Notes under the pieces: generated by a model
What the model was told of the DNA's origin: nothing
Seen by the model: only the letters and a program-made list of their open reading frames with translations
The model's database searches: none
Program-made: the position numbers and the translations under genes
IMG/VR virus record: IMGVR_UViG_3300030099_001449
Location: 1 to 56,039 of that record
Direction: 5' to 3' (one strand)
DNA from: a virus
Length of the DNA stretch: 56,039 nucleotides
Shown: positions 1 through 56,039 of the stretch, piece by piece
How the letters are laid out: each line of letters opens with the position of its first letter
Numbering within the stretch: the first letter of the stretch is position 1

Positions 1-48
1 ACGCAACTTGGTACATGTAGCACGATCTATCTTAGTAATCTTTGTCAT
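1..48 (-). CDS. 5' fragment of the first early gene (hypothetical)
   Basis: This is the first 16 codons of the leftward gene that is complete at 55391-55780. The sequence is cut here only because the circle was opened inside the gene. The peptide reads MTKITKIDRATCTKLR, identical to the other copy. The single difference within the coding part (base 31, C against T) is synonymous in a lysine codon. The start is preceded by an AAGGAG site at 60-55 on the minus strand. Confidence 0.9.
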   Translation of the reverse strand, partial: MTKITKIDRATCTKLR

Positions 49-84
49 CTTTGTCTCCTTGTTATAATTAAAAGTAATATAATT

Positions 85-113
85 AATCTAATTGTTGTTT
101 GATTGTAAGTCAA
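85..113 (-). promoter_or_regulatory. Candidate leftward early promoter (copy 1)
   Basis: Read on the minus strand, TTGACT (113-108) is separated by exactly 17 bases from TAGATT (90-85), a good sigma70-type promoter. It reads into the first early gene, whose AAGGAG ribosome site follows. The GTAAAC core nearest the -35 lies about 9 bases upstream of it, so proteins binding the TTTAC array could control this promoter. The second copy is at 55817-55845 with identical hexamers. Confidence 0.6.
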
Positions 114-119
114 CCCCTA

Positions 120-292
120 TGTTTACAAATTTACACTATTTACAGTTTCACCAGAAAAAATAAAAAAAAATTTTTTTGAGTGGTTTTGCTTGTAAATCTT
201 GTAAACAGTGTAAACACCCCCAATAAATTAAGGCTCAAACATGCCCTCACCTGTTTACAAGTGTTTACGTTGTTTACACTTTTTCTAGTAAA
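120..292. promoter_or_regulatory. TTTAC/GTAAA iteron-like array; candidate origin or operator
   Basis: Nine 5-base cores occur in three groups of three. TTTAC starts at 122, 130 and 139; GTAAA at 192, 201 and 210; TTTAC at 254, 264 and 273. A tenth GTAAA is at 288. Spacing within groups is 8-10 bases, about one helical turn, and the middle group is inverted. An A/T block (152-177) lies between the first and second groups. Phased short repeats beside an A/T-rich stretch fit a replication origin or a cooperative repressor site. The arrangement is seen; the function is inferred. No gene of 60 or more codons is convincing in 49-367. Confidence 0.55.
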
Positions 293-367
293 TATGCTAA
301 AAAGAGGGTTCTTGAAAAAAAACATTTTTTGTAATAATCTTGTTGCCAATAAACAACTGAGGTTGAT

Positions 368-910
368 ATGAAAAATAAACTTACGAATAGACAAAAGACT
401 TTTGCTAGAAAAATCGTGGAGGGTATCTATAGTAATGCAGAGTGTGCTAGGTTGGCAGGATATTCTGAGGAACGAGCCAATGAATATGCTTCCAGACTTT
501 TGAATGGTCGAGACTATCCCCACGTTCTTGAATACATTACCGAACTTCGACAAGAAAAAGAAAGAAAGTATGGGGTCACTCTCATTGGTCAACTCGAAAG
601 ATTGCAGAAACTTTCTATTGGTGCAGAAGAAGAGGGTCAATTTTCGGCAGCTATCAATGCTGAAAAAATTAGGTCTGCCTTGGGTGGACTCACTATTGAT
701 AGAAGAGAAACAACTCATAACATTGACCAGCTATCTAGAGATGAAATAGTTGCAAGGTTATCTGACTTGCAGAAAAAATATCCACAAGCATTTGTGGTTG
801 ATGGTAAATATAAGGACATTACAAATGAGCAGAGGAATGGAAGCAAATCTTTGGAAACAAATGAGGTCGAACTTACCATCAAACATGATAGCAACGAGGA
901 TAGAAAATAG
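368..910 (+). CDS. terS: Terminase small subunit (TerS)
   Basis: 180 residues. The N-terminal third (about residues 5-45) begins LTNRQKTFARKIVEG and continues with a helix-turn-helix-like segment (NAECARLAGYS), the usual opening of phage small terminases that recognise packaging DNA. The rest is helical, with a charged tail. GAGG at 359-362 sits five bases before the ATG. It lies next to the TTTAC array and far from TerL (9010), so the terminase subunits are split between transcription units. The following resolvase overlaps its 3' end in another frame. TerS is assigned from family resemblance only; length is normal. Confidence 0.75.
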   Translation: MKNKLTNRQKTFARKIVEGIYSNAECARLAGYSEERANEYASRLLNGRDYPHVLEYITELRQEKERKYGVTLIGQLERLQKLSIGAEEEGQFSAAINAEKIRSALGGLTIDRRETTHNIDQLSRDEIVARLSDLQKKYPQAFVVDGKYKDITNEQRNGSKSLETNEVELTIKHDSNEDRK

Positions 911-1292
911 AGTTGGTGGTGGTATTCCAGATGTGCATTTGCTTTGGTCTGGTCTGCCATTTTGGATGGAATTAAAAACAACAAAAAACAGTAGCGTAAA
1001 AATCTCCCCTCATCAAATCGCTTGGAATTACAAGTATTCTGTAAATGGTGGCTTAAATTTCTTCTTGGTAAAGCACCTCTTTTGGGGTGATCTATTTTTA
1101 TTTCGTGGGGATCAAGGTCCAAGGCTCTTGGATCAAGGACTTTGCGACCTTGCGCCCTTTTATACTCTGCGAGTTTGCGACTTTGCGTCTTTCTTTGCGG
1201 CTCTGCGACCCATTGTGATGGATCATTATAAGAAGAAGCTAGAAAAAGAAAACCCCGGTGCTTGCACCGGGGCCAAGGAAGTAACTGTTTAA
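825..1292 (+). CDS. VRR-NUC-like Holliday junction resolvase / PD-(D/E)XK nuclease
   Basis: 155 residues from the ATG at 825, which has AAGGA eight bases upstream (812-816). A longer TTG-initiated frame from 750 lacks such a site. The core reads RIENRVGGGIPDV, then ELKTT, then HQ: the catalytic Asp, Glu-x-Lys and trailing Gln of VRR-NUC/PD-(D/E)XK enzymes that resolve branched DNA before packaging. It overlaps terS by 86 bases. The C-terminus after LFLFRGDQGPRLLDQGL is odd: it is encoded by a degenerate TTTGCG-rich repeat and ends in a sequence that also forms the terminator of the opposing gene, so the tail may be a recent extension. Confidence 0.75.
   Translation: MSRGMEANLWKQMRSNLPSNMIATRIENRVGGGIPDVHLLWSGLPFWMELKTTKNSSVKISPHQIAWNYKYSVNGGLNFFLVKHLFWGDLFLFRGDQGPRLLDQGLCDLAPFYTLRVCDFASFFAALRPIVMDHYKKKLEKENPGACTGAKEVTV
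1136..1210. repeat. Degenerate TTTGCGACC-type repeat inside the resolvase gene
   Basis: TGCG recurs at 1143, 1151, 1168, 1176, 1184, 1196 and 1204, mostly as TTTGCGAC or CTGCGAC units spaced about 8-17 bases. It encodes the atypical C-terminal part of the resolvase. A cleaner version of the same unit (TTGCGACC, four copies) is at 2057-2096, about 0.9 kb away, pointing to one repeat family present at two places. Confidence 0.7.
1241..1272 (-). terminator. Intrinsic terminator for the leftward gene at 1296-1976
   Basis: A perfect 9-bp stem, CCCCGGTGC (1253-1261) and GCACCGGGG (1264-1272) with a TT loop, is followed on the minus strand by TTTTCTTTTTCT. The tract lies on the left side only, so it terminates leftward transcription just beyond the stop codon of the 1296-1976 gene. 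It lies within the last codons of the convergent resolvase gene, so the same bases code on one strand and terminate on the other. Confidence 0.8.
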
Positions 1293-1295
1293 ACA

Positions 1296-1976
1296 TTAAT
1301 GTTCTACTATTGCTATTGATTTTGCTAGGCTAGACCCTTTACATAATTTACAAGCTGTACATTGAACCCGTCGTCCAGCTTCTTTTGACGCCGGACATAA
1401 CGCTTCATGTTTTTTATCTAATTCGCCAAGGTCCGCTATAACTCTAAACGTTCTGTTACCTTGCTTCCATTGCATCTTTGCTTGTGTATAATTGTCGGCC
1501 GATTGCATCGCTATATCTGGCCTCCAGTTTGTACGATGTGTGTAAGCCGTCCACGTTGCAGCTTCACTTAATAATTCATCCCAAATATTTTGGGGTACGG
1601 CTCCAGGATCTCCATAGGTCCCAACTCTAACAAAGCGACCCCGACCCATTTCTTGAGGATCACCTGGTTTATAATTACCTTTTACATAAGACTTGTAAAC
1701 AATTGTAGGACCTTGACCCAAGTTAACATAACAACGCCTATTCTTTGCTTGCTTGCGTTTTGGATCTCTTGTTGTATCACCTCTCATAATGCAATCACCA
1801 CATATAGAAAAGTCTGCACCAGTTTTGCTTGCTTCAAGTGGTGGTATTCCATCGACTAAAATATAAGTCTGCACCACTGGTCCAGTCTTTGTATTTGCTT
1901 TTGAAAACATCGCTATTGCTACAATGGGCTTTCCATCGATAACACTAGGACCTTTATATAATATTGCAGATTTCAT
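1296..1976 (-). CDS. Cysteine-rich conserved phage protein, function unknown
   Basis: 226 residues. Seven cysteines (59, 62, 82, 194, 206, 209, 212) fall in a CGDC pair near the N-terminus and a CTACKLC cluster near the C-terminus, suggesting one or two zinc sites; this is inference. Between them lies a GTYGDPGAVP segment followed by TWTAYTHRT. I recall this pattern from a widespread uncharacterised phage family (possibly DUF7227, unverified). It has its own promoter (2010-2038), an AAGGA ribosome site and its own terminator (1241-1272), so it is expressed separately from the small genes upstream. Confidence 0.7.
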   Translation of the reverse strand: MKSAILYKGPSVIDGKPIVAIAMFSKANTKTGPVVQTYILVDGIPPLEASKTGADFSICGDCIMRGDTTRDPKRKQAKNRRCYVNLGQGPTIVYKSYVKGNYKPGDPQEMGRGRFVRVGTYGDPGAVPQNIWDELLSEAATWTAYTHRTNWRPDIAMQSADNYTQAKMQWKQGNRTFRVIADLGELDKKHEALCPASKEAGRRVQCTACKLCKGSSLAKSIAIVEH

Positions 1977-2009
1977 TTTACTTCCTTGTAATAATTAAAA
2001 CGTAAATTT

Positions 2010-2038
2010 ATTTTAGTTTATTTATTGTTTGCTTGCAA
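2010..2038 (-). promoter_or_regulatory. Candidate promoter of the Cys-rich gene
   Basis: On the minus strand TTGCAA (2038-2033) lies 17 bases from TAAAAT (2015-2010). The -35 hexamer is embedded in the palindrome GCTTGCAAGC (2031-2040), itself one arm of a larger inverted repeat (2035-2060), so a repressor binding there would block RNA polymerase. Confidence 0.5.
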
Positions 2039-2060
2039 GCTTTTATTTTGAAAAGCTTGC
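2031..2060. promoter_or_regulatory. Nested palindrome, candidate operator
   Basis: GCTTGCAAGC (2031-2040) is a perfect 10-base palindrome. In addition GCAAGCTTTT (2035-2044) and AAAAGCTTGC (2051-2060) are perfect 10-bp arms around a 6-base spacer. No T tract follows on either strand, so it does not look like a terminator. Its position over the -35 box of the leftward promoter favours an operator. Confidence 0.5.
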
Positions 2061-2096
2061 GACCTTGCGACCTTTATTCTTTGCGACCTTGCGACC
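2057..2096. repeat. TTGCGACC direct repeat, four copies
   Basis: Exact TTGCGACC units start at 2057, 2065, 2081 and 2089, as two tandem pairs separated by 8 bases. They lie between the terminator of the upstream small genes and the promoter of the Cys-rich gene. The same unit in decayed form is inside the resolvase gene (1136-1210). Function unknown. Confidence 0.8.
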
Positions 2097-2104
2097 CTAT
2101 CCCT

Positions 2105-2133
2105 ATATAAAAAAGAGGGTCGTTAGACCCTCT
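2105..2133 (-). terminator. Intrinsic terminator of the leftward accessory operon
   Basis: AGAGGGTC and GACCCTCT (2114-2133, GTTA loop) form a perfect 8-bp stem. On the minus strand it is followed by a T run (complement of 2109-2114) and then ATATAG. It lies five bases past the end of the last small gene (2138-2347) and closes the 3647-to-2138 transcript. Confidence 0.8.
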
Positions 2134-2137
2134 CATT

Positions 2138-2347
2138 TTAACACCCATTCTCATAGCCATCTGATTTTTTAAATTCGTTACCAAACCATTTATCTTTGTT
2201 GGCATTGTTCCATTCAAGCATATCTTCAAGTTCTTCATCATCAAAGACACCATAGCATTGATGACAAAGAACATGTTCATTTTGTTCAAGTATGGCTCTT
2301 TCATCTTTGTTGAAAGAGCCACATAATTCACATGAAATACTAATCAT
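2138..2347 (-). CDS. Small zinc-finger-like protein
   Basis: 69 residues. Two Cys-x2-Cys knuckles (CELC near residue 6 and CHQC near residue 28) could bind one zinc ion; an acidic helix (DDEELEDMLEWNN) follows. The start ATG overlaps the stop of the preceding gene by four bases (ATGA), indicating translational coupling. A second frame over the same DNA (2074-2331) lacks both the coupling and the motif. Last gene of the accessory operon. No specific function recognised. Confidence 0.7.
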   Translation of the reverse strand: MISISCELCGSFNKDERAILEQNEHVLCHQCYGVFDDEELEDMLEWNNANKDKWFGNEFKKSDGYENGC

Positions 2348-2721
2348 GATATCATGTTCCTAGTCGCAGACTTTTCAATAGTATCTTGCGATTTTTCCCA
2401 CATCTTTAATTGTCTTTCATACTCTTCTTTTTCGTATTCCATTGGTCTAGTCCAGATAGAAACTTTTGTTTCTTTTACGATCTCTTCTAAACTATCAGAA
2501 GTGAGACACCACCCACCAATTCCATATTCTGCTTCTAAGAATATATAAAATCTTTGAGAGTTTTCACCAACTTCTCTTTGTTCTGGGTCTTTATGATCAA
2601 CAAAGATTTGATAACCATTAGTGTAAAAGCTAGGGCAAGCATCATTGCCATAGCTACAATTAACCCAACCTTCTGGAATTGTTAGATCTTCAATACATTC
2701 TTCAAAAAAACTTTTAGCCAT
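2344..2721 (-). CDS. Hypothetical acidic protein
   Basis: 125 residues from the ATG at 2721, which sits nine bases after AAGGG; an in-frame ATG at 2727 is only three bases away from it. It contains tryptophan- and glycine-rich stretches (PEGWVNCSYG, YGIGGWCLTSDS) and ends in a charged helical region. No membrane segment or catalytic motif. It overlaps the upstream membrane-protein gene by 8 bases and the downstream zinc-finger gene by 4. I do not recognise a family. Confidence 0.6.
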   Translation of the reverse strand: MAKSFFEECIEDLTIPEGWVNCSYGNDACPSFYTNGYQIFVDHKDPEQREVGENSQRFYIFLEAEYGIGGWCLTSDSLEEIVKETKVSIWTRPMEYEKEEYERQLKMWEKSQDTIEKSATRNMIS

Positions 2722-2887
2722 TATCATTTTCCCTTGCTACAAAGATTCCAAAAACAAAAACGATTAAACCAACTACACCCATAATCATACATATGTGTAA
2801 AGGAAGGTCGCTATCTGAAGCAATGGCACTCATATACACAAGTGCCATTCCACAAAAGGACATTACATATCCTAAGAAATTAAGCAT
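2714..2887 (-). CDS. Small two-helix membrane protein
   Basis: 57 residues, starting MLNFLGYVMSFCGMALVYM. Two hydrophobic segments (about 3-23 and 30-51) are separated by a short SDSDLP turn, predicting a hairpin in the inner membrane, and it ends RENDNG. It overlaps its neighbours on both sides by 8 bases, as expected in this compact operon. A holin-like, superinfection-exclusion or other membrane-acting role is possible but only inferred from size and topology. Confidence 0.6.
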   Translation of the reverse strand: MLNFLGYVMSFCGMALVYMSAIASDSDLPLHICMIMGVVGLIVFVFGIFVARENDNG

Positions 2888-3053
2888 TACTATACTCTTT
2901 CCATTGCTCTAGAATATATTCTGCATAAGTCTTACCATATGAGCCATATTGTTGCTCTATCATATTGAGGGCAGACTCATAAGGCATATCTTGAATAAGA
3001 TCTCCAAGATCTTGCTCAATATCTATTGCTTGATTATTTGAAAATTTTCCCAT
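2880..3053 (-). CDS. Small hypothetical protein
   Basis: 57 residues from the ATG at 3053, which follows an AATAAGGA leader resembling those of the next two upstream genes. An in-frame ATG at 3116 would add 21 residues but lacks that leader and would lie deep inside the upstream gene. The product is acidic and helical (IEQDLGDLIQDMPYESALNMIEQQYG) with aromatic residues near the C-terminus. No recognised domain. Confidence 0.6.
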   Translation of the reverse strand: MGKFSNNQAIDIEQDLGDLIQDMPYESALNMIEQQYGSYGKTYAEYILEQWKEYSNA

Positions 3054-3078
3054 TGTTTCTTTCCTTATTATATTAAAA

Positions 3079-3345
3079 TTAACTGTATTCTTTTTTCCAG
3101 TCTTCAGTTGCATCAACTAATGAACCATATGTGAGAATATCTTTTACATATGTATCACCATATTCAAAAGAACCATCTTGCATTAATGGTGATGTCGCAG
3201 AAACAAACCACCTAGCGTATTGATCCTTTTTCTCATTTTCTGGCTTTTTATAAGTCTTTAAGACTTTCCATACCCAACCTTGAGAATTAGCATAGATTGC
3301 ATATGGTTCACTTTCTTTTCTAGTTTTTCCAAATGGATTACTCAT
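3079..3345 (-). CDS. Hypothetical phage protein
   Basis: 88 residues, starting MSNPFGKTRKESEPYAIY. The middle (GWVWKVLKTYKKPENEKKDQYARW) is rich in Lys and aromatics, and the protein ends DWKKEYS. The ATG follows the AATAAGGAAGGAA leader shared in this operon. Small proteins of this type recur in phage early regions, but I cannot assign a function. Confidence 0.6.
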   Translation of the reverse strand: MSNPFGKTRKESEPYAIYANSQGWVWKVLKTYKKPENEKKDQYARWFVSATSPLMQDGSFEYGDTYVKDILTYGSLVDATEDWKKEYS

Positions 3346-3374
3346 AATATATTCCTTCCTTATTAAATTATTGA

Positions 3375-3409
3375 GTGGTTAGATTGTACTAAAAAAACAA
3401 TCTAACCAC
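3375..3409 (-). other. Strong intercistronic hairpin (13-bp perfect stem)
   Basis: GTGGTTAGATTGT (3375-3387) and ACAATCTAACCAC (3397-3409) pair perfectly around a 9-base loop that is T-rich in the leftward transcript. It lies between the stop of the 3420-3647 gene and the ribosome site of the 3079-3345 gene. No T run follows the stem, so mRNA processing, stabilisation or attenuation is more likely than simple termination. Confidence 0.6.
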
Positions 3410-3419
3410 AAGCGATTTA

Positions 3420-3647
3420 TTATTTAAATGTAAATATTTTTTTAGTAAAGGCTTTTACTGTGTATCCATCAACTTCTTGAGTAGTTACAGTTGCCAAACC
3501 TTTTTGAACCATATCTTCTTTAAAAGCCTTTTCAGTTTTCTGTAAATTCTTGATTAGTTCTTTCAATAACTGGTGATGCTCTTTGGCTTGCTCCAGTTTT
3601 AAATCAAAGTTTTGAAAGTACTTATTAACTCTTTTTGTATTTATCAT
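3420..3647 (-). CDS. Coiled-coil small protein, first gene of the accessory operon
   Basis: 75 residues. Residues about 13-45 form a Lys/Glu/Leu-rich helix with heptad character (LKLEQAKEHHQLLKELIKNL), followed by a short strand-rich, basic C-terminus (YTVKAFTKKIFTFK). It is the promoter-proximal gene: TTGACA/TAAGAT lies just upstream (3680-3708) with an inverted repeat over the -10. An autoregulatory role is possible but not shown by any DNA-binding motif. Confidence 0.6.
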   Translation of the reverse strand: MINTKRVNKYFQNFDLKLEQAKEHHQLLKELIKNLQKTEKAFKEDMVQKGLATVTTQEVDGYTVKAFTKKIFTFK

Positions 3648-3664
3648 AACTGATTCCTTCCTTA

Positions 3665-3686
3665 TTAAGATAATAATTTATCTTAA
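3665..3686. promoter_or_regulatory. Operator-like inverted repeat over the -10
   Basis: Arms TTAAGATAA (3665-3673) and TTATCTTAA (3678-3686) are perfect complements around TAAT. The element covers the -10 hexamer and the expected transcription start of the accessory-operon promoter, a classic repressor position. The binding protein is unknown; the AlpA-like and ribbon-helix-helix proteins of the early region are candidates. Confidence 0.55.
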
Positions 3687-3708
3687 CTACTTTTAAACAA
3701 TATGTCAA
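3680..3708 (-). promoter_or_regulatory. Promoter of the leftward accessory operon
   Basis: On the minus strand a consensus -35 TTGACA (3708-3703) is followed after exactly 17 bases by TAAGAT (3685-3680). This is among the best sigma70-type promoter matches in the window and drives the small genes from 3647 down to the terminator at 2105-2133. Confidence 0.65.
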
Positions 3709-3769
3709 CAACCCAACAACAATTAATTTACATCTATTCATTTGTTCACCTTTTGTTCCATAGGGGTTA

Positions 3770-3830
3770 CTTGGCTCGTTCGAGCCAAGATTTTAGTTTT
3801 AAGTTTTGGGGGGCAACCCCCCTTTTGGGG
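3770..3830 (+). terminator. Tandem hairpins upstream of the late operon, terminator-like
   Basis: CTTGGCTCG and CGAGCCAAG (3770-3789, TT loop) form a 9-bp stem followed on the plus strand by ATTTTAGTTTT. GGGGGG and CCCCCC (3808-3822, CAA loop) form a second stem followed by TTTT. No rightward gene lies close upstream, so they may block read-through into the late operon or form an attenuated late leader. This intergenic stretch (3648-3977) also holds a third short hairpin (GCTAGG/CCTAGC, 3895-3909). No gene is seen in it. Confidence 0.5.
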
Positions 3831-3872
3831 TGCGTATGTTGCACATGTGACCTATATGTTTGGTTTTGTAAA

Positions 3873-3957
3873 TTCATTTGAAAATAATTTCATTGCTAGG
3901 TTCCCTAGCCTCCTCTAAAAATTATGGGTGTATTTTCATTTGAAAATTAGTTATACT
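3873..3957 (+). promoter_or_regulatory. Candidate late promoter with repeated palindromic site
   Basis: TTCATTTGAAAAT occurs twice (3873-3885 and 3935-3947). The second copy is part of a perfect inverted repeat with arms ATTTTCA and TGAAAAT (3932-3947). TATACT at 3952-3957 is a good -10 hexamer 21 bases before the first late ATG. No -35 hexamer is evident, which with the palindrome at the -35 position suggests an activator-dependent promoter; this is inference. Confidence 0.4.
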
Positions 3958-3977
3958 ACCAACAAGGAGCGAGGAAC

Positions 3978-4646
3978 ATGCCATCAGAAGATAGTGTAAC
4001 GTTAAAATCTGTTGCTAGAAAGTTAGCGGAGAGGCGTGGATTAGACCCAGATTTATTTGTTCGTATGATTAATCAGGAGAGTGGTTTTAATCCAAATGCA
4101 AAGAATGAAAAGTCTGGAGCAACGGGCATAGCGCAAGTTATGTCTGAAACTGCGTTTAATCCCGGTTTTGGTATTAAGCCTTTGGAGGATCGGAATGATC
4201 CTTATGAAAGTTTACGATTTGCCGCTGATTATTTAAAGAAGATGTTGGATATGTTTGGTAATTACGAATTAGCCTTGGCTGCGTATAATGCAGGGCCTGG
4301 GAACGTGCAGAAAGCAGGAGGGGTTCCTGATTTTCCAGAGACAAAGAACTATGTAAAATTGATATTGGGTAATACAACTGAAACTACTCGACCCTCTATT
4401 TCCAGTTCGGATCCTGCACAAGGCACTGAAAAGATAGACATAGCTGCGATGATTGAAGATGTATTTGGAGATGATACTTCTAAACTACCTAGACCACCGG
4501 GTTTATCGAGAACGGGCAGAATGAGTAAGATGAGTCCATTAAGTCGTATGCGTGTACCGGGTTTAAGTAATATTGATAGGTTTTCATCCCCTGCTGGTAT
4601 AGCAAGTTTGTTAAGAAAAACACCAAGTAAAAAGAGAGTGATATAG
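3978..4646 (+). CDS. Virion lytic transglycosylase (SLT domain)
   Basis: 222 residues. Residues about 10-130 are a lysozyme-like SLT domain: MINQESGFNP with catalytic Glu34, GATGIAQVM, and ALAAYNAGPGNV, the three signature blocks of soluble lytic transglycosylases that cleave peptidoglycan. No signal peptide. The C-terminal third is basic and low-complexity, possibly for virion attachment. AAGGAG lies eight bases before the ATG. As first late gene, ahead of an internal-virion-type protein, it probably opens the wall during DNA entry rather than acting in lysis, since a separate endolysin is at 15884. Confidence 0.85.
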   Translation: MPSEDSVTLKSVARKLAERRGLDPDLFVRMINQESGFNPNAKNEKSGATGIAQVMSETAFNPGFGIKPLEDRNDPYESLRFAADYLKKMLDMFGNYELALAAYNAGPGNVQKAGGVPDFPETKNYVKLILGNTTETTRPSISSSDPAQGTEKIDIAAMIEDVFGDDTSKLPRPPGLSRTGRMSKMSPLSRMRVPGLSNIDRFSSPAGIASLLRKTPSKKRVI

Positions 4647-4647
4647 C

Positions 4648-7600
4648 ATGGTATGGAATTTAAATGATCAAGGATCTTTGGAAAAAGCTTTTGAAAGGGC
4701 GAATGCTGTTTATGGAGATGCTGGTGGTTCTTTTAGTTTTCAAGGTAAGACATACACCGTTGGTGGTGGTTCTGCACCTACTCAAGACACTGGTGCAAAT
4801 GTTGACACAGGTACTCAACAGAAAGCTCCAACAGACGTATATCTGAAAGCTAACAAACCTGGTTTTAAAAGCATAAGTTCAATACCGGGTGTTCAAGGTC
4901 AACCTGAAAAATTATATTTTACGGATGATCAAGGTAAATCTTATGTCTATGATGTAGATGATGGCGAATATGATTTTGGTACACCTCCATCTGGTGTAAA
5001 CTTGAAACTTACGAATGTTATCTCTGCATCAGGAGATAGTGAAGATAGAAAATTTTTTTCTACCGACATTGATCCAGATGAATTTAGTTTTGCTGGGTTT
5101 ATTGATCCAGAAACCTCTGATCAACAGGCGGCTGAAGCGGCTAGAGAACCCGGATATGAGAAGGGGGCAGCTCAAGAAACACAAGATGCGATTGTCGCCT
5201 ATCAACTTGGACTGACTGATTCGATTGGTGGACAACCCACTGGTGCTTTTGGTGGTGGATCTGGAACCAAGGTACAGTTATCGAGTACGGGTGCGAATGT
5301 TGATAATTTAATGGATCCATTAGCGAATATTATGGAGACATTTACGACTAATCCTTTAACGGATAGTAAGTCAGACGAATATTATCTAGATCAGGTTATT
5401 ACGCAATATAACACGATGGGTGGTCAACAGGCTCAAGATCGTTTTAATTATCTGAAGCAATCTGGTTTGATTGATGACATGTCGAAGTTGGATAGTGTTG
5501 GTGTTCAGCTTGGTTTGAATACGTATACGGGATCTGCGAATGATGGCACGTATACATTTAATCCTGATGCTGATGTTTTTGTTCCTCAACCAGTGGTGAC
5601 ACCAACGGTAACGACAACTCCTGCTACTGATGACTTGCCCCTTGGACCTGAGGACTTTGCTCCTTATCCTACGTTTATACCTACGGGTGGTCCGGGAACT
5701 TTTACGCCTGGTGCTTTACCCGGAACTACAGTCATACCTTCTGGAGTGAGTGGTGATGATCCTTATGATGAGGTAGGAGTGGGTTATGGTGATGAGTTCT
5801 CCATACCTACAGGTGGGGTGATTGGTTTTCCTACTCCAGATTTTTCACCTATTACGATGCAGACGATTGGAACTCAAGATCCAGATACTGTATATGAAAA
5901 AAACTTGATGGGAACTTTTGATACGATACCCATAGGTCCAGAAAGTTTTGCTGAAGTGCCTCCAGACTCTCAACTTTTACAACAAGTTCCACCTGGTTTA
6001 GAATCTGGTGAAGCTAGAACACCTGGTTTTATTAGAGATAGTTTATTTGGAAAAGGTATACAAGACTTTATAACAAATGTTCTAGGAGCATCATCATCAG
6101 CATTAAATGTGGGTGCAAGACCAACTTTTCTTGATGTTGTAAATGAATATGCTAAGACGGGAACATTTCCTACTTATGATCCTAGTATTCAAGGTCCTGG
6201 TGCAGAATTTCTTCAAGATCTTTCTGATCAATCTGCGGAATTTGCTCAACAAAAGTATAAAAGTTTGTCACCAGAAACTAAAGAAATATACGAAAGACCA
6301 GTGTTACCTATTGACTATACAGAAGATCCTCTAGCTTTTAGGGATGCAATGGCTGCTGGCTTAGATCCAGAGGGTCCTCCTGGTTTTTCAATTCCAGATT
6401 TTCTTCCTTTTGGAGGTAGAAGAATAGACCCTAAAGCCTTGAGTTACAAAATTGCTGGATCTGGACCCTCGTACGCTATTCCACTCGCCACAACAGTTTT
6501 CAATCCACCTGCGGGTATAGCACTTGGTGGTCTGGGAGCTGGTGGTGATGCAGCAAGAGATGTTAAGAATACTTTAAACGAAGCTTTTGCTGATGGAGAG
6601 TTACAGAAAACAGATCAATACAAAAAAACTTTACAAATAATAAATGAGTTGCCTGGTTCTGCTGGTTTTTCTGAGGAAGAAAAATCAGCCAAAGCACTTC
6701 AAGCATTAAAAAATGATGTAGATGTGACTACCACAGGTCCAGTTGGTGCGATAGGAGCCTTTTCAACTTATATTCCTTTTATGAAAGTTCCTGGTATAAC
6801 TAAAATAGCATCTCTCTTTCCAAAAAATCCATTTGCTAAAGGTGTTGCTGGTGGTGTTAAGGCTGGAGGAGGCGAATCGTTGACTGAAGGAACAGAATTA
6901 TATGCAAAAGATGTGCTAGGTGTAAAAGGTACAGGGGGGTTAGGTGATGAATACACAACTCCTCAACAACAATACGAGGATGAAATGCTCGCTGCTGCTG
7001 GAATTGGACTTCTTACTGGTCCTTTTTTTAGTGGAGGATCTCCTTCTTCTGCTAATGTTGGTGCTGTTGGTGGAACACCAGAAACAACAACGGAAGAATC
7101 TACGATTTATGATCCAACTAAATCTCCTACGGCTGGAGCTACTGCTACTGCGCCTGCTGGGATTAAAGCGGCACAAGATCAAGTTCCAGAGTTTGACGTT
7201 CAGCCAACTTCATTAGATTTTTTTGCAGCTAAACAAATCATTGAAAACGAAGTAAGCGAAACAGGTTCTTTATCTAACGATACTTTAATAAAATTAACAC
7301 AAGCCACTGGAATACCTATGCAGAATTTAGCTAATATTGCAGAAGGAGGAATGGGTCTTCCATTATCACAAGCCACAGGCACTGGTGAAACAACAGGCAC
7401 TGGTGAAACTCCTATAAAGGATGCAAAAGGAATTATGTCTCTTGATATGAGGGGTATGTTTACTCCAGATGCAAAAGCAAAAGCAGAAGAAAGTTTACAA
7501 CAGGAAGTTGAAGCAGATCAAGTTTTTGAAACAAAGCCAGAGGAAGTTGTAACTCCAGTAGAGGAGACCACAACAAAACAAACTAAAGGAGTAAATCAAG

Positions 7601-9009
7601 AAGCAGCTGATCTTCTGAATAAGTTAGAGTCCAAAAAAGTAAATCTTGGAAGTATATCTACTACTATGACTAATAACTTAAAAAAGATTCTAACAGATAA
7701 TGGAATTAAAGTTACTTCAGACATGTCACCACAAGAGGGCATCAATGCTCTTAGAGAAAAAGCGGAGACCTCTGAAACAGTAATTCAAACAGAAGATGCA
7801 CAAACTAAGACAGTTCCTTTTAAAAACATAATTGCTTATGAAAGTGTGCATGGAACAGGAGTAGGTGATAGTACAGGTTTAGGGGTAATAGCTGAAGGAG
7901 GAAGTTTAGGAAAGTCTGGGGGTTCTGGAAGAGGTTTTGCAACAGAATTTGGTAGGTCAGATGCTAATAAACTCACTAGCGTTTTTTCTGGTGATCCAAA
8001 AAAAGTAGGATCAGTTTATCAAGGAATTATAAGTAAATCAAAAAATACTGGAGAACCTGGTTCCGATGGTAAACTTTATGATGTATTTGTTACGGGTGTG
8101 ACAGTAACAGAGGGAGGAGGTAATAGGACTGGATTTTTTGGTGCTTCAGTGGCCTTAGAATCAGGAACATATTCAGAAGCAGAAAAACAACTAGCTTTAC
8201 AAAGATCACAGGAATTATTTAATGCAAACGTAGATACTCATGTAAATAAGAATGAAACTGGAAATTATAATAAAGTTAAACAAACTAATAGAATCACGTT
8301 TAAGAACATAATACCAACAAGTAACGTTCAGTCAAATGTCTTAAATAAAGATGCAACGCAGACAACAAAAGGGATTAAAGAAGAAACAAAAACAACATAC
8401 ATAGCTACAGATAGTTCAGTAGAAGAAGATGTTGTTGTAGAAGAAGAAACTCCAGTTAAAAAAGAAGAAGATGTTGTTGTAGAAGAAGAAACACCAGTTA
8501 AAAAAGCAGAAGAAGAAACAGATCTAGATGTTATTGTAGAGGAGGAAAAGAAGACTACACCACCAAAGAGTAAAACGATTACTAGAAAAACAACAAAGAA
8601 GAAAAAATCAGATGTTATAATTAATAAAGATCCTAAAAAACAAACACAAAAAGATAGTAGTCCTGATACAAAAGTTCCCGTTACAATAGATACACCAGAA
8701 GTGGATAAGGATGAAGATGAGGATCTAGAAGTAGAAATAAAAGAAGAAGAGGAAGCAAAAGAAGAAGTAAAAACAACTGCTGAAGAAGAGTTTGAAGTGC
8801 AAGTTGTGGAACCTTCCGATACAGATGACGATGATGATGACGAGGAGACAGAGGTTATTGTCGATGACGATGACGATGATAAGGAAGATAAGTATAAATA
8901 TGCTTATGTAGGAAGACCTACAATCGCCATCAGTCCTTATCTATCTAGAAAAGGTTTTGCTGGTAAAAATCCAAACAGAAGAACAATTAAAAAAGTAAAA
9001 ATATTGTAG
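4648..9009 (+). CDS. Giant virion protein, probable internal/ejection protein
   Basis: 1453 residues, starting one base after the transglycosylase stop. N-terminal third: Gly/Pro/Thr-rich, low complexity. Centre (about 600-800): hydrophobic glycine-rich segments such as FNPPAGIALGGLGAGG and AAAGIGLLTGPFF that could enter membranes. About 1050-1230: a compact domain opening FKNIIAYESVHGTG, unrecognised. C-terminus (about 1250-1430): extremely acidic, with VVVEEETPVKK repeats and Asp runs interrupted by one basic block, then a basic tip. Size, composition and the neighbouring transglycosylase suggest an ejected internal protein; not proven. The upstream position next to TerL is unusual for such a gene. 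Confidence 0.5.
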   Translation: MVWNLNDQGSLEKAFERANAVYGDAGGSFSFQGKTYTVGGGSAPTQDTGANVDTGTQQKAPTDVYLKANKPGFKSISSIPGVQGQPEKLYFTDDQGKSYVYDVDDGEYDFGTPPSGVNLKLTNVISASGDSEDRKFFSTDIDPDEFSFAGFIDPETSDQQAAEAAREPGYEKGAAQETQDAIVAYQLGLTDSIGGQPTGAFGGGSGTKVQLSSTGANVDNLMDPLANIMETFTTNPLTDSKSDEYYLDQVITQYNTMGGQQAQDRFNYLKQSGLIDDMSKLDSVGVQLGLNTYTGSANDGTYTFNPDADVFVPQPVVTPTVTTTPATDDLPLGPEDFAPYPTFIPTGGPGTFTPGALPGTTVIPSGVSGDDPYDEVGVGYGDEFSIPTGGVIGFPTPDFSPITMQTIGTQDPDTVYEKNLMGTFDTIPIGPESFAEVPPDSQLLQQVPPGLESGEARTPGFIRDSLFGKGIQDFITNVLGASSSALNVGARPTFLDVVNEYAKTGTFPTYDPSIQGPGAEFLQDLSDQSAEFAQQKYKSLSPETKEIYERPVLPIDYTEDPLAFRDAMAAGLDPEGPPGFSIPDFLPFGGRRIDPKALSYKIAGSGPSYAIPLATTVFNPPAGIALGGLGAGGDAARDVKNTLNEAFADGELQKTDQYKKTLQIINELPGSAGFSEEEKSAKALQALKNDVDVTTTGPVGAIGAFSTYIPFMKVPGITKIASLFPKNPFAKGVAGGVKAGGGESLTEGTELYAKDVLGVKGTGGLGDEYTTPQQQYEDEMLAAAGIGLLTGPFFSGGSPSSANVGAVGGTPETTTEESTIYDPTKSPTAGATATAPAGIKAAQDQVPEFDVQPTSLDFFAAKQIIENEVSETGSLSNDTLIKLTQATGIPMQNLANIAEGGMGLPLSQATGTGETTGTGETPIKDAKGIMSLDMRGMFTPDAKAKAEESLQQEVEADQVFETKPEEVVTPVEETTTKQTKGVNQEAADLLNKLESKKVNLGSISTTMTNNLKKILTDNGIKVTSDMSPQEGINALREKAETSETVIQTEDAQTKTVPFKNIIAYESVHGTGVGDSTGLGVIAEGGSLGKSGGSGRGFATEFGRSDANKLTSVFSGDPKKVGSVYQGIISKSKNTGEPGSDGKLYDVFVTGVTVTEGGGNRTGFFGASVALESGTYSEAEKQLALQRSQELFNANVDTHVNKNETGNYNKVKQTNRITFKNIIPTSNVQSNVLNKDATQTTKGIKEETKTTYIATDSSVEEDVVVEEETPVKKEEDVVVEEETPVKKAEEETDLDVIVEEEKKTTPPKSKTITRKTTKKKKSDVIINKDPKKQTQKDSSPDTKVPVTIDTPEVDKDEDEDLEVEIKEEEEAKEEVKTTAEEEFEVQVVEPSDTDDDDDDEETEVIVDDDDDDKEDKYKYAYVGRPTIAISPYLSRKGFAGKNPNRRTIKKVKIL

Positions 9010-10473
9010 ATGAACTTACAAGCGTTACCAGAAGAAGCTCTAAAAGAGATACTAGCTCTTACAGAAGCAAAGAAAAAGCTAGATATTAGAGAAAAAGCAC
9101 AAGAATATTTTATGTCTTTTGCTCATTATGTGTACGATAATTTCATTGAAGGCGCACATCATAGAGTTATTGCAGAAAAACTAGAGAAAGTAGCGAAAGG
9201 TGAGATCAAAAGATTGATAATTAACATGCCACCTCGTCATTCTAAGTCTGAATTTGCAAGTTATTTGATGCCTGCTTGGTTTTTAGGTAAGAATCCAAGA
9301 CTAAAAATCATACAAGCCACCCACAATACAGAACTAGCAGTAAGATTTGGTAGAAAAGTTAGAGACTTAATCGCTGATCCACAATATAAAGACATCTTTC
9401 CAACAACTAATCTAAAAGAAGACAACAAAAGTGCAGGTAAATGGCAGACAGATGTTGGTGGAGAGTACTTTGCGGCAGGTGTAGGTGCAGCTGTAACAGG
9501 TCGTGGTGCGGATTTATTCGTAATTGATGATCCACATAGCGAACAAGACGCTATGAGCGAGTCTGCTTTCGATAATGCGTATGAATGGTACACCTCTGGA
9601 CCTCGTCAACGTCTACAACCGGGTGGATCTATCATTATTGTTATGACTAGATGGGGAAAAAAGGACTTAACAGGTAGATTAATTGCTGCACAAGGGTCAG
9701 ATATGTTGGCAGATCAGTGGGAAGTGGTAGAATTTCCTGCAATTTTGCCTTCAGACAAACCATTATGGCCTGAATTTTGGAGTAAAGACGCATTATTAGG
9801 TATTAAAGCTTCTTTACCTGTACAAAAGTGGTCAGCACAGTGGCAACAAGAGCCAACAAACACAGAATCAGCTATTGTTAAACGTGATTGGTGGCAACTT
9901 TGGGAGAAAGAAGAGATACCTCCCTGCAAATACATCATTCAATCTTACGATACTGCGTTCTCTAAAAAAGAATCATCAGACTTTTCTGCAATTACAACTT
10001 GGGGTATATTTGAACCAGATGAAGGGGGTATTGACAACATTGTTTTGTTAGATGCACAAAGAGGTAGGTGGAATTTTCCAGAACTAAAGGAAAAAGCTTA
10101 TGAAGAACATGAATATTGGGAACCAGATATGGTAATTATTGAAGCAAAAGCAACAGGAACACCGTTAATTGATGAGCTTAGACTACGTGGAATACCTGCT
10201 TTGGGTTTTTCTCCCGGTAAAGGTAAAGATAAGATAACACGTATGCATATGGTAGCACCTTTGTTCGAAGCAGGTGTGGTATGGGCCCCAGAAAACAAAA
10301 AGTTTGCAGAAGAATTAATCGAAGAGGTTGTGTCATTTCCAAATGGAGACTATGATGACTTCTGTGATAGTATGACTTTAGCACTTATGCGTTTTCGTCA
10401 AGGGGGTTTTATATCTTTAAATGGCGAAGATGATCAACAAGACTTTTATCGCCCTAAAAGGGAGTATTACTGA
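9010..10473 (+). CDS. terL: Terminase large subunit (TerL)
   Basis: 487 residues, the packaging motor ATPase and headful or site nuclease. Visible motifs: variant Walker A MPPRHSKSE (73-81), Walker B LFVIDD with Asp173-Asp174, and the RNase-H-like nuclease acids in IIQSYDTAF (Asp314), MVIIEAKATG, and DDFCDSMTLAL (Asp453). Length and order are those of complete TerL proteins. It starts directly after the giant gene and shares one base with the portal gene (TGATG). Its partner TerS is about 8 kb upstream in another transcription unit. Confidence 0.92.
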   Translation: MNLQALPEEALKEILALTEAKKKLDIREKAQEYFMSFAHYVYDNFIEGAHHRVIAEKLEKVAKGEIKRLIINMPPRHSKSEFASYLMPAWFLGKNPRLKIIQATHNTELAVRFGRKVRDLIADPQYKDIFPTTNLKEDNKSAGKWQTDVGGEYFAAGVGAAVTGRGADLFVIDDPHSEQDAMSESAFDNAYEWYTSGPRQRLQPGGSIIIVMTRWGKKDLTGRLIAAQGSDMLADQWEVVEFPAILPSDKPLWPEFWSKDALLGIKASLPVQKWSAQWQQEPTNTESAIVKRDWWQLWEKEEIPPCKYIIQSYDTAFSKKESSDFSAITTWGIFEPDEGGIDNIVLLDAQRGRWNFPELKEKAYEEHEYWEPDMVIIEAKATGTPLIDELRLRGIPALGFSPGKGKDKITRMHMVAPLFEAGVVWAPENKKFAEELIEEVVSFPNGDYDDFCDSMTLALMRFRQGGFISLNGEDDQQDFYRPKREYY

Positions 10474-12926
10474 TGGCTGTAGAACCTACAATTAAAACTG
10501 ATGACTTACCTCAATCCCCTATTGATGTGCCTCTTCCTCAAAACGCAAACTTTGAACAAGGTGCAGAGGTTATTGAAGATGGACAAGGAGGTGCAGTTGT
10601 TCAAGAACTTATGGAAATGGCTACTGGTCAGCCTAATTTACCGGGTATGGATCATAGTGCAAACCTTGCTGAGAATATGGATGAGGGTTATCTTGGTGAA
10701 TTATCAACCACACTTAGGGGAGCATATGAAGAAGACGTTGAGTCTAGATCTGAGTGGGAAGACACTTATACCAAAGGTTTAGATCAATTAGGTGTTAAGC
10801 ACGAAGAGAGATCTCAACCTTTTGAAGGAGCTTCTGGAGTTACTCATCCTCTGATTGCAGAAAGCGTTACACAGTTTCAAGCACAAGCTTATAAAGAACT
10901 CTTGCCAGCAGGAGGACCTGTTCAAACACAAGTGTTAGGTGTTCAAGATGTTACGAAGGAAGAACAAGCTTCCAGAGTTAAAGACTTTATGAATTATCAG
11001 ATTACAGAAGTCATGGAAGAATTTGATCCAGATATGGATCAGTTATTGTTTTATTTACCTTTGTCTGGTTCTACCTTTAAAAAGATTTATTATGATGAGG
11101 GCAGACAAAGGGCAGTCTCTAAGTTTGTTCCGGCACAAGATTTAGTTGTTCCTTATTCTGCTTCTGATTTACAATCTGCTTCTAGAGTTACACACGTTCT
11201 TAAAATGGATGCAAATGAAGTCCGTAAAATGCAGGTTGCAGGCTTTTATCGTGATGTAGTTTTGTCTAAATACGAAGAGGGTGAGGATGAAGTTAGACAA
11301 AAAGTAGATGAGATACAAGGAACATCTAAGACATATACAGATGAGATATACACTATTTTAGAAATGCACGTTGACTTAGATCTCGAGGGATTTGAGGACA
11401 TGTCACCAACTGGAGAACCAACGGGTATAGCTTTACCTTACATTGTAACTATTGATGATGGTTCTGGAGAGGTTCTATCTATTCGTAGAAACTTTGAAGA
11501 GGGAAGCGACTTAGCCAGAAAAACACAATATTTTGTTCACTATCGTTTTATGCCTGGTTTAGGTTTTTATGGTTTTGGATTAATTCACATGATTGGTGGT
11601 CTTGGACGAGCAGCTACTAGTATTTTGCGTCAATTAGTTGATGCAGGAACACTAGCTAATTTACCTGCCGGTTTTAAGGCTAGGGGTGTAAGGGTAAGAA
11701 ATGATGATGAGCCTTTGCAACCGGGTGAGTGGCGGGATATTGATGCACCAGGTGGAAACATTAGAGACTCTATTATTCCTCTTCCATACAAAGAACCATC
11801 TGGAACACTAGCTCAACTTCTTGGATCTTTGGTGGAGGGAGGAAGACGTTTTGTTGCTTTAGCGGATCAACAGACAAGTAATATGAATCAAGAAACACCC
11901 GTAGGCACAACTGTTGCTATGTTAGAACGTGGCATGAAGGTTATGTCTGCTATTCATAAAAGACTACATTACTCTCAAAAAACAGAGTTTAGAATCCTAG
12001 CCAGAATATTTTCTGAGAATTTACCCCCTGTTTATCCTTATGAAGTAGCAGGAGCATCTAGAGAAATTAAAGCACAAGATTTTGATGGTCGTGTAGATGT
12101 TGTTCCTGTAAGTGATCCTAATATATTTTCAATGGCACAAAGAGTTACGTTAGCACAAACACAATTGCAGTTGGCTCAGTCAAACCCTCAACTTCATAAC
12201 TTACATGCTGCCTATCGTAGAATGTATCAAGCTCTCGAGGTTCAAAACATAGATGAGATTTTACCTCCACCACCTGCGCCTGAACCACTTGATCCTGCGA
12301 TTGAGAATGCAAGAGCTATGCTTGGAGAGATACTTAGCACCTTTCCAGAGCAAGAGCATGATGTACATATTCGTATTCATATGGCGTTTATGAAAACACC
12401 AATTGTAGCCACTTCTCCTCAAGTGGTTGGAACTTTTATTGCACATATCATGGAACATATTTCTCAAAAGGCTAGAAAGATGGTTGTTCAAGAAATACAG
12501 AGCATTATACAACAAGCACAGAGAGCTGCTCAAGCAGGTAATATTAATCAAGATGTAGCCATGAGACAGATAGCAGACGTTCAAAAAAGTATGCAAGATC
12601 CAGAACAGTTAGAGCGTTTAGTCTCTGTGCAAGAAGAAAAACTTCTACAAGAATTACTACCTCAGATTATGCCACAAGGTAATGATCCTATGTCTGATCC
12701 TCTCGTTCAGATTAGAATGCAAGAACTGGCATTAAAGCAACAAGAGTTACAAAGAAAGACAAACGAAGATCAAGCTGAATTAATGGTGGAGTTTGCTAAA
12801 ATGCAACAAAGAGCTGCTACCGATTCAGCGAGGATAGAAAGTCAAGAAGAGATTGCAAGCAATAGAAATAAAGTCAATAGAGAAAGAATTGCTTCACAAA
12901 GACGAGCAGCTAATCGGAGAAACTAA
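10473..12926 (+). CDS. Portal protein
   Basis: 817 residues. It forms the dodecameric ring at the capsid vertex through which TerL pumps DNA. Support: position immediately after terL with a one-base overlap; a central region (about 170-270) with [12 protein letters not shown] and [15 protein letters not shown], common in podovirus portals; long helical segments; and a C-terminal coiled, Gln/Glu/Arg-rich stretch (about 700-817) that may form the barrel. The length fits P22-like portals rather than shorter T7-like ones. Confidence 0.85.
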
Positions 12927-13120
12927 TGCCCTTAAAAAAAGGAACCTCTCAAGAAACAATTAGTTCAAACATTAGAAAGTTAAAAAAAGAGGGATATCCT
13001 CAAAAACAATCCATAGCCATTGCATTAAACAAAGCAGGTAAACAGAAAAAAGCAAATGGTGGAATTGTAAAAACATTTAGTCCTATTGCTAGACCACAAA
13101 GGTTTAGAGGAACTTTCTAA
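12926..13120 (+). CDS. Small basic phage protein (MPLKKG family)
   Basis: 64 residues, overlapping the portal stop by one base (TAATG). It opens [20 protein letters not shown] followed by [17 protein letters not shown], a motif I recall from a common small marine and gut phage family (possibly DUF6496, unverified). Its tail ([17 protein letters not shown]) shares the Lys-x-Gly-Gly-Ile/Val signature of several other small basic proteins in this late operon. Nucleic-acid or capsid-interior binding is inferred only from charge. Confidence 0.6.
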
Positions 13121-13609
13121 ATGTTTGATCCAGCTAGTATTACTGCGGCTGTTAGTCTTAGCACGGTGGCTTTCAACAATTTGAAAAAAGCGTTTGCGAT
13201 GGGACGGGATATAGAACAGATGGGGTCTGATCTCTCAAGATGGATGAATGCCTCGAGTGACATAGACAATGCCGTCAAAACCTGCAAAAACCCACCTTTT
13301 TATAAAAAGATGTTGAGCGGTGACACGGTAGAAGAAGCCGCCATGAAGTCTTTGGTTGCACAAAAAACCCTTGAAAAACAAAGATATGAGTTGCAACAGT
13401 ACGTTAAATTTAAGTTTGGCGTTAAAGCCTGGGAAGATTTGTTGAAGATGGAGGGTACTATTCGTAAAAAAAGACAAGAGCTTATTTACAAGCGGCAAGA
13501 ATTACAACAGAAAATCATAGAAGGTGTTTTTGTTATCATACTGGTATGTTCTATTATAGGACTAATATTCTTTGCCATTTGGTTAAAAAAACAACAAGAT
13601 AATGTCTGA
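13121..13609 (+). CDS. Membrane-anchored coiled-coil protein
   Basis: 162 residues. A weakly hydrophobic N-terminus, then a long helical region (about 40-130) rich in Lys, Gln and Glu, then a strong C-terminal membrane helix (about 132-155, GVFVIILVCSIIGLIFFAIW) and a short charged tail. A C-terminal anchor with a coiled coil recalls spanin- or holin-associated proteins, but there is no lipobox. It begins one base after the preceding gene and overlaps the next mini-gene. Function unassigned; the nearby lysis genes make a lysis role plausible. Confidence 0.6.
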   Translation: MFDPASITAAVSLSTVAFNNLKKAFAMGRDIEQMGSDLSRWMNASSDIDNAVKTCKNPPFYKKMLSGDTVEEAAMKSLVAQKTLEKQRYELQQYVKFKFGVKAWEDLLKMEGTIRKKRQELIYKRQELQQKIIEGVFVIILVCSIIGLIFFAIWLKKQQDNV

Positions 13610-13694
13610 AAAAGATTTGATATTTATATTTATTGTTCTTGCTGCTTTTTACGCCACAACTATCTTTCCCCCAAAATGGTTGTTTATAAAGTAG
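13602..13694 (+). CDS. Mini membrane protein (30 residues)
   Basis: 30 residues. A short polar start (MSEKDL) is followed by one hydrophobic helix (IFIFIVLAAFYATTIF) and an aromatic basic end (PPKWLFIK). It overlaps the previous stop by eight bases, the coupling style seen throughout the operon, and fills an otherwise empty gap before the methyltransferase. Existence is inferred from context; function unknown, possibly lysis. Confidence 0.45.
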   Translation: MSEKDLIFIFIVLAAFYATTIFPPKWLFIK

Positions 13695-13698
13695 TGTT

Positions 13699-14262
13699 AT
13701 GGGTAAACGTTCTGATTTTGAAAGAAAACCAAGGGATTTTTATCCCACACCTTTACAAGCTATCTGTCCTTTAGTTCCTCATCTTCAAAAGCTGAAAACA
13801 TTTGTTGAACCTATGGCTGGAGATGGTGCTTTATTAGATGGTATAGAAAAACTAACCAGTATGAAATGTATTTGGAAATCTGATTTGGAACCACAAAGAA
13901 AAGATATTAAGGAAGCAGATGCTTTTGACTTAATACTTAGAGATTATACCACGACATGTGATGTAATTATCACAAATCCTCCTTGGTCTAGAGGTTATTT
14001 ACATAAAACAATCATGTGGTTTTGTGTAATACGACCTACATGGTTGTTACTAGACTCTGATTGGGTACACACAAAACAAAGTGTTCCTTATATTCAGTAC
14101 CTTCACAAAGTTCAAACTGTTGGTAGAGTAAAATGGTTTCCTAATAGTAGACATCAGAGTAAAGATAATGTAGCATGGCATTTATTTAGTGGACAGCCTA
14201 AACAAGATCCACACAAATTTAAATTCTATTCAAGGGGATATCATGCCAGCTACTATAATTGA
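13699..14262 (+). CDS. Probable SAM-dependent DNA N6-adenine methyltransferase
   Basis: 187 residues. DFYPTP near residue 13, motif I-like FVEPMAGDGALL (about 45-56) for S-adenosylmethionine binding, and the catalytic NPPW (about 94-97) of amino-methyltransferases are in the expected order. There is no separate target-recognition domain, so it is a compact, possibly low-specificity enzyme. Placed in the late operon, it could mark DNA just before packaging; this is inference. A cytosine methyltransferase is encoded separately in the early region. The next gene begins inside its 3' end. Confidence 0.7.
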   Translation: MGKRSDFERKPRDFYPTPLQAICPLVPHLQKLKTFVEPMAGDGALLDGIEKLTSMKCIWKSDLEPQRKDIKEADAFDLILRDYTTTCDVIITNPPWSRGYLHKTIMWFCVIRPTWLLLDSDWVHTKQSVPYIQYLHKVQTVGRVKWFPNSRHQSKDNVAWHLFSGQPKQDPHKFKFYSRGYHASYYN

Positions 14263-14458
14263 TGACTATAAAGTTTTTCCAAGAATAATGATGGCAGTAG
14301 TAACGATTCTTACTTATCAAAGTGTTCATTGGTTTATGAGTTTGGACTCTCCAACTTTAGAACAGGCAGGTTTAGTATCTGTCTGTATGGGCGCACTTAC
14401 TGGCTCGTTTGGTATCTGGATGAATGGAGAAAAATCTAGTAAATCAAAAGGGGAATGA
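14243..14458 (+). CDS. Small membrane protein, holin-like
   Basis: 71 residues from the ATG at 14243, with AAGGGG five to ten bases upstream; a frame from 14189 would overlap the methyltransferase further without a ribosome site. Two hydrophobic segments (about 13-33 and 40-60, including GLVSVCMGALTGSFGIWM) and a basic hydrophilic tail (NGEKSSKSKGE) fit a class II holin or small membrane adaptor. Another, more typical holin is at 15486, so the two may form a holin/antiholin pair; this is inference. Confidence 0.55.
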   Translation: MPATIIDDYKVFPRIMMAVVTILTYQSVHWFMSLDSPTLEQAGLVSVCMGALTGSFGIWMNGEKSSKSKGE

Positions 14459-14464
14459 TAAATC

Positions 14465-15178
14465 ATGGCTAATATATACACACCAAAAGACGAAGAAGAA
14501 ATCTTTGCACCATTTAGTCCTATCATAGGATATAAAAAAATGTCACCTAGCTTTGTAGATAAACTTAATGATGCTATGGACGAGAATATGGAGGACTGGT
14601 CGCCCAACTTAGTTGGCAAGGTAACTCAAGAATTAAAATTTACTAAGGAGTTAGATCAAGTTTGGGCAAAGGAAATGGGTACTTTTTTAATGAAGTATCA
14701 AAGCCATGCTGAATTGTATACCTCTTTAGGTAAAAGAAATATACAACCAGACATTTTTGATTATAGGATAGATGTTACAAGCGGATGGTTTGTTCGTCAG
14801 TTTGAAAATGAGTATAACCCTATTCATGTTCACTTAGGGTCGTATTTATCCTGTGTAGGATATTTAAAGTTGCCTGAAGGCATTGATGAAGAGTGGGATG
14901 AAGATTATAAAGATCACCATCCTGCTAATGGACATATACAATTTGTTTATGGACACGCAGCTAATCATACGGGATCTAATTGTTTGATGAAACCACAGGT
15001 CGGAGACTTCTATGTCTTTCCGGCTCACTTACATCATTGCGTTTATCCTTTTAAAACAAAGGGTGAAAGACGTAGTTTTAGTGTAAACTTTACGATTTCA
15101 GCTACTTACAAGGACAAAAGCCAAGAGTCAAAATCTTATGCAGATCAAGAAAAAGAAATGTTAGTAGAGAAAGCATAG
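14465..15178 (+). CDS. 2-oxoglutarate/Fe(II)-dependent oxygenase
   Basis: 237 residues. The double-stranded beta-helix signature is visible: NPIHVHLGSYLSCVGYLKLP carries the metal-binding His-x-His, GDFYVFPAHLHHCVYPF the distal His, and ERRSFSVNF the Arg that holds 2-oxoglutarate. Such enzymes hydroxylate or demethylate proteins or nucleic acids using O2. They are common in marine phages and usually of unknown substrate. In the late operon it may act on virion protein or DNA. N-terminal 90 residues are less conserved and helical. Confidence 0.8.
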   Translation: MANIYTPKDEEEIFAPFSPIIGYKKMSPSFVDKLNDAMDENMEDWSPNLVGKVTQELKFTKELDQVWAKEMGTFLMKYQSHAELYTSLGKRNIQPDIFDYRIDVTSGWFVRQFENEYNPIHVHLGSYLSCVGYLKLPEGIDEEWDEDYKDHHPANGHIQFVYGHAANHTGSNCLMKPQVGDFYVFPAHLHHCVYPFKTKGERRSFSVNFTISATYKDKSQESKSYADQEKEMLVEKA

Positions 15179-15191
15179 AGTTTATTTAAAA

Positions 15192-15482
15192 ATGGCAAAA
15201 CGTAAAGATCCAAAAGTAGGAACAGGAAAAAAACCTAAAGGGTCTGGAAGGAGATTATATACCGATGAAAATCCTAAAGACACTGTATCAATTAAGTATG
15301 CTACCGTGGCAGATGCTAGGGCTACTGCTAGGAAAGTTAAAAAAATTAATAAACCTTACGCTAGGAAAATTCAAATCCTTACTGTCATGGAGCAAAGAGC
15401 TAAAGTATCTGGGAAAAAAGAGCAAGCTCAAATTGCCAAGAAAGCCAAAGAACAACTTAAAAAAGAAAACAAAAAAAGATAA
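15192..15482 (+). CDS. Small basic protein (GTGKKPKGSGRRLYTDENP family)
   Basis: 96 residues, strongly basic. It opens MAKRKDPKVGTGKKPKGSGR, then RLYTDENPKDTV, a motif I recognise from a common small phage protein family without assigned function. The C-terminal half is Lys/Ala/Gln-rich and helical. One of at least eight small basic proteins in this operon; a DNA- or capsid-associated role is possible. Confidence 0.65.
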   Translation: MAKRKDPKVGTGKKPKGSGRRLYTDENPKDTVSIKYATVADARATARKVKKINKPYARKIQILTVMEQRAKVSGKKEQAQIAKKAKEQLKKENKKR

Positions 15483-15485
15483 AAA

Positions 15486-15887
15486 ATGAGTTTACTCACT
15501 ACACTTATAGAGCCTGCTACCAAATTATTAGACAAAGTTATTGAGGATAAAGATCAGAAAGCTAAGTTGGCACATGAATTGGCAACTATGGCTGATAAAT
15601 TAGCTCATGAGCAACGACTCGCACAAATGGCAATTAATAAGGAAGAAGCTGCTTCTGGAAGCATATTTAAAGGTGGCTGGCGTCCTTGCATTGGTTGGAT
15701 CTGTGGGATTGCTTTTGGCTATCACTTTGTTCTTCAGCCTGTTATTATTTTTATAGTAGCATTAGTTGGTATAGAAATACCAGATTTACCAAAATTTGAA
15801 ATGAATACACTTCTTACGGTTTTAGCCGGAATGCTAGGAATCGGAGGATTACGGACGTATGAGAAGCAGAAAGGATTAACAAAATGA
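15486..15887 (+). CDS. Holin, 3-TM gene-transfer-agent type
   Basis: 133 residues. A cytoplasmic helical N-terminus (about 1-60) is followed by GSIFKGGWRPCIGWICGIAFGYHF, the signature of the GTA-type 3-TM holin family, and further hydrophobic segments (about 80-100 and 108-125). It makes lesions in the inner membrane that release or activate the endolysin. It overlaps the M15 endolysin gene by four bases (ATGA), forming a clear lysis cassette placed between portal and capsid genes. Confidence 0.85.
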   Translation: MSLLTTLIEPATKLLDKVIEDKDQKAKLAHELATMADKLAHEQRLAQMAINKEEAASGSIFKGGWRPCIGWICGIAFGYHFVLQPVIIFIVALVGIEIPDLPKFEMNTLLTVLAGMLGIGGLRTYEKQKGLTK

Positions 15888-16339
15888 GTTTTAAATTAAG
15901 TCAAAGATCTTTAGATAAATTAGAGGGTGTACATCCAGATATGGTAAAGTGTGTTACCTCTGCTATAGAGTGGTCTAAGGTGGATTTTGGTGTGATTTGC
16001 GGTCTCCGTACGGAAGCAGAACAAAAAGAACTTGTTGCCAAAGGTGCAAGCCAAACAATGCGATCAAAACACCTTGAAGGTTTGGCTGTCGACCTCATGG
16101 CCTTTGTTGGTTCGAGGGCATCATGGGAGTTGAATCTTTACGATGATATTGCCGATGCGATGGCTAAAGCTGCTAAAACACATAACGTTCCAATCAAATG
16201 GGGTGCAGCGTGGAGTATAGGAAATATAGCCCAATGGAATAGTAGCATGGAAGGTGCTATGAACAGTTATATTGATCAAAGACGTAGCGAGGGTAGACGG
16301 CCTTTTATTGATGGACCTCATTTTGAGCTAATAAAATAA
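15884..16339 (+). CDS. Endolysin, M15-type peptidase
   Basis: 151 residues. SKHLEGLAVDLMA supplies the zinc-binding His and Asp, and DGPHFEL supplies the last His, the M15 D-Ala-D-Ala/L-Ala-D-Glu carboxypeptidase pattern that cuts peptidoglycan cross-links or stems. GLRTEAEQKELVAKGAS precedes it as usual. No signal peptide, so release depends on the overlapping holin gene just upstream. Length is typical for single-domain phage endolysins. Confidence 0.88.
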   Translation: MSFKLSQRSLDKLEGVHPDMVKCVTSAIEWSKVDFGVICGLRTEAEQKELVAKGASQTMRSKHLEGLAVDLMAFVGSRASWELNLYDDIADAMAKAAKTHNVPIKWGAAWSIGNIAQWNSSMEGAMNSYIDQRRSEGRRPFIDGPHFELIK

Positions 16340-16349
16340 GGAGTTATTT

Positions 16350-16520
16350 ATGCCACATTATACAAAACCTCTTAAAAAAGTTATTGGTGGATTAAAAAAA
16401 GCATCTAAGTTACATGCTAAACAGGCTAAATCTTTAAGTAAAATAGAAAAAGATCAAAGAACAAGATATAAAAATAAACACGTTTCAAAAACAAAATCTA
16501 GAGCTAGAAGACGAAAGTAA
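16350..16520 (+). CDS. Very basic mini-protein
   Basis: 56 residues, starting MPHYTKPLKKVIGGLKKASK and ending KSRARRRK. About 40% Lys/Arg, no acidic cluster, probably helical. AAGGAG at 16338-16343 sits six bases before the ATG. It could bind nucleic acid or be packaged with DNA, like the other basic mini-proteins here. No family recognised. Confidence 0.6.
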   Translation: MPHYTKPLKKVIGGLKKASKLHAKQAKSLSKIEKDQRTRYKNKHVSKTKSRARRRK

Positions 16521-16521
16521 T

Positions 16522-16722
16522 ATGTGGATGCCTATACTTTTAGTTTGTAGTAGCATGTTTGCACAAGATTGTTTGGTGGTAACAAGAAACTGGGAATTTC
16601 ACGAAACTCTAGATAAGTGTTTAAAGGTGTCTGTAGAGAAAGCGAGGATCTTACTTGAAGAACCTAGTGTGTTTCATGTGAAACCTTTATGTCAAAAAAT
16701 CAAACTTAATGTAGAAACTTGA
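16522..16722 (+). CDS. Small secreted or membrane-tethered Cys protein
   Basis: 66 residues. The N-terminus (MWMPILLVCSSMFAQDC) looks like a short signal peptide with a possible cleavage after FAQ; CSS at 9-11 is a weak lipobox-like site. The mature part has three cysteines and a mixed-charge helix. Directly follows the endolysin and basic mini-gene, so a periplasmic lysis role (spanin-like) is conceivable but not supported by a proper lipobox or partner. Confidence 0.5.
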   Translation: MWMPILLVCSSMFAQDCLVVTRNWEFHETLDKCLKVSVEKARILLEEPSVFHVKPLCQKIKLNVET

Positions 16723-16733
16723 GGATTAATTGT

Positions 16734-16946
16734 ATGGATGTTGTTGACTTATCAAAATATTTATATAATAAGTTAAAAGAGAGAGAGGAAAATTTAAGTT
16801 CCGCTCTTGCTTCTGGTTCTGTTTCGAACTGGGAGGAGTATAAAATGACAGTGGGAGAAATACGGGGTCTTTCTCTTGCACGTGAGGAAATCAAGGCCCT
16901 GCTGGAGAATAACGCAGATTATGACGAAGACACTTTATCTTCCTGA
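16734..16946 (+). CDS. Small conserved head-region protein
   Basis: 70 residues from the ATG at 16734, preceded by GAGGA; the upstream ATG at 16719 overlaps the prior gene and lacks a site. MDVVDLSKYLYNKLKEREENL, then helical regions EEYKMTVGEIRGLSLAREEIKAL: an all-helical protein. Close relatives commonly sit just before scaffold and capsid genes in marine phages. Function unknown. Overlaps the GroES gene by 26 bases. Confidence 0.6.
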   Translation: MDVVDLSKYLYNKLKEREENLSSALASGSVSNWEEYKMTVGEIRGLSLAREEIKALLENNADYDEDTLSS

Positions 16947-17388
16947 CAATGTTGCGCAGCGATTAAAAAAACAGAGAAAAGAAAAATCTGTAGACAAAGC
17001 GTATGTCGAACCTGGAAACAGGGTGTTAGACCCTTCACTTCTAGATAAATCCTTACTTGATAGATTACCCCAACCAACTGGTTGGCGTGTTCTTGTTATG
17101 CCATATCAAGGCAAAGCTAAAACTTCTGGAGGACTTTTCGTTCCAGATGAGATTAGAGAACGAGAAGCGTTGGCCACTGTTGTTGCTTATGTTTTAAAAG
17201 TTGGTCCCGTAGCTTATATGGACAAAGAAAAATTTGGTAGTAAACCTTGGTGTCGAGAAAAACAATGGGTTTGCATTGGAAGATATTCTGGATCTCGTTT
17301 TAAGATAGATGGCGGCGAAGTTCGAATCATTAATGACGATGAAGTCATTGCAACAATTATTAATCCAGATGATGTTGTAAGTGTGTAA
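16921..17388 (+). CDS. Phage GroES-like co-chaperonin
   Basis: 155 residues from the ATG at 16921. An N-terminal extension (about 1-45) precedes a GroES beta-barrel: PTGWRVLVMPYQGKAKTSGG with the mobile-loop-like KTSGGLFVPDE, then a long middle, then FKIDGGEVRIINDDEVIATI. It would cap host GroEL and help fold the capsid protein, like T4 gp31. No GroEL gene is present. The position just before scaffold and capsid supports the role. Confidence 0.8.
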   Translation: MTKTLYLPDNVAQRLKKQRKEKSVDKAYVEPGNRVLDPSLLDKSLLDRLPQPTGWRVLVMPYQGKAKTSGGLFVPDEIREREALATVVAYVLKVGPVAYMDKEKFGSKPWCREKQWVCIGRYSGSRFKIDGGEVRIINDDEVIATIINPDDVVSV

Positions 17389-17398
17389 AGGATAAATC

Positions 17399-18310
17399 AT
17401 GGCAGAAGAGCAAGAAGTAAAAGAAAAAGAAGAAATTGAAACTGAGGTCGAGACTGAGGTCGAGACTGAGGTCAAGACTGAGGTTCAGACAGAAACTGAA
17501 GAACAACCAAAAGCAGAAACTGTAACAGAAGAAACTAAAGGTAAAGAAGAAGAGTTAGAGCAATACAGTAAAGGTGTTCAAGCTAGAATAAAAAAATTAA
17601 CTGAAAAATATAGACAGGAAGAAAGAGATAAGAACGAAGCTGTTACTCTTTCTCAAAAACTTATTGAAGAGAATCAAAAGCTAAAAACGAGAGTTCAAGC
17701 TCTAGACTCTGGATTTGTCACAGAATATGGAACTCGTCTGGCGGCTCAAGAGGAGCAAGCTAAAAGGTTATACAAAGAAGCTTATGAAGCTGGTGATGCA
17801 GACAAAATGTCTGAAGCTAATAAAATGTTGGCAGGTGTTGCAGTTGAACAACAAAAGTATAATACAGCTAAAGTTAGGTTGGAACAGCAAGCAAAACAAC
17901 CTCAACAAACAGAACAACAAACCCAGACTCAAGCGCAAACCCAGACTCAAGCACAACCAGATCCAAGAGCGCAAAAGTGGGCCTCTGACAATGACTGGTT
18001 TGGTAATGATAAAATTATGACTACGGCTGCGTTTACCTTACATAATATTCTTACAAATGAAGAAGGGTTTGACGCACAGTCAGAAGAGTACTATAATGAA
18101 ATAGATAAAAGAATACGTTTAGAATTTCCTCATAAATTCTCAACGCCAAAGAAAACGAATGGAACTACACAGGTCGCTTCTGCTGGTAATTCCGCATCTC
18201 GCAGTAGTAAACAGGGGCGCAGGGTGGTTAGGCTAACGCCATCACAAGTTGCAATAGCTAAAAAGCTTGGATTAACACCTGAACAATATGCTAAACATGT
18301 GAAGGATTAG
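17399..18310 (+). CDS. Scaffolding protein
   Basis: 303 residues. A highly acidic N-terminus (1-55) with ETEV repeats, a central coiled coil (about 55-165, Lys/Glu/Gln-rich), a Gln/Thr linker with duplicated TQTQAQ units, and a C-terminal basic, helix-turn-helix-like domain (RRVVRLTPSQVAIAKKLGLT) are the usual design of phage scaffolds that drive procapsid assembly through a basic C-terminus. It precedes the capsid genes. Two short DNA tandem repeats lie inside (17438-17485, 17921-17956). Confidence 0.75.
   Translation: MAEEQEVKEKEEIETEVETEVETEVKTEVQTETEEQPKAETVTEETKGKEEELEQYSKGVQARIKKLTEKYRQEERDKNEAVTLSQKLIEENQKLKTRVQALDSGFVTEYGTRLAAQEEQAKRLYKEAYEAGDADKMSEANKMLAGVAVEQQKYNTAKVRLEQQAKQPQQTEQQTQTQAQTQTQAQPDPRAQKWASDNDWFGNDKIMTTAAFTLHNILTNEEGFDAQSEEYYNEIDKRIRLEFPHKFSTPKKTNGTTQVASAGNSASRSSKQGRRVVRLTPSQVAIAKKLGLTPEQYAKHVKD
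17438..17485 (+). repeat. 12-bp tandem repeat in the scaffold gene
   Basis: Four units of consensus GAGACTGAGGTC (17438, 17450, 17462, 17474) encode the ETEV repeats of the acidic N-terminus. The middle two are identical, so copy number is likely to vary between relatives. Confidence 0.85.
17921..17956 (+). repeat. 18-bp duplication in the scaffold gene
   Basis: ACCCAGACTCAAGCGCAA (17921-17938) is repeated with one change (17939-17956), coding TQTQAQ twice in the flexible linker between coiled coil and C-terminal domain. Confidence 0.85.
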
Positions 18311-18312
18311 AC

Positions 18313-18774
18313 ATGACCGAACAAAGAGTAAATAGAACTAATGAGACTCGAGATAAACAAACTCGCAGAAAACCTTGGAAACCACCACAGATGTTAGAAG
18401 CACCTAACCCACCAGAAGGATATGTGCATAGATGGATAAGAGTTGCAATGCGTGGAGAGGAAGACAAAATGAATGTTCATTCTAAACTACGTGAAGGATG
18501 GGAACCTGTTCGTGCTGACGAATATCCAGATTATGAAATACCAATTATTGATTCTGGTAAATATCAAGGTGTAATAGGACAAGGTGGTTTGATGTTATGT
18601 AGAATACCTGAAGAAACGGCTCGAGAAAGAAACGAGTATTACGGGGGCCGGACCCGCGAACAAATGACAGCTGTCGATCAGGACTTAATGAAGGAACAAC
18701 ATCCTTCAATGCCTATTAGTAATAGTAGGCAAAGTCGTGTAACCTTTGGAGGAGCAAAAGGCGAATCCAAATAA
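18313..18774 (+). CDS. Conserved head-region protein
   Basis: 153 residues. Basic start (QTRRKPWKPPQMLEAPNPP), then YVHRWIRVAMRGEEDKMNVHSKLREGWEPVRADEYPDYEIP, followed by GGLMLCRIPEETARERNEYY. The arrangement, between scaffold and capsid genes, is widespread in marine phages, and the RW..V...G..D..N...K..EGWE pattern is well conserved there. Likely a minor head or assembly protein; no enzymatic motif seen. Confidence 0.6.
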   Translation: MTEQRVNRTNETRDKQTRRKPWKPPQMLEAPNPPEGYVHRWIRVAMRGEEDKMNVHSKLREGWEPVRADEYPDYEIPIIDSGKYQGVIGQGGLMLCRIPEETARERNEYYGGRTREQMTAVDQDLMKEQHPSMPISNSRQSRVTFGGAKGESK

Positions 18775-18794
18775 CTTTATAGGAGTGCTTATTA

Positions 18795-19439
18795 ATGGCA
18801 AATTCTAATGGTGCTTTCGGTTTAAGACCGATAGGTAAACTTGGTCAATCGACCAACTCCGTTGGTTTGACTGAATATCGAATAGCCTCAGATAACTCTA
18901 ACCCTATATTTCAGGGGATGGCAGTTATACCTTTAGCAGCTGGTGTAATAGATGACTTACAAGCGGCAGCTGGTGGTACAGTTTCTATCGTAGGAGTTTT
19001 CAATGGTTGTGAGTATGTTTCGTCAACTACTGGAGAGACAGTATTTTCAAATTTCTGGCCCGGTTCTGGTGCAGACTCTAATTTTCCAGTAAGAGCTTTT
19101 TTGTATGATGATCCCGATCAATTATTCGTGATTGCTACATCTAATGTTCAAACAGGTAATGACACAGAGGCTGAACTTAGAACGGCTGTTTTCTCTAATA
19201 TTCAGTTAGCAAATGGAAATAGTGGATCTACTACTACAGGTATTTCTTCTGCGACAGCAGATCTAAATACTGTTGCAACCACCAACTCGCATGCTCTCAG
19301 AATTATGGGTATTCAAGATGATGAATACAATTCTGATTTTACTGCAGCTGGTATCCCTTTAATCGTTCGTATAAACAACCATTTCAATGCACCTACAGGG
19401 TCCATTGCTCAAGGTACTGTTTCTACGACAGGCGTATAG
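18795..19439 (+). CDS. Probable head decoration/stabilising protein
   Basis: 214 residues, starting MANSNGAFGLRPIGKLGQST. Beta-rich, Gly/Ser/Thr-rich, with few charges; ends SIAQGTVSTTGV. AGGAG lies upstream of the ATG. It is immediately before the major capsid gene, the usual place of decoration or capsid-stabilising proteins in related phages. Assignment from position and composition only. Confidence 0.55.
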   Translation: MANSNGAFGLRPIGKLGQSTNSVGLTEYRIASDNSNPIFQGMAVIPLAAGVIDDLQAAAGGTVSIVGVFNGCEYVSSTTGETVFSNFWPGSGADSNFPVRAFLYDDPDQLFVIATSNVQTGNDTEAELRTAVFSNIQLANGNSGSTTTGISSATADLNTVATTNSHALRIMGIQDDEYNSDFTAAGIPLIVRINNHFNAPTGSIAQGTVSTTGV

Positions 19440-19450
19440 GAGACTAAGTA

Positions 19451-20362
19451 ATGGCTATATCTAGAGCGCAATTAGCTAAAGAGCTAGAACCTGGTCTTAA
19501 CGCTTTGTTTGGACTAGAGTACGACAGATACGAAAATCAACATGCTGAAATCTACACAACTGAATCTTCAGATCGTGCATTTGAAGAGGAAGTAATGTTG
19601 TCAGGTTTTGGATCAGCACCAACCAAATCAGAGGGTTCTGCTGTAAATTTTGACGAGGCTAATGAAGCATTTACGGCTCGTTATAACCACGAAACTATCG
19701 CTTTGGCTTTTTCAATTACTGAAGAAGCTATCGAAGACAATCTTTATGATCGTCTTGGATCTCGATACACACGTGCGTTAGCTCGTTCAATGGCACACAC
19801 TAAACAAGTAAAAGCTGCAGCTATTTTAAACAATGCTTTTACAGCCGGTGCTTCAGCCGGTGGAGATGGAGTAGCACTTTGTGCAACAAATCATCCACTT
19901 AGCACTGGAGGAACGTTTGCCAATGAACCATCAACAGCAGCAGATCTAAACGAAACATCTCTCGAGGATGCTTTAATTAGTATTTCTGGTTTTGTAGATG
20001 AGCGTGGTTTAAAAATTGCTTTAAGAGGTATGAAACTTGTTGTTCCAAGACAGTTACAATTTGTAGCTGAAAGGTTATTAGTTTCAAATCTTAGAGTTGG
20101 CACAGCAGACAATGATGTAAATGCTTTGAGATCTATGGGAATGTTACCACAAGGATATACTGTGAACGACTTCCTTACAGATACAGATGCTTTTTTCATT
20201 ACAACTGATGCGCCAAGAGGGTTCATTCATTTTGAACGCTTGGCATTGGCTACTAATATGGAAGCAGATTTTGATACAGGAAACATGAGATTTAAAGCTA
20301 GAGAAAGATATAGCTTTGGTTTTTCTGATCCTCGTTGTGTTTTTGGTTCTCCAGGAGCGTAA
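19451..20362 (+). CDS. Major capsid protein
   Basis: 303 residues, HK97-fold type. A long helical start (RAQLAKELEPGLNALFGLEY) is followed by FEEEVMLSGFG, then AFSITEEAIEDNLYDRLGSRYTRALARSMAHTKQVKAAAILNNAF, which resembles the spine helix and P-domain of Mu-like/HK97-like capsid proteins. No N-terminal scaffold domain, consistent with a separate scaffold gene. A strong terminator follows (20415-20442), which may set the high capsid expression level. Confidence 0.85.
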   Translation: MAISRAQLAKELEPGLNALFGLEYDRYENQHAEIYTTESSDRAFEEEVMLSGFGSAPTKSEGSAVNFDEANEAFTARYNHETIALAFSITEEAIEDNLYDRLGSRYTRALARSMAHTKQVKAAAILNNAFTAGASAGGDGVALCATNHPLSTGGTFANEPSTAADLNETSLEDALISISGFVDERGLKIALRGMKLVVPRQLQFVAERLLVSNLRVGTADNDVNALRSMGMLPQGYTVNDFLTDTDAFFITTDAPRGFIHFERLALATNMEADFDTGNMRFKARERYSFGFSDPRCVFGSPGA

Positions 20363-20414
20363 TCTGTGTTAACATGGGAAAGTGATTAAGAATCATATCT
20401 CCCTATGATGTTGA

Positions 20415-20442
20415 GGGGGTGTTATAAGACACCCCCTTTTTT
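20415..20442 (+). terminator. Intrinsic terminator after the capsid gene
   Basis: GGGGGTGT (20415-20422) and ACACCCCC (20429-20436) form a perfect 8-bp stem with a 6-base loop, followed by TTTTTT (20437-20442). It lies 53 bases past the capsid stop and would end or attenuate the head-gene transcript. The rest of 20363-20550 holds an AT-rich stretch and the palindrome at 20506-20522; no gene. Confidence 0.85.
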
Positions 20443-20505
20443 ATTTTAAAATAAAACTAGAACTAATTCTTTTTTTCTTGTATAGTTTTTATATTAACTT
20501 CTGAC

Positions 20506-20522
20506 AATCACATGGTGTGATT
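20506..20522. promoter_or_regulatory. Palindrome upstream of the tail-side gene block
   Basis: AATCACA (20506-20512) and TGTGATT (20516-20522) are perfect arms around TGG. It sits between the capsid terminator and the next gene, where a new promoter would be expected; TATATT at 20490-20495 is a possible -10 without a clear -35. Operator is a plausible reading, unproven. Confidence 0.4.
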
Positions 20523-20550
20523 GACTATTGCCAAGACAGGAGAGTATATT

Positions 20551-21267
20551 ATGGCTGTACATTTTACTGGACCGATTCTTTTCGCAGGGAAAGATGGTCA
20601 AAAGAAGTGGTTTGAAAACCTACCAATAGATACAAATCCAGATTACATGGTTTACATGGATGATTTTACTGGTGTTACCTTAGACAGTACGAACGATTGG
20701 ACTGTTGTAAAAGACAGTAGTGCATCTGTAGCGATAGCAGCAGATGTATTTGGTGGTGCGATAACTATGAGTTCTCAAGCCACAACTGATAACGATGGTT
20801 CCTCTATACAAGGAAATGAAATATTTGCTGTAGCTACAACTAGAGACATTTGGTTTGAAACTAAAATTACCCCAACAGATGCAGAGGGTGATGCAATGGA
20901 CATTTGCATAGGGTTAACTGTAAACTTTGCAACAAATCCAGAGGCTATGCTTACTGCAGCTGATCGTATTGTTTTTCAAATTGATGATGGGGATAGTAAC
21001 ATTGACTGTGTAACTGAAAAAGATGGAACGGCAACCACAACAGATTCTGGTATAGACATTGCTAGTGGGACGGCAGTTACTCTTGGTTTTCATGTGAAGG
21101 GAACAGGTAGTGTTGAGTTTTTTGTTAATAGAAACAAAGTTGCAACTCATACTGCAAATATTCCTGATGATGAAAATTTAGCTTTAGGAGCTATGCAACT
21201 ATCAGGTTCCGCTACTGGAACTAAATCAATGAACGTTGACTATATGTTTGCTGCTCAAAATAGATAA
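20551..21267 (+). CDS. Jelly-roll-like virion protein
   Basis: 238 residues from the ATG at 20551 (AGGAG 20538-20542); a TTG ten codons upstream overlaps the palindrome and lacks a site. Beta-rich with a lectin/LamG-like pattern: FTGVTLDSTNDW, then IWFETKITPTDAEGDAMDICIGL, then LGFHVKGTGSVEFFVNRNKVATHTANIP. Such concanavalin-like folds appear in phage capsid fibres and decoration proteins. First gene after the capsid terminator. Confidence 0.6.
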   Translation: MAVHFTGPILFAGKDGQKKWFENLPIDTNPDYMVYMDDFTGVTLDSTNDWTVVKDSSASVAIAADVFGGAITMSSQATTDNDGSSIQGNEIFAVATTRDIWFETKITPTDAEGDAMDICIGLTVNFATNPEAMLTAADRIVFQIDDGDSNIDCVTEKDGTATTTDSGIDIASGTAVTLGFHVKGTGSVEFFVNRNKVATHTANIPDDENLALGAMQLSGSATGTKSMNVDYMFAAQNR

Positions 21268-21278
21268 CGGAGGATATG

Positions 21279-21503
21279 ATGGCTAATAAAAAAAGAGCCA
21301 GAACTGAGTCTGGAAAATTTATTTCCGATAATCCAGATACTCCTAACGTCAATGAAGCTTGGATTACACAAGCAGAAATTTCACCAGAAGGAACTTTGGT
21401 AAAAAATAAATCCTCTATGAGCAAACCGATTACATCTGCGCTTCCTCCCAAAGGAAGCGCACAGTATAAGGCAATGCTTTTAAGGGGAGAGATAAAGGAG
21501 TAA
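21279..21503 (+). CDS. Small hypothetical protein
   Basis: 74 residues from the second of two adjacent ATGs (21279), five bases after GGAGG. MANKKRARTESGKFISDNPDTPNVNEAW, ending QYKAMLLRGEIKE. Basic start, proline-rich middle, no hydrophobic helix. The pattern resembles small proteins found between head and connector genes; no function known to me. Confidence 0.55.
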   Translation: MANKKRARTESGKFISDNPDTPNVNEAWITQAEISPEGTLVKNKSSMSKPITSALPPKGSAQYKAMLLRGEIKE

Positions 21504-21506
21504 AAC

Positions 21507-21779
21507 ATGGCAGCCTCTATATTTGCAAAAACAGCAACTGCGACAGGAACCTTACAAGGTGGAAGAACTCGGTTAAAAGCATTCTATGTTAAGACAGCTG
21601 GTAGCGGTTCTCCTGCTGTTGTGTTCAAGAATGGAAGTAGTGGTAGCACTTTGTTGTCTATGGTATTTCATCAATCAGATGACAATCAGATAACTATTCC
21701 AGATCATGGAATAATTTTTCCTGATGAGTGTCACGTAACTCTTACCAACATTGACTCTATAACTGGATTTTTTGGCTAG
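21507..21779 (+). CDS. Small beta-rich virion protein
   Basis: 90 residues. MAASIFAKTATATGTLQGGRTRLKAF followed by alternating strands and an IPDHGIIFPDECHVTLTNID end; probably a small beta-sandwich. It abuts the next gene directly. Likely a minor structural protein by position and fold type; not otherwise recognised. Confidence 0.55.
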   Translation: MAASIFAKTATATGTLQGGRTRLKAFYVKTAGSGSPAVVFKNGSSGSTLLSMVFHQSDDNQITIPDHGIIFPDECHVTLTNIDSITGFFG

Positions 21780-22082
21780 ATGGCTGAGAAAAGTAAAAAA
21801 GGAAAACAGATACGCAGAACGACTAAAGGAAAGAGTGCCAACTATAGACCCACGAAGAAGGGTGCTGGCATGACTAAAAAGGGAGTAGCTGCGTATCGAA
21901 GAAAAAATCCTGGTTCTAAGTTACAAACTGCTGTAACTGAAAAAAATCCAAAAGGTAAAAGAGCAGCAAGGAGAAAATCCTACTGTGCTAGATCTTTAGG
22001 ACAATTAAAAAGAAGTTCTGCGAAAACTAGGAATGATCCTAATAGCAGAATAAGACAAGCAAGGAGAAGATGGAGATGTTAA
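21780..22082 (+). CDS. Very basic DUF6321-like protein
   Basis: 100 residues, about one third Lys/Arg. Contains KKGAGMTKKGVAAYRRKNPG, LQTAVTEKNPKGKRAARRKSYCARSLGQ and RQARRRWRC: the highly conserved blocks of a small family I recall as DUF6321 (unverified). The fixed Cys and SYCARS motif suggest a folded, possibly DNA-binding protein carried in phage heads. It begins one base after the preceding stop and overlaps the next gene by seven bases. Confidence 0.7.
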   Translation: MAEKSKKGKQIRRTTKGKSANYRPTKKGAGMTKKGVAAYRRKNPGSKLQTAVTEKNPKGKRAARRKSYCARSLGQLKRSSAKTRNDPNSRIRQARRRWRC

Positions 22083-22312
22083 AACAAATATCCATATCCA
22101 TTTTTGTTTTATCTGTTGGTGGCGTTGGAACTATATTCTACACGTGGGGATCTTGGACTACAGAAACCTTAATTAAAGTTGACAAAAGAACTGAAGTTAT
22201 GGAAATTAAACTTAGTAATATAGCAGAACGTCTAAAGGAGATGAAAATTGGCTATATCCAGAAGTCAAATGAAAACTCAAATATCAAAGTCACCTTCACG
22301 GAGGAGAACTAA
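22076..22312 (+). CDS. Small single-helix membrane protein
   Basis: 78 residues from the ATG at 22076, nine bases after AAGGAG; an ATG at 22070 is only three bases from it. One N-terminal membrane helix (about 5-27, ISIFVLSVGGVGTIFYTWG) and a C-terminal coiled-coil segment (VDKRTEVMEIKLSNIAERLKEM). Holin-like or virion membrane protein; the family is unclear. Confidence 0.55.
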   Translation: MLKQISISIFVLSVGGVGTIFYTWGSWTTETLIKVDKRTEVMEIKLSNIAERLKEMKIGYIQKSNENSNIKVTFTEEN

Positions 22313-22602
22313 TGCCAAAAGACGCATGTTATCACAAGGTAAAAGCAAGATACAAAGTATTCCCATCAGCTTACGCAAGCGGAGCAATCGCAAAGTGTCG
22401 TAAAGTAGGAGCCGCTAATTATGGAACTGGTGGTAAGAAAAAGAAAAAGAAGAAAACAATCAAGAAAGCTGAAGGTGGTATTATTGCTGCGATAGATAAT
22501 CCTAAAAGACCACCACCCAAAAAATTTAAACCGGGTGGTGTAGTAGCTGCTGGTTGTGGTGTAGTTGATTCAAGTAAGAGAAAAATAACGAGAACGTTTT
22601 AA
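22312..22602 (+). CDS. Small basic protein (KARYKVFPSAYASGA family)
   Basis: 96 residues. The N-terminal block MPKDACYHKVKARYKVFPSA, then YASGAIAKCRKVGAANYG, is a very common signature in marine and gut phages, followed here by a run of seven lysines and two GG-I/V motifs (AEGGIIAAI, PGGVVAAG). The two conserved cysteines may pair. Overlaps neighbours by one base on each side. Probably a packaged or head-associated nucleic-acid-binding protein; inferred. Confidence 0.65.
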   Translation: MPKDACYHKVKARYKVFPSAYASGAIAKCRKVGAANYGTGGKKKKKKKTIKKAEGGIIAAIDNPKRPPPKKFKPGGVVAAGCGVVDSSKRKITRTF

Positions 22603-22883
22603 TGGCTGTGCGAAAGACAAAAGAAGGACTAGCATTAAAGCGTTGGTTTAAGGAAGATTGGAAAGATGTTAAAACAGGGAAAAAATGTGGACGTAGCAAG
22701 GGTGAAAAACGAGGTACTCCATATTGTAGACCTTCTAAAAGAGTTAGTTCTAAAACCCCAAAAACCACTTCAGAAATGACGGCAAGTGAAAAAAGATCCA
22801 GGATTCGACAAAAGAATAAGCTCGGACAACCTGCAGGAAAACCTAGAAGAGTGAAATCATTAAAAAGGAGAAAGAAAAAATGA
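22602..22883 (+). CDS. Small basic Cys-containing protein
   Basis: 93 residues. LKRWFKEDWKDVKTGKKCGR, then GTPYCRPSKRV, in the style of a DUF5872-like family (recalled, unverified); Trp, Cys and Arg positions are regular. Ends in a poly-basic tail (RVKSLKRRKKK). Part of the run of basic mini-proteins from 21780 to 24227. Confidence 0.6.
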   Translation: MAVRKTKEGLALKRWFKEDWKDVKTGKKCGRSKGEKRGTPYCRPSKRVSSKTPKTTSEMTASEKRSRIRQKNKLGQPAGKPRRVKSLKRRKKK

Positions 22884-23158
22884 TGAGAAAAATGAAAACC
22901 AAAGGTATGCGTGGCGGTGGTAAAGTAAAAACCAAAGGCATGAAGAATGGTGGTAAGGTAAAAACCAAAGGTATGCGTAATGGTGGTAAAGTTATGACCA
23001 AAGGTATGCGTAATGGTGGTAAAGTTATGACCAAAGGTATGCGTAATGGTGGTAAAGTTATGACCAAAGGTATGCGTAATGGTGGTAAAGTGGGTATGTC
23101 ATTGCCGCAACTTAGAGCTGCTGCCAAAAATATGGGTTATAAGATATCTAAAGTCTAA
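22880..23158 (+). CDS. Tandem-repeat basic protein (KGMRNGGKV)
   Basis: 92 residues. After a five-residue start, six 11-residue repeats (consensus MTKGMRNGGKV) occupy residues 6-71, then a unique tail GMSLPQLRAAAKNMGYKISK. The repeats carry a net charge of about +3 to +4 each with no acidic residue, so the protein is strongly cationic and probably binds DNA or RNA, or peptides on a surface. The DNA repeats are near-identical, so it can change length readily. AAGGAG lies nine bases before the ATG. Confidence 0.65.
   Translation: MMRKMKTKGMRGGGKVKTKGMKNGGKVKTKGMRNGGKVMTKGMRNGGKVMTKGMRNGGKVMTKGMRNGGKVGMSLPQLRAAAKNMGYKISKV
22895..23092 (+). repeat. 33-bp tandem repeat, six units
   Basis: Six in-frame 33-bp units encode the 11-residue KGMRNGGKV repeats. 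Units four to six are identical except for the final base, and units one to three are slightly diverged, suggesting recent expansion from the 3' side. Direct coding repeats without spacers; not CRISPR. Confidence 0.9.
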
Positions 23159-23841
23159 TGTCATATTTAATAAGTAACATTCCACATTTTAAATGTTGGG
23201 TGCGGAGAGAGTTTACATGTAATCATCTTGATTATCATGGAGAATTTCTACATGGATTAGCGATTGCTGTTAATACGATACCTGATAGATGTCTAAGTTT
23301 TCAAGTTGTGTTTACTGGATGTGAGCCAGATGGTGAGCCAGAGGATACAGTCCATGGAGGAGCAATGTGGGCCAGAATGCCTATTACAGCTTTAGTAGCA
23401 GATATACCTCTACAAGAGTGGCCCACCCTCATGGAAACACATTTGGTGCAACCTTGGGATTGTAGCTCTCGTCATCATTCTGTAATTAACATGGAAAGAG
23501 TAAGTTCCTCTCCTTGGATATGTAAAATTGATGGTGAGTTTTATCAGGGTAAATATTTGTTTACTGTTGACTATACAGATAGTCACATTGCAGATGATCC
23601 TGCCCAACACAAACAAAGTCATGTGTTGCAGTTAATGGATGCGGGAGAGTGGACAGGAAATATTGTAGCTTTACCTAACAATAGAGTTAGAGCAACAAGT
23701 CCTGCTTTATGGGAAACAGGAGAAGGACCACCTGATTTTAAACCAAGTCAGCATCTCCACGCTGCAGAAATTCATAATAGTTATCTTGACCCAAGAACAA
23801 CTTTTGATAATTTATATGCAGATTATGATGAGGATGATTAA
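23158..23841 (+). CDS. Conserved hypothetical phage protein
   Basis: 227 residues. HFKCWVRREFTCNHLDYHGE, then GLAIAVNTIPDRCLSFQVVF, then HGGAMWARMPITALVAD: a pattern I know from T4-like and podoviral marine phages but without function. Tryptophan- and histidine-rich. An acidic C-terminus (LYADYDEDD). No membrane segment. Overlaps the repeat-protein gene by one base. Probably non-structural or minor head protein. Confidence 0.6.
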   Translation: MSYLISNIPHFKCWVRREFTCNHLDYHGEFLHGLAIAVNTIPDRCLSFQVVFTGCEPDGEPEDTVHGGAMWARMPITALVADIPLQEWPTLMETHLVQPWDCSSRHHSVINMERVSSSPWICKIDGEFYQGKYLFTVDYTDSHIADDPAQHKQSHVLQLMDAGEWTGNIVALPNNRVRATSPALWETGEGPPDFKPSQHLHAAEIHNSYLDPRTTFDNLYADYDEDD

Positions 23842-23842
23842 T

Positions 23843-24067
23843 ATGATAAGATTTTTAAAAAATATATTAATATCAATATCGGACACACTTATGTCTATAG
23901 CTGCATCTTTACCGGGGGTAAAGAAAAAAGAAAACGATGAGCCTAAGTATTTAGGTGGTGGTGCTAGCACAGAAGTTCCACAATCTTTTCATGTAGATAA
24001 AGAAAAATTAAAACGAGGAAGACCAAAAGGAGTTAAAAATGACAAAAAAGTTAAAACCCGTAAATAA
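23843..24067 (+). CDS. Small protein with amphipathic helix and AT-hook
   Basis: 74 residues from the ATG at 23843; a longer upstream frame would overlap the previous gene. Residues 2-25 form a hydrophobic/amphipathic helix (FLKNILISISDTLMSIAASL). The C-terminus contains KRGRPKG (57-63), a canonical AT-hook minor-groove DNA-binding motif, within a basic tail ending KTRK. A membrane-and-DNA-binding bridge is conceivable, or packaging with A/T-rich DNA. Overlaps the next gene by 29 bases. Confidence 0.6.
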   Translation: MIRFLKNILISISDTLMSIAASLPGVKKKENDEPKYLGGGASTEVPQSFHVDKEKLKRGRPKGVKNDKKVKTRK

Positions 24068-24227
24068 AATGGAAAACCCCGGATTGGCTAAATTACCTCC
24101 AGATGTTCGTAATAAAATGGGTTATATGAAAAAAGGCGGTGTAGTCAAAGGAATGAGGGGTGGAGGAATAATACAAGGAACTCCCAAGATACAATTATCT
24201 GGAAAGATGTTTAAAGGAATATTTTAA
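24039..24227 (+). CDS. Small basic GG-motif protein
   Basis: 62 residues. Begins MTKKLKPVNKMENPGLAKLP; contains PPDVRNKMGYMKKGGVVKGM and RGGGIIQG, the same Lys-Gly-Gly-hydrophobic signature as the neighbouring small proteins. Basic, low complexity, one base overlap with the adaptor gene. Function unknown. Confidence 0.55.
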   Translation: MTKKLKPVNKMENPGLAKLPPDVRNKMGYMKKGGVVKGMRGGGIIQGTPKIQLSGKMFKGIF

Positions 24228-24895
24228 TGACTACTTCTGGTTCAAGAGATTTTAATCTAGATGTTGGTGAAATTATTGAAGAGGCATATGAAAGGTGTGG
24301 CTTAGAGGTAAGAACTGGTTATGACGCTAGAACTGCTAGACGATCTTTAAATTTGATGTTTGCAGAGTGGGCCAATCGTGGTCTAAATCTTTGGACAGTT
24401 AAATCAGAAACATTGTCTTTAACTAAAGGAACCTCTTCGTATACCTTTACAGCAGACGACATAGTCGATTTATTAGAAGTTACTTTGAGAAGAAATGGCA
24501 CTGATTTTGATTTACAAAGAATTAGTAGAGGAGAGTATGCTACGATACCAAACAAAACGACACAAGGAAGACCTAGTCAATATTACTTTGATAGACAAGT
24601 AGCACCAATTATAAACTTGTGGTCAGTTCCAGAAAACTCTACTGACACAATAGAATATTATTACGTTCGAAGAATACAAGACGCTGATACATTAACGAAT
24701 ACCACGGATATGCCCTTTCGTTTTTTCCCTTGCATGGTAGCAGGGCTAGCTTACTATTTATCTTTAAAACGTGCGCCAGAACGCATACAAATTTTAAAAA
24801 CAGTATATGAAGAAGAGTTTCAACGTGCTGCAGATGAGGATGAGGGTAGAACGCCTTTAAAACTTCAACCTAGTCTAAGTTATTTGAGGGTATAA
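24227..24895 (+). CDS. Head-tail adaptor (P22 gp4-like connector)
   Basis: 222 residues. DFNLDVGEIIEEAYERCGLE, then ARRSLNLMFAEWANRGLNLWTV, a helical bundle start typical of gp4-like adaptors; then a beta region (INLWSVPENSTDTIEYYYVRR) and a C-terminal helix pair (MVAGLAYYLSLKRA). Such proteins dock under the portal and seal packaged DNA. It shares one base with the next gene. Confidence 0.7.
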   Translation: MTTSGSRDFNLDVGEIIEEAYERCGLEVRTGYDARTARRSLNLMFAEWANRGLNLWTVKSETLSLTKGTSSYTFTADDIVDLLEVTLRRNGTDFDLQRISRGEYATIPNKTTQGRPSQYYFDRQVAPIINLWSVPENSTDTIEYYYVRRIQDADTLTNTTDMPFRFFPCMVAGLAYYLSLKRAPERIQILKTVYEEEFQRAADEDEGRTPLKLQPSLSYLRV

Positions 24896-25434
24896 TGCCA
24901 TATGCTAGTGGTAAAAGAGCTTTTGGAATATCAGATAGATCTGGATTTAGATATAGATTAAGAGATATGAAAAAAGAGTGGACTGGATCTTTAGTAGGTC
25001 CAGATGAGTTTGAGTCCAAACATCCACAGTTAACACCACCTAAAGTTTACCCTGATCCACAAGCTTTAAGAGATGCTCGTCCAGAACCTAATCTTGTTGA
25101 GGAAAGGTCAATACAACATGGATTTAATCCTGTAGGATTTAGAGACATAATTGGACTAACTCCTTTGAATAATCTTGCTCCTATAGGAGAGGTGGGAGAT
25201 ATAACTATTACAATAACTCCTTTTATTGGAAACACAGCAAATGTTACGGGAGTTCAAGGTGCTTCTGCAATAGGAACTGTTGACATAACTGTTCCAGATG
25301 AAGATGAAAATGTAAATGTAACAGGTGTTTCAGCCACTAGTGCAGTGGGATCGACAACAATATCTGCAGCACCGTCTTTTGATAGCACTGTAGTAACACT
25401 TGATTCAACAACTGATACTTTTGACGAGGGATAG
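24895..25434 (+). CDS. Virion protein with VTGV repeats
   Basis: 179 residues. The N-terminus (YASGKRAFGISDRSGFRYRL, RDMKKEWTGSLVGPDEFE) is a conserved module often found after connector genes. The C-terminal part has two NVTGVxxxSAxG units like those of the 27687-28367 gene, so the two proteins share a beta-repeat, perhaps interacting with each other or exchanged by recombination. Structural role likely. Confidence 0.6.
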   Translation: MPYASGKRAFGISDRSGFRYRLRDMKKEWTGSLVGPDEFESKHPQLTPPKVYPDPQALRDARPEPNLVEERSIQHGFNPVGFRDIIGLTPLNNLAPIGEVGDITITITPFIGNTANVTGVQGASAIGTVDITVPDEDENVNVTGVSATSAVGSTTISAAPSFDSTVVTLDSTTDTFDEG

Positions 25435-25436
25435 AA

Positions 25437-26090
25437 ATGGCAAAACAAACAGTAGGAATAGGAAGCAGTGCTAATGATGGCACAGGAGATACTTTAAGAA
25501 ATGGTGCAGATAAAATTAATGATAATTTTAATGAAATCTATGCTGCTTTGGGAAATAGTTCTAATGTTTTAACTGATATTATTGATAGTGCAGGTCTTTT
25601 TGACGTTAGTTCTGGTGCAAATAAAATTGTATTTTATTATGCTAATCTTAGTGATTTACCCAGTGCTTCAACCTATCACGGAGCTGTGGCTCATGTCCAT
25701 GCTACAGGGGGTTTATACTTCGCACATGGGGGGGCATGGATAAGGTTAAATGATGAGACAACAGGGCCTGTTACTAAATACACGGCAGGTGTTAATGGTT
25801 CTTCAGCTTACACCTTTACTGGTCCCGGAGCTACTTCAGGAGACAATCCCAACTTTACTTTTTATAAAGGACATACTTACCTTATAGATAATACGGCTAA
25901 TGTTGGAAGTCATCCACTAAAAATTAGAACGTCTTCAGGTGGATCTGATTTTACTACAGGTGTTACAGAAAACTATAACTCAACTACAGGACTCACTCAA
26001 TTTATTGTGCCACATGAGCCTTCTGATACCTCCTTGGTATATCAGTGTTCAAATCATTCAAGCATGGTAGGAAACATAACGATAGTGTGA
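25437..26090 (+). CDS. Virion protein with a cupredoxin-like C-terminal domain
   Basis: 217 residues. The N-terminus (GSSANDGTGDTLRNGADKIN, DNFNEIYAAL) is a module shared by tail and baseplate proteins of marine phages. The C-terminal third (about 118-217) looks like a small blue-copper fold: FYKGHTYLI, His159 in SHPLKI, and Cys204, His207 and Met210 in YQCSNHSSMVG, the order and spacing of type-1 copper ligands (His, Cys-x2-His-x2-Met). Copper binding is a strong hypothesis from motif; structural role from location. Confidence 0.7.
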   Translation: MAKQTVGIGSSANDGTGDTLRNGADKINDNFNEIYAALGNSSNVLTDIIDSAGLFDVSSGANKIVFYYANLSDLPSASTYHGAVAHVHATGGLYFAHGGAWIRLNDETTGPVTKYTAGVNGSSAYTFTGPGATSGDNPNFTFYKGHTYLIDNTANVGSHPLKIRTSSGGSDFTTGVTENYNSTTGLTQFIVPHEPSDTSLVYQCSNHSSMVGNITIV

Positions 26091-26094
26091 TATT

Positions 26095-26955
26095 ATGAGC
26101 TTTACTTTAACAACACTTAGAACTGCATTAAAAGAATATACTGAAAACACAGAGACTAGTTTTGTTAATAATCTAGATTTATTTATTAGACTAGCCGAAG
26201 AAAGAATATTAAAGAATGTACAATTAAATGTTTTTGAAAAAAATGTTTCTGGAAACATGTCGGCAAGTAATCAGTATCTAGCTTGCCCTAGTGATTTTTT
26301 AGCACCAAACTCTTTAACAATTACGAATAGTAGCAATTATACCTACTTACAATTTAAAGAAAAAGAATTTGTACAAACATACACACCAAATCCTGCCACA
26401 ACTGGTGTGCCAAGGTATTACGCACAATTTGATGTAGATAATTTTGTGATAGCACCTACTCCCGATAGTGGATATACAGTTGATTTAAGTTATTTTTATA
26501 GACCTTCAAGTTTAACAGATAGCACAATTACTCTTACTTTATCAGATCAATCTAGTGGATCATCTCCAATAACTTTAGTTCCAGGAACAATTACAGGTAA
26601 TACGAGTGGTGCAGTAGCCACAGTTACGGGTATAACTGGATTTGATTATACAGTTTCAGTTCCAACAACATCTTTTACCGCAGGAGAAACAGTAACATCT
26701 AATATCTCTCAAACAGCCACCCTCTCTTCATTTACCTCAGACACTACAGAATCCTGGTTAAGCACAAACGCAGAATTAGCTTTACTTTACGGATCTTTAA
26801 TAGAATGCTATATTTATATGAAAGGTGACGCAGATGTTATGACTATGTACAATAATAGATTTATAGAAGCGATAGCCAGATTAAAGAATTTAGGGGAAGC
26901 AAAAGAAGTTATGGATGAATATACAATGGGTCCAATTAGAAAGGCTAGATCATAA
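26095..26955 (+). CDS. Second adaptor / tail-tube-like connector with an inserted beta domain
   Basis: 286 residues. N-terminal helices (TLRTALKEYTENTETSF, IRLAEERILK), a FDVDNFVIAPTPDSGYTVDL strand pair and C-terminal helices (LALLYGSLIECYIYMKGDAD) match the gp11/gp4-type adaptor layout. Between them, about residues 157-215 are a Thr/Ser/Gly-rich beta segment (SSGSSPITLVPGTITG, SFTAGETVTSN) that looks like an inserted Ig-like or decoration domain. Two adaptor-type genes, 24227 and 26095, suggest a stacked connector. Confidence 0.65.
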   Translation: MSFTLTTLRTALKEYTENTETSFVNNLDLFIRLAEERILKNVQLNVFEKNVSGNMSASNQYLACPSDFLAPNSLTITNSSNYTYLQFKEKEFVQTYTPNPATTGVPRYYAQFDVDNFVIAPTPDSGYTVDLSYFYRPSSLTDSTITLTLSDQSSGSSPITLVPGTITGNTSGAVATVTGITGFDYTVSVPTTSFTAGETVTSNISQTATLSSFTSDTTESWLSTNAELALLYGSLIECYIYMKGDADVMTMYNNRFIEAIARLKNLGEAKEVMDEYTMGPIRKARS

Positions 26956-27248
26956 TGTTTACAGAGTCTCTATCCATGGGTAACAATTTTTCTGTGCAAA
27001 TACAGACAACAAATAATAGAGGACAAACTCCAGAGGAAGTTGCAGAAAGATGTGTCAATAAAATTATTGGAATTTCAGATAATGCTCATCCTGCTATTAG
27101 AGATCAAGCTCATGCTTATCGAAAAGAAATGGAGAAAATTATTGCAATATATATGAAGCAAGCTATTAAAAGTGATAGAACAACTGTATATAATGCGATT
27201 AAAGATTCAGGCAACCCCAAACTAGCAGAATATATAAGGAGAATGTAA
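26955..27248 (+). CDS. Small conserved helical phage protein
   Basis: 97 residues. SVQIQTTNNRGQTPEEVAER, then CVNKIIGISDNAHPAIRDQA, then MKQAIKSDRTTVYNAIKDSG. All-helical, mixed charge. This sequence type is frequent near tail genes of marine phages; role not known to me. The first ATG (26955) overlaps the previous stop by one base; a second ATG seven codons in (26976) would match shorter relatives. Confidence 0.6.
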   Translation: MFTESLSMGNNFSVQIQTTNNRGQTPEEVAERCVNKIIGISDNAHPAIRDQAHAYRKEMEKIIAIYMKQAIKSDRTTVYNAIKDSGNPKLAEYIRRM

Positions 27249-27249
27249 T

Positions 27250-27687
27250 ATGGCTTTTACGGGAAACTTTTTGTGTACTTCTTTTAAAACAGAACTTTTA
27301 AAAGGTGTTCATAACTTTACAGCAACAACTGGTAATACGTTTAATATAGCACTATATGATAACAATGCTTCTTTTACTGCGTCTACCACAGCTTATACCT
27401 CCAGTAATGAGATTAGTGGAACTAACTACTCAGCTAAAGGTCAAGCACTTAATCCTGTTACACCTACTGCAAGTGGAACAACAGCATTGGTAGATTTTGC
27501 TGATGAGACATTTAGCAATGTCACTATTAGTGCAGTAAGAGGTGCTTTAATATTCAATGAGACTGCAACAGGAGATCCTTCCGTTGCTGTTTTAGATTTT
27601 GGTGCAGATAAAGCAGCCAGTAGTGGTGACTTTACAATTGTGTTCCCTACGGCTGATGCAAGTAATGCAATTATAAGGATTGCTTAA
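27250..27687 (+). CDS. Virion structural protein, beta-rich
   Basis: 145 residues. FTGNFLCTSFKTELLKGVHN, then FNIALYDNNASFTASTTAYT, then ALIFNETATGDPSVAVLDFG. A compact beta-sandwich-like module that occurs widely in tail regions of marine phages. No enzymatic residues. Overlaps the next gene by one base. Confidence 0.6.
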   Translation: MAFTGNFLCTSFKTELLKGVHNFTATTGNTFNIALYDNNASFTASTTAYTSSNEISGTNYSAKGQALNPVTPTASGTTALVDFADETFSNVTISAVRGALIFNETATGDPSVAVLDFGADKAASSGDFTIVFPTADASNAIIRIA

Positions 27688-28367
27688 TGGCGACAGTTGT
27701 TGCGTTTAAAGGATGGAATAGCTCTCTAACTGCTTGGAATACAGGCACTTGGAATGGTGAGGGTGTTTTTCCTAGTGCAACAGCTTCCGTTGGCTCTGTA
27801 GCCATTACCGGCGAGGGTGAGATTGGTGTTTTTGGGGTTGCAGGTACAAGTGCTATTGGCACGGTTTCCATCACCGCTAATTCAAACCTTTCTGTAACGG
27901 GTGTTGCGGGAACATCTGCTATAGATTCTGTTAATGCCATAGGCATAGGTAATGTTGCAGTGACAGGAGTTGCAGGTACAACTGCTTTAGGTAATGTGTT
28001 TGAAACGCAGACAGGAGTAGCAGGAACGTCTGCCGTTGGCTCTGTAACCGTAACTGGTGTAGCTAACGTTTCTGTAACTGGTATATCAAGTACATCTGCA
28101 ATTGGTAATACTTTTGAAACTTTAAATGGTGTAGAGGCTACAGGTTCGGTTGGTACGGTTACTATTACAGGTTTTGCTAATATTTCGGTTACTGGTGTTG
28201 TAGGCACTATGGCAATTGGTAGAACAACAGAAACAATCATACCAACTTGGGGTGAGATTATACCAGATCAAGATGCTAGTTATAGCACAGTGACGCCAAG
28301 TCAAACACCAAGTTACAGTACAATAACCCCAAGTCAAGATCCGTCTTGGCTTGATAAAGCAGCATGA
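27687..28367 (+). CDS. VTGVxGTSAIG repeat protein, tail/fibre-associated
   Basis: 226 residues. After a Trp-rich start (GWNSSLTAWNTGTWNGEG), about seven imperfect repeats of a 14-22 residue beta unit (consensus VTGVAGTSAIG) fill residues 35-180. The end carries YST[VI]TPSQ repeats and a short Pro/Ser tail. Suggests a beta-solenoid or elongated shaft. The same VTGV unit appears in the 24895-25434 product. Structural, exact role unknown. Confidence 0.55.
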   Translation: MATVVAFKGWNSSLTAWNTGTWNGEGVFPSATASVGSVAITGEGEIGVFGVAGTSAIGTVSITANSNLSVTGVAGTSAIDSVNAIGIGNVAVTGVAGTTALGNVFETQTGVAGTSAVGSVTVTGVANVSVTGISSTSAIGNTFETLNGVEATGSVGTVTITGFANISVTGVVGTMAIGRTTETIIPTWGEIIPDQDASYSTVTPSQTPSYSTITPSQDPSWLDKAA

Positions 28368-28376
28368 GGTTAAAAA

Positions 28377-31300
28377 ATGAGTGTATATACCAATGATTTA
28401 AGATTAGAAGAGATTGGATCTGGTGAACAATCAGGAACGTGGGGTGATACCACGAATACCAATCTTGAGTTAATAGCAGAAGCTTTTAGTTTTGGAACGG
28501 AAGCAATTACAACAAATGCAGATACGCATACCACTACGATAGCGGATGGTGCAACAGACCCCGGTCGTTCTATCTATTTAAAATATACAGGTACATTAGA
28601 TTCTGCTTGTACTATTACATTAGGACCAAACACTGTAAGTAAAGTCTGGTTTATTGAAAACGCTACCTCTGGGTCACAAAATATTATTATAAGTCAAGGT
28701 TCTGGAGCCAATGTCACAATAGGTAATGGCGCAGTTAAAATGGTTTATAGTGATGGTGCAGGATCAGGAGCCGCCGTTGTTGATGCTTTAGTTGATTTGG
28801 ATCTTACAGGAACTACGACAGTGTCGTCTTTGATTGTTAACGAAGACGGTTCAGATGTAGATACTCGTATTGAAAGTAATAACAACGCAAATATGTTCTT
28901 TGTTGATGGTGGTAATGATGCAGTTGTTATAGGACATAATGATGCAAATGATGGGTCTGTTTCTAGTGCTTTTTCTTTGCAGAATATAGGGACAGATTAT
29001 AATTCAAGCTCAATAGGGTTAGCTAGATTTTCTGCTGATGTAAACGCTCCTACAGTGGCTTTTCATAAAAGTAGAAATGCCTCTATTGGAGGTGACACAG
29101 TTGTTGCAGATAATGATGAATTGGGAAGAATAAGATTTTTTGGTAATGATGGAACTGATTTTGCTGAAGGTGCAAGAATTACAGCTTTGGTAAATGGAAC
29201 TCCGGGTAGTGGTGATATGCCTTCTGAGTTGGTTTTTTCAACTTCTGCTGATGGTGCAGAAAGTCCAACGGCTAGAGTAACAATTAATAGTTCGGGTGAT
29301 CTTATAATTAATTCTACTGGTGGTACATTACAAACAGCTACAGCAGGAACATCAAACTTTCGTGCAGGTGTCAACGCAGGTAATTCTATTACTTCTGGTG
29401 GTAATTATAATGTACTTATAGGTGATGAAGCAGGAACAGCTATTACAACAGGTGATAATAATGTAGCTGTAGGGTATACAGCAGGTGACGCTCTTACCAC
29501 AGGAGGGGTCAACGTAGCGATTGGTCACAGTGCTTTAACAACAGATACTAAAGGAAAAAATAGTATTGCCATTGGGTTTAGTGCCTTAGAAAATCAAAAT
29601 TTTAGTACAGAAACAGATGCTTACAATGTTGCAGTTGGCTCAAAAGCAGGTGAAGCAGTCACAACAGGTATATATAATACTTTAGTTGGTGGACTAGCAG
29701 GAGATGCCTTAACTGATGCTGATTATAACGTAGCGATTGGTGGAAATGCTTTAGGTGCAAATACAGTAGGAAGTAGAATAGTTGCAGTTGGATATGGAGC
29801 TTTAACTTCACATAACCCTGCTACTGCAACAGATTCTTACAATACAGCAGTGGGTATGTTAGCAGGTGAAAATGTTACAACAGGCATAAAAAATACTTTA
29901 ATTGGTGGTTTATCAGGAGATGCACTAACTGAAGGAGCTAATAATACAGCAGTGGGATTTCAAGCATTAACCTCCGATACATTAGGTAGTAGATCAGTTG
30001 CCATTGGACAATTTGCTTTAAACAATCAAAATTTTACCACTGCTACCACTGCGTATAATACGGCTATGGGTTATAATGCAGGTGTAGGTATTACAACAGG
30101 TATACAGAACACTCTAATAGGTGGTTTAGCAGGTGATTCTTTAACAACTGCTGAAAGCAATGTGTGTGTTGGAGTTGGTGCTTTAGGAGCAGAAACAGTA
30201 GGTAGTAGAAATGTTGCTATTGGTGAAAATACTCTTTCGGCTCAATCTAGTGCAACTGCAACTAGTAATTATAACGTAGCAGTCGGTTATAATGCAGGTA
30301 GATATGTCACAACAGGTGTAAGAAATACTATTATAGGTGGACTGGCAGGTGACGCACTTACGGATGCTGATGATAATGTTGCTATTGGTCAATTTGCTCT
30401 GTCCACAGAAACATCAGGCAATAAAACTACTGCAATAGGTACAAATTGTTTAAGTCTTCAACAAGTAGCAGGTGATAGTCATAACGTAGCTGTCGGTTAT
30501 TTTACAGGGTATGCACTCACATCAGGCACTTATAATACACTTATGGGTAACTATGCAGGATATGACCTTCAAACTGGAAATACTAACGTAGCTATTGGCT
30601 ATGGTGCAATGCAAAATGAAGAGGATGGTGATAGGAATGTTGCTGTAGGTTATAATACTTTAGCTACTCAAAAAAATACTACAACTACAGATGTTTACAA
30701 CGTAGCTATTGGTTATCAAACAGGTTATGATATTACAACAGGATTAGAAAATACACTTATTGGTGGTCTTGCAGGAGATAATATCACCACAGGTAGTTAT
30801 AATGTGGCTGTAGGAGTTGGAGCTTTAAGCACAGATCAATTAGGAAGTAAAAGTGTAGCAATTGGAAATGCCTCTTTATTTTCTCAAAATCCTGGAACAG
30901 CAACAGCCATGTATAATGTTGCTGTTGGTCATGTTGCAGGTGAATCTATTACAACAGGAGTTCAAAATACTCTCATAGGTGCGCTTGCAGGAGATGCTTT
31001 AACAACAGGAGCAGCTAATGCGGCTTTAGGTCATGTAGCTTTAACCTCAGACACAAAGGGAAGCAGAGCTACAGCTATTGGTTATGGTGCATTATATGCT
31101 CAAAATTTTACCACTGCCACTGACAATTACAATACAGCAGTAGGGTATGATGCAGGTGGTGCTATCACAACAGGTTTTTATAATACTGTTATGGGTGGGA
31201 TTGCAGGTAATGCACTTACAACTGGTAATTACAATGTGGCAATAGGTACAGATACATTAGGTGCAGATACAAAAGGTAGTAGAACAACTGCCCTAGGTTA

Positions 31301-32282
31301 TGCTGCTTTAAATAGTCAGAATTTTACAACAGCATCAAATACCTATAACACAGCAGTTGGTTTTCAAGCAGGACTTAATGTTACTACAGGAAGTCAAAAC
31401 ACTTTTGTAGGTGGTGAAGCAGGTGAGGCAATTACAACAGGTAATTATAATAATTATTTTGGGTATAATGCAGGTACTTCAACTACTATTGGAGATCACA
31501 ATGTTGGTTTAGGAAGGAGTGCTTTATCAAGTAATGTAGCAGGTAATAAATCAATAGCTATTGGTGATAATGCTTTAGGTAATCAAACAAGTGGAACATC
31601 AGCTGATATGTATAATGTTGCTATTGGTCATCATTCAGGTATTAATGTTACATCAGGAGTAACAAACACTTTTGTAGGTGGTAATTCAGCGGCAGGAAGC
31701 ACATTAACTGGATCAAATAATACTTGTGTAGGGTATGCATCAGGTCATGCTCTTACCTCTGGTAGTAATAATTTATGTTTAGGACATGACGCAGGAAGGG
31801 CAACTTCACCTAGTGGTAATATTACTATAGGCAGTGATACAATTTGTTTAGGTGACAATGACATAAATGATTTGTTTTGTGCAGACACAAGTATTTCTAG
31901 CTCAGACTCTAGAGACAAAACAGATGTCACTAACTTCACTGGTGGTTTAGATTGGGTTAAGGCACTTAGACCAGTTACATATAAGTGGGATAAACGCTCA
32001 TGGTACGGTAATGACGATAATCCTATGGGAACACCTGATGGTTCTAAGAAAAGAAATAGGCTTCATGTTGGATTTCTAGCGCAAGAAGTTTTAGCAATAG
32101 AACAAGATCATGGTTTTGCTGATACGAATGACACAAGCCTTGTTGTTAGAAATAACTTAGACGGAAACAGTTATGGTCTAAAATATGAAAGACTTGTTCC
32201 TGTTCTTGTAAACGCAATTAAAGAACTATCAACAAAAATAACAACTTTAGAAGACGAAATCACTAAATTAAAAGGAGAATAA
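28377..32282 (+). CDS. Tail fibre with YadA-like repeats and S74 autochaperone
   Basis: 1301 residues. N-terminal module (1-130) typical of marine phage fibres (SGEQSGTWGDTTNTNLELIA). Residues about 330-1160 are about 12 imperfect repeats of 70-78 residues, each with NVAIG, GSR-VAIG and TTGxxNTLIGGLAGDALT blocks, resembling trimeric YadA/Hia head repeats. C-terminus (about 1165-1301): peptidase S74 intramolecular chaperone, with the SDSRDK catalytic serine near 1176, ALRPVTYKWD, GFLAQEV and a coiled-coil end. The chaperone likely trims itself after trimerisation. Probable receptor-binding protein. Confidence 0.85.
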   Translation: MSVYTNDLRLEEIGSGEQSGTWGDTTNTNLELIAEAFSFGTEAITTNADTHTTTIADGATDPGRSIYLKYTGTLDSACTITLGPNTVSKVWFIENATSGSQNIIISQGSGANVTIGNGAVKMVYSDGAGSGAAVVDALVDLDLTGTTTVSSLIVNEDGSDVDTRIESNNNANMFFVDGGNDAVVIGHNDANDGSVSSAFSLQNIGTDYNSSSIGLARFSADVNAPTVAFHKSRNASIGGDTVVADNDELGRIRFFGNDGTDFAEGARITALVNGTPGSGDMPSELVFSTSADGAESPTARVTINSSGDLIINSTGGTLQTATAGTSNFRAGVNAGNSITSGGNYNVLIGDEAGTAITTGDNNVAVGYTAGDALTTGGVNVAIGHSALTTDTKGKNSIAIGFSALENQNFSTETDAYNVAVGSKAGEAVTTGIYNTLVGGLAGDALTDADYNVAIGGNALGANTVGSRIVAVGYGALTSHNPATATDSYNTAVGMLAGENVTTGIKNTLIGGLSGDALTEGANNTAVGFQALTSDTLGSRSVAIGQFALNNQNFTTATTAYNTAMGYNAGVGITTGIQNTLIGGLAGDSLTTAESNVCVGVGALGAETVGSRNVAIGENTLSAQSSATATSNYNVAVGYNAGRYVTTGVRNTIIGGLAGDALTDADDNVAIGQFALSTETSGNKTTAIGTNCLSLQQVAGDSHNVAVGYFTGYALTSGTYNTLMGNYAGYDLQTGNTNVAIGYGAMQNEEDGDRNVAVGYNTLATQKNTTTTDVYNVAIGYQTGYDITTGLENTLIGGLAGDNITTGSYNVAVGVGALSTDQLGSKSVAIGNASLFSQNPGTATAMYNVAVGHVAGESITTGVQNTLIGALAGDALTTGAANAALGHVALTSDTKGSRATAIGYGALYAQNFTTATDNYNTAVGYDAGGAITTGFYNTVMGGIAGNALTTGNYNVAIGTDTLGADTKGSRTTALGYAALNSQNFTTASNTYNTAVGFQAGLNVTTGSQNTFVGGEAGEAITTGNYNNYFGYNAGTSTTIGDHNVGLGRSALSSNVAGNKSIAIGDNALGNQTSGTSADMYNVAIGHHSGINVTSGVTNTFVGGNSAAGSTLTGSNNTCVGYASGHALTSGSNNLCLGHDAGRATSPSGNITIGSDTICLGDNDINDLFCADTSISSSDSRDKTDVTNFTGGLDWVKALRPVTYKWDKRSWYGNDDNPMGTPDGSKKRNRLHVGFLAQEVLAIEQDHGFADTNDTSLVVRNNLDGNSYGLKYERLVPVLVNAIKELSTKITTLEDEITKLKGE
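29380..31850 (+). repeat. Fibre repeat block (about 216-bp units)
   Basis: Twelve or so coding repeats of about 72 codons, each with characteristic VAIG and ACAACAGG-type patches. Units are diverged at the DNA level but keep length. Such arrays expand or contract by recombination and can change fibre length and receptor choice. Confidence 0.75.
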
Positions 32283-32283
32283 A

Positions 32284-32556
32284 ATGGCAGAAACAAGAAC
32301 AGATGCTGAAATAGCACAAAACTACAAAGCTATGGGAGATAGTGTAGATCTTATACAATCTATTGTCACAGCAAAGAAAGGTGCTGATGGTAAGTTGATG
32401 GTCATGCAAGATGCTACAGATGCTGAAAAGAAAGAAAGAGTCAATATTAATGTAGGGTATATTGAATACATGAAAGCATTGACTGACTGGAAGGGCAATG
32501 AAGATTGGACAGATGTAGACAAAGCCATTACAGATGGTAAGGCTTATGTAGGTTAA
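32284..32556 (+). CDS. Small protein after the fibre gene, possible chaperone or assembly factor
   Basis: 90 residues. MAETRTDAEIAQNYKAMGDSVDLIQS, then ATDAEKKERVNINVGYIEYM, then DWTDVDKAITDGKAYVG. Helical, acidic. Short proteins of this pattern regularly follow fibre genes in cyanophage-like genomes; assembly help is inferred from place. Confidence 0.5.
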   Translation: MAETRTDAEIAQNYKAMGDSVDLIQSIVTAKKGADGKLMVMQDATDAEKKERVNINVGYIEYMKALTDWKGNEDWTDVDKAITDGKAYVG

Positions 32557-32561
32557 CATGT

Positions 32562-34487
32562 ATGCCTTTAACAAAACTACAATTCAGACCAGGAATAAAT
32601 AGAGAATCTACCTCTTATTCAAATGAAGGTGGGTGGTTTGATTCTGAAAAAGTAAGATTTCGTTTTGGTTTTCCAGAAAAAATAGGTGGTTGGACTAAAT
32701 ATACTGTTACATCTTTTTTGGGAACCTGTAGATCATTACATTCTTGGGTAGCTTTGGATGGAACTTTGTTTTTGGGAGTAGGCACACATTTAAAATATTA
32801 TATAAATCAAGGTGGAGGATACAATGATATTACTCCTATACGTGCAACAACAACTAATGGTATTACTTTTGCCGCAACTAATGGATCTTCCACAATAACA
32901 GCGACAGATAGTAGTCATGGTGCTACAGAGGGTGACTTTGTAACTATTTCTGGTGCTGTTTCATTAGGAGGTAACATAACGGCTAATGTATTAAATCAAG
33001 AATATCAGATAGATAAAATCGTTGATACAAATACTTATCAATTTACAGCTAGACTTGAAAATACAACAATAAAAAGTATAACCACTACCACTGGTTTAAA
33101 CCCTACACCTGTTTTAGCTAACAGTAGTGATACAGGTAATGGTGGATCTGGGGTGGATGGAGAATATCAAGCAACAGTAGGACTAGACACTTCTTTAACA
33201 GGCACAGGTTGGAATGCAGGAGTATGGGGTCGTGGTACATGGAACTCTAGCGCAGATTTATCTGTTGATGGTGCTACTCTTAGAATTTGGTCACACGATA
33301 ATTTTGGTGAAGATTTAATTATAAATGCAAGAGATGCAGGTATTTACTATTGGGATAAAACATCTGGAGTAGGCACAAGATCAGTATCTTTGTATTCATT
33401 AAGTGGTGCTGATAAAACTCCGACAATTGCTAAAAAAGTAATTGTTTCTGACAGAGACAGACATGTCATAGCTTTTGGTTGTGATGGTGAATTTTCGATT
33501 GGAACACAAGATCCTTTGCTCATTCGTTTTAGTAGTCAAGAAAGTTTAACTGATTGGGCGGCTAAACCTACAAATACAGCTGGAGAACTTAGGATAGGTT
33601 CTGGTTCAGAAATCATTACAGCTATAGAAACAAAACAACAAGTTTTAGTTTTTACTGATGTATCGTTACATGCCATGCAATTTTTAGGACCACCTTTTAT
33701 ATTTGGAATAGCCACTATTTCAGAAAATGTAACGATTATGGGACCGTTAGCTGCTATAGCGGTAGAGGACATGGTTTTTTGGATGGGTCAACAAGAGTTT
33801 TACATGTATGGTGGAAGAGTTCAAAGACTACCTTGTACGGTAAGAGATTATGTGTTTAATGATTTTAATATATTACAAGGAGAAAAAGTAACAGCTGCTA
33901 CAAATACTGCCTTTTCAGAAGTATGGTGGTTTTATCCCTCTGCCAACTCTGAAGAAAATGATCGTTATGTTATTTATAATTATCAACAACAAATCTGGTA
34001 TTATGGTACATTAAATAGAACTGTTTGGTTGGACAGAGGTATAATAGAGAACCCTATAGCCGCATCAACAGATCACTTTTTGTATAGACATGAACAAGGT
34101 TTAGACGATGGTAGCACGGCTCCTGCTTCTGCAATAAATGCACACATAGAATCTAGTCAAATGGACGTAGGAGACGGTGATAAGTTTTTATTTATAAATA
34201 GGATATTACCAGACATTACATTTAGAGATTCTACTGCAAGTTCTCCATCTGCTACACTAACGTTAAAAAGTAGAAATTTTGCTGGTGGAAATTATTTACA
34301 AACAGAAAACGCAACTACTACACAATCTGTTGCCGGATCAACATCTGTTGTTGAACAGTTTACAGAGACAGTTAGCGTAAGATTAAGAGGTCGTTCCTTT
34401 GCTTTGAGAGTTGCTTCAACAGAAACTGAAGTTACTTGGAGACTTGGAACGCCAAGAGTTAATTTAAGAACAGATGGTGGTCGTTAA
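32562..34487 (+). CDS. Tail nozzle / packaged-DNA stabilisation-type protein
   Basis: 641 residues. LQFRPGINRESTSYSNEGGW, then EKVRFRFGFPEKIGGWTKYT, then an Ig-like insert (about 100-180) and long beta-rich stretches (ADLSVDGATLRIWSHDNFGE). N-terminal motifs are those of the large podoviral tail proteins (gp10/gp12-like) placed below the adaptor. Follows the fibre gene, precedes the small 34487 gene with a one-base overlap. Confidence 0.65.
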   Translation: MPLTKLQFRPGINRESTSYSNEGGWFDSEKVRFRFGFPEKIGGWTKYTVTSFLGTCRSLHSWVALDGTLFLGVGTHLKYYINQGGGYNDITPIRATTTNGITFAATNGSSTITATDSSHGATEGDFVTISGAVSLGGNITANVLNQEYQIDKIVDTNTYQFTARLENTTIKSITTTTGLNPTPVLANSSDTGNGGSGVDGEYQATVGLDTSLTGTGWNAGVWGRGTWNSSADLSVDGATLRIWSHDNFGEDLIINARDAGIYYWDKTSGVGTRSVSLYSLSGADKTPTIAKKVIVSDRDRHVIAFGCDGEFSIGTQDPLLIRFSSQESLTDWAAKPTNTAGELRIGSGSEIITAIETKQQVLVFTDVSLHAMQFLGPPFIFGIATISENVTIMGPLAAIAVEDMVFWMGQQEFYMYGGRVQRLPCTVRDYVFNDFNILQGEKVTAATNTAFSEVWWFYPSANSEENDRYVIYNYQQQIWYYGTLNRTVWLDRGIIENPIAASTDHFLYRHEQGLDDGSTAPASAINAHIESSQMDVGDGDKFLFINRILPDITFRDSTASSPSATLTLKSRNFAGGNYLQTENATTTQSVAGSTSVVEQFTETVSVRLRGRSFALRVASTETEVTWRLGTPRVNLRTDGGR

Positions 34488-34780
34488 TGTCTCGTAATTT
34501 AGTTCTACCATTTTTTCCAAATGCTCCTCAACAATATGATTCTGCATACATGTCGGAAGTTACCAGAGCTTTTGCGGTTTATTTAAATCAGATGCAAAAT
34601 CCAGGTGAAGGCAGAAATACAGAACTAGTATTAACAAATTTACAAACAGACGATTTTAATTTAGAACTAGGAAGCTTGTTTCAAGTCGATGGTTCTGTTA
34701 AGATTACAATAGCAAACAAACCTCACGCTAGAAGTCAAGTAGCAACGGGTGCAGTTGGAACAGTGACAGTGACAACATGA
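34487..34780 (+). CDS. Small tail-region protein
   Basis: 97 residues. A conserved start (NLVLPFFPNAPQQYDSAYMSEVTRAFAVYL), here quoted in pieces: LPFFPNAPQQYD and EVTRAFAVYLNQMQNPGE, then a Thr/Val-rich beta end. Common companion of the nozzle gene in marine phages. Minor structural protein likely. Confidence 0.6.
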   Translation: MSRNLVLPFFPNAPQQYDSAYMSEVTRAFAVYLNQMQNPGEGRNTELVLTNLQTDDFNLELGSLFQVDGSVKITIANKPHARSQVATGAVGTVTVTT

Positions 34781-34798
34781 CAAACGGAGACCTTAAAC

Positions 34799-35545
34799 AT
34801 GTCTAAAGATATTTTTTCCAAAGTAGGTGCGCTTCTTGGTTTAGTAAGCGGTGGTGGAAACCCAATAATGGCAGCGGTAGGATCTGGAATAGGATCGTTA
34901 TTGGGTGGTGGATCTATGCAAGATGCTTTTGAGTCTGGCATAGGTAGTTTATTTACGGCAGGAACAACAGGAAAAGTAGGACTAGCTCTTGATATGTTTG
35001 CTAAAGATGCTGGCCCAAGTGGCAGAGGTAAAACAATAATGGACATGTTCTCTCAAAATGAGGGAAAACGTAAACAAGCAGAAATGATGATGGCAAAAAA
35101 CATGAACACAGGGTTTATGGGTGGAGACATGGGACCTGGTGGTGGTATTCTTAATAATATGTTTGATCCAAACTCTCCTGTATCTCCAATCCTGCAATCT
35201 CTAGCGATTAATTTAATGACACAAAATAGAAATCCCATGACAGATTTAGAAAAAGCACAGTTTGCAACTGGAGAAAGAAGACCGGATTTTAGAGGTGTTG
35301 CTTTACCAGATACACCAACTGTTGTTCTTCAAGAAGGAGGCATGATCCAAGGTCCCGGAACAGGTAAAAGTGATTCGATTAAATCTATGATCTATCAAAA
35401 TGGTCAACCAGTTCAAGAAGCTCGCCTCTCGGACGGTGAGTTTGTAATGACTGCCGATGCAGTCAAGGGTGCAGGAAATGGTGATCGAGCCAAGGGAGCT
35501 GCAAAAATGTATCAAATGATGAATAGATTTGAGGGGATGGCATAA
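34799..35545 (+). CDS. Internal virion protein-like, Gly/Met-rich
   Basis: 248 residues. The N-terminus is hydrophobic and Gly-rich (GALLGLVSGGGNPIMAAVGS, GIGSLLGGG), able to insert in membranes; the middle is Met/Asn-rich. The C-terminal block (EGGMIQGPGTGKSDSIKSMI, EARLSDGEFVMTADAVKGAG) is a known module of tail-proximal phage proteins. Overlaps the next gene by one base. Probably a small ejection protein. Confidence 0.6.
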   Translation: MSKDIFSKVGALLGLVSGGGNPIMAAVGSGIGSLLGGGSMQDAFESGIGSLFTAGTTGKVGLALDMFAKDAGPSGRGKTIMDMFSQNEGKRKQAEMMMAKNMNTGFMGGDMGPGGGILNNMFDPNSPVSPILQSLAINLMTQNRNPMTDLEKAQFATGERRPDFRGVALPDTPTVVLQEGGMIQGPGTGKSDSIKSMIYQNGQPVQEARLSDGEFVMTADAVKGAGNGDRAKGAAKMYQMMNRFEGMA

Positions 35546-36744
35546 TGTCTGACGTTATGAAAAGTATGACACTACTTCCTGATTATCAGGAAACGTTTCT
35601 AAAAAATTTACTAGCAAATATTTATCAAGTTGGAGAAGATGGAAAGACCATCACAGGAATAGCCGCAAAGAGTCCTCTAGAAGGAACGGCTATGACAGAT
35701 GCAGAGGGTAATCCACTATATGAAAAAGCCGATGGCACTGGATTTACAACAGATCCTACACTTGCAAAGACAGATCAATATGGAGATCCTGTTCAAGGTT
35801 TTGAAGGAGGAGTAGCAGCACCAGATATTATTAAATTTACGGATGCTCAGAAACAAGCCCTTCAAATGTTTGGTGGACAGTATGATGATCAAGGTAATTT
35901 AATAGCGGGAACTGGTGGAATTGGTTCATATAAACCATTTTTAGATCAGGCAAAACAGACTCAAGCACAAGGACTAGCTGCTTTTCAACAAGCTGTAGGA
36001 ACACCTTTATTTGATTCTGAAGGTCAACCTATTTATCAAAAAGATGAACAAGGAAATGTTATTTATGATTCAGAAGGTAAGCCTGTTCAACAAATGCAAG
36101 GTGGTTTTGCAGATCCTAGTCAATATAAAAAATTCTATGATCCATACGTAGAGTCTGTCATAGACACAACACAAGCTGACATACAAAAAGCAGGTGATAT
36201 TTCAAAAATAGCAGATCGAGCAAAGGCAGTTGGGGCAGGAGCTTATGGTGGTTCTCGTCAAGCCTTGGTTGAACAACAAACACAAAGTGATATTGAAGAT
36301 AGAAAAGCACAAGTTGGCGCACAACTTAGATCAAAAGCTTTTGGACAGGCTATGGATAGAGGTCAAAGCGCAGCGCAACTGTTTGGACAACTTGGAAAAG
36401 GTCTTGGGTCACTAGGTATTCAGCAAGGTGCATTAGGAGAAGCCGCACAATCTCAATTATTAAAAGACGTAAATGCTTTATTTAACGTAGGTTCTTTAGA
36501 GCAAGGTCAATTACAATCTGAATTTGATGTACAAAGAGCCGGTCAACTAGAACAAGCTTACGAACCCTTTGGTAGATTTGCTTTTATGAGAGATATTCTA
36601 AGTGGAGTTCCAACAGGTCAGTCTTCTTTTGCTACAACTTACACACCACAAATCAATCCAGTAGGAAACATTTTTAGTATGGCACAAAACATAGCGCAAA
36701 CAGGTCAAAGTCCATTTGGTCTTGGATCTTTTATGGGGGGTTAA
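35545..36744 (+). CDS. Internal virion protein-like, Gln-rich
   Basis: 399 residues. After an N-terminal helix (MTLLPDYQETFLKNLLANIY), repeated Gly/Asp turns (AEGNPLYEKADGTGF, SEGQPIYQKDEQGN) are followed by an Ala/Gln/Arg-rich helical stretch (KAVGAGAYGGSRQALVEQQT). No enzyme motif. In related podoviruses this place holds ejection or internal core proteins. Assigned by place and composition. Confidence 0.55.
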   Translation: MSDVMKSMTLLPDYQETFLKNLLANIYQVGEDGKTITGIAAKSPLEGTAMTDAEGNPLYEKADGTGFTTDPTLAKTDQYGDPVQGFEGGVAAPDIIKFTDAQKQALQMFGGQYDDQGNLIAGTGGIGSYKPFLDQAKQTQAQGLAAFQQAVGTPLFDSEGQPIYQKDEQGNVIYDSEGKPVQQMQGGFADPSQYKKFYDPYVESVIDTTQADIQKAGDISKIADRAKAVGAGAYGGSRQALVEQQTQSDIEDRKAQVGAQLRSKAFGQAMDRGQSAAQLFGQLGKGLGSLGIQQGALGEAAQSQLLKDVNALFNVGSLEQGQLQSEFDVQRAGQLEQAYEPFGRFAFMRDILSGVPTGQSSFATTYTPQINPVGNIFSMAQNIAQTGQSPFGLGSFMGG

Positions 36745-36746
36745 AG

Positions 36747-37784
36747 ATGTATAAACCACAAGGTCCAGGCATTTATAACATGGGTTTATTTGAAGCTAAA
36801 ATGAGACCAGCTAGAAATAAACTTGCTTCAATGGGTGGTATTATGGCTTCTTCACCAGAACTTATGCAAGCGGCTAGTCCACCTCCTATGAAACCTCCTA
36901 TAAAACCTCCCATGATGCCACCTATGATGCCACCATCTCCTCCACCTATGATGCCACCATCTCCTCCACCTATGATGCCATCAAATCCCATGTCTATGAC
37001 TCAAACACCTGCACAACCTCCCGTTAAGATGAGTCTTGGAGGATTAGCTACAGCAGCTAGAACTTTGACCTCTCCTTCTGTACAACAAAAAGCATTTGGT
37101 GCAGCTAGGCAACTAGGTTTAGCTCAGAACATGTCTGCTTTTCTTGATAAAGTCATGGGAGATGCCGATGAAAGAGTTAAAAAAGCTGCTGCAAATGAAC
37201 TTACTGATAAATTAAAAGGCATAAACAGTGCTACCACTGAAGAAGAAAAAATAAATAAAACAGCTAATTTATTGGGAACAAACAATACTAAAGAGGATAT
37301 AGCTAAAACTATGGGTGGTATTCTTGGTGGAGATGTTTCTAATCTTAATATTGATCAACTCAATAACATGATGATGAAAGTTCTTGTTAATACGTCCATA
37401 GCAGATAAAGGAAGTGTAGCTGAAAAATTTGGTAAGAGTTTACTTGCTGGATTAGGACTTGCCAGAAGCACTGCAGCAGCAAGAGCAACACCATCAACAA
37501 AAACTAATACGTATACACCAGAAAGATTAAGACAAGCAATACTAGAAAAACTAACTCCAGAACAATTAAGAGAATTAGCTATTATAAATGAAGATGGAAG
37601 TGTTAATACTTCAAAGTTAGAGACATACGTTAAGACAATGTTACAAGCAGGTCTTGGTGCGAATGTACAAGAACCTAGCACCTCAACTAAAACTAAATTG
37701 ACTCCTGGTCAAATAATTATACAAGGTGGAAATAAATTTAAAGTAGATGAAAATGGAGTTCCTCAACCTATTGGATCAGCATAA
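36747..37784 (+). CDS. Internal virion protein-like with Pro/Met repeat
   Basis: 345 residues. Residues about 45-85 are a Pro/Met stretch built from duplicated MMPPSPPP units; the rest is Ala/Leu/Lys-rich and helical. The start (YKPQGPGIYNMGLFEAKM) is distinctive. Likely flexible, possibly extended during DNA ejection. It overlaps the final large gene by one base. Function inferred. Confidence 0.5.
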   Translation: MYKPQGPGIYNMGLFEAKMRPARNKLASMGGIMASSPELMQAASPPPMKPPIKPPMMPPMMPPSPPPMMPPSPPPMMPSNPMSMTQTPAQPPVKMSLGGLATAARTLTSPSVQQKAFGAARQLGLAQNMSAFLDKVMGDADERVKKAAANELTDKLKGINSATTEEEKINKTANLLGTNNTKEDIAKTMGGILGGDVSNLNIDQLNNMMMKVLVNTSIADKGSVAEKFGKSLLAGLGLARSTAAARATPSTKTNTYTPERLRQAILEKLTPEQLRELAIINEDGSVNTSKLETYVKTMLQAGLGANVQEPSTSTKTKLTPGQIIIQGGNKFKVDENGVPQPIGSA

Positions 37785-40700
37785 TGTCTGATACTCCAAT
37801 CTTTGATCCTAACGCTCCTTTTACAGTACAAGAAGATAAAAGTATAGAATTTGATCCTAATGCTCCTTTCAAATTAGAAGAAGTAAATACGTCAGAAGGT
37901 GTTGTTCAAGAATTTGCAGAAGGTGTTGCGTCTGGTCTTACAAAGATACCACAAGGGGTTTTTGAACTTGGAGCTAGTGCTATAGATATAGTTGCAGACA
38001 CAGACTATTCTCCAAAAGTCACACAAAGATTTGAAGATTTTAGAGAAAAATATGGTATTGATCCAGAGGGAGTAGCTGGAACAATAGGAGAAGTAGGCGC
38101 ACAGTTTATTTTACCGGGATTGGGTGCTGCAAGGTTTGCTACTTCTACACTGGGTAAACTAGCTGCCGCTGGTGCAGCAGACGCTATTGTGGCTACAGAT
38201 GATACAGGTAGTTTAACAGATGTAGTTGTTGATTGGTATGATGGTGAAGCTACTTCAGCACAAGATGACATAGGACTACAAGGTCAAGAAGAAGCAAAAA
38301 GAAGATTACTTAATAAATTTAAAGTAGGAGCCGAGGGAGCAGCAGGAGTTATAGCTGCACCACTATTGGTTAAAGGAGCTTTGAAAGCAACAGCACCAAT
38401 AGCCGCTCCCATATTATCCCCTGCCGCTAGAGCAGTTAAAGCAGGTAGTGAAAAGGTGGGTGATTACATGAGGGGTTTAGATCAAAAGATCATTGATAAA
38501 GAAGTAAATGTTTTTGAAAAAGCAATAGGTGAGACTTTATCGTTTTTAAGATACAGAGGTATTCTTCCACAAAATATAGCTGAAACTAGATCCTTGGTAG
38601 AGGGTTTTATAGAGTCTGAAGCAAAAGGAGCTAAACAAATAATAGGAAGATTACAAAAAAGCTTAGATGATGCAGTATCAAAAGGATTTAAGCTTACAAA
38701 AGAGGGTACACCCCTAACGAAAAAAGATATGTTAAATAGTATAGATCAGTATTTAACTACAGATAGTTTTGGAAAAGCACAAGCACTTGGTAGATTACCA
38801 AAAGAAATACATGGTGATTTAAAAGTTATGAGAGATCAAGTTGATTTTCTTAGTAATAAGATTATGGATAGTGATTTTATAAAAAAGAACGATATGATTC
38901 CTGTAAAAGACTCTGAAAAAACTTTAAAGGAAACCATTAGAGATAACTTAGGTCAATACCTCCGCAGACGTTATGCTATTTTTGAAGACGCAAATTACAA
39001 ACCTAGTGATGAAACATTTGAACTTGCCAAAGCTGAATTTAAAGGTAACAAAAAACAAGTTGAAGATCTATTGGGTATAGAGATTAAGGGACCTATAACA
39101 GATGATATAGCTACAGAGGCCACTAATGCATTTTTAGCTAAGTATCAAAATGTAAGAAAAAAGGGAGGTGATTTCATAGGTAAAGTTCCTTTACTAAAAC
39201 TTTCCCCCGGTGCGTTATTAAAAAAACAAAACCTAACACAGACTCAAAAAGCTTTGTTAGGAGAGATTAAAGATCCTTTAGAAAATTATGTGGCAACGGT
39301 GGCTGATCTTGCAGAGTTTTCAGCAGTAGATAATTACTTTGGAAAGATAAGGAAATTATCACAAACAAATCCTGGAATAGCTAAATTGTTTAGAAACACA
39401 GAGGGCATGAGTCCTAACGCTGAAAAAAAACTTCAAAATGAGGGTTTTGTTATTTTAGGAAAATCAAGAGGATCTAGTAAGGCAGATATGGAAACTCCAG
39501 ATGATGTTTTGACTTCTGGTTGGGGATCTTTGTATGGATACGCTGTTCCTAATAGAGTTTATAATGATCTTACTAGAAATGTGATTGGTGATTTAGGGTT
39601 TGCAGGAAATATAGGAAGATCTTTATACTCTGGATTTTTACGAGCAAAGGGTGCAACTCAATATGGTAAAACAGTTTTGTCTCCTATTACGCAAATAAGA
39701 AACGTAAGCACTGCTGCTTTATTTGCCACTATGCAAGGAAACGTGGGTCGTGGATCTAACTTATTAGAGTCCATGAGATTAGTTAAACATAACATATTGG
39801 ATAAACCAGACTCTTTAGATCATTTAAAAAAGTTGCAAAGACTTGGCGTTATTAATAGTCAAGCTGAGTTGAAGGAACTTCAATCTTTAATTTCAAAAGG
39901 ATTTGGATACACAGATGATGCAACGGTTGAAGGTTTACCAACAGCCAGAAAATTTGGATCTAAACTAACAGATAATCCCGTTGGAAAGTTCGTTAGAAAT
40001 ATTGGTAAAAAAGCAGAGGACTTATATCAAGGTGGTGATGATATTTGGAAAATATATAATTTTGAGTTTGAAAAAAACAAACTTAGAAATGCTTTGGGTA
40101 AGATGTCGTCAGATCAAAAGGCTTCTTTTTTACAAAGAAAAACAGGTTCACCTTTTGTAGATCAAAAAGCAATAGATAATTTTTTAGATGATGAGGCTGC
40201 TAGAATTGTAAGAAACACAGTTCCAAATTACAATCTTGCTCCTGAATTTATTAAGTCTTTAAGAAAACTACCAGTGGGTAATTTTATTGCTTTTCCTTAT
40301 GAAATTGTAAGAACAAGTATTAACACTGTGGGTCGAGGAATAGATGAATTAGCAGATGCAAATCCCGCCATACAGGAAATAGGATTAAGAAGATTAATAG
40401 GAGCGTTGACAACATCAGTTGTTCTTCCAACTACTTTGTCAAAAATGGGGCATCAGTTTTCTGGCGTAACAGAGGATGAAATGGAAGCACTGCAAAGATC
40501 TGGCGTTCCAGATTGGGAAAAGAATGCTAGATTAGTACCAACAGGTAGAAATGAAGATGGTACTCCTAAGTATATTAATTTTAGTTATTCCAACCCTTAT
40601 GATATTCTAGAGAAGACAGTTATAGCTGCTTTAAACAAAATGGAAGAGGGTAAGAAACTTGGCAAAAGTGGATCCGAGATAGCATTTGAAGCAGGCATGG

Positions 40701-41761
40701 AATCTTTAAATGAATTTTTTGCTCCATTTACTGAAGAAAGCATTGTGGCAGCAAAGGTTAGAGATGTTCTTGATCCACAAACAAAAATACCAGGATTAAA
40801 GATTCTTTCAAATATTGCTGTTGGCAGAGGAGGAAAAACTGTAACTGGTGCAAAGGTATATAGAGACACTGATGATAGGGGAACCAAAGCTGCAAAAAGT
40901 TTTGCTCACATATTAGATGCAATTATTCCAAGTTTAGTACCGTTAGATGTAAGAGGAGGAGAGTTTCAAGTTGGTAGATTTCCTAGAAGTTTAATTAATT
41001 CTTTAGATTTAAATGAAGAGTTAGGTATTTCAGAAAAAGACTCAAGGGGAATAGAAAGAGATTTAACTGAAGAATTGTTTAGAGCTTTTAGTGGTATTAC
41101 CGAATCAGAAGGAACGTTTGATAAAACGTTAAAATATAAAGGATTTGAGTTTTCTAGTGATAGAAGAAGTGCTTCTGGTAAGTTTAACACAGAAGCTAGG
41201 AGACCAAACACGACCACATCTGATTTACTAGAAACTTTTAAAGAAGCTAATGAAGATAGATTTAGAGTTTATAATAAATTTTATACTGTCATAGAAGATT
41301 TTAGAACTTTAGGTTTTAAAGACTCCAAAATAAAAAAGATTTTAAAGGATGCAGGTGTGGGTGACTATAAAGATCTAATGAGAGGTAGATATAATCCATT
41401 ACCTTTTCCAAGTGACTCTGTATTAAAAGACATGAGGTCAAATGAAACTATTAACTTACTTCCAAGAAAAGAAATACAATCTTACATTAATGAACAAAGA
41501 AAAAGAAAGTTTGGAGAATCTTTTACACCAGACTCTCCTAAATTTAATTTTAATCAACCCTTTGAAGTAGAAGATCAATCAAGTATCCCAACCCCTGCTA
41601 ATGTAAACATTGCATCTGTCAGTCCTAATCTTGCACCTAGTACTCCCAACGTTGCACCTACAAACATTCAACCAAGCGTTCAGTCTGCTACGGTAACTCC
41701 CTCTGTACTAAACTATAATCCTAAAGACATAGAGATAGCTCAGAGACTTGGTAAAGTTTAG
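37784..41761 (+). CDS. Large internal virion (ejection) protein
   Basis: 1325 residues. It starts with two FDPNAPF modules (residues 7 and 23), then helical, Ala/Gly-rich stretches (AQFILPGLGAARFATSTLGK; GAAGVIAAPLLVKGALKATA) with amphipathic helices, then a long mixed-charge body. This layout is typical of the last internal core protein of T7-like and other podoviruses, which is ejected into the periplasm or membrane. No catalytic motif found. Its stop codon overlaps the stop of the leftward early operon by four bases, with no clear terminator between. Confidence 0.6.
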   Translation: MSDTPIFDPNAPFTVQEDKSIEFDPNAPFKLEEVNTSEGVVQEFAEGVASGLTKIPQGVFELGASAIDIVADTDYSPKVTQRFEDFREKYGIDPEGVAGTIGEVGAQFILPGLGAARFATSTLGKLAAAGAADAIVATDDTGSLTDVVVDWYDGEATSAQDDIGLQGQEEAKRRLLNKFKVGAEGAAGVIAAPLLVKGALKATAPIAAPILSPAARAVKAGSEKVGDYMRGLDQKIIDKEVNVFEKAIGETLSFLRYRGILPQNIAETRSLVEGFIESEAKGAKQIIGRLQKSLDDAVSKGFKLTKEGTPLTKKDMLNSIDQYLTTDSFGKAQALGRLPKEIHGDLKVMRDQVDFLSNKIMDSDFIKKNDMIPVKDSEKTLKETIRDNLGQYLRRRYAIFEDANYKPSDETFELAKAEFKGNKKQVEDLLGIEIKGPITDDIATEATNAFLAKYQNVRKKGGDFIGKVPLLKLSPGALLKKQNLTQTQKALLGEIKDPLENYVATVADLAEFSAVDNYFGKIRKLSQTNPGIAKLFRNTEGMSPNAEKKLQNEGFVILGKSRGSSKADMETPDDVLTSGWGSLYGYAVPNRVYNDLTRNVIGDLGFAGNIGRSLYSGFLRAKGATQYGKTVLSPITQIRNVSTAALFATMQGNVGRGSNLLESMRLVKHNILDKPDSLDHLKKLQRLGVINSQAELKELQSLISKGFGYTDDATVEGLPTARKFGSKLTDNPVGKFVRNIGKKAEDLYQGGDDIWKIYNFEFEKNKLRNALGKMSSDQKASFLQRKTGSPFVDQKAIDNFLDDEAARIVRNTVPNYNLAPEFIKSLRKLPVGNFIAFPYEIVRTSINTVGRGIDELADANPAIQEIGLRRLIGALTTSVVLPTTLSKMGHQFSGVTEDEMEALQRSGVPDWEKNARLVPTGRNEDGTPKYINFSYSNPYDILEKTVIAALNKMEEGKKLGKSGSEIAFEAGMESLNEFFAPFTEESIVAAKVRDVLDPQTKIPGLKILSNIAVGRGGKTVTGAKVYRDTDDRGTKAAKSFAHILDAIIPSLVPLDVRGGEFQVGRFPRSLINSLDLNEELGISEKDSRGIERDLTEELFRAFSGITESEGTFDKTLKYKGFEFSSDRRSASGKFNTEARRPNTTTSDLLETFKEANEDRFRVYNKFYTVIEDFRTLGFKDSKIKKILKDAGVGDYKDLMRGRYNPLPFPSDSVLKDMRSNETINLLPRKEIQSYINEQRKRKFGESFTPDSPKFNFNQPFEVEDQSSIPTPANVNIASVSPNLAPSTPNVAPTNIQPSVQSATVTPSVLNYNPKDIEIAQRLGKV

Positions 41762-41967
41762 TGCCTAGTTTCTATATTAATACCATTCCCACCAAGCAAT
41801 TGAATTAAATCGTCAGCAGATTCTTTTACTGCTTCTATTGCTGATTCATCTTCTAATGCTGCCGCAACTGCTAAACTTACTCCTATAAGATTCATAAGAG
41901 CGTCTAGTTGCATGGGGTGCATCTTCTTTAAACTAAGTACCTTTTTACTATGTTCTGTGTATTTCAT
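41758..41967 (-). CDS. Small helical protein after DNA polymerase
   Basis: 69 residues from the ATG at 41967, which overlaps the polymerase stop by one base (TAATG); an upstream start six codons earlier would overlap the polymerase more. KKVLSLKKMHPMQLDALMNL, then IGVSLAVAAALEDESAIEAV. Helical, moderately hydrophobic. Could be a polymerase accessory or a regulator. Unassigned. Its stop overlaps that of the convergent ejection-protein gene. Confidence 0.55.
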   Translation of the reverse strand: MKYTEHSKKVLSLKKMHPMQLDALMNLIGVSLAVAAALEDESAIEAVKESADDLIQLLGGNGINIETRH

Positions 41968-43874
41968 TAATCTACCTCTCCCCAATTATTAGCAAGAACG
42001 TCATCTACTTTAGATGGCACTTTTAGTATATCATTTAATCCATTTTCCATAATATCTTTTATTTTTTTAGCTTGATTCTTATCTTGTACTGAGAAGCATA
42101 ACTCATCATGCACTGTTAACATAGGTAGTAATCCCTCCTTATAACAATCAGCCATAGCTTTTTTTGTTTGATCTGCAGCTGAACCTTGTATCAATTTGTT
42201 TAAAGCCTTGTATGTAAACGCTCTTCTTAGAGGTTGACCATACTCTTTCATAGCATCTTCATATAATAATGGTTTGTTATAACCAAAAGACTTTGGTTCC
42301 CATAAATGAAAATGACAACGTCTACCTAGCAAAGTTCGAATCACTCCATAGTCTAAAGCTTGTTTGGATGCTATGTCGGCTAAGTCTTTTACAAAAGGAA
42401 CTTTAGACTTGTGTGTGTTCAATATGTCAGAGGCTTCTTCTAAAGATACCCCTAACTGATTCGCTAGTTTACCTTTACCCATACCATACATAATACCAAG
42501 ATTTACTGTCTTTGCTTCCTTACGACTAATCCCGGCAAAGTCTGCAACCATCTGATGTAAATCAACGTCACCATTATGATACTCCTCTACAATACCATCT
42601 ACCATTTCATGTTTTCTTTTACCAAGACTCGCAGCAAAGTGAACCAAGAGCCTTGGTTCCTGACTAGAATAATCAAAGGATCCCCACTTGGTGTCCTCTT
42701 CTGGTAAAAACAAACCACGTATCATCTTTCTGATCTCTGGATCTCTAGCCGGTATCTGTTGCAGATTAGGATTAGATGAAGAGAACCTACCTGTCACAGT
42801 TCCACCATCATCACTTCTTAACTGGTGGAACTCTGCATGAATGCGTCCTTTGTGTGCATGAGTTTTAATTGTATTAATAAAAGTAGAACCTGCCTTATCA
42901 AACTCTCTGACCTTTACAATTGCTTGACATACTTCATGTGGGTGATTCGCTAAGAATTGTTTTGTAAAAGAAGGAGACCCTATTTCTGTTTTAGGATATT
43001 TTAAATTAAGTTTATCAAAAACTTGTCTAACCGAATCACTTGCCCAGGGTTTGATATCAATACTAGTTTTTAATTTTATCCATTCCTTTAGTTCTTTTAC
43101 TTTGTGAGATAAAGAAACATCTATTTGATCTGCCTTGTCTAAATTAACACGAACTCCATGCGTTCTCATATCTAGCATGGTGGGTATGAGACTTGTTTCT
43201 AACTTCCAGATATTCCATAGATCTTGTTTCTCAATCTCTTGTTTTAATCGCTCCCAAAGTTTTAGTGTCATAACAGCATCTTGTTCTGCATAAGCACCTA
43301 CCTTTGCTGGTGGTAGTATCCACATGTCTGCCTTTGGATCTATGCCCCAGTCTTTTGCAGTAGCACGTAATAGTTTTTCATCCTTACGCATGTTAATCCA
43401 ATCTCTTCCTAGATTATCCAAGCTATAAGAAAATCTATTTTCATCTACGATAGCACCAGTGACCATAGTATCAATGACTCTTCCTTGTACCTCGATACCC
43501 TCGGCTCGTAACCAACCCAGATCATAGGTAGCATTGTGCATAATCTTATCTACATTTGGAGTTTCCATCTGTTTTTTAAACCAACGCATTGTTATTTTAG
43601 GATCTAAGTTATGTCCATTCTTGTGTCGGATAGGGAAGTATCCATAGTAATCACCAGCTGCAACTGCTATGCCTACGATAAAACCATCTTTTCTACACCA
43701 TCCGGGACCTAGTTCCTTGATCCTTGGATCATGCGTTTCTAAATCAACCGCTACTTGTCTATACTGTGAAAGATCTGGATAGTCACAAGGAATATTCCAA
43801 TCTTTATCTATGACATCAATCTCTAATCTATGAAAATAATCAATAGTGCTTTTGTCTTTTCTATCTCTTGCCAT
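41967..43874 (-). CDS. DNA polymerase, family A
   Basis: 635 residues. N-terminal 3'-5' exonuclease: VAVDLETHDP (ExoI), MHNATYDLGWLRAEG (ExoII), YAEQDAVMTL (ExoIII). Polymerase: GTVTGRFSSSNPNLQQIPAR, motif A FDYSSQEPRLLVHF, motif B RKEAKTVNLGIMYG, motif C TVHDELCF. The residue matching E. coli Pol I Phe762 is Leu459, a variant common in marine phages and reported to alter speed or fidelity. No 5' nuclease domain. Replicates the phage genome with the primase, helicase and SSB genes of the same operon. Overlaps the next gene by 14 bases. Confidence 0.93.
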   Translation of the reverse strand: MARDRKDKSTIDYFHRLEIDVIDKDWNIPCDYPDLSQYRQVAVDLETHDPRIKELGPGWCRKDGFIVGIAVAAGDYYGYFPIRHKNGHNLDPKITMRWFKKQMETPNVDKIMHNATYDLGWLRAEGIEVQGRVIDTMVTGAIVDENRFSYSLDNLGRDWINMRKDEKLLRATAKDWGIDPKADMWILPPAKVGAYAEQDAVMTLKLWERLKQEIEKQDLWNIWKLETSLIPTMLDMRTHGVRVNLDKADQIDVSLSHKVKELKEWIKLKTSIDIKPWASDSVRQVFDKLNLKYPKTEIGSPSFTKQFLANHPHEVCQAIVKVREFDKAGSTFINTIKTHAHKGRIHAEFHQLRSDDGGTVTGRFSSSNPNLQQIPARDPEIRKMIRGLFLPEEDTKWGSFDYSSQEPRLLVHFAASLGKRKHEMVDGIVEEYHNGDVDLHQMVADFAGISRKEAKTVNLGIMYGMGKGKLANQLGVSLEEASDILNTHKSKVPFVKDLADIASKQALDYGVIRTLLGRRCHFHLWEPKSFGYNKPLLYEDAMKEYGQPLRRAFTYKALNKLIQGSAADQTKKAMADCYKEGLLPMLTVHDELCFSVQDKNQAKKIKDIMENGLNDILKVPSKVDDVLANNWGEVD

Positions 43875-44124
43875 CTAACTCGCCCCCTAAACCTGCATAT
43901 CCACAGATATCAACCCATGAATCTTCTTTATCCTCATGCACAAGACGAGCTAATTTTAAGGCAATCATACAAAGATACACTTGTTTTACAGTTACTTCGT
44001 GACCAAAAACAACAGACCAAATATCTGCTATTCTTTTATGATTAACATAAGCATCACCATAATCTTTTGCTCTGTCACCATTAATTAATCTTTCTGCCTC
44101 TTGTAATATTTTTTCTCTTTTCAC
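43861..44124 (-). CDS. DUF6378-like phage protein
   Basis: 87 residues with a GTG start (44124) that overlaps the preceding TGA by four bases (GTGA). AERLINGDRAKDYGDAYVNH, then ALKLARLVHEDKEDSWVDIC, then GYAGLGGEL, the conserved pattern of a common phage family without known function (recalled as DUF6378, unverified). Probable nucleic-acid metabolism helper by context. All-helical. Confidence 0.65.
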   Translation of the reverse strand: MKREKILQEAERLINGDRAKDYGDAYVNHKRIADIWSVVFGHEVTVKQVYLCMIALKLARLVHEDKEDSWVDICGYAGLGGELDGKR

Positions 44125-44276
44125 TGTATCTTCTCCTTTGGATCAATGTATCTACCACACTCTACACACTGGTCTTTAGAGTATTTATCCCAATAAGTTT
44201 TCCATGTGTATCCACAAGGACATTCATAGTTCAACAGAAACAATGGTTTCTGAACTCGTCTTTTTTTATTTTTCAT
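44121..44276 (-). CDS. Small zinc-ribbon protein
   Basis: 51 residues. Basic start (KNKKRRVQKPLFLLNYE), then CPCGYTWKTYWDKY and CVECGRY: a two-knuckle zinc ribbon with CxCG and CxxCG pairs. It starts four bases before the helicase stop (ATGA) and is coupled to the GTG start of the next gene. Such ribbons often bind DNA or polymerase; nothing more specific. Confidence 0.6.
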   Translation of the reverse strand: MKNKKRRVQKPLFLLNYECPCGYTWKTYWDKYSKDQCVECGRYIDPKEKIQ

Positions 44277-45802
44277 ATTATGTACCTGTATTTTTTATCT
44301 GATTCTATTAAGTATAAGTTTTGTTTTGCTCGAGTAACTGCTACGTAGAATACTCTATGTTCGTCCTCTGGATGTTTACCCTCTGCACAAGCTTGAGTTG
44401 AACCCAAATAAACGGCAACGTTATCATCCTCCCCTCCTTTCATAGCATGGATGGTTGATAGTTTGATACGAGGAATACCCTCTATAGACTCTCCTCTTCT
44501 TTCAAGAGCTGCTATATACAACTTCTCTTCTTCACTTAGTCTGACTATGTCCTTTGCATCTCGACTCAAAGGGGCAAGCATACCAAAATCTTTTACGAGT
44601 TCTGCATGTGTAACATCCGCATCTGGAGCCAACATATCAAGTAAAGATGCAGAACCTCTAGCCACAACTGCATCCTTCCCCATTTTAGGAACGGACTTAT
44701 AAAATCTTTTTATCGTATCAACTGGTAAAGCATAGTAGTTTTGTAAATACTTCCATATAGACATGACATCTAAGTGTTCTTGTTTTATAGATGATCTCCC
44801 TTTTATGGAATAAAAATAACCTAACGACCTTAAATCTTCTGCCATGTCTCTTACAAAGTTATTTGTTCTTGCCATGATAGTCCAAGAACCTTGATCTAAT
44901 GGTAGGTCTTCAACTCTCCATACCCAATCTACTTTTCCTTCCTCCTCTCTTGGATAAAACTCTTTAGCTATTCTGTTAGGTATGCGTCTAGATATGCGCT
45001 CAGACAACGCCCAGACACTACGTGGTAGGCGAAAAGATTTATTAAGTACTTTTATATTGTCAGAGGAATTGGCAAATCTCTGGACGTTTACGCCTGTCCA
45101 ACGATGGATTGCCTGATCATCATCACCAGCAATAATAATTTGATCAGAATTGTTTGCCATCTTTTCCACCATTGTCCACTGCAAAGGAGTTAAATCTTGT
45201 GCCTCATCTACAATTAAAAGATCAAGATAGGGTGGATCTACATCCTCTATGTACTTCTTTATCATGTCAGAAAAATCTAGTTTGTTAGCGTTACCCTTAT
45301 ATAATAAAAGTTGATTAGATATCTGGACTAATTTTTCAAAGTACAAGGTATAATCACTAGCGTTACTATACTCAACATCAAGTGGTACTTCTTTGTAAGT
45401 TGCTCTCATTATCATCTGTAAATACTTGGAACCTGAACCACCAATCGTAGGAATAAGAACTCCTTCATCCGGGGATGTCGCATCTGCACCCTCAAAGTCC
45501 ACACCAAGCATATTACTTAACGTTCTGTAATCCTCTCTTCCCATTACATCGGCAGAGTCTAAACCTAGTCCATGAAACCCAGTAGCATGTAACGTTCTAA
45601 AGTGTGGAAAGTCATCCTTTGTAAGATTAAACTCTGCACATGCCCTATCAATAAACTCTCTTATGGCTTTGGTCGTGAATGAAACCACTCCAATACGAGA
45701 AGGACTTATCCCATCAGCAAGAGCATTCTTCACTTCTTGTATCAAAGTGTAAGTTTTACCACATCCTGGTGGACCTAGTATTAGTTTACTATTCTCTATC
45801 AT
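44273..45802 (-). CDS. SF1 (UvrD/PcrA-like) DNA helicase
   Basis: 509 residues. Walker A LGPPGCGKT (residues 8-16), motif Ia-like VVSFTTKAI, Walker B LLIVDEAQD, motif III IIAGDDDQAIHRWTG, NKSFRLP (IV), STIHAMKGGE (V) and FYVAVTRAKQNLYL (VI), all in order for a superfamily 1A helicase. ATP-driven unwinding during replication, repair or recombination. Joined to both neighbours by four-base overlaps. Length is shorter than host UvrD, consistent with a trimmed phage form. Confidence 0.9.
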   Translation of the reverse strand: MIENSKLILGPPGCGKTYTLIQEVKNALADGISPSRIGVVSFTTKAIREFIDRACAEFNLTKDDFPHFRTLHATGFHGLGLDSADVMGREDYRTLSNMLGVDFEGADATSPDEGVLIPTIGGSGSKYLQMIMRATYKEVPLDVEYSNASDYTLYFEKLVQISNQLLLYKGNANKLDFSDMIKKYIEDVDPPYLDLLIVDEAQDLTPLQWTMVEKMANNSDQIIIAGDDDQAIHRWTGVNVQRFANSSDNIKVLNKSFRLPRSVWALSERISRRIPNRIAKEFYPREEEGKVDWVWRVEDLPLDQGSWTIMARTNNFVRDMAEDLRSLGYFYSIKGRSSIKQEHLDVMSIWKYLQNYYALPVDTIKRFYKSVPKMGKDAVVARGSASLLDMLAPDADVTHAELVKDFGMLAPLSRDAKDIVRLSEEEKLYIAALERRGESIEGIPRIKLSTIHAMKGGEDDNVAVYLGSTQACAEGKHPEDEHRVFYVAVTRAKQNLYLIESDKKYRYII

Positions 45803-46014
45803 TCGAATAAACTTCTAGCTCTCTTTTCTTCTAACCATTTTTCAACGTCCTCTCGAATCCATCTGGCTGACATTCTTTTTGTATTGTCATCACCAAACTT
45901 AATTGGTTTTGGAAAACGTTCCTCCTTCACCCATTTGTATATGGCTGACTCCGATACGTTTAACCATTCTGTTATGTCGCCAATCCTCATTAGCTTAGAA
46001 GGGTATTTCGTCAT
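45799..46014 (-). CDS. AlpA/MerR-like helix-turn-helix protein
   Basis: 71 residues from the ATG at 46014 (GAGGA upstream; an adjacent GTG at 46017 is the alternative). MRIGDITEWLNVSESAIYKW, then VKEERFPKPIKFG, then RWIREDVEKWLEEK: the winged-helix excisionase/AlpA pattern that binds DNA. Fully inside the replication operon between primase and helicase, so it may be a regulator or a replication protein loader. No integrase is present, so excisionase use is unlikely. Confidence 0.75.
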   Translation of the reverse strand: MTKYPSKLMRIGDITEWLNVSESAIYKWVKEERFPKPIKFGDDNTKRMSARWIREDVEKWLEEKRARSLFE

Positions 46015-47530
46015 CACCTATTTCCTCTGTTTCTAGTTTCACTTCTTCTCCTTTAAATTCTGGAACCCACCATACTCTTATTGTTGTTCGATCCCCCGAT
46101 TCCTTTCGTATGCTCTTGTGTCCACTGCAATCATTGTCCTCATTTAGTTTCTTCAACTGTTCTTGTATCTGCGCTCTGGTGAAATGTGTGAACTTACGAT
46201 TGTTCAAAAACTCTACGAGACCAGACATAGTAAACATGGTTAATCCCTCATCTGTCCAAGGCTTACCATGTATAAGTTCCTCTGGATGTATGGCTCGTAT
46301 TCTGTTCGTACAATAAATACGTAGAAGCTCTGTAAACTGACCAGATACTTTCAGTTCCTCCGGAACCTCAAGCTTTGTTGCATCTTTTAGCAGTTGAGAT
46401 ATGGTTTGATGCCACTTGTTTGGACGCATGGTAGGTGGCATTTCAAGTATCTGCTCCATGCAAGCACGTTGAAATAAAGTTTGATTTTGCAATTGCTCTG
46501 TGGATAGTTGCACTCTTTGTCCAGCAACATCTAAAAAATAAAGTCTTGGTTCTGATAATAAGATAGTCAAACTACCAATGGCAGGCATCTCTGGTCCTTG
46601 ATCACCCACGCCATACTTTCTTGTTACACAAAGCTGCTTGTCACAATAACTCTTGAATGGTTCTTGTTCACACGTGTAAAAATATTCCTTCTTGTCCAAA
46701 GATTTCTGTAAGTTCATCACTTCTTTGGCATCTAGTGGAGTTGTAAACATTTGACGATTCATTGTCTCGAACTCCTTGACCCAGTCATCTGGAGTCTTCA
46801 ATCGACAGTATACTCCACACATAAATAACTTTTTATTTCGGTCCTCGCTACTTGGACCATCTGCAAATAAATGTTCCAGACATGGTGGGCCATCTGTAAA
46901 ATATTTTCTTTTACCGGAAACAGAACTTTTCTCTAGCTTATCTATAGATATTCTGCTTTTCTGCATGAACTCTACAAACTCATCAAGCTCCATTGCCTCC
47001 CCTTTTTTGTTAAAGCAATACCGTTGTGTAAGTTCTGCTTTGAAATAAGGTAAGTTAATAAAGTTACCTACATCTCCACGTTCTGACAGTATCTTATCTT
47101 GCTTTGGAAATATCTCACATCCACTATGACCCAAAGCCACCGCCATTTCTAATAAATATTCTCTAACAATAGACGCTTGTTCGTAGTGTGATAAGAACAA
47201 GAACAAGTGCGCTCCCCCGGATTTAGACCTACAATGCACCAGAGGTAGTTTTAGTTTTTGTATTTTCTGCTGCAGTGTTTGATGATCTAGGTCATAAACA
47301 TCCACATCCAAGGCCCCCCATTTGCACTCGTTCTTGTCATTGATGGGGATAGCACCTACCCCCTTTTGACCATTGAGATGGCCCTTTAATAACTCAATGG
47401 TCAATGGCTCACGCACAATGCGACTATCCGCATCGGCCTTGCCATTCCTACCAATTCTCCCCACGTTGGTAGTACCATGTGCCACCTTCGATCCCTCAAA
47501 GGTGGCAAGCATTTGTTGAGCTAGTGACAT
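45995..47530 (-). CDS. AEP-type primase with SSB-like acidic tip
   Basis: 511 residues. N-terminal 200 residues resemble the archaeo-eukaryotic primase fold of phage and TOTE primases: KWGALDVDVYD with metal-binding Asp75-x-Asp77, and CRSKSGGAHLFLFL. A middle Cys-bearing region (PPCLEHLFADG; CEQEPFKSYCDKQLC) may bind zinc. C-terminal part (about 320-500) is helical, possibly helicase- or template-binding. The last residues GDDEIPF equal the tip of the neighbouring SSB-like protein. Synthesises RNA or DNA primers for the polymerase. Confidence 0.75.
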   Translation of the reverse strand: MSLAQQMLATFEGSKVAHGTTNVGRIGRNGKADADSRIVREPLTIELLKGHLNGQKGVGAIPINDKNECKWGALDVDVYDLDHQTLQQKIQKLKLPLVHCRSKSGGAHLFLFLSHYEQASIVREYLLEMAVALGHSGCEIFPKQDKILSERGDVGNFINLPYFKAELTQRYCFNKKGEAMELDEFVEFMQKSRISIDKLEKSSVSGKRKYFTDGPPCLEHLFADGPSSEDRNKKLFMCGVYCRLKTPDDWVKEFETMNRQMFTTPLDAKEVMNLQKSLDKKEYFYTCEQEPFKSYCDKQLCVTRKYGVGDQGPEMPAIGSLTILLSEPRLYFLDVAGQRVQLSTEQLQNQTLFQRACMEQILEMPPTMRPNKWHQTISQLLKDATKLEVPEELKVSGQFTELLRIYCTNRIRAIHPEELIHGKPWTDEGLTMFTMSGLVEFLNNRKFTHFTRAQIQEQLKKLNEDNDCSGHKSIRKESGDRTTIRVWWVPEFKGEEVKLETEEIGDDEIPF

Positions 47531-48321
47531 TAGAATGGAATCTCGTCACTGTCCTTATCAACTTTTGTTTGTGTTTGTTCAGGTGAATCTGTTTTAACTT
47601 CACCCTTGGCACTTGAGACATGCAAAGTCTTAGCCTGGTTAAAAAGATTACCATCTTGAATCAAACCAACTTTAGTAACAGAATAGTTAAAGTAAGTTTG
47701 ATTTTGTTTATTTGTCTCCTCTACAGTTTTAAGCATCCAAATGTTACCAAAGATAGGACATGGAGCAATCTTATTAGTCTTTGGATGAGTGATTGTCTGT
47801 AAGTTGATCTGTGTTTTCCACCTACGACTAACCTTGAGTGCTGTACTTTTCATATCAAGAACAGCTGGTGTCCAAGAACCATCACTAGATTTTACCAACA
47901 CAACATAGTTATCTGCCTTAACAACTTCATTGCCATTTGGTAAAGTTTCTGTTGCTCCTTCTCTTGTTGTCTGTGTAAGTACAGAATCTTTGGGATCTAT
48001 CTCACCTACAAATCCACCACCATCATCAAGAGATACCCATTCGGTATATTTAGTCTGAACGTAGCAAGGCACGATCTCTACACCTTTATCCCAATATTCT
48101 TGAGTAAGATTATTAAAGATATCACCTTGTCCACAACCATCTATAAACTTAGCATCAGACTTCTTAATCTCTGGTGACATGGCTTGTGCAATACGAATAA
48201 AAGGCATTTGCATTTCATCACTTGCAAAATCGGCCCCTGCACCTGCCATACTAAATAAATCATCAGCTAATTCTGTAGAAATTACTCCGTCCTTAACTGC
48301 ATTTGCTACTGCGTTTGCCAT
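47530..48321 (-). CDS. SSB-like single-stranded DNA-binding protein
   Basis: 263 residues. Opens MANAVANAVKDGVISTELAD and has an OB-fold-like central region (about 60-210; VEIVPCYVQTKYTEWVSLDD, WMLKTVEETNKQNQTYFNYS). The C-terminus is acidic and ends DSDEIPF, like bacterial SSB (DDDIPF) and the acidic tail of T7 gp2.5, the docking site for replication partners. Between primase and the coiled-coil gene, with one-base overlaps on both sides. The OB-fold is inferred. Confidence 0.65.
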   Translation of the reverse strand: MANAVANAVKDGVISTELADDLFSMAGAGADFASDEMQMPFIRIAQAMSPEIKKSDAKFIDGCGQGDIFNNLTQEYWDKGVEIVPCYVQTKYTEWVSLDDGGGFVGEIDPKDSVLTQTTREGATETLPNGNEVVKADNYVVLVKSSDGSWTPAVLDMKSTALKVSRRWKTQINLQTITHPKTNKIAPCPIFGNIWMLKTVEETNKQNQTYFNYSVTKVGLIQDGNLFNQAKTLHVSSAKGEVKTDSPEQTQTKVDKDSDEIPF

Positions 48322-48890
48322 TATGCTTTCCTCCCTATACTAGCAACGTTTCTTACATAACCTCCCAACAAATCTAGATCTAAAGAAATGCCTTTCTCTA
48401 ATCCATCTTTGATGAAACTTTTTAATGTACTTGCATGAACTGAAGTCTTTTGAACTGGATCAAAACCTTTATCTTGTAAAAGACCAATCACATCACCAGC
48501 TAAATTATCTTCACCTTTTGAAAAGGACATGGTTACATCATTCTTAATAATACCATCATGTCCATTCTCTCGGAGCCATGCAAATGCAGCTTCTTTATTT
48601 GCTTCCGTAATCCTTGCATCAATTTTCTGCACAAGTTTTACCTCGACACCATTAAACGTGCCTCTGGTTTGACCCATTTCTTCCATCAATGCAGGTATAC
48701 GTTCTGTCTCAAGTTGATATTTAATTTTATTCAAACGTTTCAACTCTGTCTCCATATTTGAAATTTGATCATTCACGTCCTGGACTTGAGATACCAAGGA
48801 GCTAAGATCTTTACCAGTTTCTACGTTTACATCTTTTAATGCACTGGCTACATCAAACATGTCATCAAATATTTTTGTATCTGTATTCAT
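48321..48890 (-). CDS. Coiled-coil early protein
   Basis: 189 residues from the ATG at 48890 (GGAG upstream; longer starts at 48902 and 48935 are weaker). A leading helix (FDDMFDVASALKDVNVE), a long coiled coil (about 35-75, LSSLVSQVQDVNDQISNMET), then a globular part (EAAFAWLRENGHDGIIKNDV; KGISLDLDLLGGYVRNVASI). Found in similar places in other marine phages, no function known; a replication- or nuclease-inhibitor (Gam-like) role is only a guess. Confidence 0.55.
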   Translation of the reverse strand: MNTDTKIFDDMFDVASALKDVNVETGKDLSSLVSQVQDVNDQISNMETELKRLNKIKYQLETERIPALMEEMGQTRGTFNGVEVKLVQKIDARITEANKEAAFAWLRENGHDGIIKNDVTMSFSKGEDNLAGDVIGLLQDKGFDPVQKTSVHASTLKSFIKDGLEKGISLDLDLLGGYVRNVASIGRKA

Positions 48891-48923
48891 TAAACACTCC
48901 ATTGTTTTTGTTTCAGATAAGGA

Positions 48924-48952
48924 TTGACAAATCATTTCGTCATCCGTAATGT
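48924..48952 (+). promoter_or_regulatory. Promoter of the SNF2 helicase pair
   Basis: TTGACA (48924-48929) with 17 bases to TAATGT (48947-48952) on the plus strand, perfect -35. It starts the only rightward transcript within the leftward early block; transcription starts about 14 bases before the ATG at 48974. It overlaps the 5' leader of the divergent coiled-coil gene. Confidence 0.6.
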
Positions 48953-48973
48953 GGAGTATAGTGGAGATATATA

Positions 48974-50446
48974 ATGAATGTCAACTACAAATATAAAACA
49001 AAACCATATAAGCACCAAGAGATTGCTTTGCAGAAGTCTCAAGGTAAAAAAGAGTATGGATATTTTATGGAGATGGGAACCGGGAAGTCTAAAGTTTTAA
49101 TAGATGAACTAGGTATTTTGTATTTAAAAGGTGAAATAAATTTTGCTCTAATCATAGCACCAAAGGGTGTCTATCGGAACTGGGTATCCAAAGAGATACC
49201 AGAACATATGTCTCAAGAGGTTCCTCATAGAGTGATTCGTTGGGTAGCTAATCCAAATAAAACACAACAAACAGAACTACAATCCATCAAAAAGTCCTTT
49301 TCCGGTCTAACTATATTCGTCATGAATGTAGAAGCCTTCTCAACTATAAAAGGTAAGAAGGCTGGAGTTTGGTTAGGTGGTGCGCTTGGCAGCTTTGGTC
49401 TTATAGCTATTGACGAATCAACCACAATCAAAAACCACAAGGCCAAACGCTCAAAAAATTTAGTAAATATTTCAGAAAAATTCAAGTACAAAAGAATATT
49501 AACTGGATCTCCAATAACAAGATCACCTCTGGATATCTATCAACAATGTGAATTTTTAAGACCAGGACTCTTAGGACATGAAAACTATTATAGCTTTCAA
49601 GGCATGTATGCTGTTATTAATAGAAGATCTATGGGATCTCATTCCTTTCAACAAGTTGTAGGATACCGAAATCTCGATACTTTAACCTCGCTTCTTGATT
49701 TGTACTCTTATCGTGTACTCAAAAAAGATTGTTTGGATTTACCGGAAAAACTTTATACTGCTAGGTACGTTAGTCTCACTGATGAACAAGCCAGAATGTA
49801 TTCCAAACTTAAAAATGAAGCTATGGTTTTACTTGATAAAGGTGAACTGGTTACTGCACCAGCTATCATCACACAAATGTTACGGCTCCAACAAGTCATG
49901 TCTGGTCATTTAAAAACAGATGATGGTGAAATGGTTTACTTTCAATCCAAAAGAATGGATGCCTTGGAAGAAATACTAGAGGAACATGATGGTAAGTCTA
50001 TTATATGGTCAAGGTTTCGATACGATATCATACAGATAACAAAACGTTTGAATGAAAAGTTTGGACCCAATTCTGCAGCTTCGTTCTTTGGTGATACACC
50101 AGATGAAACGAGACAAAGAATTATTGAGAACTTTCAAAACCCAAATCATCCTTTAAGATTTTTTATAGGTAATCCTGCTACTGCTGGATATGGATTAACT
50201 TTGACACAAGCTAACCTTGTCATTTATTATGCAAATGATTTTAATTTAGATACAAGGATGCAATCAGAAGATAGGTGTCATAGAATAGGTCAGAAAAATT
50301 CTGTAACTTATATTGATCTAATTTCAGAGGGAACGATAGATGAACAGATTGTAAAATCACTTCGTAATAAAATTAATTTAAGTGCAAAAGTATTAGGAGA
50401 GGAAGCAAGGCAATGGCTAAGTCTAAAACCCAAGAGCAATTTATAG
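48974..50446 (+). CDS. SNF2-family DNA translocase/helicase
   Basis: 490 residues. Walker A MGTGKSK (Lys38), motif Ia LIIAPKGVYRNW, motif II IDEST (Asp147-Glu148, with the Ser-Thr typical of phage SNF2 proteins), ILTGSPITRSP (III), SIIWSRFRYDI (IV), NPATAGYGLTLTQA (V), QSEDRCHRIGQ (VI). DNA-stimulated ATPase that moves on duplex DNA; roles in recombination-based replication or defence evasion are possible. GGAG sits seven bases before the ATG. It is transcribed against its neighbours. Confidence 0.9.
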   Translation: MNVNYKYKTKPYKHQEIALQKSQGKKEYGYFMEMGTGKSKVLIDELGILYLKGEINFALIIAPKGVYRNWVSKEIPEHMSQEVPHRVIRWVANPNKTQQTELQSIKKSFSGLTIFVMNVEAFSTIKGKKAGVWLGGALGSFGLIAIDESTTIKNHKAKRSKNLVNISEKFKYKRILTGSPITRSPLDIYQQCEFLRPGLLGHENYYSFQGMYAVINRRSMGSHSFQQVVGYRNLDTLTSLLDLYSYRVLKKDCLDLPEKLYTARYVSLTDEQARMYSKLKNEAMVLLDKGELVTAPAIITQMLRLQQVMSGHLKTDDGEMVYFQSKRMDALEEILEEHDGKSIIWSRFRYDIIQITKRLNEKFGPNSAASFFGDTPDETRQRIIENFQNPNHPLRFFIGNPATAGYGLTLTQANLVIYYANDFNLDTRMQSEDRCHRIGQKNSVTYIDLISEGTIDEQIVKSLRNKINLSAKVLGEEARQWLSLKPKSNL

Positions 50447-50658
50447 AAGCAGTTTGTGATTATAAAAAAGGTTGGACCAATCTAACAAATGCTTCTGCCG
50501 CGATAACAGAAATAAGTGGATTGTCTCCAGAAATAGCTAAAACCTTTTTAAAATATATGAAACGTAACAACGTTACACAAATACGTGGCTACTCGAAAGA
50601 GCCAGAAAGATTATTAAAAGGTAAGAAGGGTAAGCCTAACGAACTTAAATCACGTTAA
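50413..50658 (+). CDS. Small basic protein coupled to the SNF2 gene
   Basis: 81 residues, overlapping the SNF2 gene by 34 bases. Helical N-terminus (EQFIEAVCDYKKGWTNLTNASAA, quoted in part) and a Lys-rich end (KGKKGKPNELKSR). No domain recognised; co-transcription suggests that it aids the helicase or acts on DNA. A weak terminator overlaps its stop codon (50655-50680). Confidence 0.6.
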   Translation: MAKSKTQEQFIEAVCDYKKGWTNLTNASAAITEISGLSPEIAKTFLKYMKRNNVTQIRGYSKEPERLLKGKKGKPNELKSR

Positions 50659-50680
50659 CGGCGTTAGCGTTAATGTTTTT
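50655..50680 (+). terminator. Weak intrinsic terminator after the SNF2 pair
   Basis: TTAACG (50655-50660) and CGTTAA (50668-50673) form a short stem, followed by TGTTTTT (50674-50680). The stem begins at the stop codon of the small gene. Stability is marginal; the nearby leftward terminator shares the space. Confidence 0.4.
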
Positions 50681-50684
50681 AGAA

Positions 50685-50719
50685 TAAAAAAAGGGAAGGT
50701 CATGGAGAGAACCTTCCCT
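50685..50719 (-). terminator. Intrinsic terminator for the 51349-to-50786 leftward genes
   Basis: AGGGAAGGT (50692-50700) and ACCTTCCCT (50711-50719) pair perfectly over 9 bp. On the minus strand the stem is followed by TTTTTTTATTCT. It lies 67 bases past the end of the small Cys-rich gene and stops leftward transcription before it meets the SNF2 transcript. A further hairpin, AATCCCC/GGGGATT (50725-50750), lies beside it. Confidence 0.8.
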
Positions 50720-50785
50720 AGTTAAATCCCCACGGGCAAACGAGGGGATTGTTCGGAGGGAAATGTGAACATGTATCCAAGCATA

Positions 50786-50968
50786 TCATCCTTTTTGATT
50801 CTTGTCTTTTACTATTTCATACAAACTTGTATCAGATTTTATATTCCAAGGGTTATAGCATTGCTCTCCTTGACAACAATCATCTATGATTTGTCTGCAC
50901 ATTTCACATTGTGTGTGACCATGAACGTATAAAGGGTCTCCTTCATGTCCACATCTATTACATAACAT
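50786..50968 (-). CDS. Small Cys-rich zinc-binding protein
   Basis: 60 residues. CNRCGHEGDPLYVHGHTQCEMC, given here in pieces: CNRCG, YVHGHTQC, CEMC, DDCCQGEQC. Cys/His spacing fits two zinc knuckles. I recall the HGHTQC pattern from many marine phage genomes; function unknown. One-base overlap (TAATG) with the preceding gene. Confidence 0.6.
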   Translation of the reverse strand: MLCNRCGHEGDPLYVHGHTQCEMCRQIIDDCCQGEQCYNPWNIKSDTSLYEIVKDKNQKG

Positions 50969-51186
50969 TACTCTCTGCCCCCACTAACTGATCTCCATAA
51001 TTCATCCGGTCTCCCCGGTATTGGTTCGTGAACATATTTAAAAGACTTCCAACATCCACCCTCTACATAAGCATCTTTGTGAGCAATTTTTGAAGCAGCT
51101 TCACAGTCTGCTTCAGTCTCAAAATTAAACACCATCAACATACTATACAAGACTACTTGTTTTCCTATAACCGCTCCTTCAAACAT
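50968..51186 (-). CDS. Small hypothetical protein
   Basis: 72 residues. MFEGAVIGKQVVLYSMLMVF, then NFETEADCEAASKIAHKDAY, then GGCWKSFKYVHEPIPGRPDE. A hydrophobic strand start and two cysteines. ATG starts inside the preceding gene's last codons (8-base overlap). No family assigned; it may be a small enzyme inhibitor or regulator. Confidence 0.55.
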   Translation of the reverse strand: MFEGAVIGKQVVLYSMLMVFNFETEADCEAASKIAHKDAYVEGGCWKSFKYVHEPIPGRPDELWRSVSGGRE

Positions 51187-51349
51187 TTTTTCTAAACTTT
51201 AAATCGTGATATTCTCTGCGGATGATTACAGATAGTTGTCTTGTCATAGTTCTTTGATCCAAGTCTGCAAGTTCTTTTAACTTTTCGTGATCATCCGGGA
51301 GCAAAGCCACATTCCTAAATGGTTGTTCTTTTTTTTCGTCCTTTTTCAT
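51179..51349 (-). CDS. Ribbon-helix-helix (Arc/CopG-like) regulator
   Basis: 56 residues, starting MKKDEKKEQPFRNVALLPDD. FRNVALLPDDHEKLKELADL followed by TMTRQLSVIIRREYHDL matches a strand-helix-helix regulator that dimerises and inserts the strand in the major groove. AAGGAG lies seven bases before the ATG. Upstream are two near-identical 12-bp sites flanking an AT-rich stretch, a plausible autoregulation region. First gene of its leftward unit. Confidence 0.65.
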   Translation of the reverse strand: MKKDEKKEQPFRNVALLPDDHEKLKELADLDQRTMTRQLSVIIRREYHDLKFRKNV

Positions 51350-51365
51350 TTCAATCTCCTTTTAA

Positions 51366-51438
51366 AACTGTCACACCACTTTTTTCTTTTTTTGTATATT
51401 TTATTTATTTAAAAAAGAATAAAACTAACTGTGACACC
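51366..51438. promoter_or_regulatory. Paired 12-bp sites upstream of the RHH gene
   Basis: AACTGTCACACC (51366-51377) and AACTGTGACACC (51427-51438) differ in one base and lie 61 bases apart (about six helical turns), on either side of an AT-rich stretch where the promoter should be. Candidate operator pair for the ribbon-helix-helix protein. The remainder of 51350-51479 is AT-rich without a gene. Confidence 0.5.
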
Positions 51439-51479
51439 TACTAGTTGTAGTTTTGTTATAAATAACTTGTTTATAGGAG

Positions 51480-51731
51480 TCAAGCATCCTGAAATATAGG
51501 TGCAATATTAGTAGCAGCTTTTACTCTCATGGCTCGATACTTGATCATGTCTCTCTTGTCTGCATAGTTTAGCAAGACATGTGCATCAAAGATATCTCCC
51601 GGCTGCACATCCATGCGAGTTACGAGTCGTTCTGATAGAAAGACTTGGTCTCCTTGTTCAGTAATTGCAAATGCACTACCACTATCCGTCAAATACTCTA
51701 CAAGTATTTGTTTTGTTTTTTCTTCATTCAT
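51480..51731 (-). CDS. Small hypothetical protein, possibly OB-like
   Basis: 83 residues. ILVEYLTDSGSAFAITEQGD, then QVFLSERLVTRMDVQPGDIF, then DAHVLLNYADKRDMIKYRAM. Alternating strands and a Gly-Asp turn recall small OB/cold-shock-like folds. The start overlaps the previous gene by four bases (ATGA). Role unknown; nucleic-acid binding possible. Confidence 0.55.
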   Translation of the reverse strand: MNEEKTKQILVEYLTDSGSAFAITEQGDQVFLSERLVTRMDVQPGDIFDAHVLLNYADKRDMIKYRAMRVKAATNIAPIFQDA

Positions 51732-51907
51732 ATATCTATTCCTTTCTTTCTAAGATTATTTATGTATTCTTTTAATTCTTCTGTGGCTATTGCCAGTTTA
51801 CTCTCTGCATTTGGATCTTTATCTCTGAGCCAATCCGTTTGATACTTATCCACCTCGCTCCTAAGATGTTTCAAAGCATACTCCTCACCTAGACTTGGTT
51901 TTGCCAT
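51728..51907 (-). CDS. Small helical protein
   Basis: 59 residues, starting MAKPSLGEEYALKHLRSEVD and ending LRKKGIDI. Charged helices only; no motif. AAGGAG is seven to twelve bases upstream, and it overlaps the following gene by four bases and the preceding one by 23. Function unknown. Confidence 0.6.
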   Translation of the reverse strand: MAKPSLGEEYALKHLRSEVDKYQTDWLRDKDPNAESKLAIATEELKEYINNLRKKGIDI

Positions 51908-52061
51908 TTTTATTTGCTCCTTTTAAAAAAGTTCTAAGTGCCTCTGGTATATGTTTACCACCATTTCTCCATCTATGTTGGTTCGCCCACCTATTTGCGT
52001 GTTCTTTTTTCTTATCATAAAATTTATGTATACCAAATTCCTCTTGCATTTTTTTACTCAC
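51885..52061 (-). CDS. Small basic protein, GTG start
   Basis: 58 residues from the GTG at 52061, eight bases after AAGGAG; the TTG at 52067 is only two bases from it. SKKMQEEFGIHKFYDKKKEH, then ANRWANQHRWRNGGKHIPEA. His/Trp/Arg-rich, so nucleic-acid binding is likely but unproven. Overlaps both neighbours or lies within a few bases of them. Confidence 0.55.
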   Translation of the reverse strand: MSKKMQEEFGIHKFYDKKKEHANRWANQHRWRNGGKHIPEALRTFLKGANKNGKTKSR

Positions 52062-52063
52062 GT

Positions 52064-53311
52064 TCAAGCTCCTTTTTTATTTAATACGTATTCTTTGTGT
52101 ACTCTACCCATAGATAAGTTTCCTCTCTCATGTGGCTTCACCCAAACTTTTCTACCATCTTTTAAAACTCTTATGTGTCCTCGAACTTCATGTCTTCTTT
52201 TAGCTATGCCAGTTCCACCAAAAATTTGATCTTTAATCTGATATCCCTTCTCTTTTGGTAAGTCTATCTCTACAATTTCAAACGTATCTCCCTTTGGTGG
52301 GTGTATAAAATGTTGTTTACTCCCTTCACTTTCTATGACTTTGTTGGGAGCTATCCAATCGTAGTTAAGAGTTTGTAATAATGAGAGACAATTCTTCACA
52401 TCCTTTGCGTAAATCTCTTCATACTCTTTCATTTTTTCCTCTACTCCTGGTTGATCCCAAAAGTTATCAATTAACTCTTTGTTCACAACGTATTTATAGA
52501 AGTCATCTTTCTTCGACCAAACTTGCTTCCCCGGTTTACCTAAAAAATCAACTTGAATAATGATAGGTAGCTGGTATTCAAACCCTTCTTTATCAAAATA
52601 AATTCTTCTAAAATTGTAGACTAATTCTGCGTTCTTTTTAGGAAAAATATGAAACCCAACTTTAGGATAAATTTTAGTTTGTGTTTTTCTACAGAGTATG
52701 GGGTCATTACAAAATTCAATAAACAAGTTATCAAAACATGGTAACATATCATCTATCTCATTTGGAAAAATAGGAGTGTTCTTAGTACCCTTTATAGTAA
52801 AGTCATCATGTTCTAATTGATCTTGCCAGTCTTTGCCTAGTATTTTGGTTTCGTATACCCAATCCATCAAATTATTGTTAGCTGCAAACTTCTTACTGTG
52901 CCTTAACTTTATCTTCTCTTTCATCAATACTTGTTTCATTTCTCTAGGGTTATCTATGCCATGCCTCCTTAAATAACCAAGAGACTTTGACGCATTGTTT
53001 ACAATGGTTTGAAAGTACATATCAAAAACACTTTTATCTCCATCCTTGAATAGCATTGGAGTTCTGTTATCAAATTCAAAAAAAGATAGGGCAGCAGAAG
53101 TAAATCTAATCTTCTCATCAGTTGAATTTTTAAACCTTTGAGAAGGAGTGGTTGGGGTAAAGTTGGTGGAAGTATAATCTCCCACCAAGCCAGAAGTAAA
53201 AGCTCTGTCATCATAAGTTTTTTTGTCAAGTTTACCTTTTCCTAACTTCTTTTGGAAGTTGCCTCCTCTCCATTTGACACCCGTTTTTTTAAATCCTCGC
53301 TTTACTGCCAC
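52064..53311 (-). CDS. Conserved phage protein of unknown function
   Basis: 415 residues from the GTG at 53311, eight bases after AAGGAG (the TTG at 53317 is too close). N-terminus basic (VKRGFKKTGVKWRGGNFQKK). Middle is aromatic-rich and partly strand-forming (VGFHIFPKKNAELVYNFRRI; PIIIQVDFLGKPGKQVWSKK). The C-terminus (HEVRGHIRVLKDGRKVWVKP, GRVHKEYVL) is a module that I recall from several phage and plasmid proteins. Overlaps the methyltransferase gene by 23 bases. No catalytic motif found; perhaps DNA-handling. Confidence 0.6.
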   Translation of the reverse strand: MAVKRGFKKTGVKWRGGNFQKKLGKGKLDKKTYDDRAFTSGLVGDYTSTNFTPTTPSQRFKNSTDEKIRFTSAALSFFEFDNRTPMLFKDGDKSVFDMYFQTIVNNASKSLGYLRRHGIDNPREMKQVLMKEKIKLRHSKKFAANNNLMDWVYETKILGKDWQDQLEHDDFTIKGTKNTPIFPNEIDDMLPCFDNLFIEFCNDPILCRKTQTKIYPKVGFHIFPKKNAELVYNFRRIYFDKEGFEYQLPIIIQVDFLGKPGKQVWSKKDDFYKYVVNKELIDNFWDQPGVEEKMKEYEEIYAKDVKNCLSLLQTLNYDWIAPNKVIESEGSKQHFIHPPKGDTFEIVEIDLPKEKGYQIKDQIFGGTGIAKRRHEVRGHIRVLKDGRKVWVKPHERGNLSMGRVHKEYVLNKKGA

Positions 53312-54452
53312 TGTCAATCTCCTTTTTTATAGCTAATCCTATTTGCATGGCAATTTGTGGAACGATTGCATTGCCTAGTCCTTTAAGTCTGTCCACCCTT
53401 TTGGGTATCCCATTAGCCACTCGACCCACATTGGGTTCAGCGAACCAGATGCCTTCGTCTGTGTAGACTCTACCATTCGATTTTCCACCATGTCCGGTAA
53501 AGAGTTCGTTGGAGTCCTTCCAGATTTCTTTAGGGCCTCTGGTTTCCTCGATCCCTTGTAATCCCTCGCCATTGGCGTTGGCCACATGTGAACTGGCTCT
53601 GGATCTTCTGCGTCCTTCACTGCTGAAATCAAGTTGATCTGATGGTTCTTCTCGATCAAATTCTCCTTGGACCTCGGTCCTCTGTTCCCATCCCAAGCAT
53701 TTGGTGTAGGCCATAGTTTCATGGTCTCCTCGTCCACTTGCTCCCTCAAATTGCTTGGCTTGGATCTCCCCTTTCTGTGACCCTCTTGCATCTTCCTCGT
53801 TGCTTCCTCTGATCTGGGTGGTAGATGATCCATTGTGTTGGGTGTCGCCCATAGTTGTTCGTGTTGAACTTGTGCGAATAGATTGTGCTTCTTCGCTTTC
53901 TGTTCCCCCAACCTTTTCTTCGCTGACTCGAAACTCTCCTCGCCCCCCACTCGAGGAGTCGCCCACATTCTTGCAGACGATCCAGAGTCTGTCTCTCCTA
54001 TGGGGCGCATTTTTGGCACAAGCTGGTACAATAAACGTCCTTGTGGCGTAGCCTTGGTTTTCCATGTCAGATAACACTTTGTCGAGACCCAAGGCAACGT
54101 GACCATAAACGTTTTCGAAAACGCACCAAGAGGGTCTTTTGAATGTAACAATTCTAAAGATGTACGGCCAGATGTGGCGGTCATCTTCTTCTCCTTTCCT
54201 AAGTCCTGCGACTGAGAATGGTTGACATGGGTATCCGGCAGTGAGGATATCGTGGTTGGGAACAAGTCTTTCTGGGTCATCTGCTAACTCCTTTACGTCT
54301 GTAGCTATTGGTGTATTTGGAAAATTCTTTGCGAGTATTTGTCTGCACCACTTCTCTGTGTCACAGAACATAATGGTCTTGGATAGTTCAGCCCAAGAAA
54401 ATCCCAAGCTGAACCCACCAATTCCAGAACATAAATCTACATGTCTAAGCAT
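53289..54452 (-). CDS. dcm: DNA (cytosine-5) methyltransferase
   Basis: 387 residues. Motif I DLCSGIGGFSLG, motif IV AGYPCQPFSVAG with nucleophile Cys76, motif VI ENVYG, motif VIII RRDRLWIV, and IX-X RVANGIPKRVDRLKGLGNAI at the end. The region between VIII and IX (about 165-340) is polar and repetitive, with recurring V/M-A/G-N/D-T/A-x3-G units (GDSSSGG, GDTQHNG, AYTKCLG, ANANGEG), as in many phage cytosine methylases. GAGGAG precedes the ATG. A second complete frame lies within (53375-54280). Confidence 0.9.
   Translation of the reverse strand: MLRHVDLCSGIGGFSLGFSWAELSKTIMFCDTEKWCRQILAKNFPNTPIATDVKELADDPERLVPNHDILTAGYPCQPFSVAGLRKGEEDDRHIWPYIFRIVTFKRPSWCVFENVYGHVALGLDKVLSDMENQGYATRTFIVPACAKNAPHRRDRLWIVCKNVGDSSSGGRGEFRVSEEKVGGTESEEAQSIRTSSTRTTMGDTQHNGSSTTQIRGSNEEDARGSQKGEIQAKQFEGASGRGDHETMAYTKCLGWEQRTEVQGEFDREEPSDQLDFSSEGRRRSRASSHVANANGEGLQGIEETRGPKEIWKDSNELFTGHGGKSNGRVYTDEGIWFAEPNVGRVANGIPKRVDRLKGLGNAIVPQIAMQIGLAIKKEIDSGSKARI
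53375..54280 (-). CDS. Overlapping frame inside dcm: WPTP/EWLMG-type phage protein
   Basis: 301 residues read in another frame across dcm codons 58-359. The ATG at 54280 has AAGGAG seven bases upstream (54293-54288). Motifs: STKCYLTWK (66-74), four WATP/WPTP units (106, 144, 190, 233), PNTMDHLPPRSEEA (147-160), RGRSKPSNLRE-like GRSKPSNLRE (171-180), and LNPMWVEWLMGYPKGWTDL (281-299). I recall these blocks together in an established phage family often annotated near cytosine methylases. Both frames are intact, so the DNA appears truly dual-coding. Function unknown; partner or specificity factor for the methylase is a guess. Confidence 0.65.
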   Translation of the reverse strand: MTQKDLFPTTISSLPDTHVNHSQSQDLGKEKKMTATSGRTSLELLHSKDPLGAFSKTFMVTLPWVSTKCYLTWKTKATPQGRLLYQLVPKMRPIGETDSGSSARMWATPRVGGEESFESAKKRLGEQKAKKHNLFAQVQHEQLWATPNTMDHLPPRSEEATRKMQEGHRKGRSKPSNLREQVDEETMKLWPTPNAWDGNRGPRSKENLIEKNHQINLISAVKDAEDPEPVHMWPTPMARDYKGSRKPEALKKSGRTPTNSLPDMVENRMVESTQTKASGSLNPMWVEWLMGYPKGWTDLKD

Positions 54453-54621
54453 TTGGATCGTACTCCTCTATGTCTGTATACGCATCTACACCATCATTCA
54501 TTCTGTCGAAAACAGATTGTTCTGCTTTGGTGTGTGCCTCAACTATGTTTTTAGCTTTCACCTCAACAAAATCTTCATAGGTTACTCGAACTCTAAGATA
54601 ATATTTTTTCTTTTTACTCAT
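54445..54621 (-). CDS. Small hypothetical protein
   Basis: 58 residues, starting MSKKKKYYLRVRVTYEDFVE and ending IEEYDPNA. Two strands and a helix (EVKAKNIVEAHTKAEQSVF), like a small alpha/beta domain. It overlaps both the gene before it and dcm by eight bases. No function recognised; tight coupling to dcm could mean a joint role. Confidence 0.6.
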   Translation of the reverse strand: MSKKKKYYLRVRVTYEDFVEVKAKNIVEAHTKAEQSVFDRMNDGVDAYTDIEEYDPNA

Positions 54622-55024
54622 CATTCATCCCCACATCTACGTCAAGATAACCACAGAACATGTCTGCCTCGTCACGATAAAACCATCTGCAATACTCAAT
54701 CTTATCGCCAAACTTTTCATTAATCTTTTCTAAGATAGGTTGAGGTGGGGACCATGCAGTAAAAAATTCCATGCGAACATAACTGTCATCATCATCCTCA
54801 ATGGTAACTTTATCACCAAACTTGTAGGCATCCCATTTCGTACCCCAATTATTACAACACCAATCGTAATCCCATTCGCCATTTGGCAATGGTACAATTG
54901 CATTGAACGTAAAAGGTATCTCCTCTCCCTCTTGGTCTTTGCCTTTTACAAATTCAAGAAACTTTTCTGTCGTTCCTCGATCCTTGAAACTTATATACAC
55001 TTCGTTTGTACAATGATTAGGCAT
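54614..55024 (-). CDS. Api92-like ferredoxin-fold protein
   Basis: 136 residues from the ATG at 55024, eight bases after AAGGAG (a GTG one codon earlier is the alternative). MPNHCTNEVYISFKDRGTTE, then FTFNAIVPLPNGEWDYDW, then NNWGTKWDAY and EFFTAWSPPQPILEKI are the conserved blocks of the Api92/YubB (DUF1281) family. Common in phages and plasmids; function unknown. In the early operon before dcm. Confidence 0.8.
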   Translation of the reverse strand: MPNHCTNEVYISFKDRGTTEKFLEFVKGKDQEGEEIPFTFNAIVPLPNGEWDYDWCCNNWGTKWDAYKFGDKVTIEDDDDSYVRMEFFTAWSPPQPILEKINEKFGDKIEYCRWFYRDEADMFCGYLDVDVGMNDE

Positions 55025-55224
55025 CACTTCTCTCCTTCAATAAATAAAAATCCACCACCATTTCCCTCTGGGTCTTGAGAAACTACAAGATCAAGTTTCT
55101 CATCTCCTCTTTGTACTTTTAAAACAGTAAAGGGATCAAAGTCACTTTCCTCAACATCAACTCCAATAATCCTAAACCCAATCAAAGGTTCAACATGTTT
55201 CCTATAACTATCTAATTTTGTCAT
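55024..55224 (-). CDS. Small hypothetical protein
   Basis: 66 residues. MTKLDSYRKHVEPLIGFRII, then GVDVEESDFDPFTVLKVQRG, then GGGFLFIEGEK. Acidic, strand-rich. A small, frequent early-phage type without known function. Overlaps neighbours by one base on each side. Confidence 0.6.
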   Translation of the reverse strand: MTKLDSYRKHVEPLIGFRIIGVDVEESDFDPFTVLKVQRGDEKLDLVVSQDPEGNGGGFLFIEGEK

Positions 55225-55394
55225 TACTTTCTCCCCTCTAAAAATCTAAATAAATCCATTTGAATATTTACCAAAGACATCTCGTCTTCCAACTTACGCA
55301 AATGCTCCTCTGCTTCTGCATAAGTATCAAAGGTCTCGTGAGTGGGATCAATCTCCCACTCACCTACACCATTCTTGCAAGGCACTATCCTCAT
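55224..55394 (-). CDS. Small hypothetical protein
   Basis: 56 residues, starting MRIVPCKNGVGEWEIDPTHE and ending FRFLEGRK. A short strand pair, then an acidic helix (EAEEHLRKLEDEMSLVNIQM). ATG overlaps the previous stop by four bases; its stop overlaps the next ATG by one. Unassigned. Confidence 0.6.
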   Translation of the reverse strand: MRIVPCKNGVGEWEIDPTHETFDTYAEAEEHLRKLEDEMSLVNIQMDLFRFLEGRK

Positions 55395-55780
55395 GATGCT
55401 TTCCTAAAATAAGTATCAATATCTTTTTGAGATAAACTATAATCAGAACCATCATTCTCATTACGACATACCCAAGGCTTTGTCCTTGCCCTAGATCTAT
55501 AACCAACAATCTTAAATAAATACTTACCCAACTTAACTTGTTTATCAAAGTCAATGTGAGACATAAAAGGTTTGATATCATCCAAGGACTTTTCGTTCTC
55601 GCTCCTCGCACCCTCAATCTCAATACGACATTTGAAAGTAACTGAGTCCTCATTATAAGAAGCATTACCAAAGTCTAAGGTAATACCTAGTTCATCTTTA
55701 AACATGTCAGAAAGTTTTTTATTCAAATGCTCACGCAACTTGGTACATGTAGCACGATCTATTTTAGTAATCTTTGTCAT
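55391..55780 (-). CDS. First early gene, conserved hypothetical
   Basis: 129 residues. TCTKLREHLNKKLSDMFKDE, then LGITLDFGNASYNEDSVTFK, then SRARTKPWVCRNENDGSDYS. A mixed alpha/beta protein with a basic, Cys-containing C-terminal half. Directly behind the early promoter, so it is likely the first protein made. The 5' part is repeated at 1-48 by circular overlap. Function unknown. Confidence 0.65.
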   Translation of the reverse strand: MTKITKIDRATCTKLREHLNKKLSDMFKDELGITLDFGNASYNEDSVTFKCRIEIEGARSENEKSLDDIKPFMSHIDFDKQVKLGKYLFKIVGYRSRARTKPWVCRNENDGSDYSLSQKDIDTYFRKAS

Positions 55781-56039
55781 CTTTATCTCCTTGTTATAAT
55801 TAAAAGTAATATAATTAATCTAATTGTTGTCTGATTGTAAGTCAACCCCCTATGTTTACAAATTTACACTATTTACAGTTTCACCAGAAAAAATAAAAAA
55901 AATTTTTTTTGAGTGGTTTTGCTTGTAAATCTTGTAAACAGTGTAAACACCCCCAATAAATCAAGGCTCAAACATGCCCTTACCTGTTTACAAGTGTTTA
56001 CGTTGTTTACACTTTTTCTAGTAAATATGCTAAAAAGAG
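55733..56039. repeat. Terminal overlap repeat, copy 2
   Basis: Second copy of bases 1-306, seven differences (see copy 1), including the TTTAC array and early promoter. All nine phased cores and both promoter hexamers are unchanged between copies. Confidence 0.9.
55817..55845 (-). promoter_or_regulatory. Leftward early promoter (copy 2)
   Basis: Same TTGACT-17-TAGATT arrangement as at 85-113, here upstream of the complete early operon starting at 55780. Confidence 0.6.

Follow-up and report, generated by a model that had tools for sequence, protein, structure and literature searches.

A 56,039-nt stretch of viral DNA (IMG/VR record IMGVR_UViG_3300030099_001449, positions 1–56,039; hereafter the window) carries the cytosine methyltransferase gene dcm, and a second gene lies inside it in another reading frame. 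The two overlapping genes, termed alpha (dcm) and beta, very probably (roughly 0.85) specify a single heterodimeric C5-cytosine DNA methyltransferase. The sequence evidence covers dual coding, a conserved start signal, selection on both frames and constant co-occurrence of the two chains. A preliminary description of the window had proposed a conserved two-protein locus with dual coding, which the open frame, the start signal and purifying selection strongly support, but it missed that dcm and beta look like the halves of one enzyme.

It is proposed that alpha is the catalytic subunit, in which motifs I–VIII (cofactor binding and Cys76) and motif X are joined by a long unstructured linker. Beta would be translated in the +1 frame from its own internal ribosome-binding site, and would supply what is missing from alpha: motif IX and, most likely, the part that recognises the target. 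The two chains would then assemble into an active enzyme. Its probable task is to methylate the DNA of the phage itself as a shield against host restriction, as orphan phage methyltransferases usually do. The genes checked near dcm included none recognisable as a restriction enzyme.

Table 1. Features of the alpha/beta locus, in window coordinates.
Feature	Position	Strand	Basis
Alpha (dcm), 387 aa, C5-cytosine methyltransferase, motifs I–VIII and X	53289..54452	-	PF00145, E=5.3e-38; AlphaFold
Beta, nested +1-frame gene, 301 aa (301 codons)	53375..54280	-	phrog_1008, E=2.8e-33; open frame, selection, co-occurrence
Putative beta ribosome-binding site AAGGAG, 7 nt 5′ of the beta ATG	54288..54293	-	Conservation exceeds dcm codon needs
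Alpha catalytic Cys76 codon (GYPCQPF, motif IV)	54225..54227	-	Sequence; invariant column in 79-sequence alignment
Region A, both frames constrained: alpha motifs IV–VIII, beta N-terminal part	53979..54280	-	w values; motif VIII boundary approximate
Region B: alpha residues 169–343, mostly disordered (predicted), nearly unconstrained; constrained WATP/WPTP region of beta	53424..53948	-	pLDDT, w values
Beta WATP unit 1 (W106)	53954..53965	-	Sequence
Beta WATP unit 2 (W144); W144, T146 and P147 >90% conserved	53840..53851	-	Sequence, alignment
Beta WPTP unit 3 (W190); W190, T192 and P193 >90% conserved	53702..53713	-	Sequence, alignment
Beta WPTP unit 4 (W233); P234, T235 and P236 >90% conserved	53573..53584	-	Sequence, alignment
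Beta motif-IX-like segment LNPMWVEWLMGYPKGW	53393..53440	-	Best profile alignment and best PSSM window, weak scores; followed by motif X in AquI-like relatives
Alpha motif X part (DRLKGLGNAIVPQ...), bases partly shared with beta end	53295..53399	-	Folded helices, high pLDDT; constraint 3′ of beta stop

The 3′ end of dcm is overlapped by 29 bases by a 417-aa ORF with a TTG start (52064–53317, minus strand). This ORF matched no Pfam, NCBIfam or PADLOC family, and only its C-terminus gave a weak match to phrog_10678. Elsewhere in the window, a replication block (41967–50446) encodes a family-A DNA polymerase, UvrD-like and SNF2-type helicases, an AEP primase related to the TOTE conflict-system primase, and two proteins resembling gp33 and gp34 of phage Pam3.

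The preliminary description had read the basic features of the overlap accurately from the sequence: its coordinates, its extent (dcm codons 58–359), Cys76, AAGGAG at a distance of seven bases and the pairing of VANANGEG in dcm with WPTPMARD in the beta frame. Codon-shuffle simulations, in which the dcm protein was held fixed and codons were drawn among each gene's own synonyms, introduced a mean of 6.2 stops into the nested frame of the window and left it stop-free in 0.5% of cases. In 122 relatives the corresponding values were 7.5 stops and 0.13%. The real sequences of the window and these relatives contain no stops in the nested frame, and the third same-strand frame contains a mean of 18. 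Frequent stops in homologues had been named as evidence against a second gene; the frame was instead open at the same +1 offset in all 80 loci retrieved with dcm, where the middle of the gene is highly variable in length, yet the nested frame stays open. These loci were not selected for the nested frame, though some search peptides fall in the overlap. Among all fetched loci, the nested frame was +1 in 188 of 188 non-redundant nested cases.

The start signal is similarly conserved. Of 98 relatives, 70 spell the Lys-Glu codons 5′ of the beta start as AAGGAG, where codon use in the same genes would predict about 12%, and 76 of the 98 have a start codon 7 nt after the site (ATG in 68, GTG in 8). 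Judged on codon use, AAGGAG is conserved beyond the coding needs of dcm. No beta frame was seen in ordinary single-chain methyltransferases from the same genomes; beta therefore does not simply arise wherever a C5 methyltransferase is encoded. By these sequence criteria, chance falls far short of explaining the 301-codon nested frame, which is a conserved coding frame.

Selection was assessed by counting substitutions by their effect in each frame across 55 disjoint sequence pairs, calibrated by simulations with one or neither frame constrained (null w about 0.64–0.71). Region A, which spans alpha motifs IV–VIII, is under constraint in both frames (w_dcm 0.17, w_alt 0.46). Region B, 3′ of motif VIII, shows constraint in beta (w_alt 0.33, interval 0.26–0.41) but not in dcm (w_dcm 0.82, 0.73–0.91; dN 0.24 versus dS 0.21). 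Over the final 33 overlap codons, beta remains constrained (w_alt 0.34) and w_dcm is 0.74 (0.55–1.03), yet several alpha columns are highly conserved. Constraint on dcm returns 3′ of the beta stop (dN 0.11 versus dS 0.63). Along the gene, the frame under selection thus passes from dcm alone to both, then to beta and back to dcm. The synonymous-site comparison proposed at the outset gave a dcm synonymous divergence of 0.77 upstream of the overlap versus 0.15–0.28 inside it, and the simulation-calibrated constraint on beta in all parts of the overlap amounts to purifying selection beyond that imposed by dcm. The ANxxG units fared differently. They had been put forward as a signature of dcm itself, but the selection counts make this stretch a nearly unconstrained by-product of the beta frame. 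As region B is constrained in beta and not in dcm, the ANxxG units look mostly like a shadow of the WPTP units in the other frame.

The profile search that had been suggested for dcm returned PF00145 (Table 1). An alignment of 79 sequences, comprising the window and fetched-locus sequences, was used for AlphaFold modelling; in it, alpha residues P75, C76, E113, N114, V115, R153 and R155, which form the PCQ, ENV and RxR motifs, are invariant. The alpha model contains a confident catalytic domain (residues 1–165) and a C-terminal helical part with motif X (residues 352–386), and residues roughly 169–343 between them are mostly disordered (pLDDT about 33–50). Foldseek matched about 167–170 residues or columns of alpha to HhaI, and the alignment of the alpha profile with HhaI ends at motif VIII. 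The best motif IX windows in alpha were scattered and scored no better than shuffles. Because the matches to HhaI end at motif VIII and the middle of the model is disordered, alpha seems to lack the DNA-reading small domain, and with it a folded target-recognition domain, in cis.

Beta has no catalytic motifs. Its residues 11–206 match phrog_1008 (E=2.8e-33), and its C-terminal end reads LNPMWVEWLMGYPKGWTDL. When the beta profile was compared with ten ordinary methyltransferases, the best alignment fell exactly on motif IX (LTPKECQKLQGFPDWF), at a weak E=0.28. Correspondingly, the best motif IX window found by PSSM in the window's beta (P0001) starts at residue 279, also with a weak score; the same position was best in 60 of 79 family members (median shuffle p=0.2). 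Modelled alone, beta was predicted with low confidence (pLDDT 62, pTM 0.29), with one confident hairpin (residues 69–91) and a helix (residues 283–290). No recognisable target-recognition domain was present in this model, Foldseek returned no usable match for it, and PDB sequence searches with beta and the beta profile returned none.

Relatives with a different layout are informative on the position of motif IX. M.AquI is a split C5 methyltransferase with target CYCGRG, in which the alpha chain carries motifs I–VIII and a second chain carries IX and X. In 22 non-redundant relatives of the phage locus, alpha likewise ends after motif VIII, and the beta chain carries the IX-like segment followed by motif X. 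The IX-to-X spacing in beta of mycobacteriophage Catdawg is 18 residues, close to that of HhaI. Betas of this IX-plus-X type match phrog_1008 and, across the IX–X part, general methyltransferase profiles (phrog_116 at 7.5e-6 for Catdawg; phrog_363 at E=3.6e-9 and phrog_116 at 2.5e-5 for locus L184). The IX and pre-X segments share the same bases in 165 of 188 nested loci, and never in AquI-like loci. These relatives offer stronger support for beta as the putative motif IX carrier than do the direct motif scores.

Several individual loci stand out. In L239 and L241 the alpha ORF includes the motif IX segment, and motif X is in a separate ORF; these may be natural frame rearrangements, decayed copies or sequencing errors. 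The beta frame of an Actinoplanes genome (L221:3473-5695) runs on stop-free downstream as a 741-codon open frame, through either a fused gene or a high-GC effect. Five copies of one locus with identical match statistics (L169–L173) occur in a single uncultured Roseovarius chromosome, representing repeated prophages or an assembly effect.

Relatives of beta number at least 596 in IMG/VR and at least 342 in bacterial genome contigs. Matches to phrog_1008 were found in 17 of 299 genomes of one phylum and matches to the beta profile in 4 of 299 genomes of another, the beta-profile genome scan having used the pattern WVEWLMG, which favours loci carrying that segment. Searches of the collections give the best 80 loci, so that shares among them are not population frequencies. 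The preliminary description had assigned the nested product to an independent phage family. Family membership is borne out by the match to phrog_1008; independence is not, as no member was found apart from a cytosine methyltransferase. Among the best 80 beta-profile loci in bacterial genomes, all have an overlapping methyltransferase or, in one or two cases, a visible remnant, and no beta without alpha was found.

Further nested pairs lie in an Escherichia phage, on an Enterobacter plasmid and on an E. coli chromosome. Annotation of the two frames is uneven. Both frames are annotated as cytosine methyltransferase in Paenibacillus phages; beta alone is annotated in the Escherichia phage ('DNA methyltransferase, phrog_1008') and in Komagataeibacter phage phiKX1 (hypothetical), and alpha alone in the E. 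coli chromosome. The phrog_1008 label 'DNA methyltransferase' is attached to beta, as at L391:1527-2339. Beta is a member of phrog_1008, but lacking catalytic motifs it does not fit this label, which suits the locus as a whole. Pipelines based on phrog_1008 can consequently give the enzyme's name to beta while alpha goes without annotation.

Four other accounts of the nested frame were weighed against the two-subunit enzyme. A chance by-product of dcm codon use and low-complexity repeats has a negligible probability: a repetitive, charged alpha stretch can yield long open frames, but the codon-shuffle test, the fixed offset in 188 loci, the selection on beta, its start signal and the ordinary methyltransferases without a beta frame all oppose it, and the codon-shuffle and selection tests together rule it out. 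An equally negligible candidate is an out-of-frame homing endonuclease of the ShiLan-domain HNH type, a mobile insertion in which an HNH endonuclease ORF is hidden in a phage DNA methylase (PMC11855218). The setting is the same, as both cases involve an out-of-frame ORF hidden within such a methylase. Unlike that element, however, beta shares its bases with conserved catalytic motifs rather than forming an insertion, and every near relative has it; nor does it bear an HNH signature: no HNH or other nuclease family was matched by beta at E up to 10, or by 79 beta family members at E up to 1. With both signature and insertion absent, this candidate was ruled out.

Programmed frameshifting could instead fuse the frames, taking motifs I–VIII from dcm and the recognition region and motif IX from the other frame, with no separate beta. 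The switch of the constrained frame near motif VIII and the motif IX segment in the alpha ORF of L239 and L241 are consistent with such a fusion. It was nevertheless rejected as very unlikely, given that constraint on beta extends upstream of motif VIII too, that a ribosome-binding site and a start codon of its own are conserved, and that a second, opposite shift would be required to reach motif X in nested loci. Somewhat less improbable, though still unlikely, is that beta is a genuine overlapping protein with an accessory function (chaperone, inhibitor or anti-restriction factor), overprinted on a self-sufficient dcm. Such a factor would be constrained and conserved, as beta is, and the beta model shows no methyltransferase-like fold. 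Against it, the anatomy of alpha is not self-sufficient, as both a folded recognition domain and motif IX are missing from it, and AquI-like betas carry motif X, which is not expected of an unrelated protein. The heterodimer reading itself has to accommodate the low-confidence model of beta alone, the lack of a fold match for it and the weak direct similarity to motif IX.

A bacterial precedent for the heterodimer exists. Lee et al. (Lee, Kam and Shaw; 1995) reportedly found that an alternative frame within the alpha gene encodes the beta polypeptide of M.EcoHK31I. M.EcoHK31I is described as a two-polypeptide C5 methyltransferase with target YGGCCR, whose larger polypeptide carries motifs I–VIII and X and whose smaller one carries IX (PMC3404938). 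The preliminary description had missed this existing I–VIII plus X/IX split. Like M.EcoHK31I, the phage locus has a larger chain with motifs I–VIII and X and without IX, and in the window and its 188 non-redundant relatives the smaller chain lies in another frame within the gene of the larger. A motif IX in the smaller chain is a candidate feature: its best alignment and best window fall on LNPMWVEWLMGYPKGW, with weak scores, and the relatives with IX then X in one beta chain support it. Unlike M.EcoHK31I, the locus is phage-borne, and the neighbours checked yielded no recognisable restriction enzyme. Furthermore, phage beta carries the WPTP repeats and the most likely recognition region, whereas the published account places the predicted target-recognition domain of M.EcoHK31I in alpha (PMC3404938), an opposite placement that counts against the heterodimer reading. 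A tblastn search of plasmids with two beta queries returned related loci, none labelled EcoHK31I. The phage locus appears to follow the M.EcoHK31I design, a kinship inferred from architecture. It shares an alpha chain with motifs I–VIII with M.AquI as well, but in the window alpha does not end after motif VIII: motif X sits in alpha and beta is wholly nested.

An ordinary gene with the order I–VIII, recognition region, IX, X may have been the starting point. Two compensating frameshifts flanking the recognition–IX block, together with an internal start, would produce the nested layout; one frameshift alone would produce that of M.AquI, which is present in relatives.

The design is thus of a known kind, yet phages carry it more widely than expected, and annotation often covers just half of it. 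Searches of an open-access library turned up no account of this nesting in phages. Long same-strand overlaps are usually dropped as gene-calling artefacts, and this locus is a well-replicated phage example of dual coding over roughly 300 codons. As often only one frame, alpha or beta, is annotated in the records looked at, enzymes could be cloned minus a subunit and judged inactive. The results also suggest that the recognition region assigned to M.EcoHK31I alpha merits re-examination. With its hundreds of variants, this naturally split methyltransferase is useful for studying the evolution of DNA specificity and for building split-enzyme tools. On balance, it seems rather probable that in this large family of phages target recognition has passed entirely from the catalytic protein to that of the other frame, so that a long linker free of constraint is what remains in the catalytic chain. 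If so, changes in site specificity would arise by mutations that dcm barely feels.
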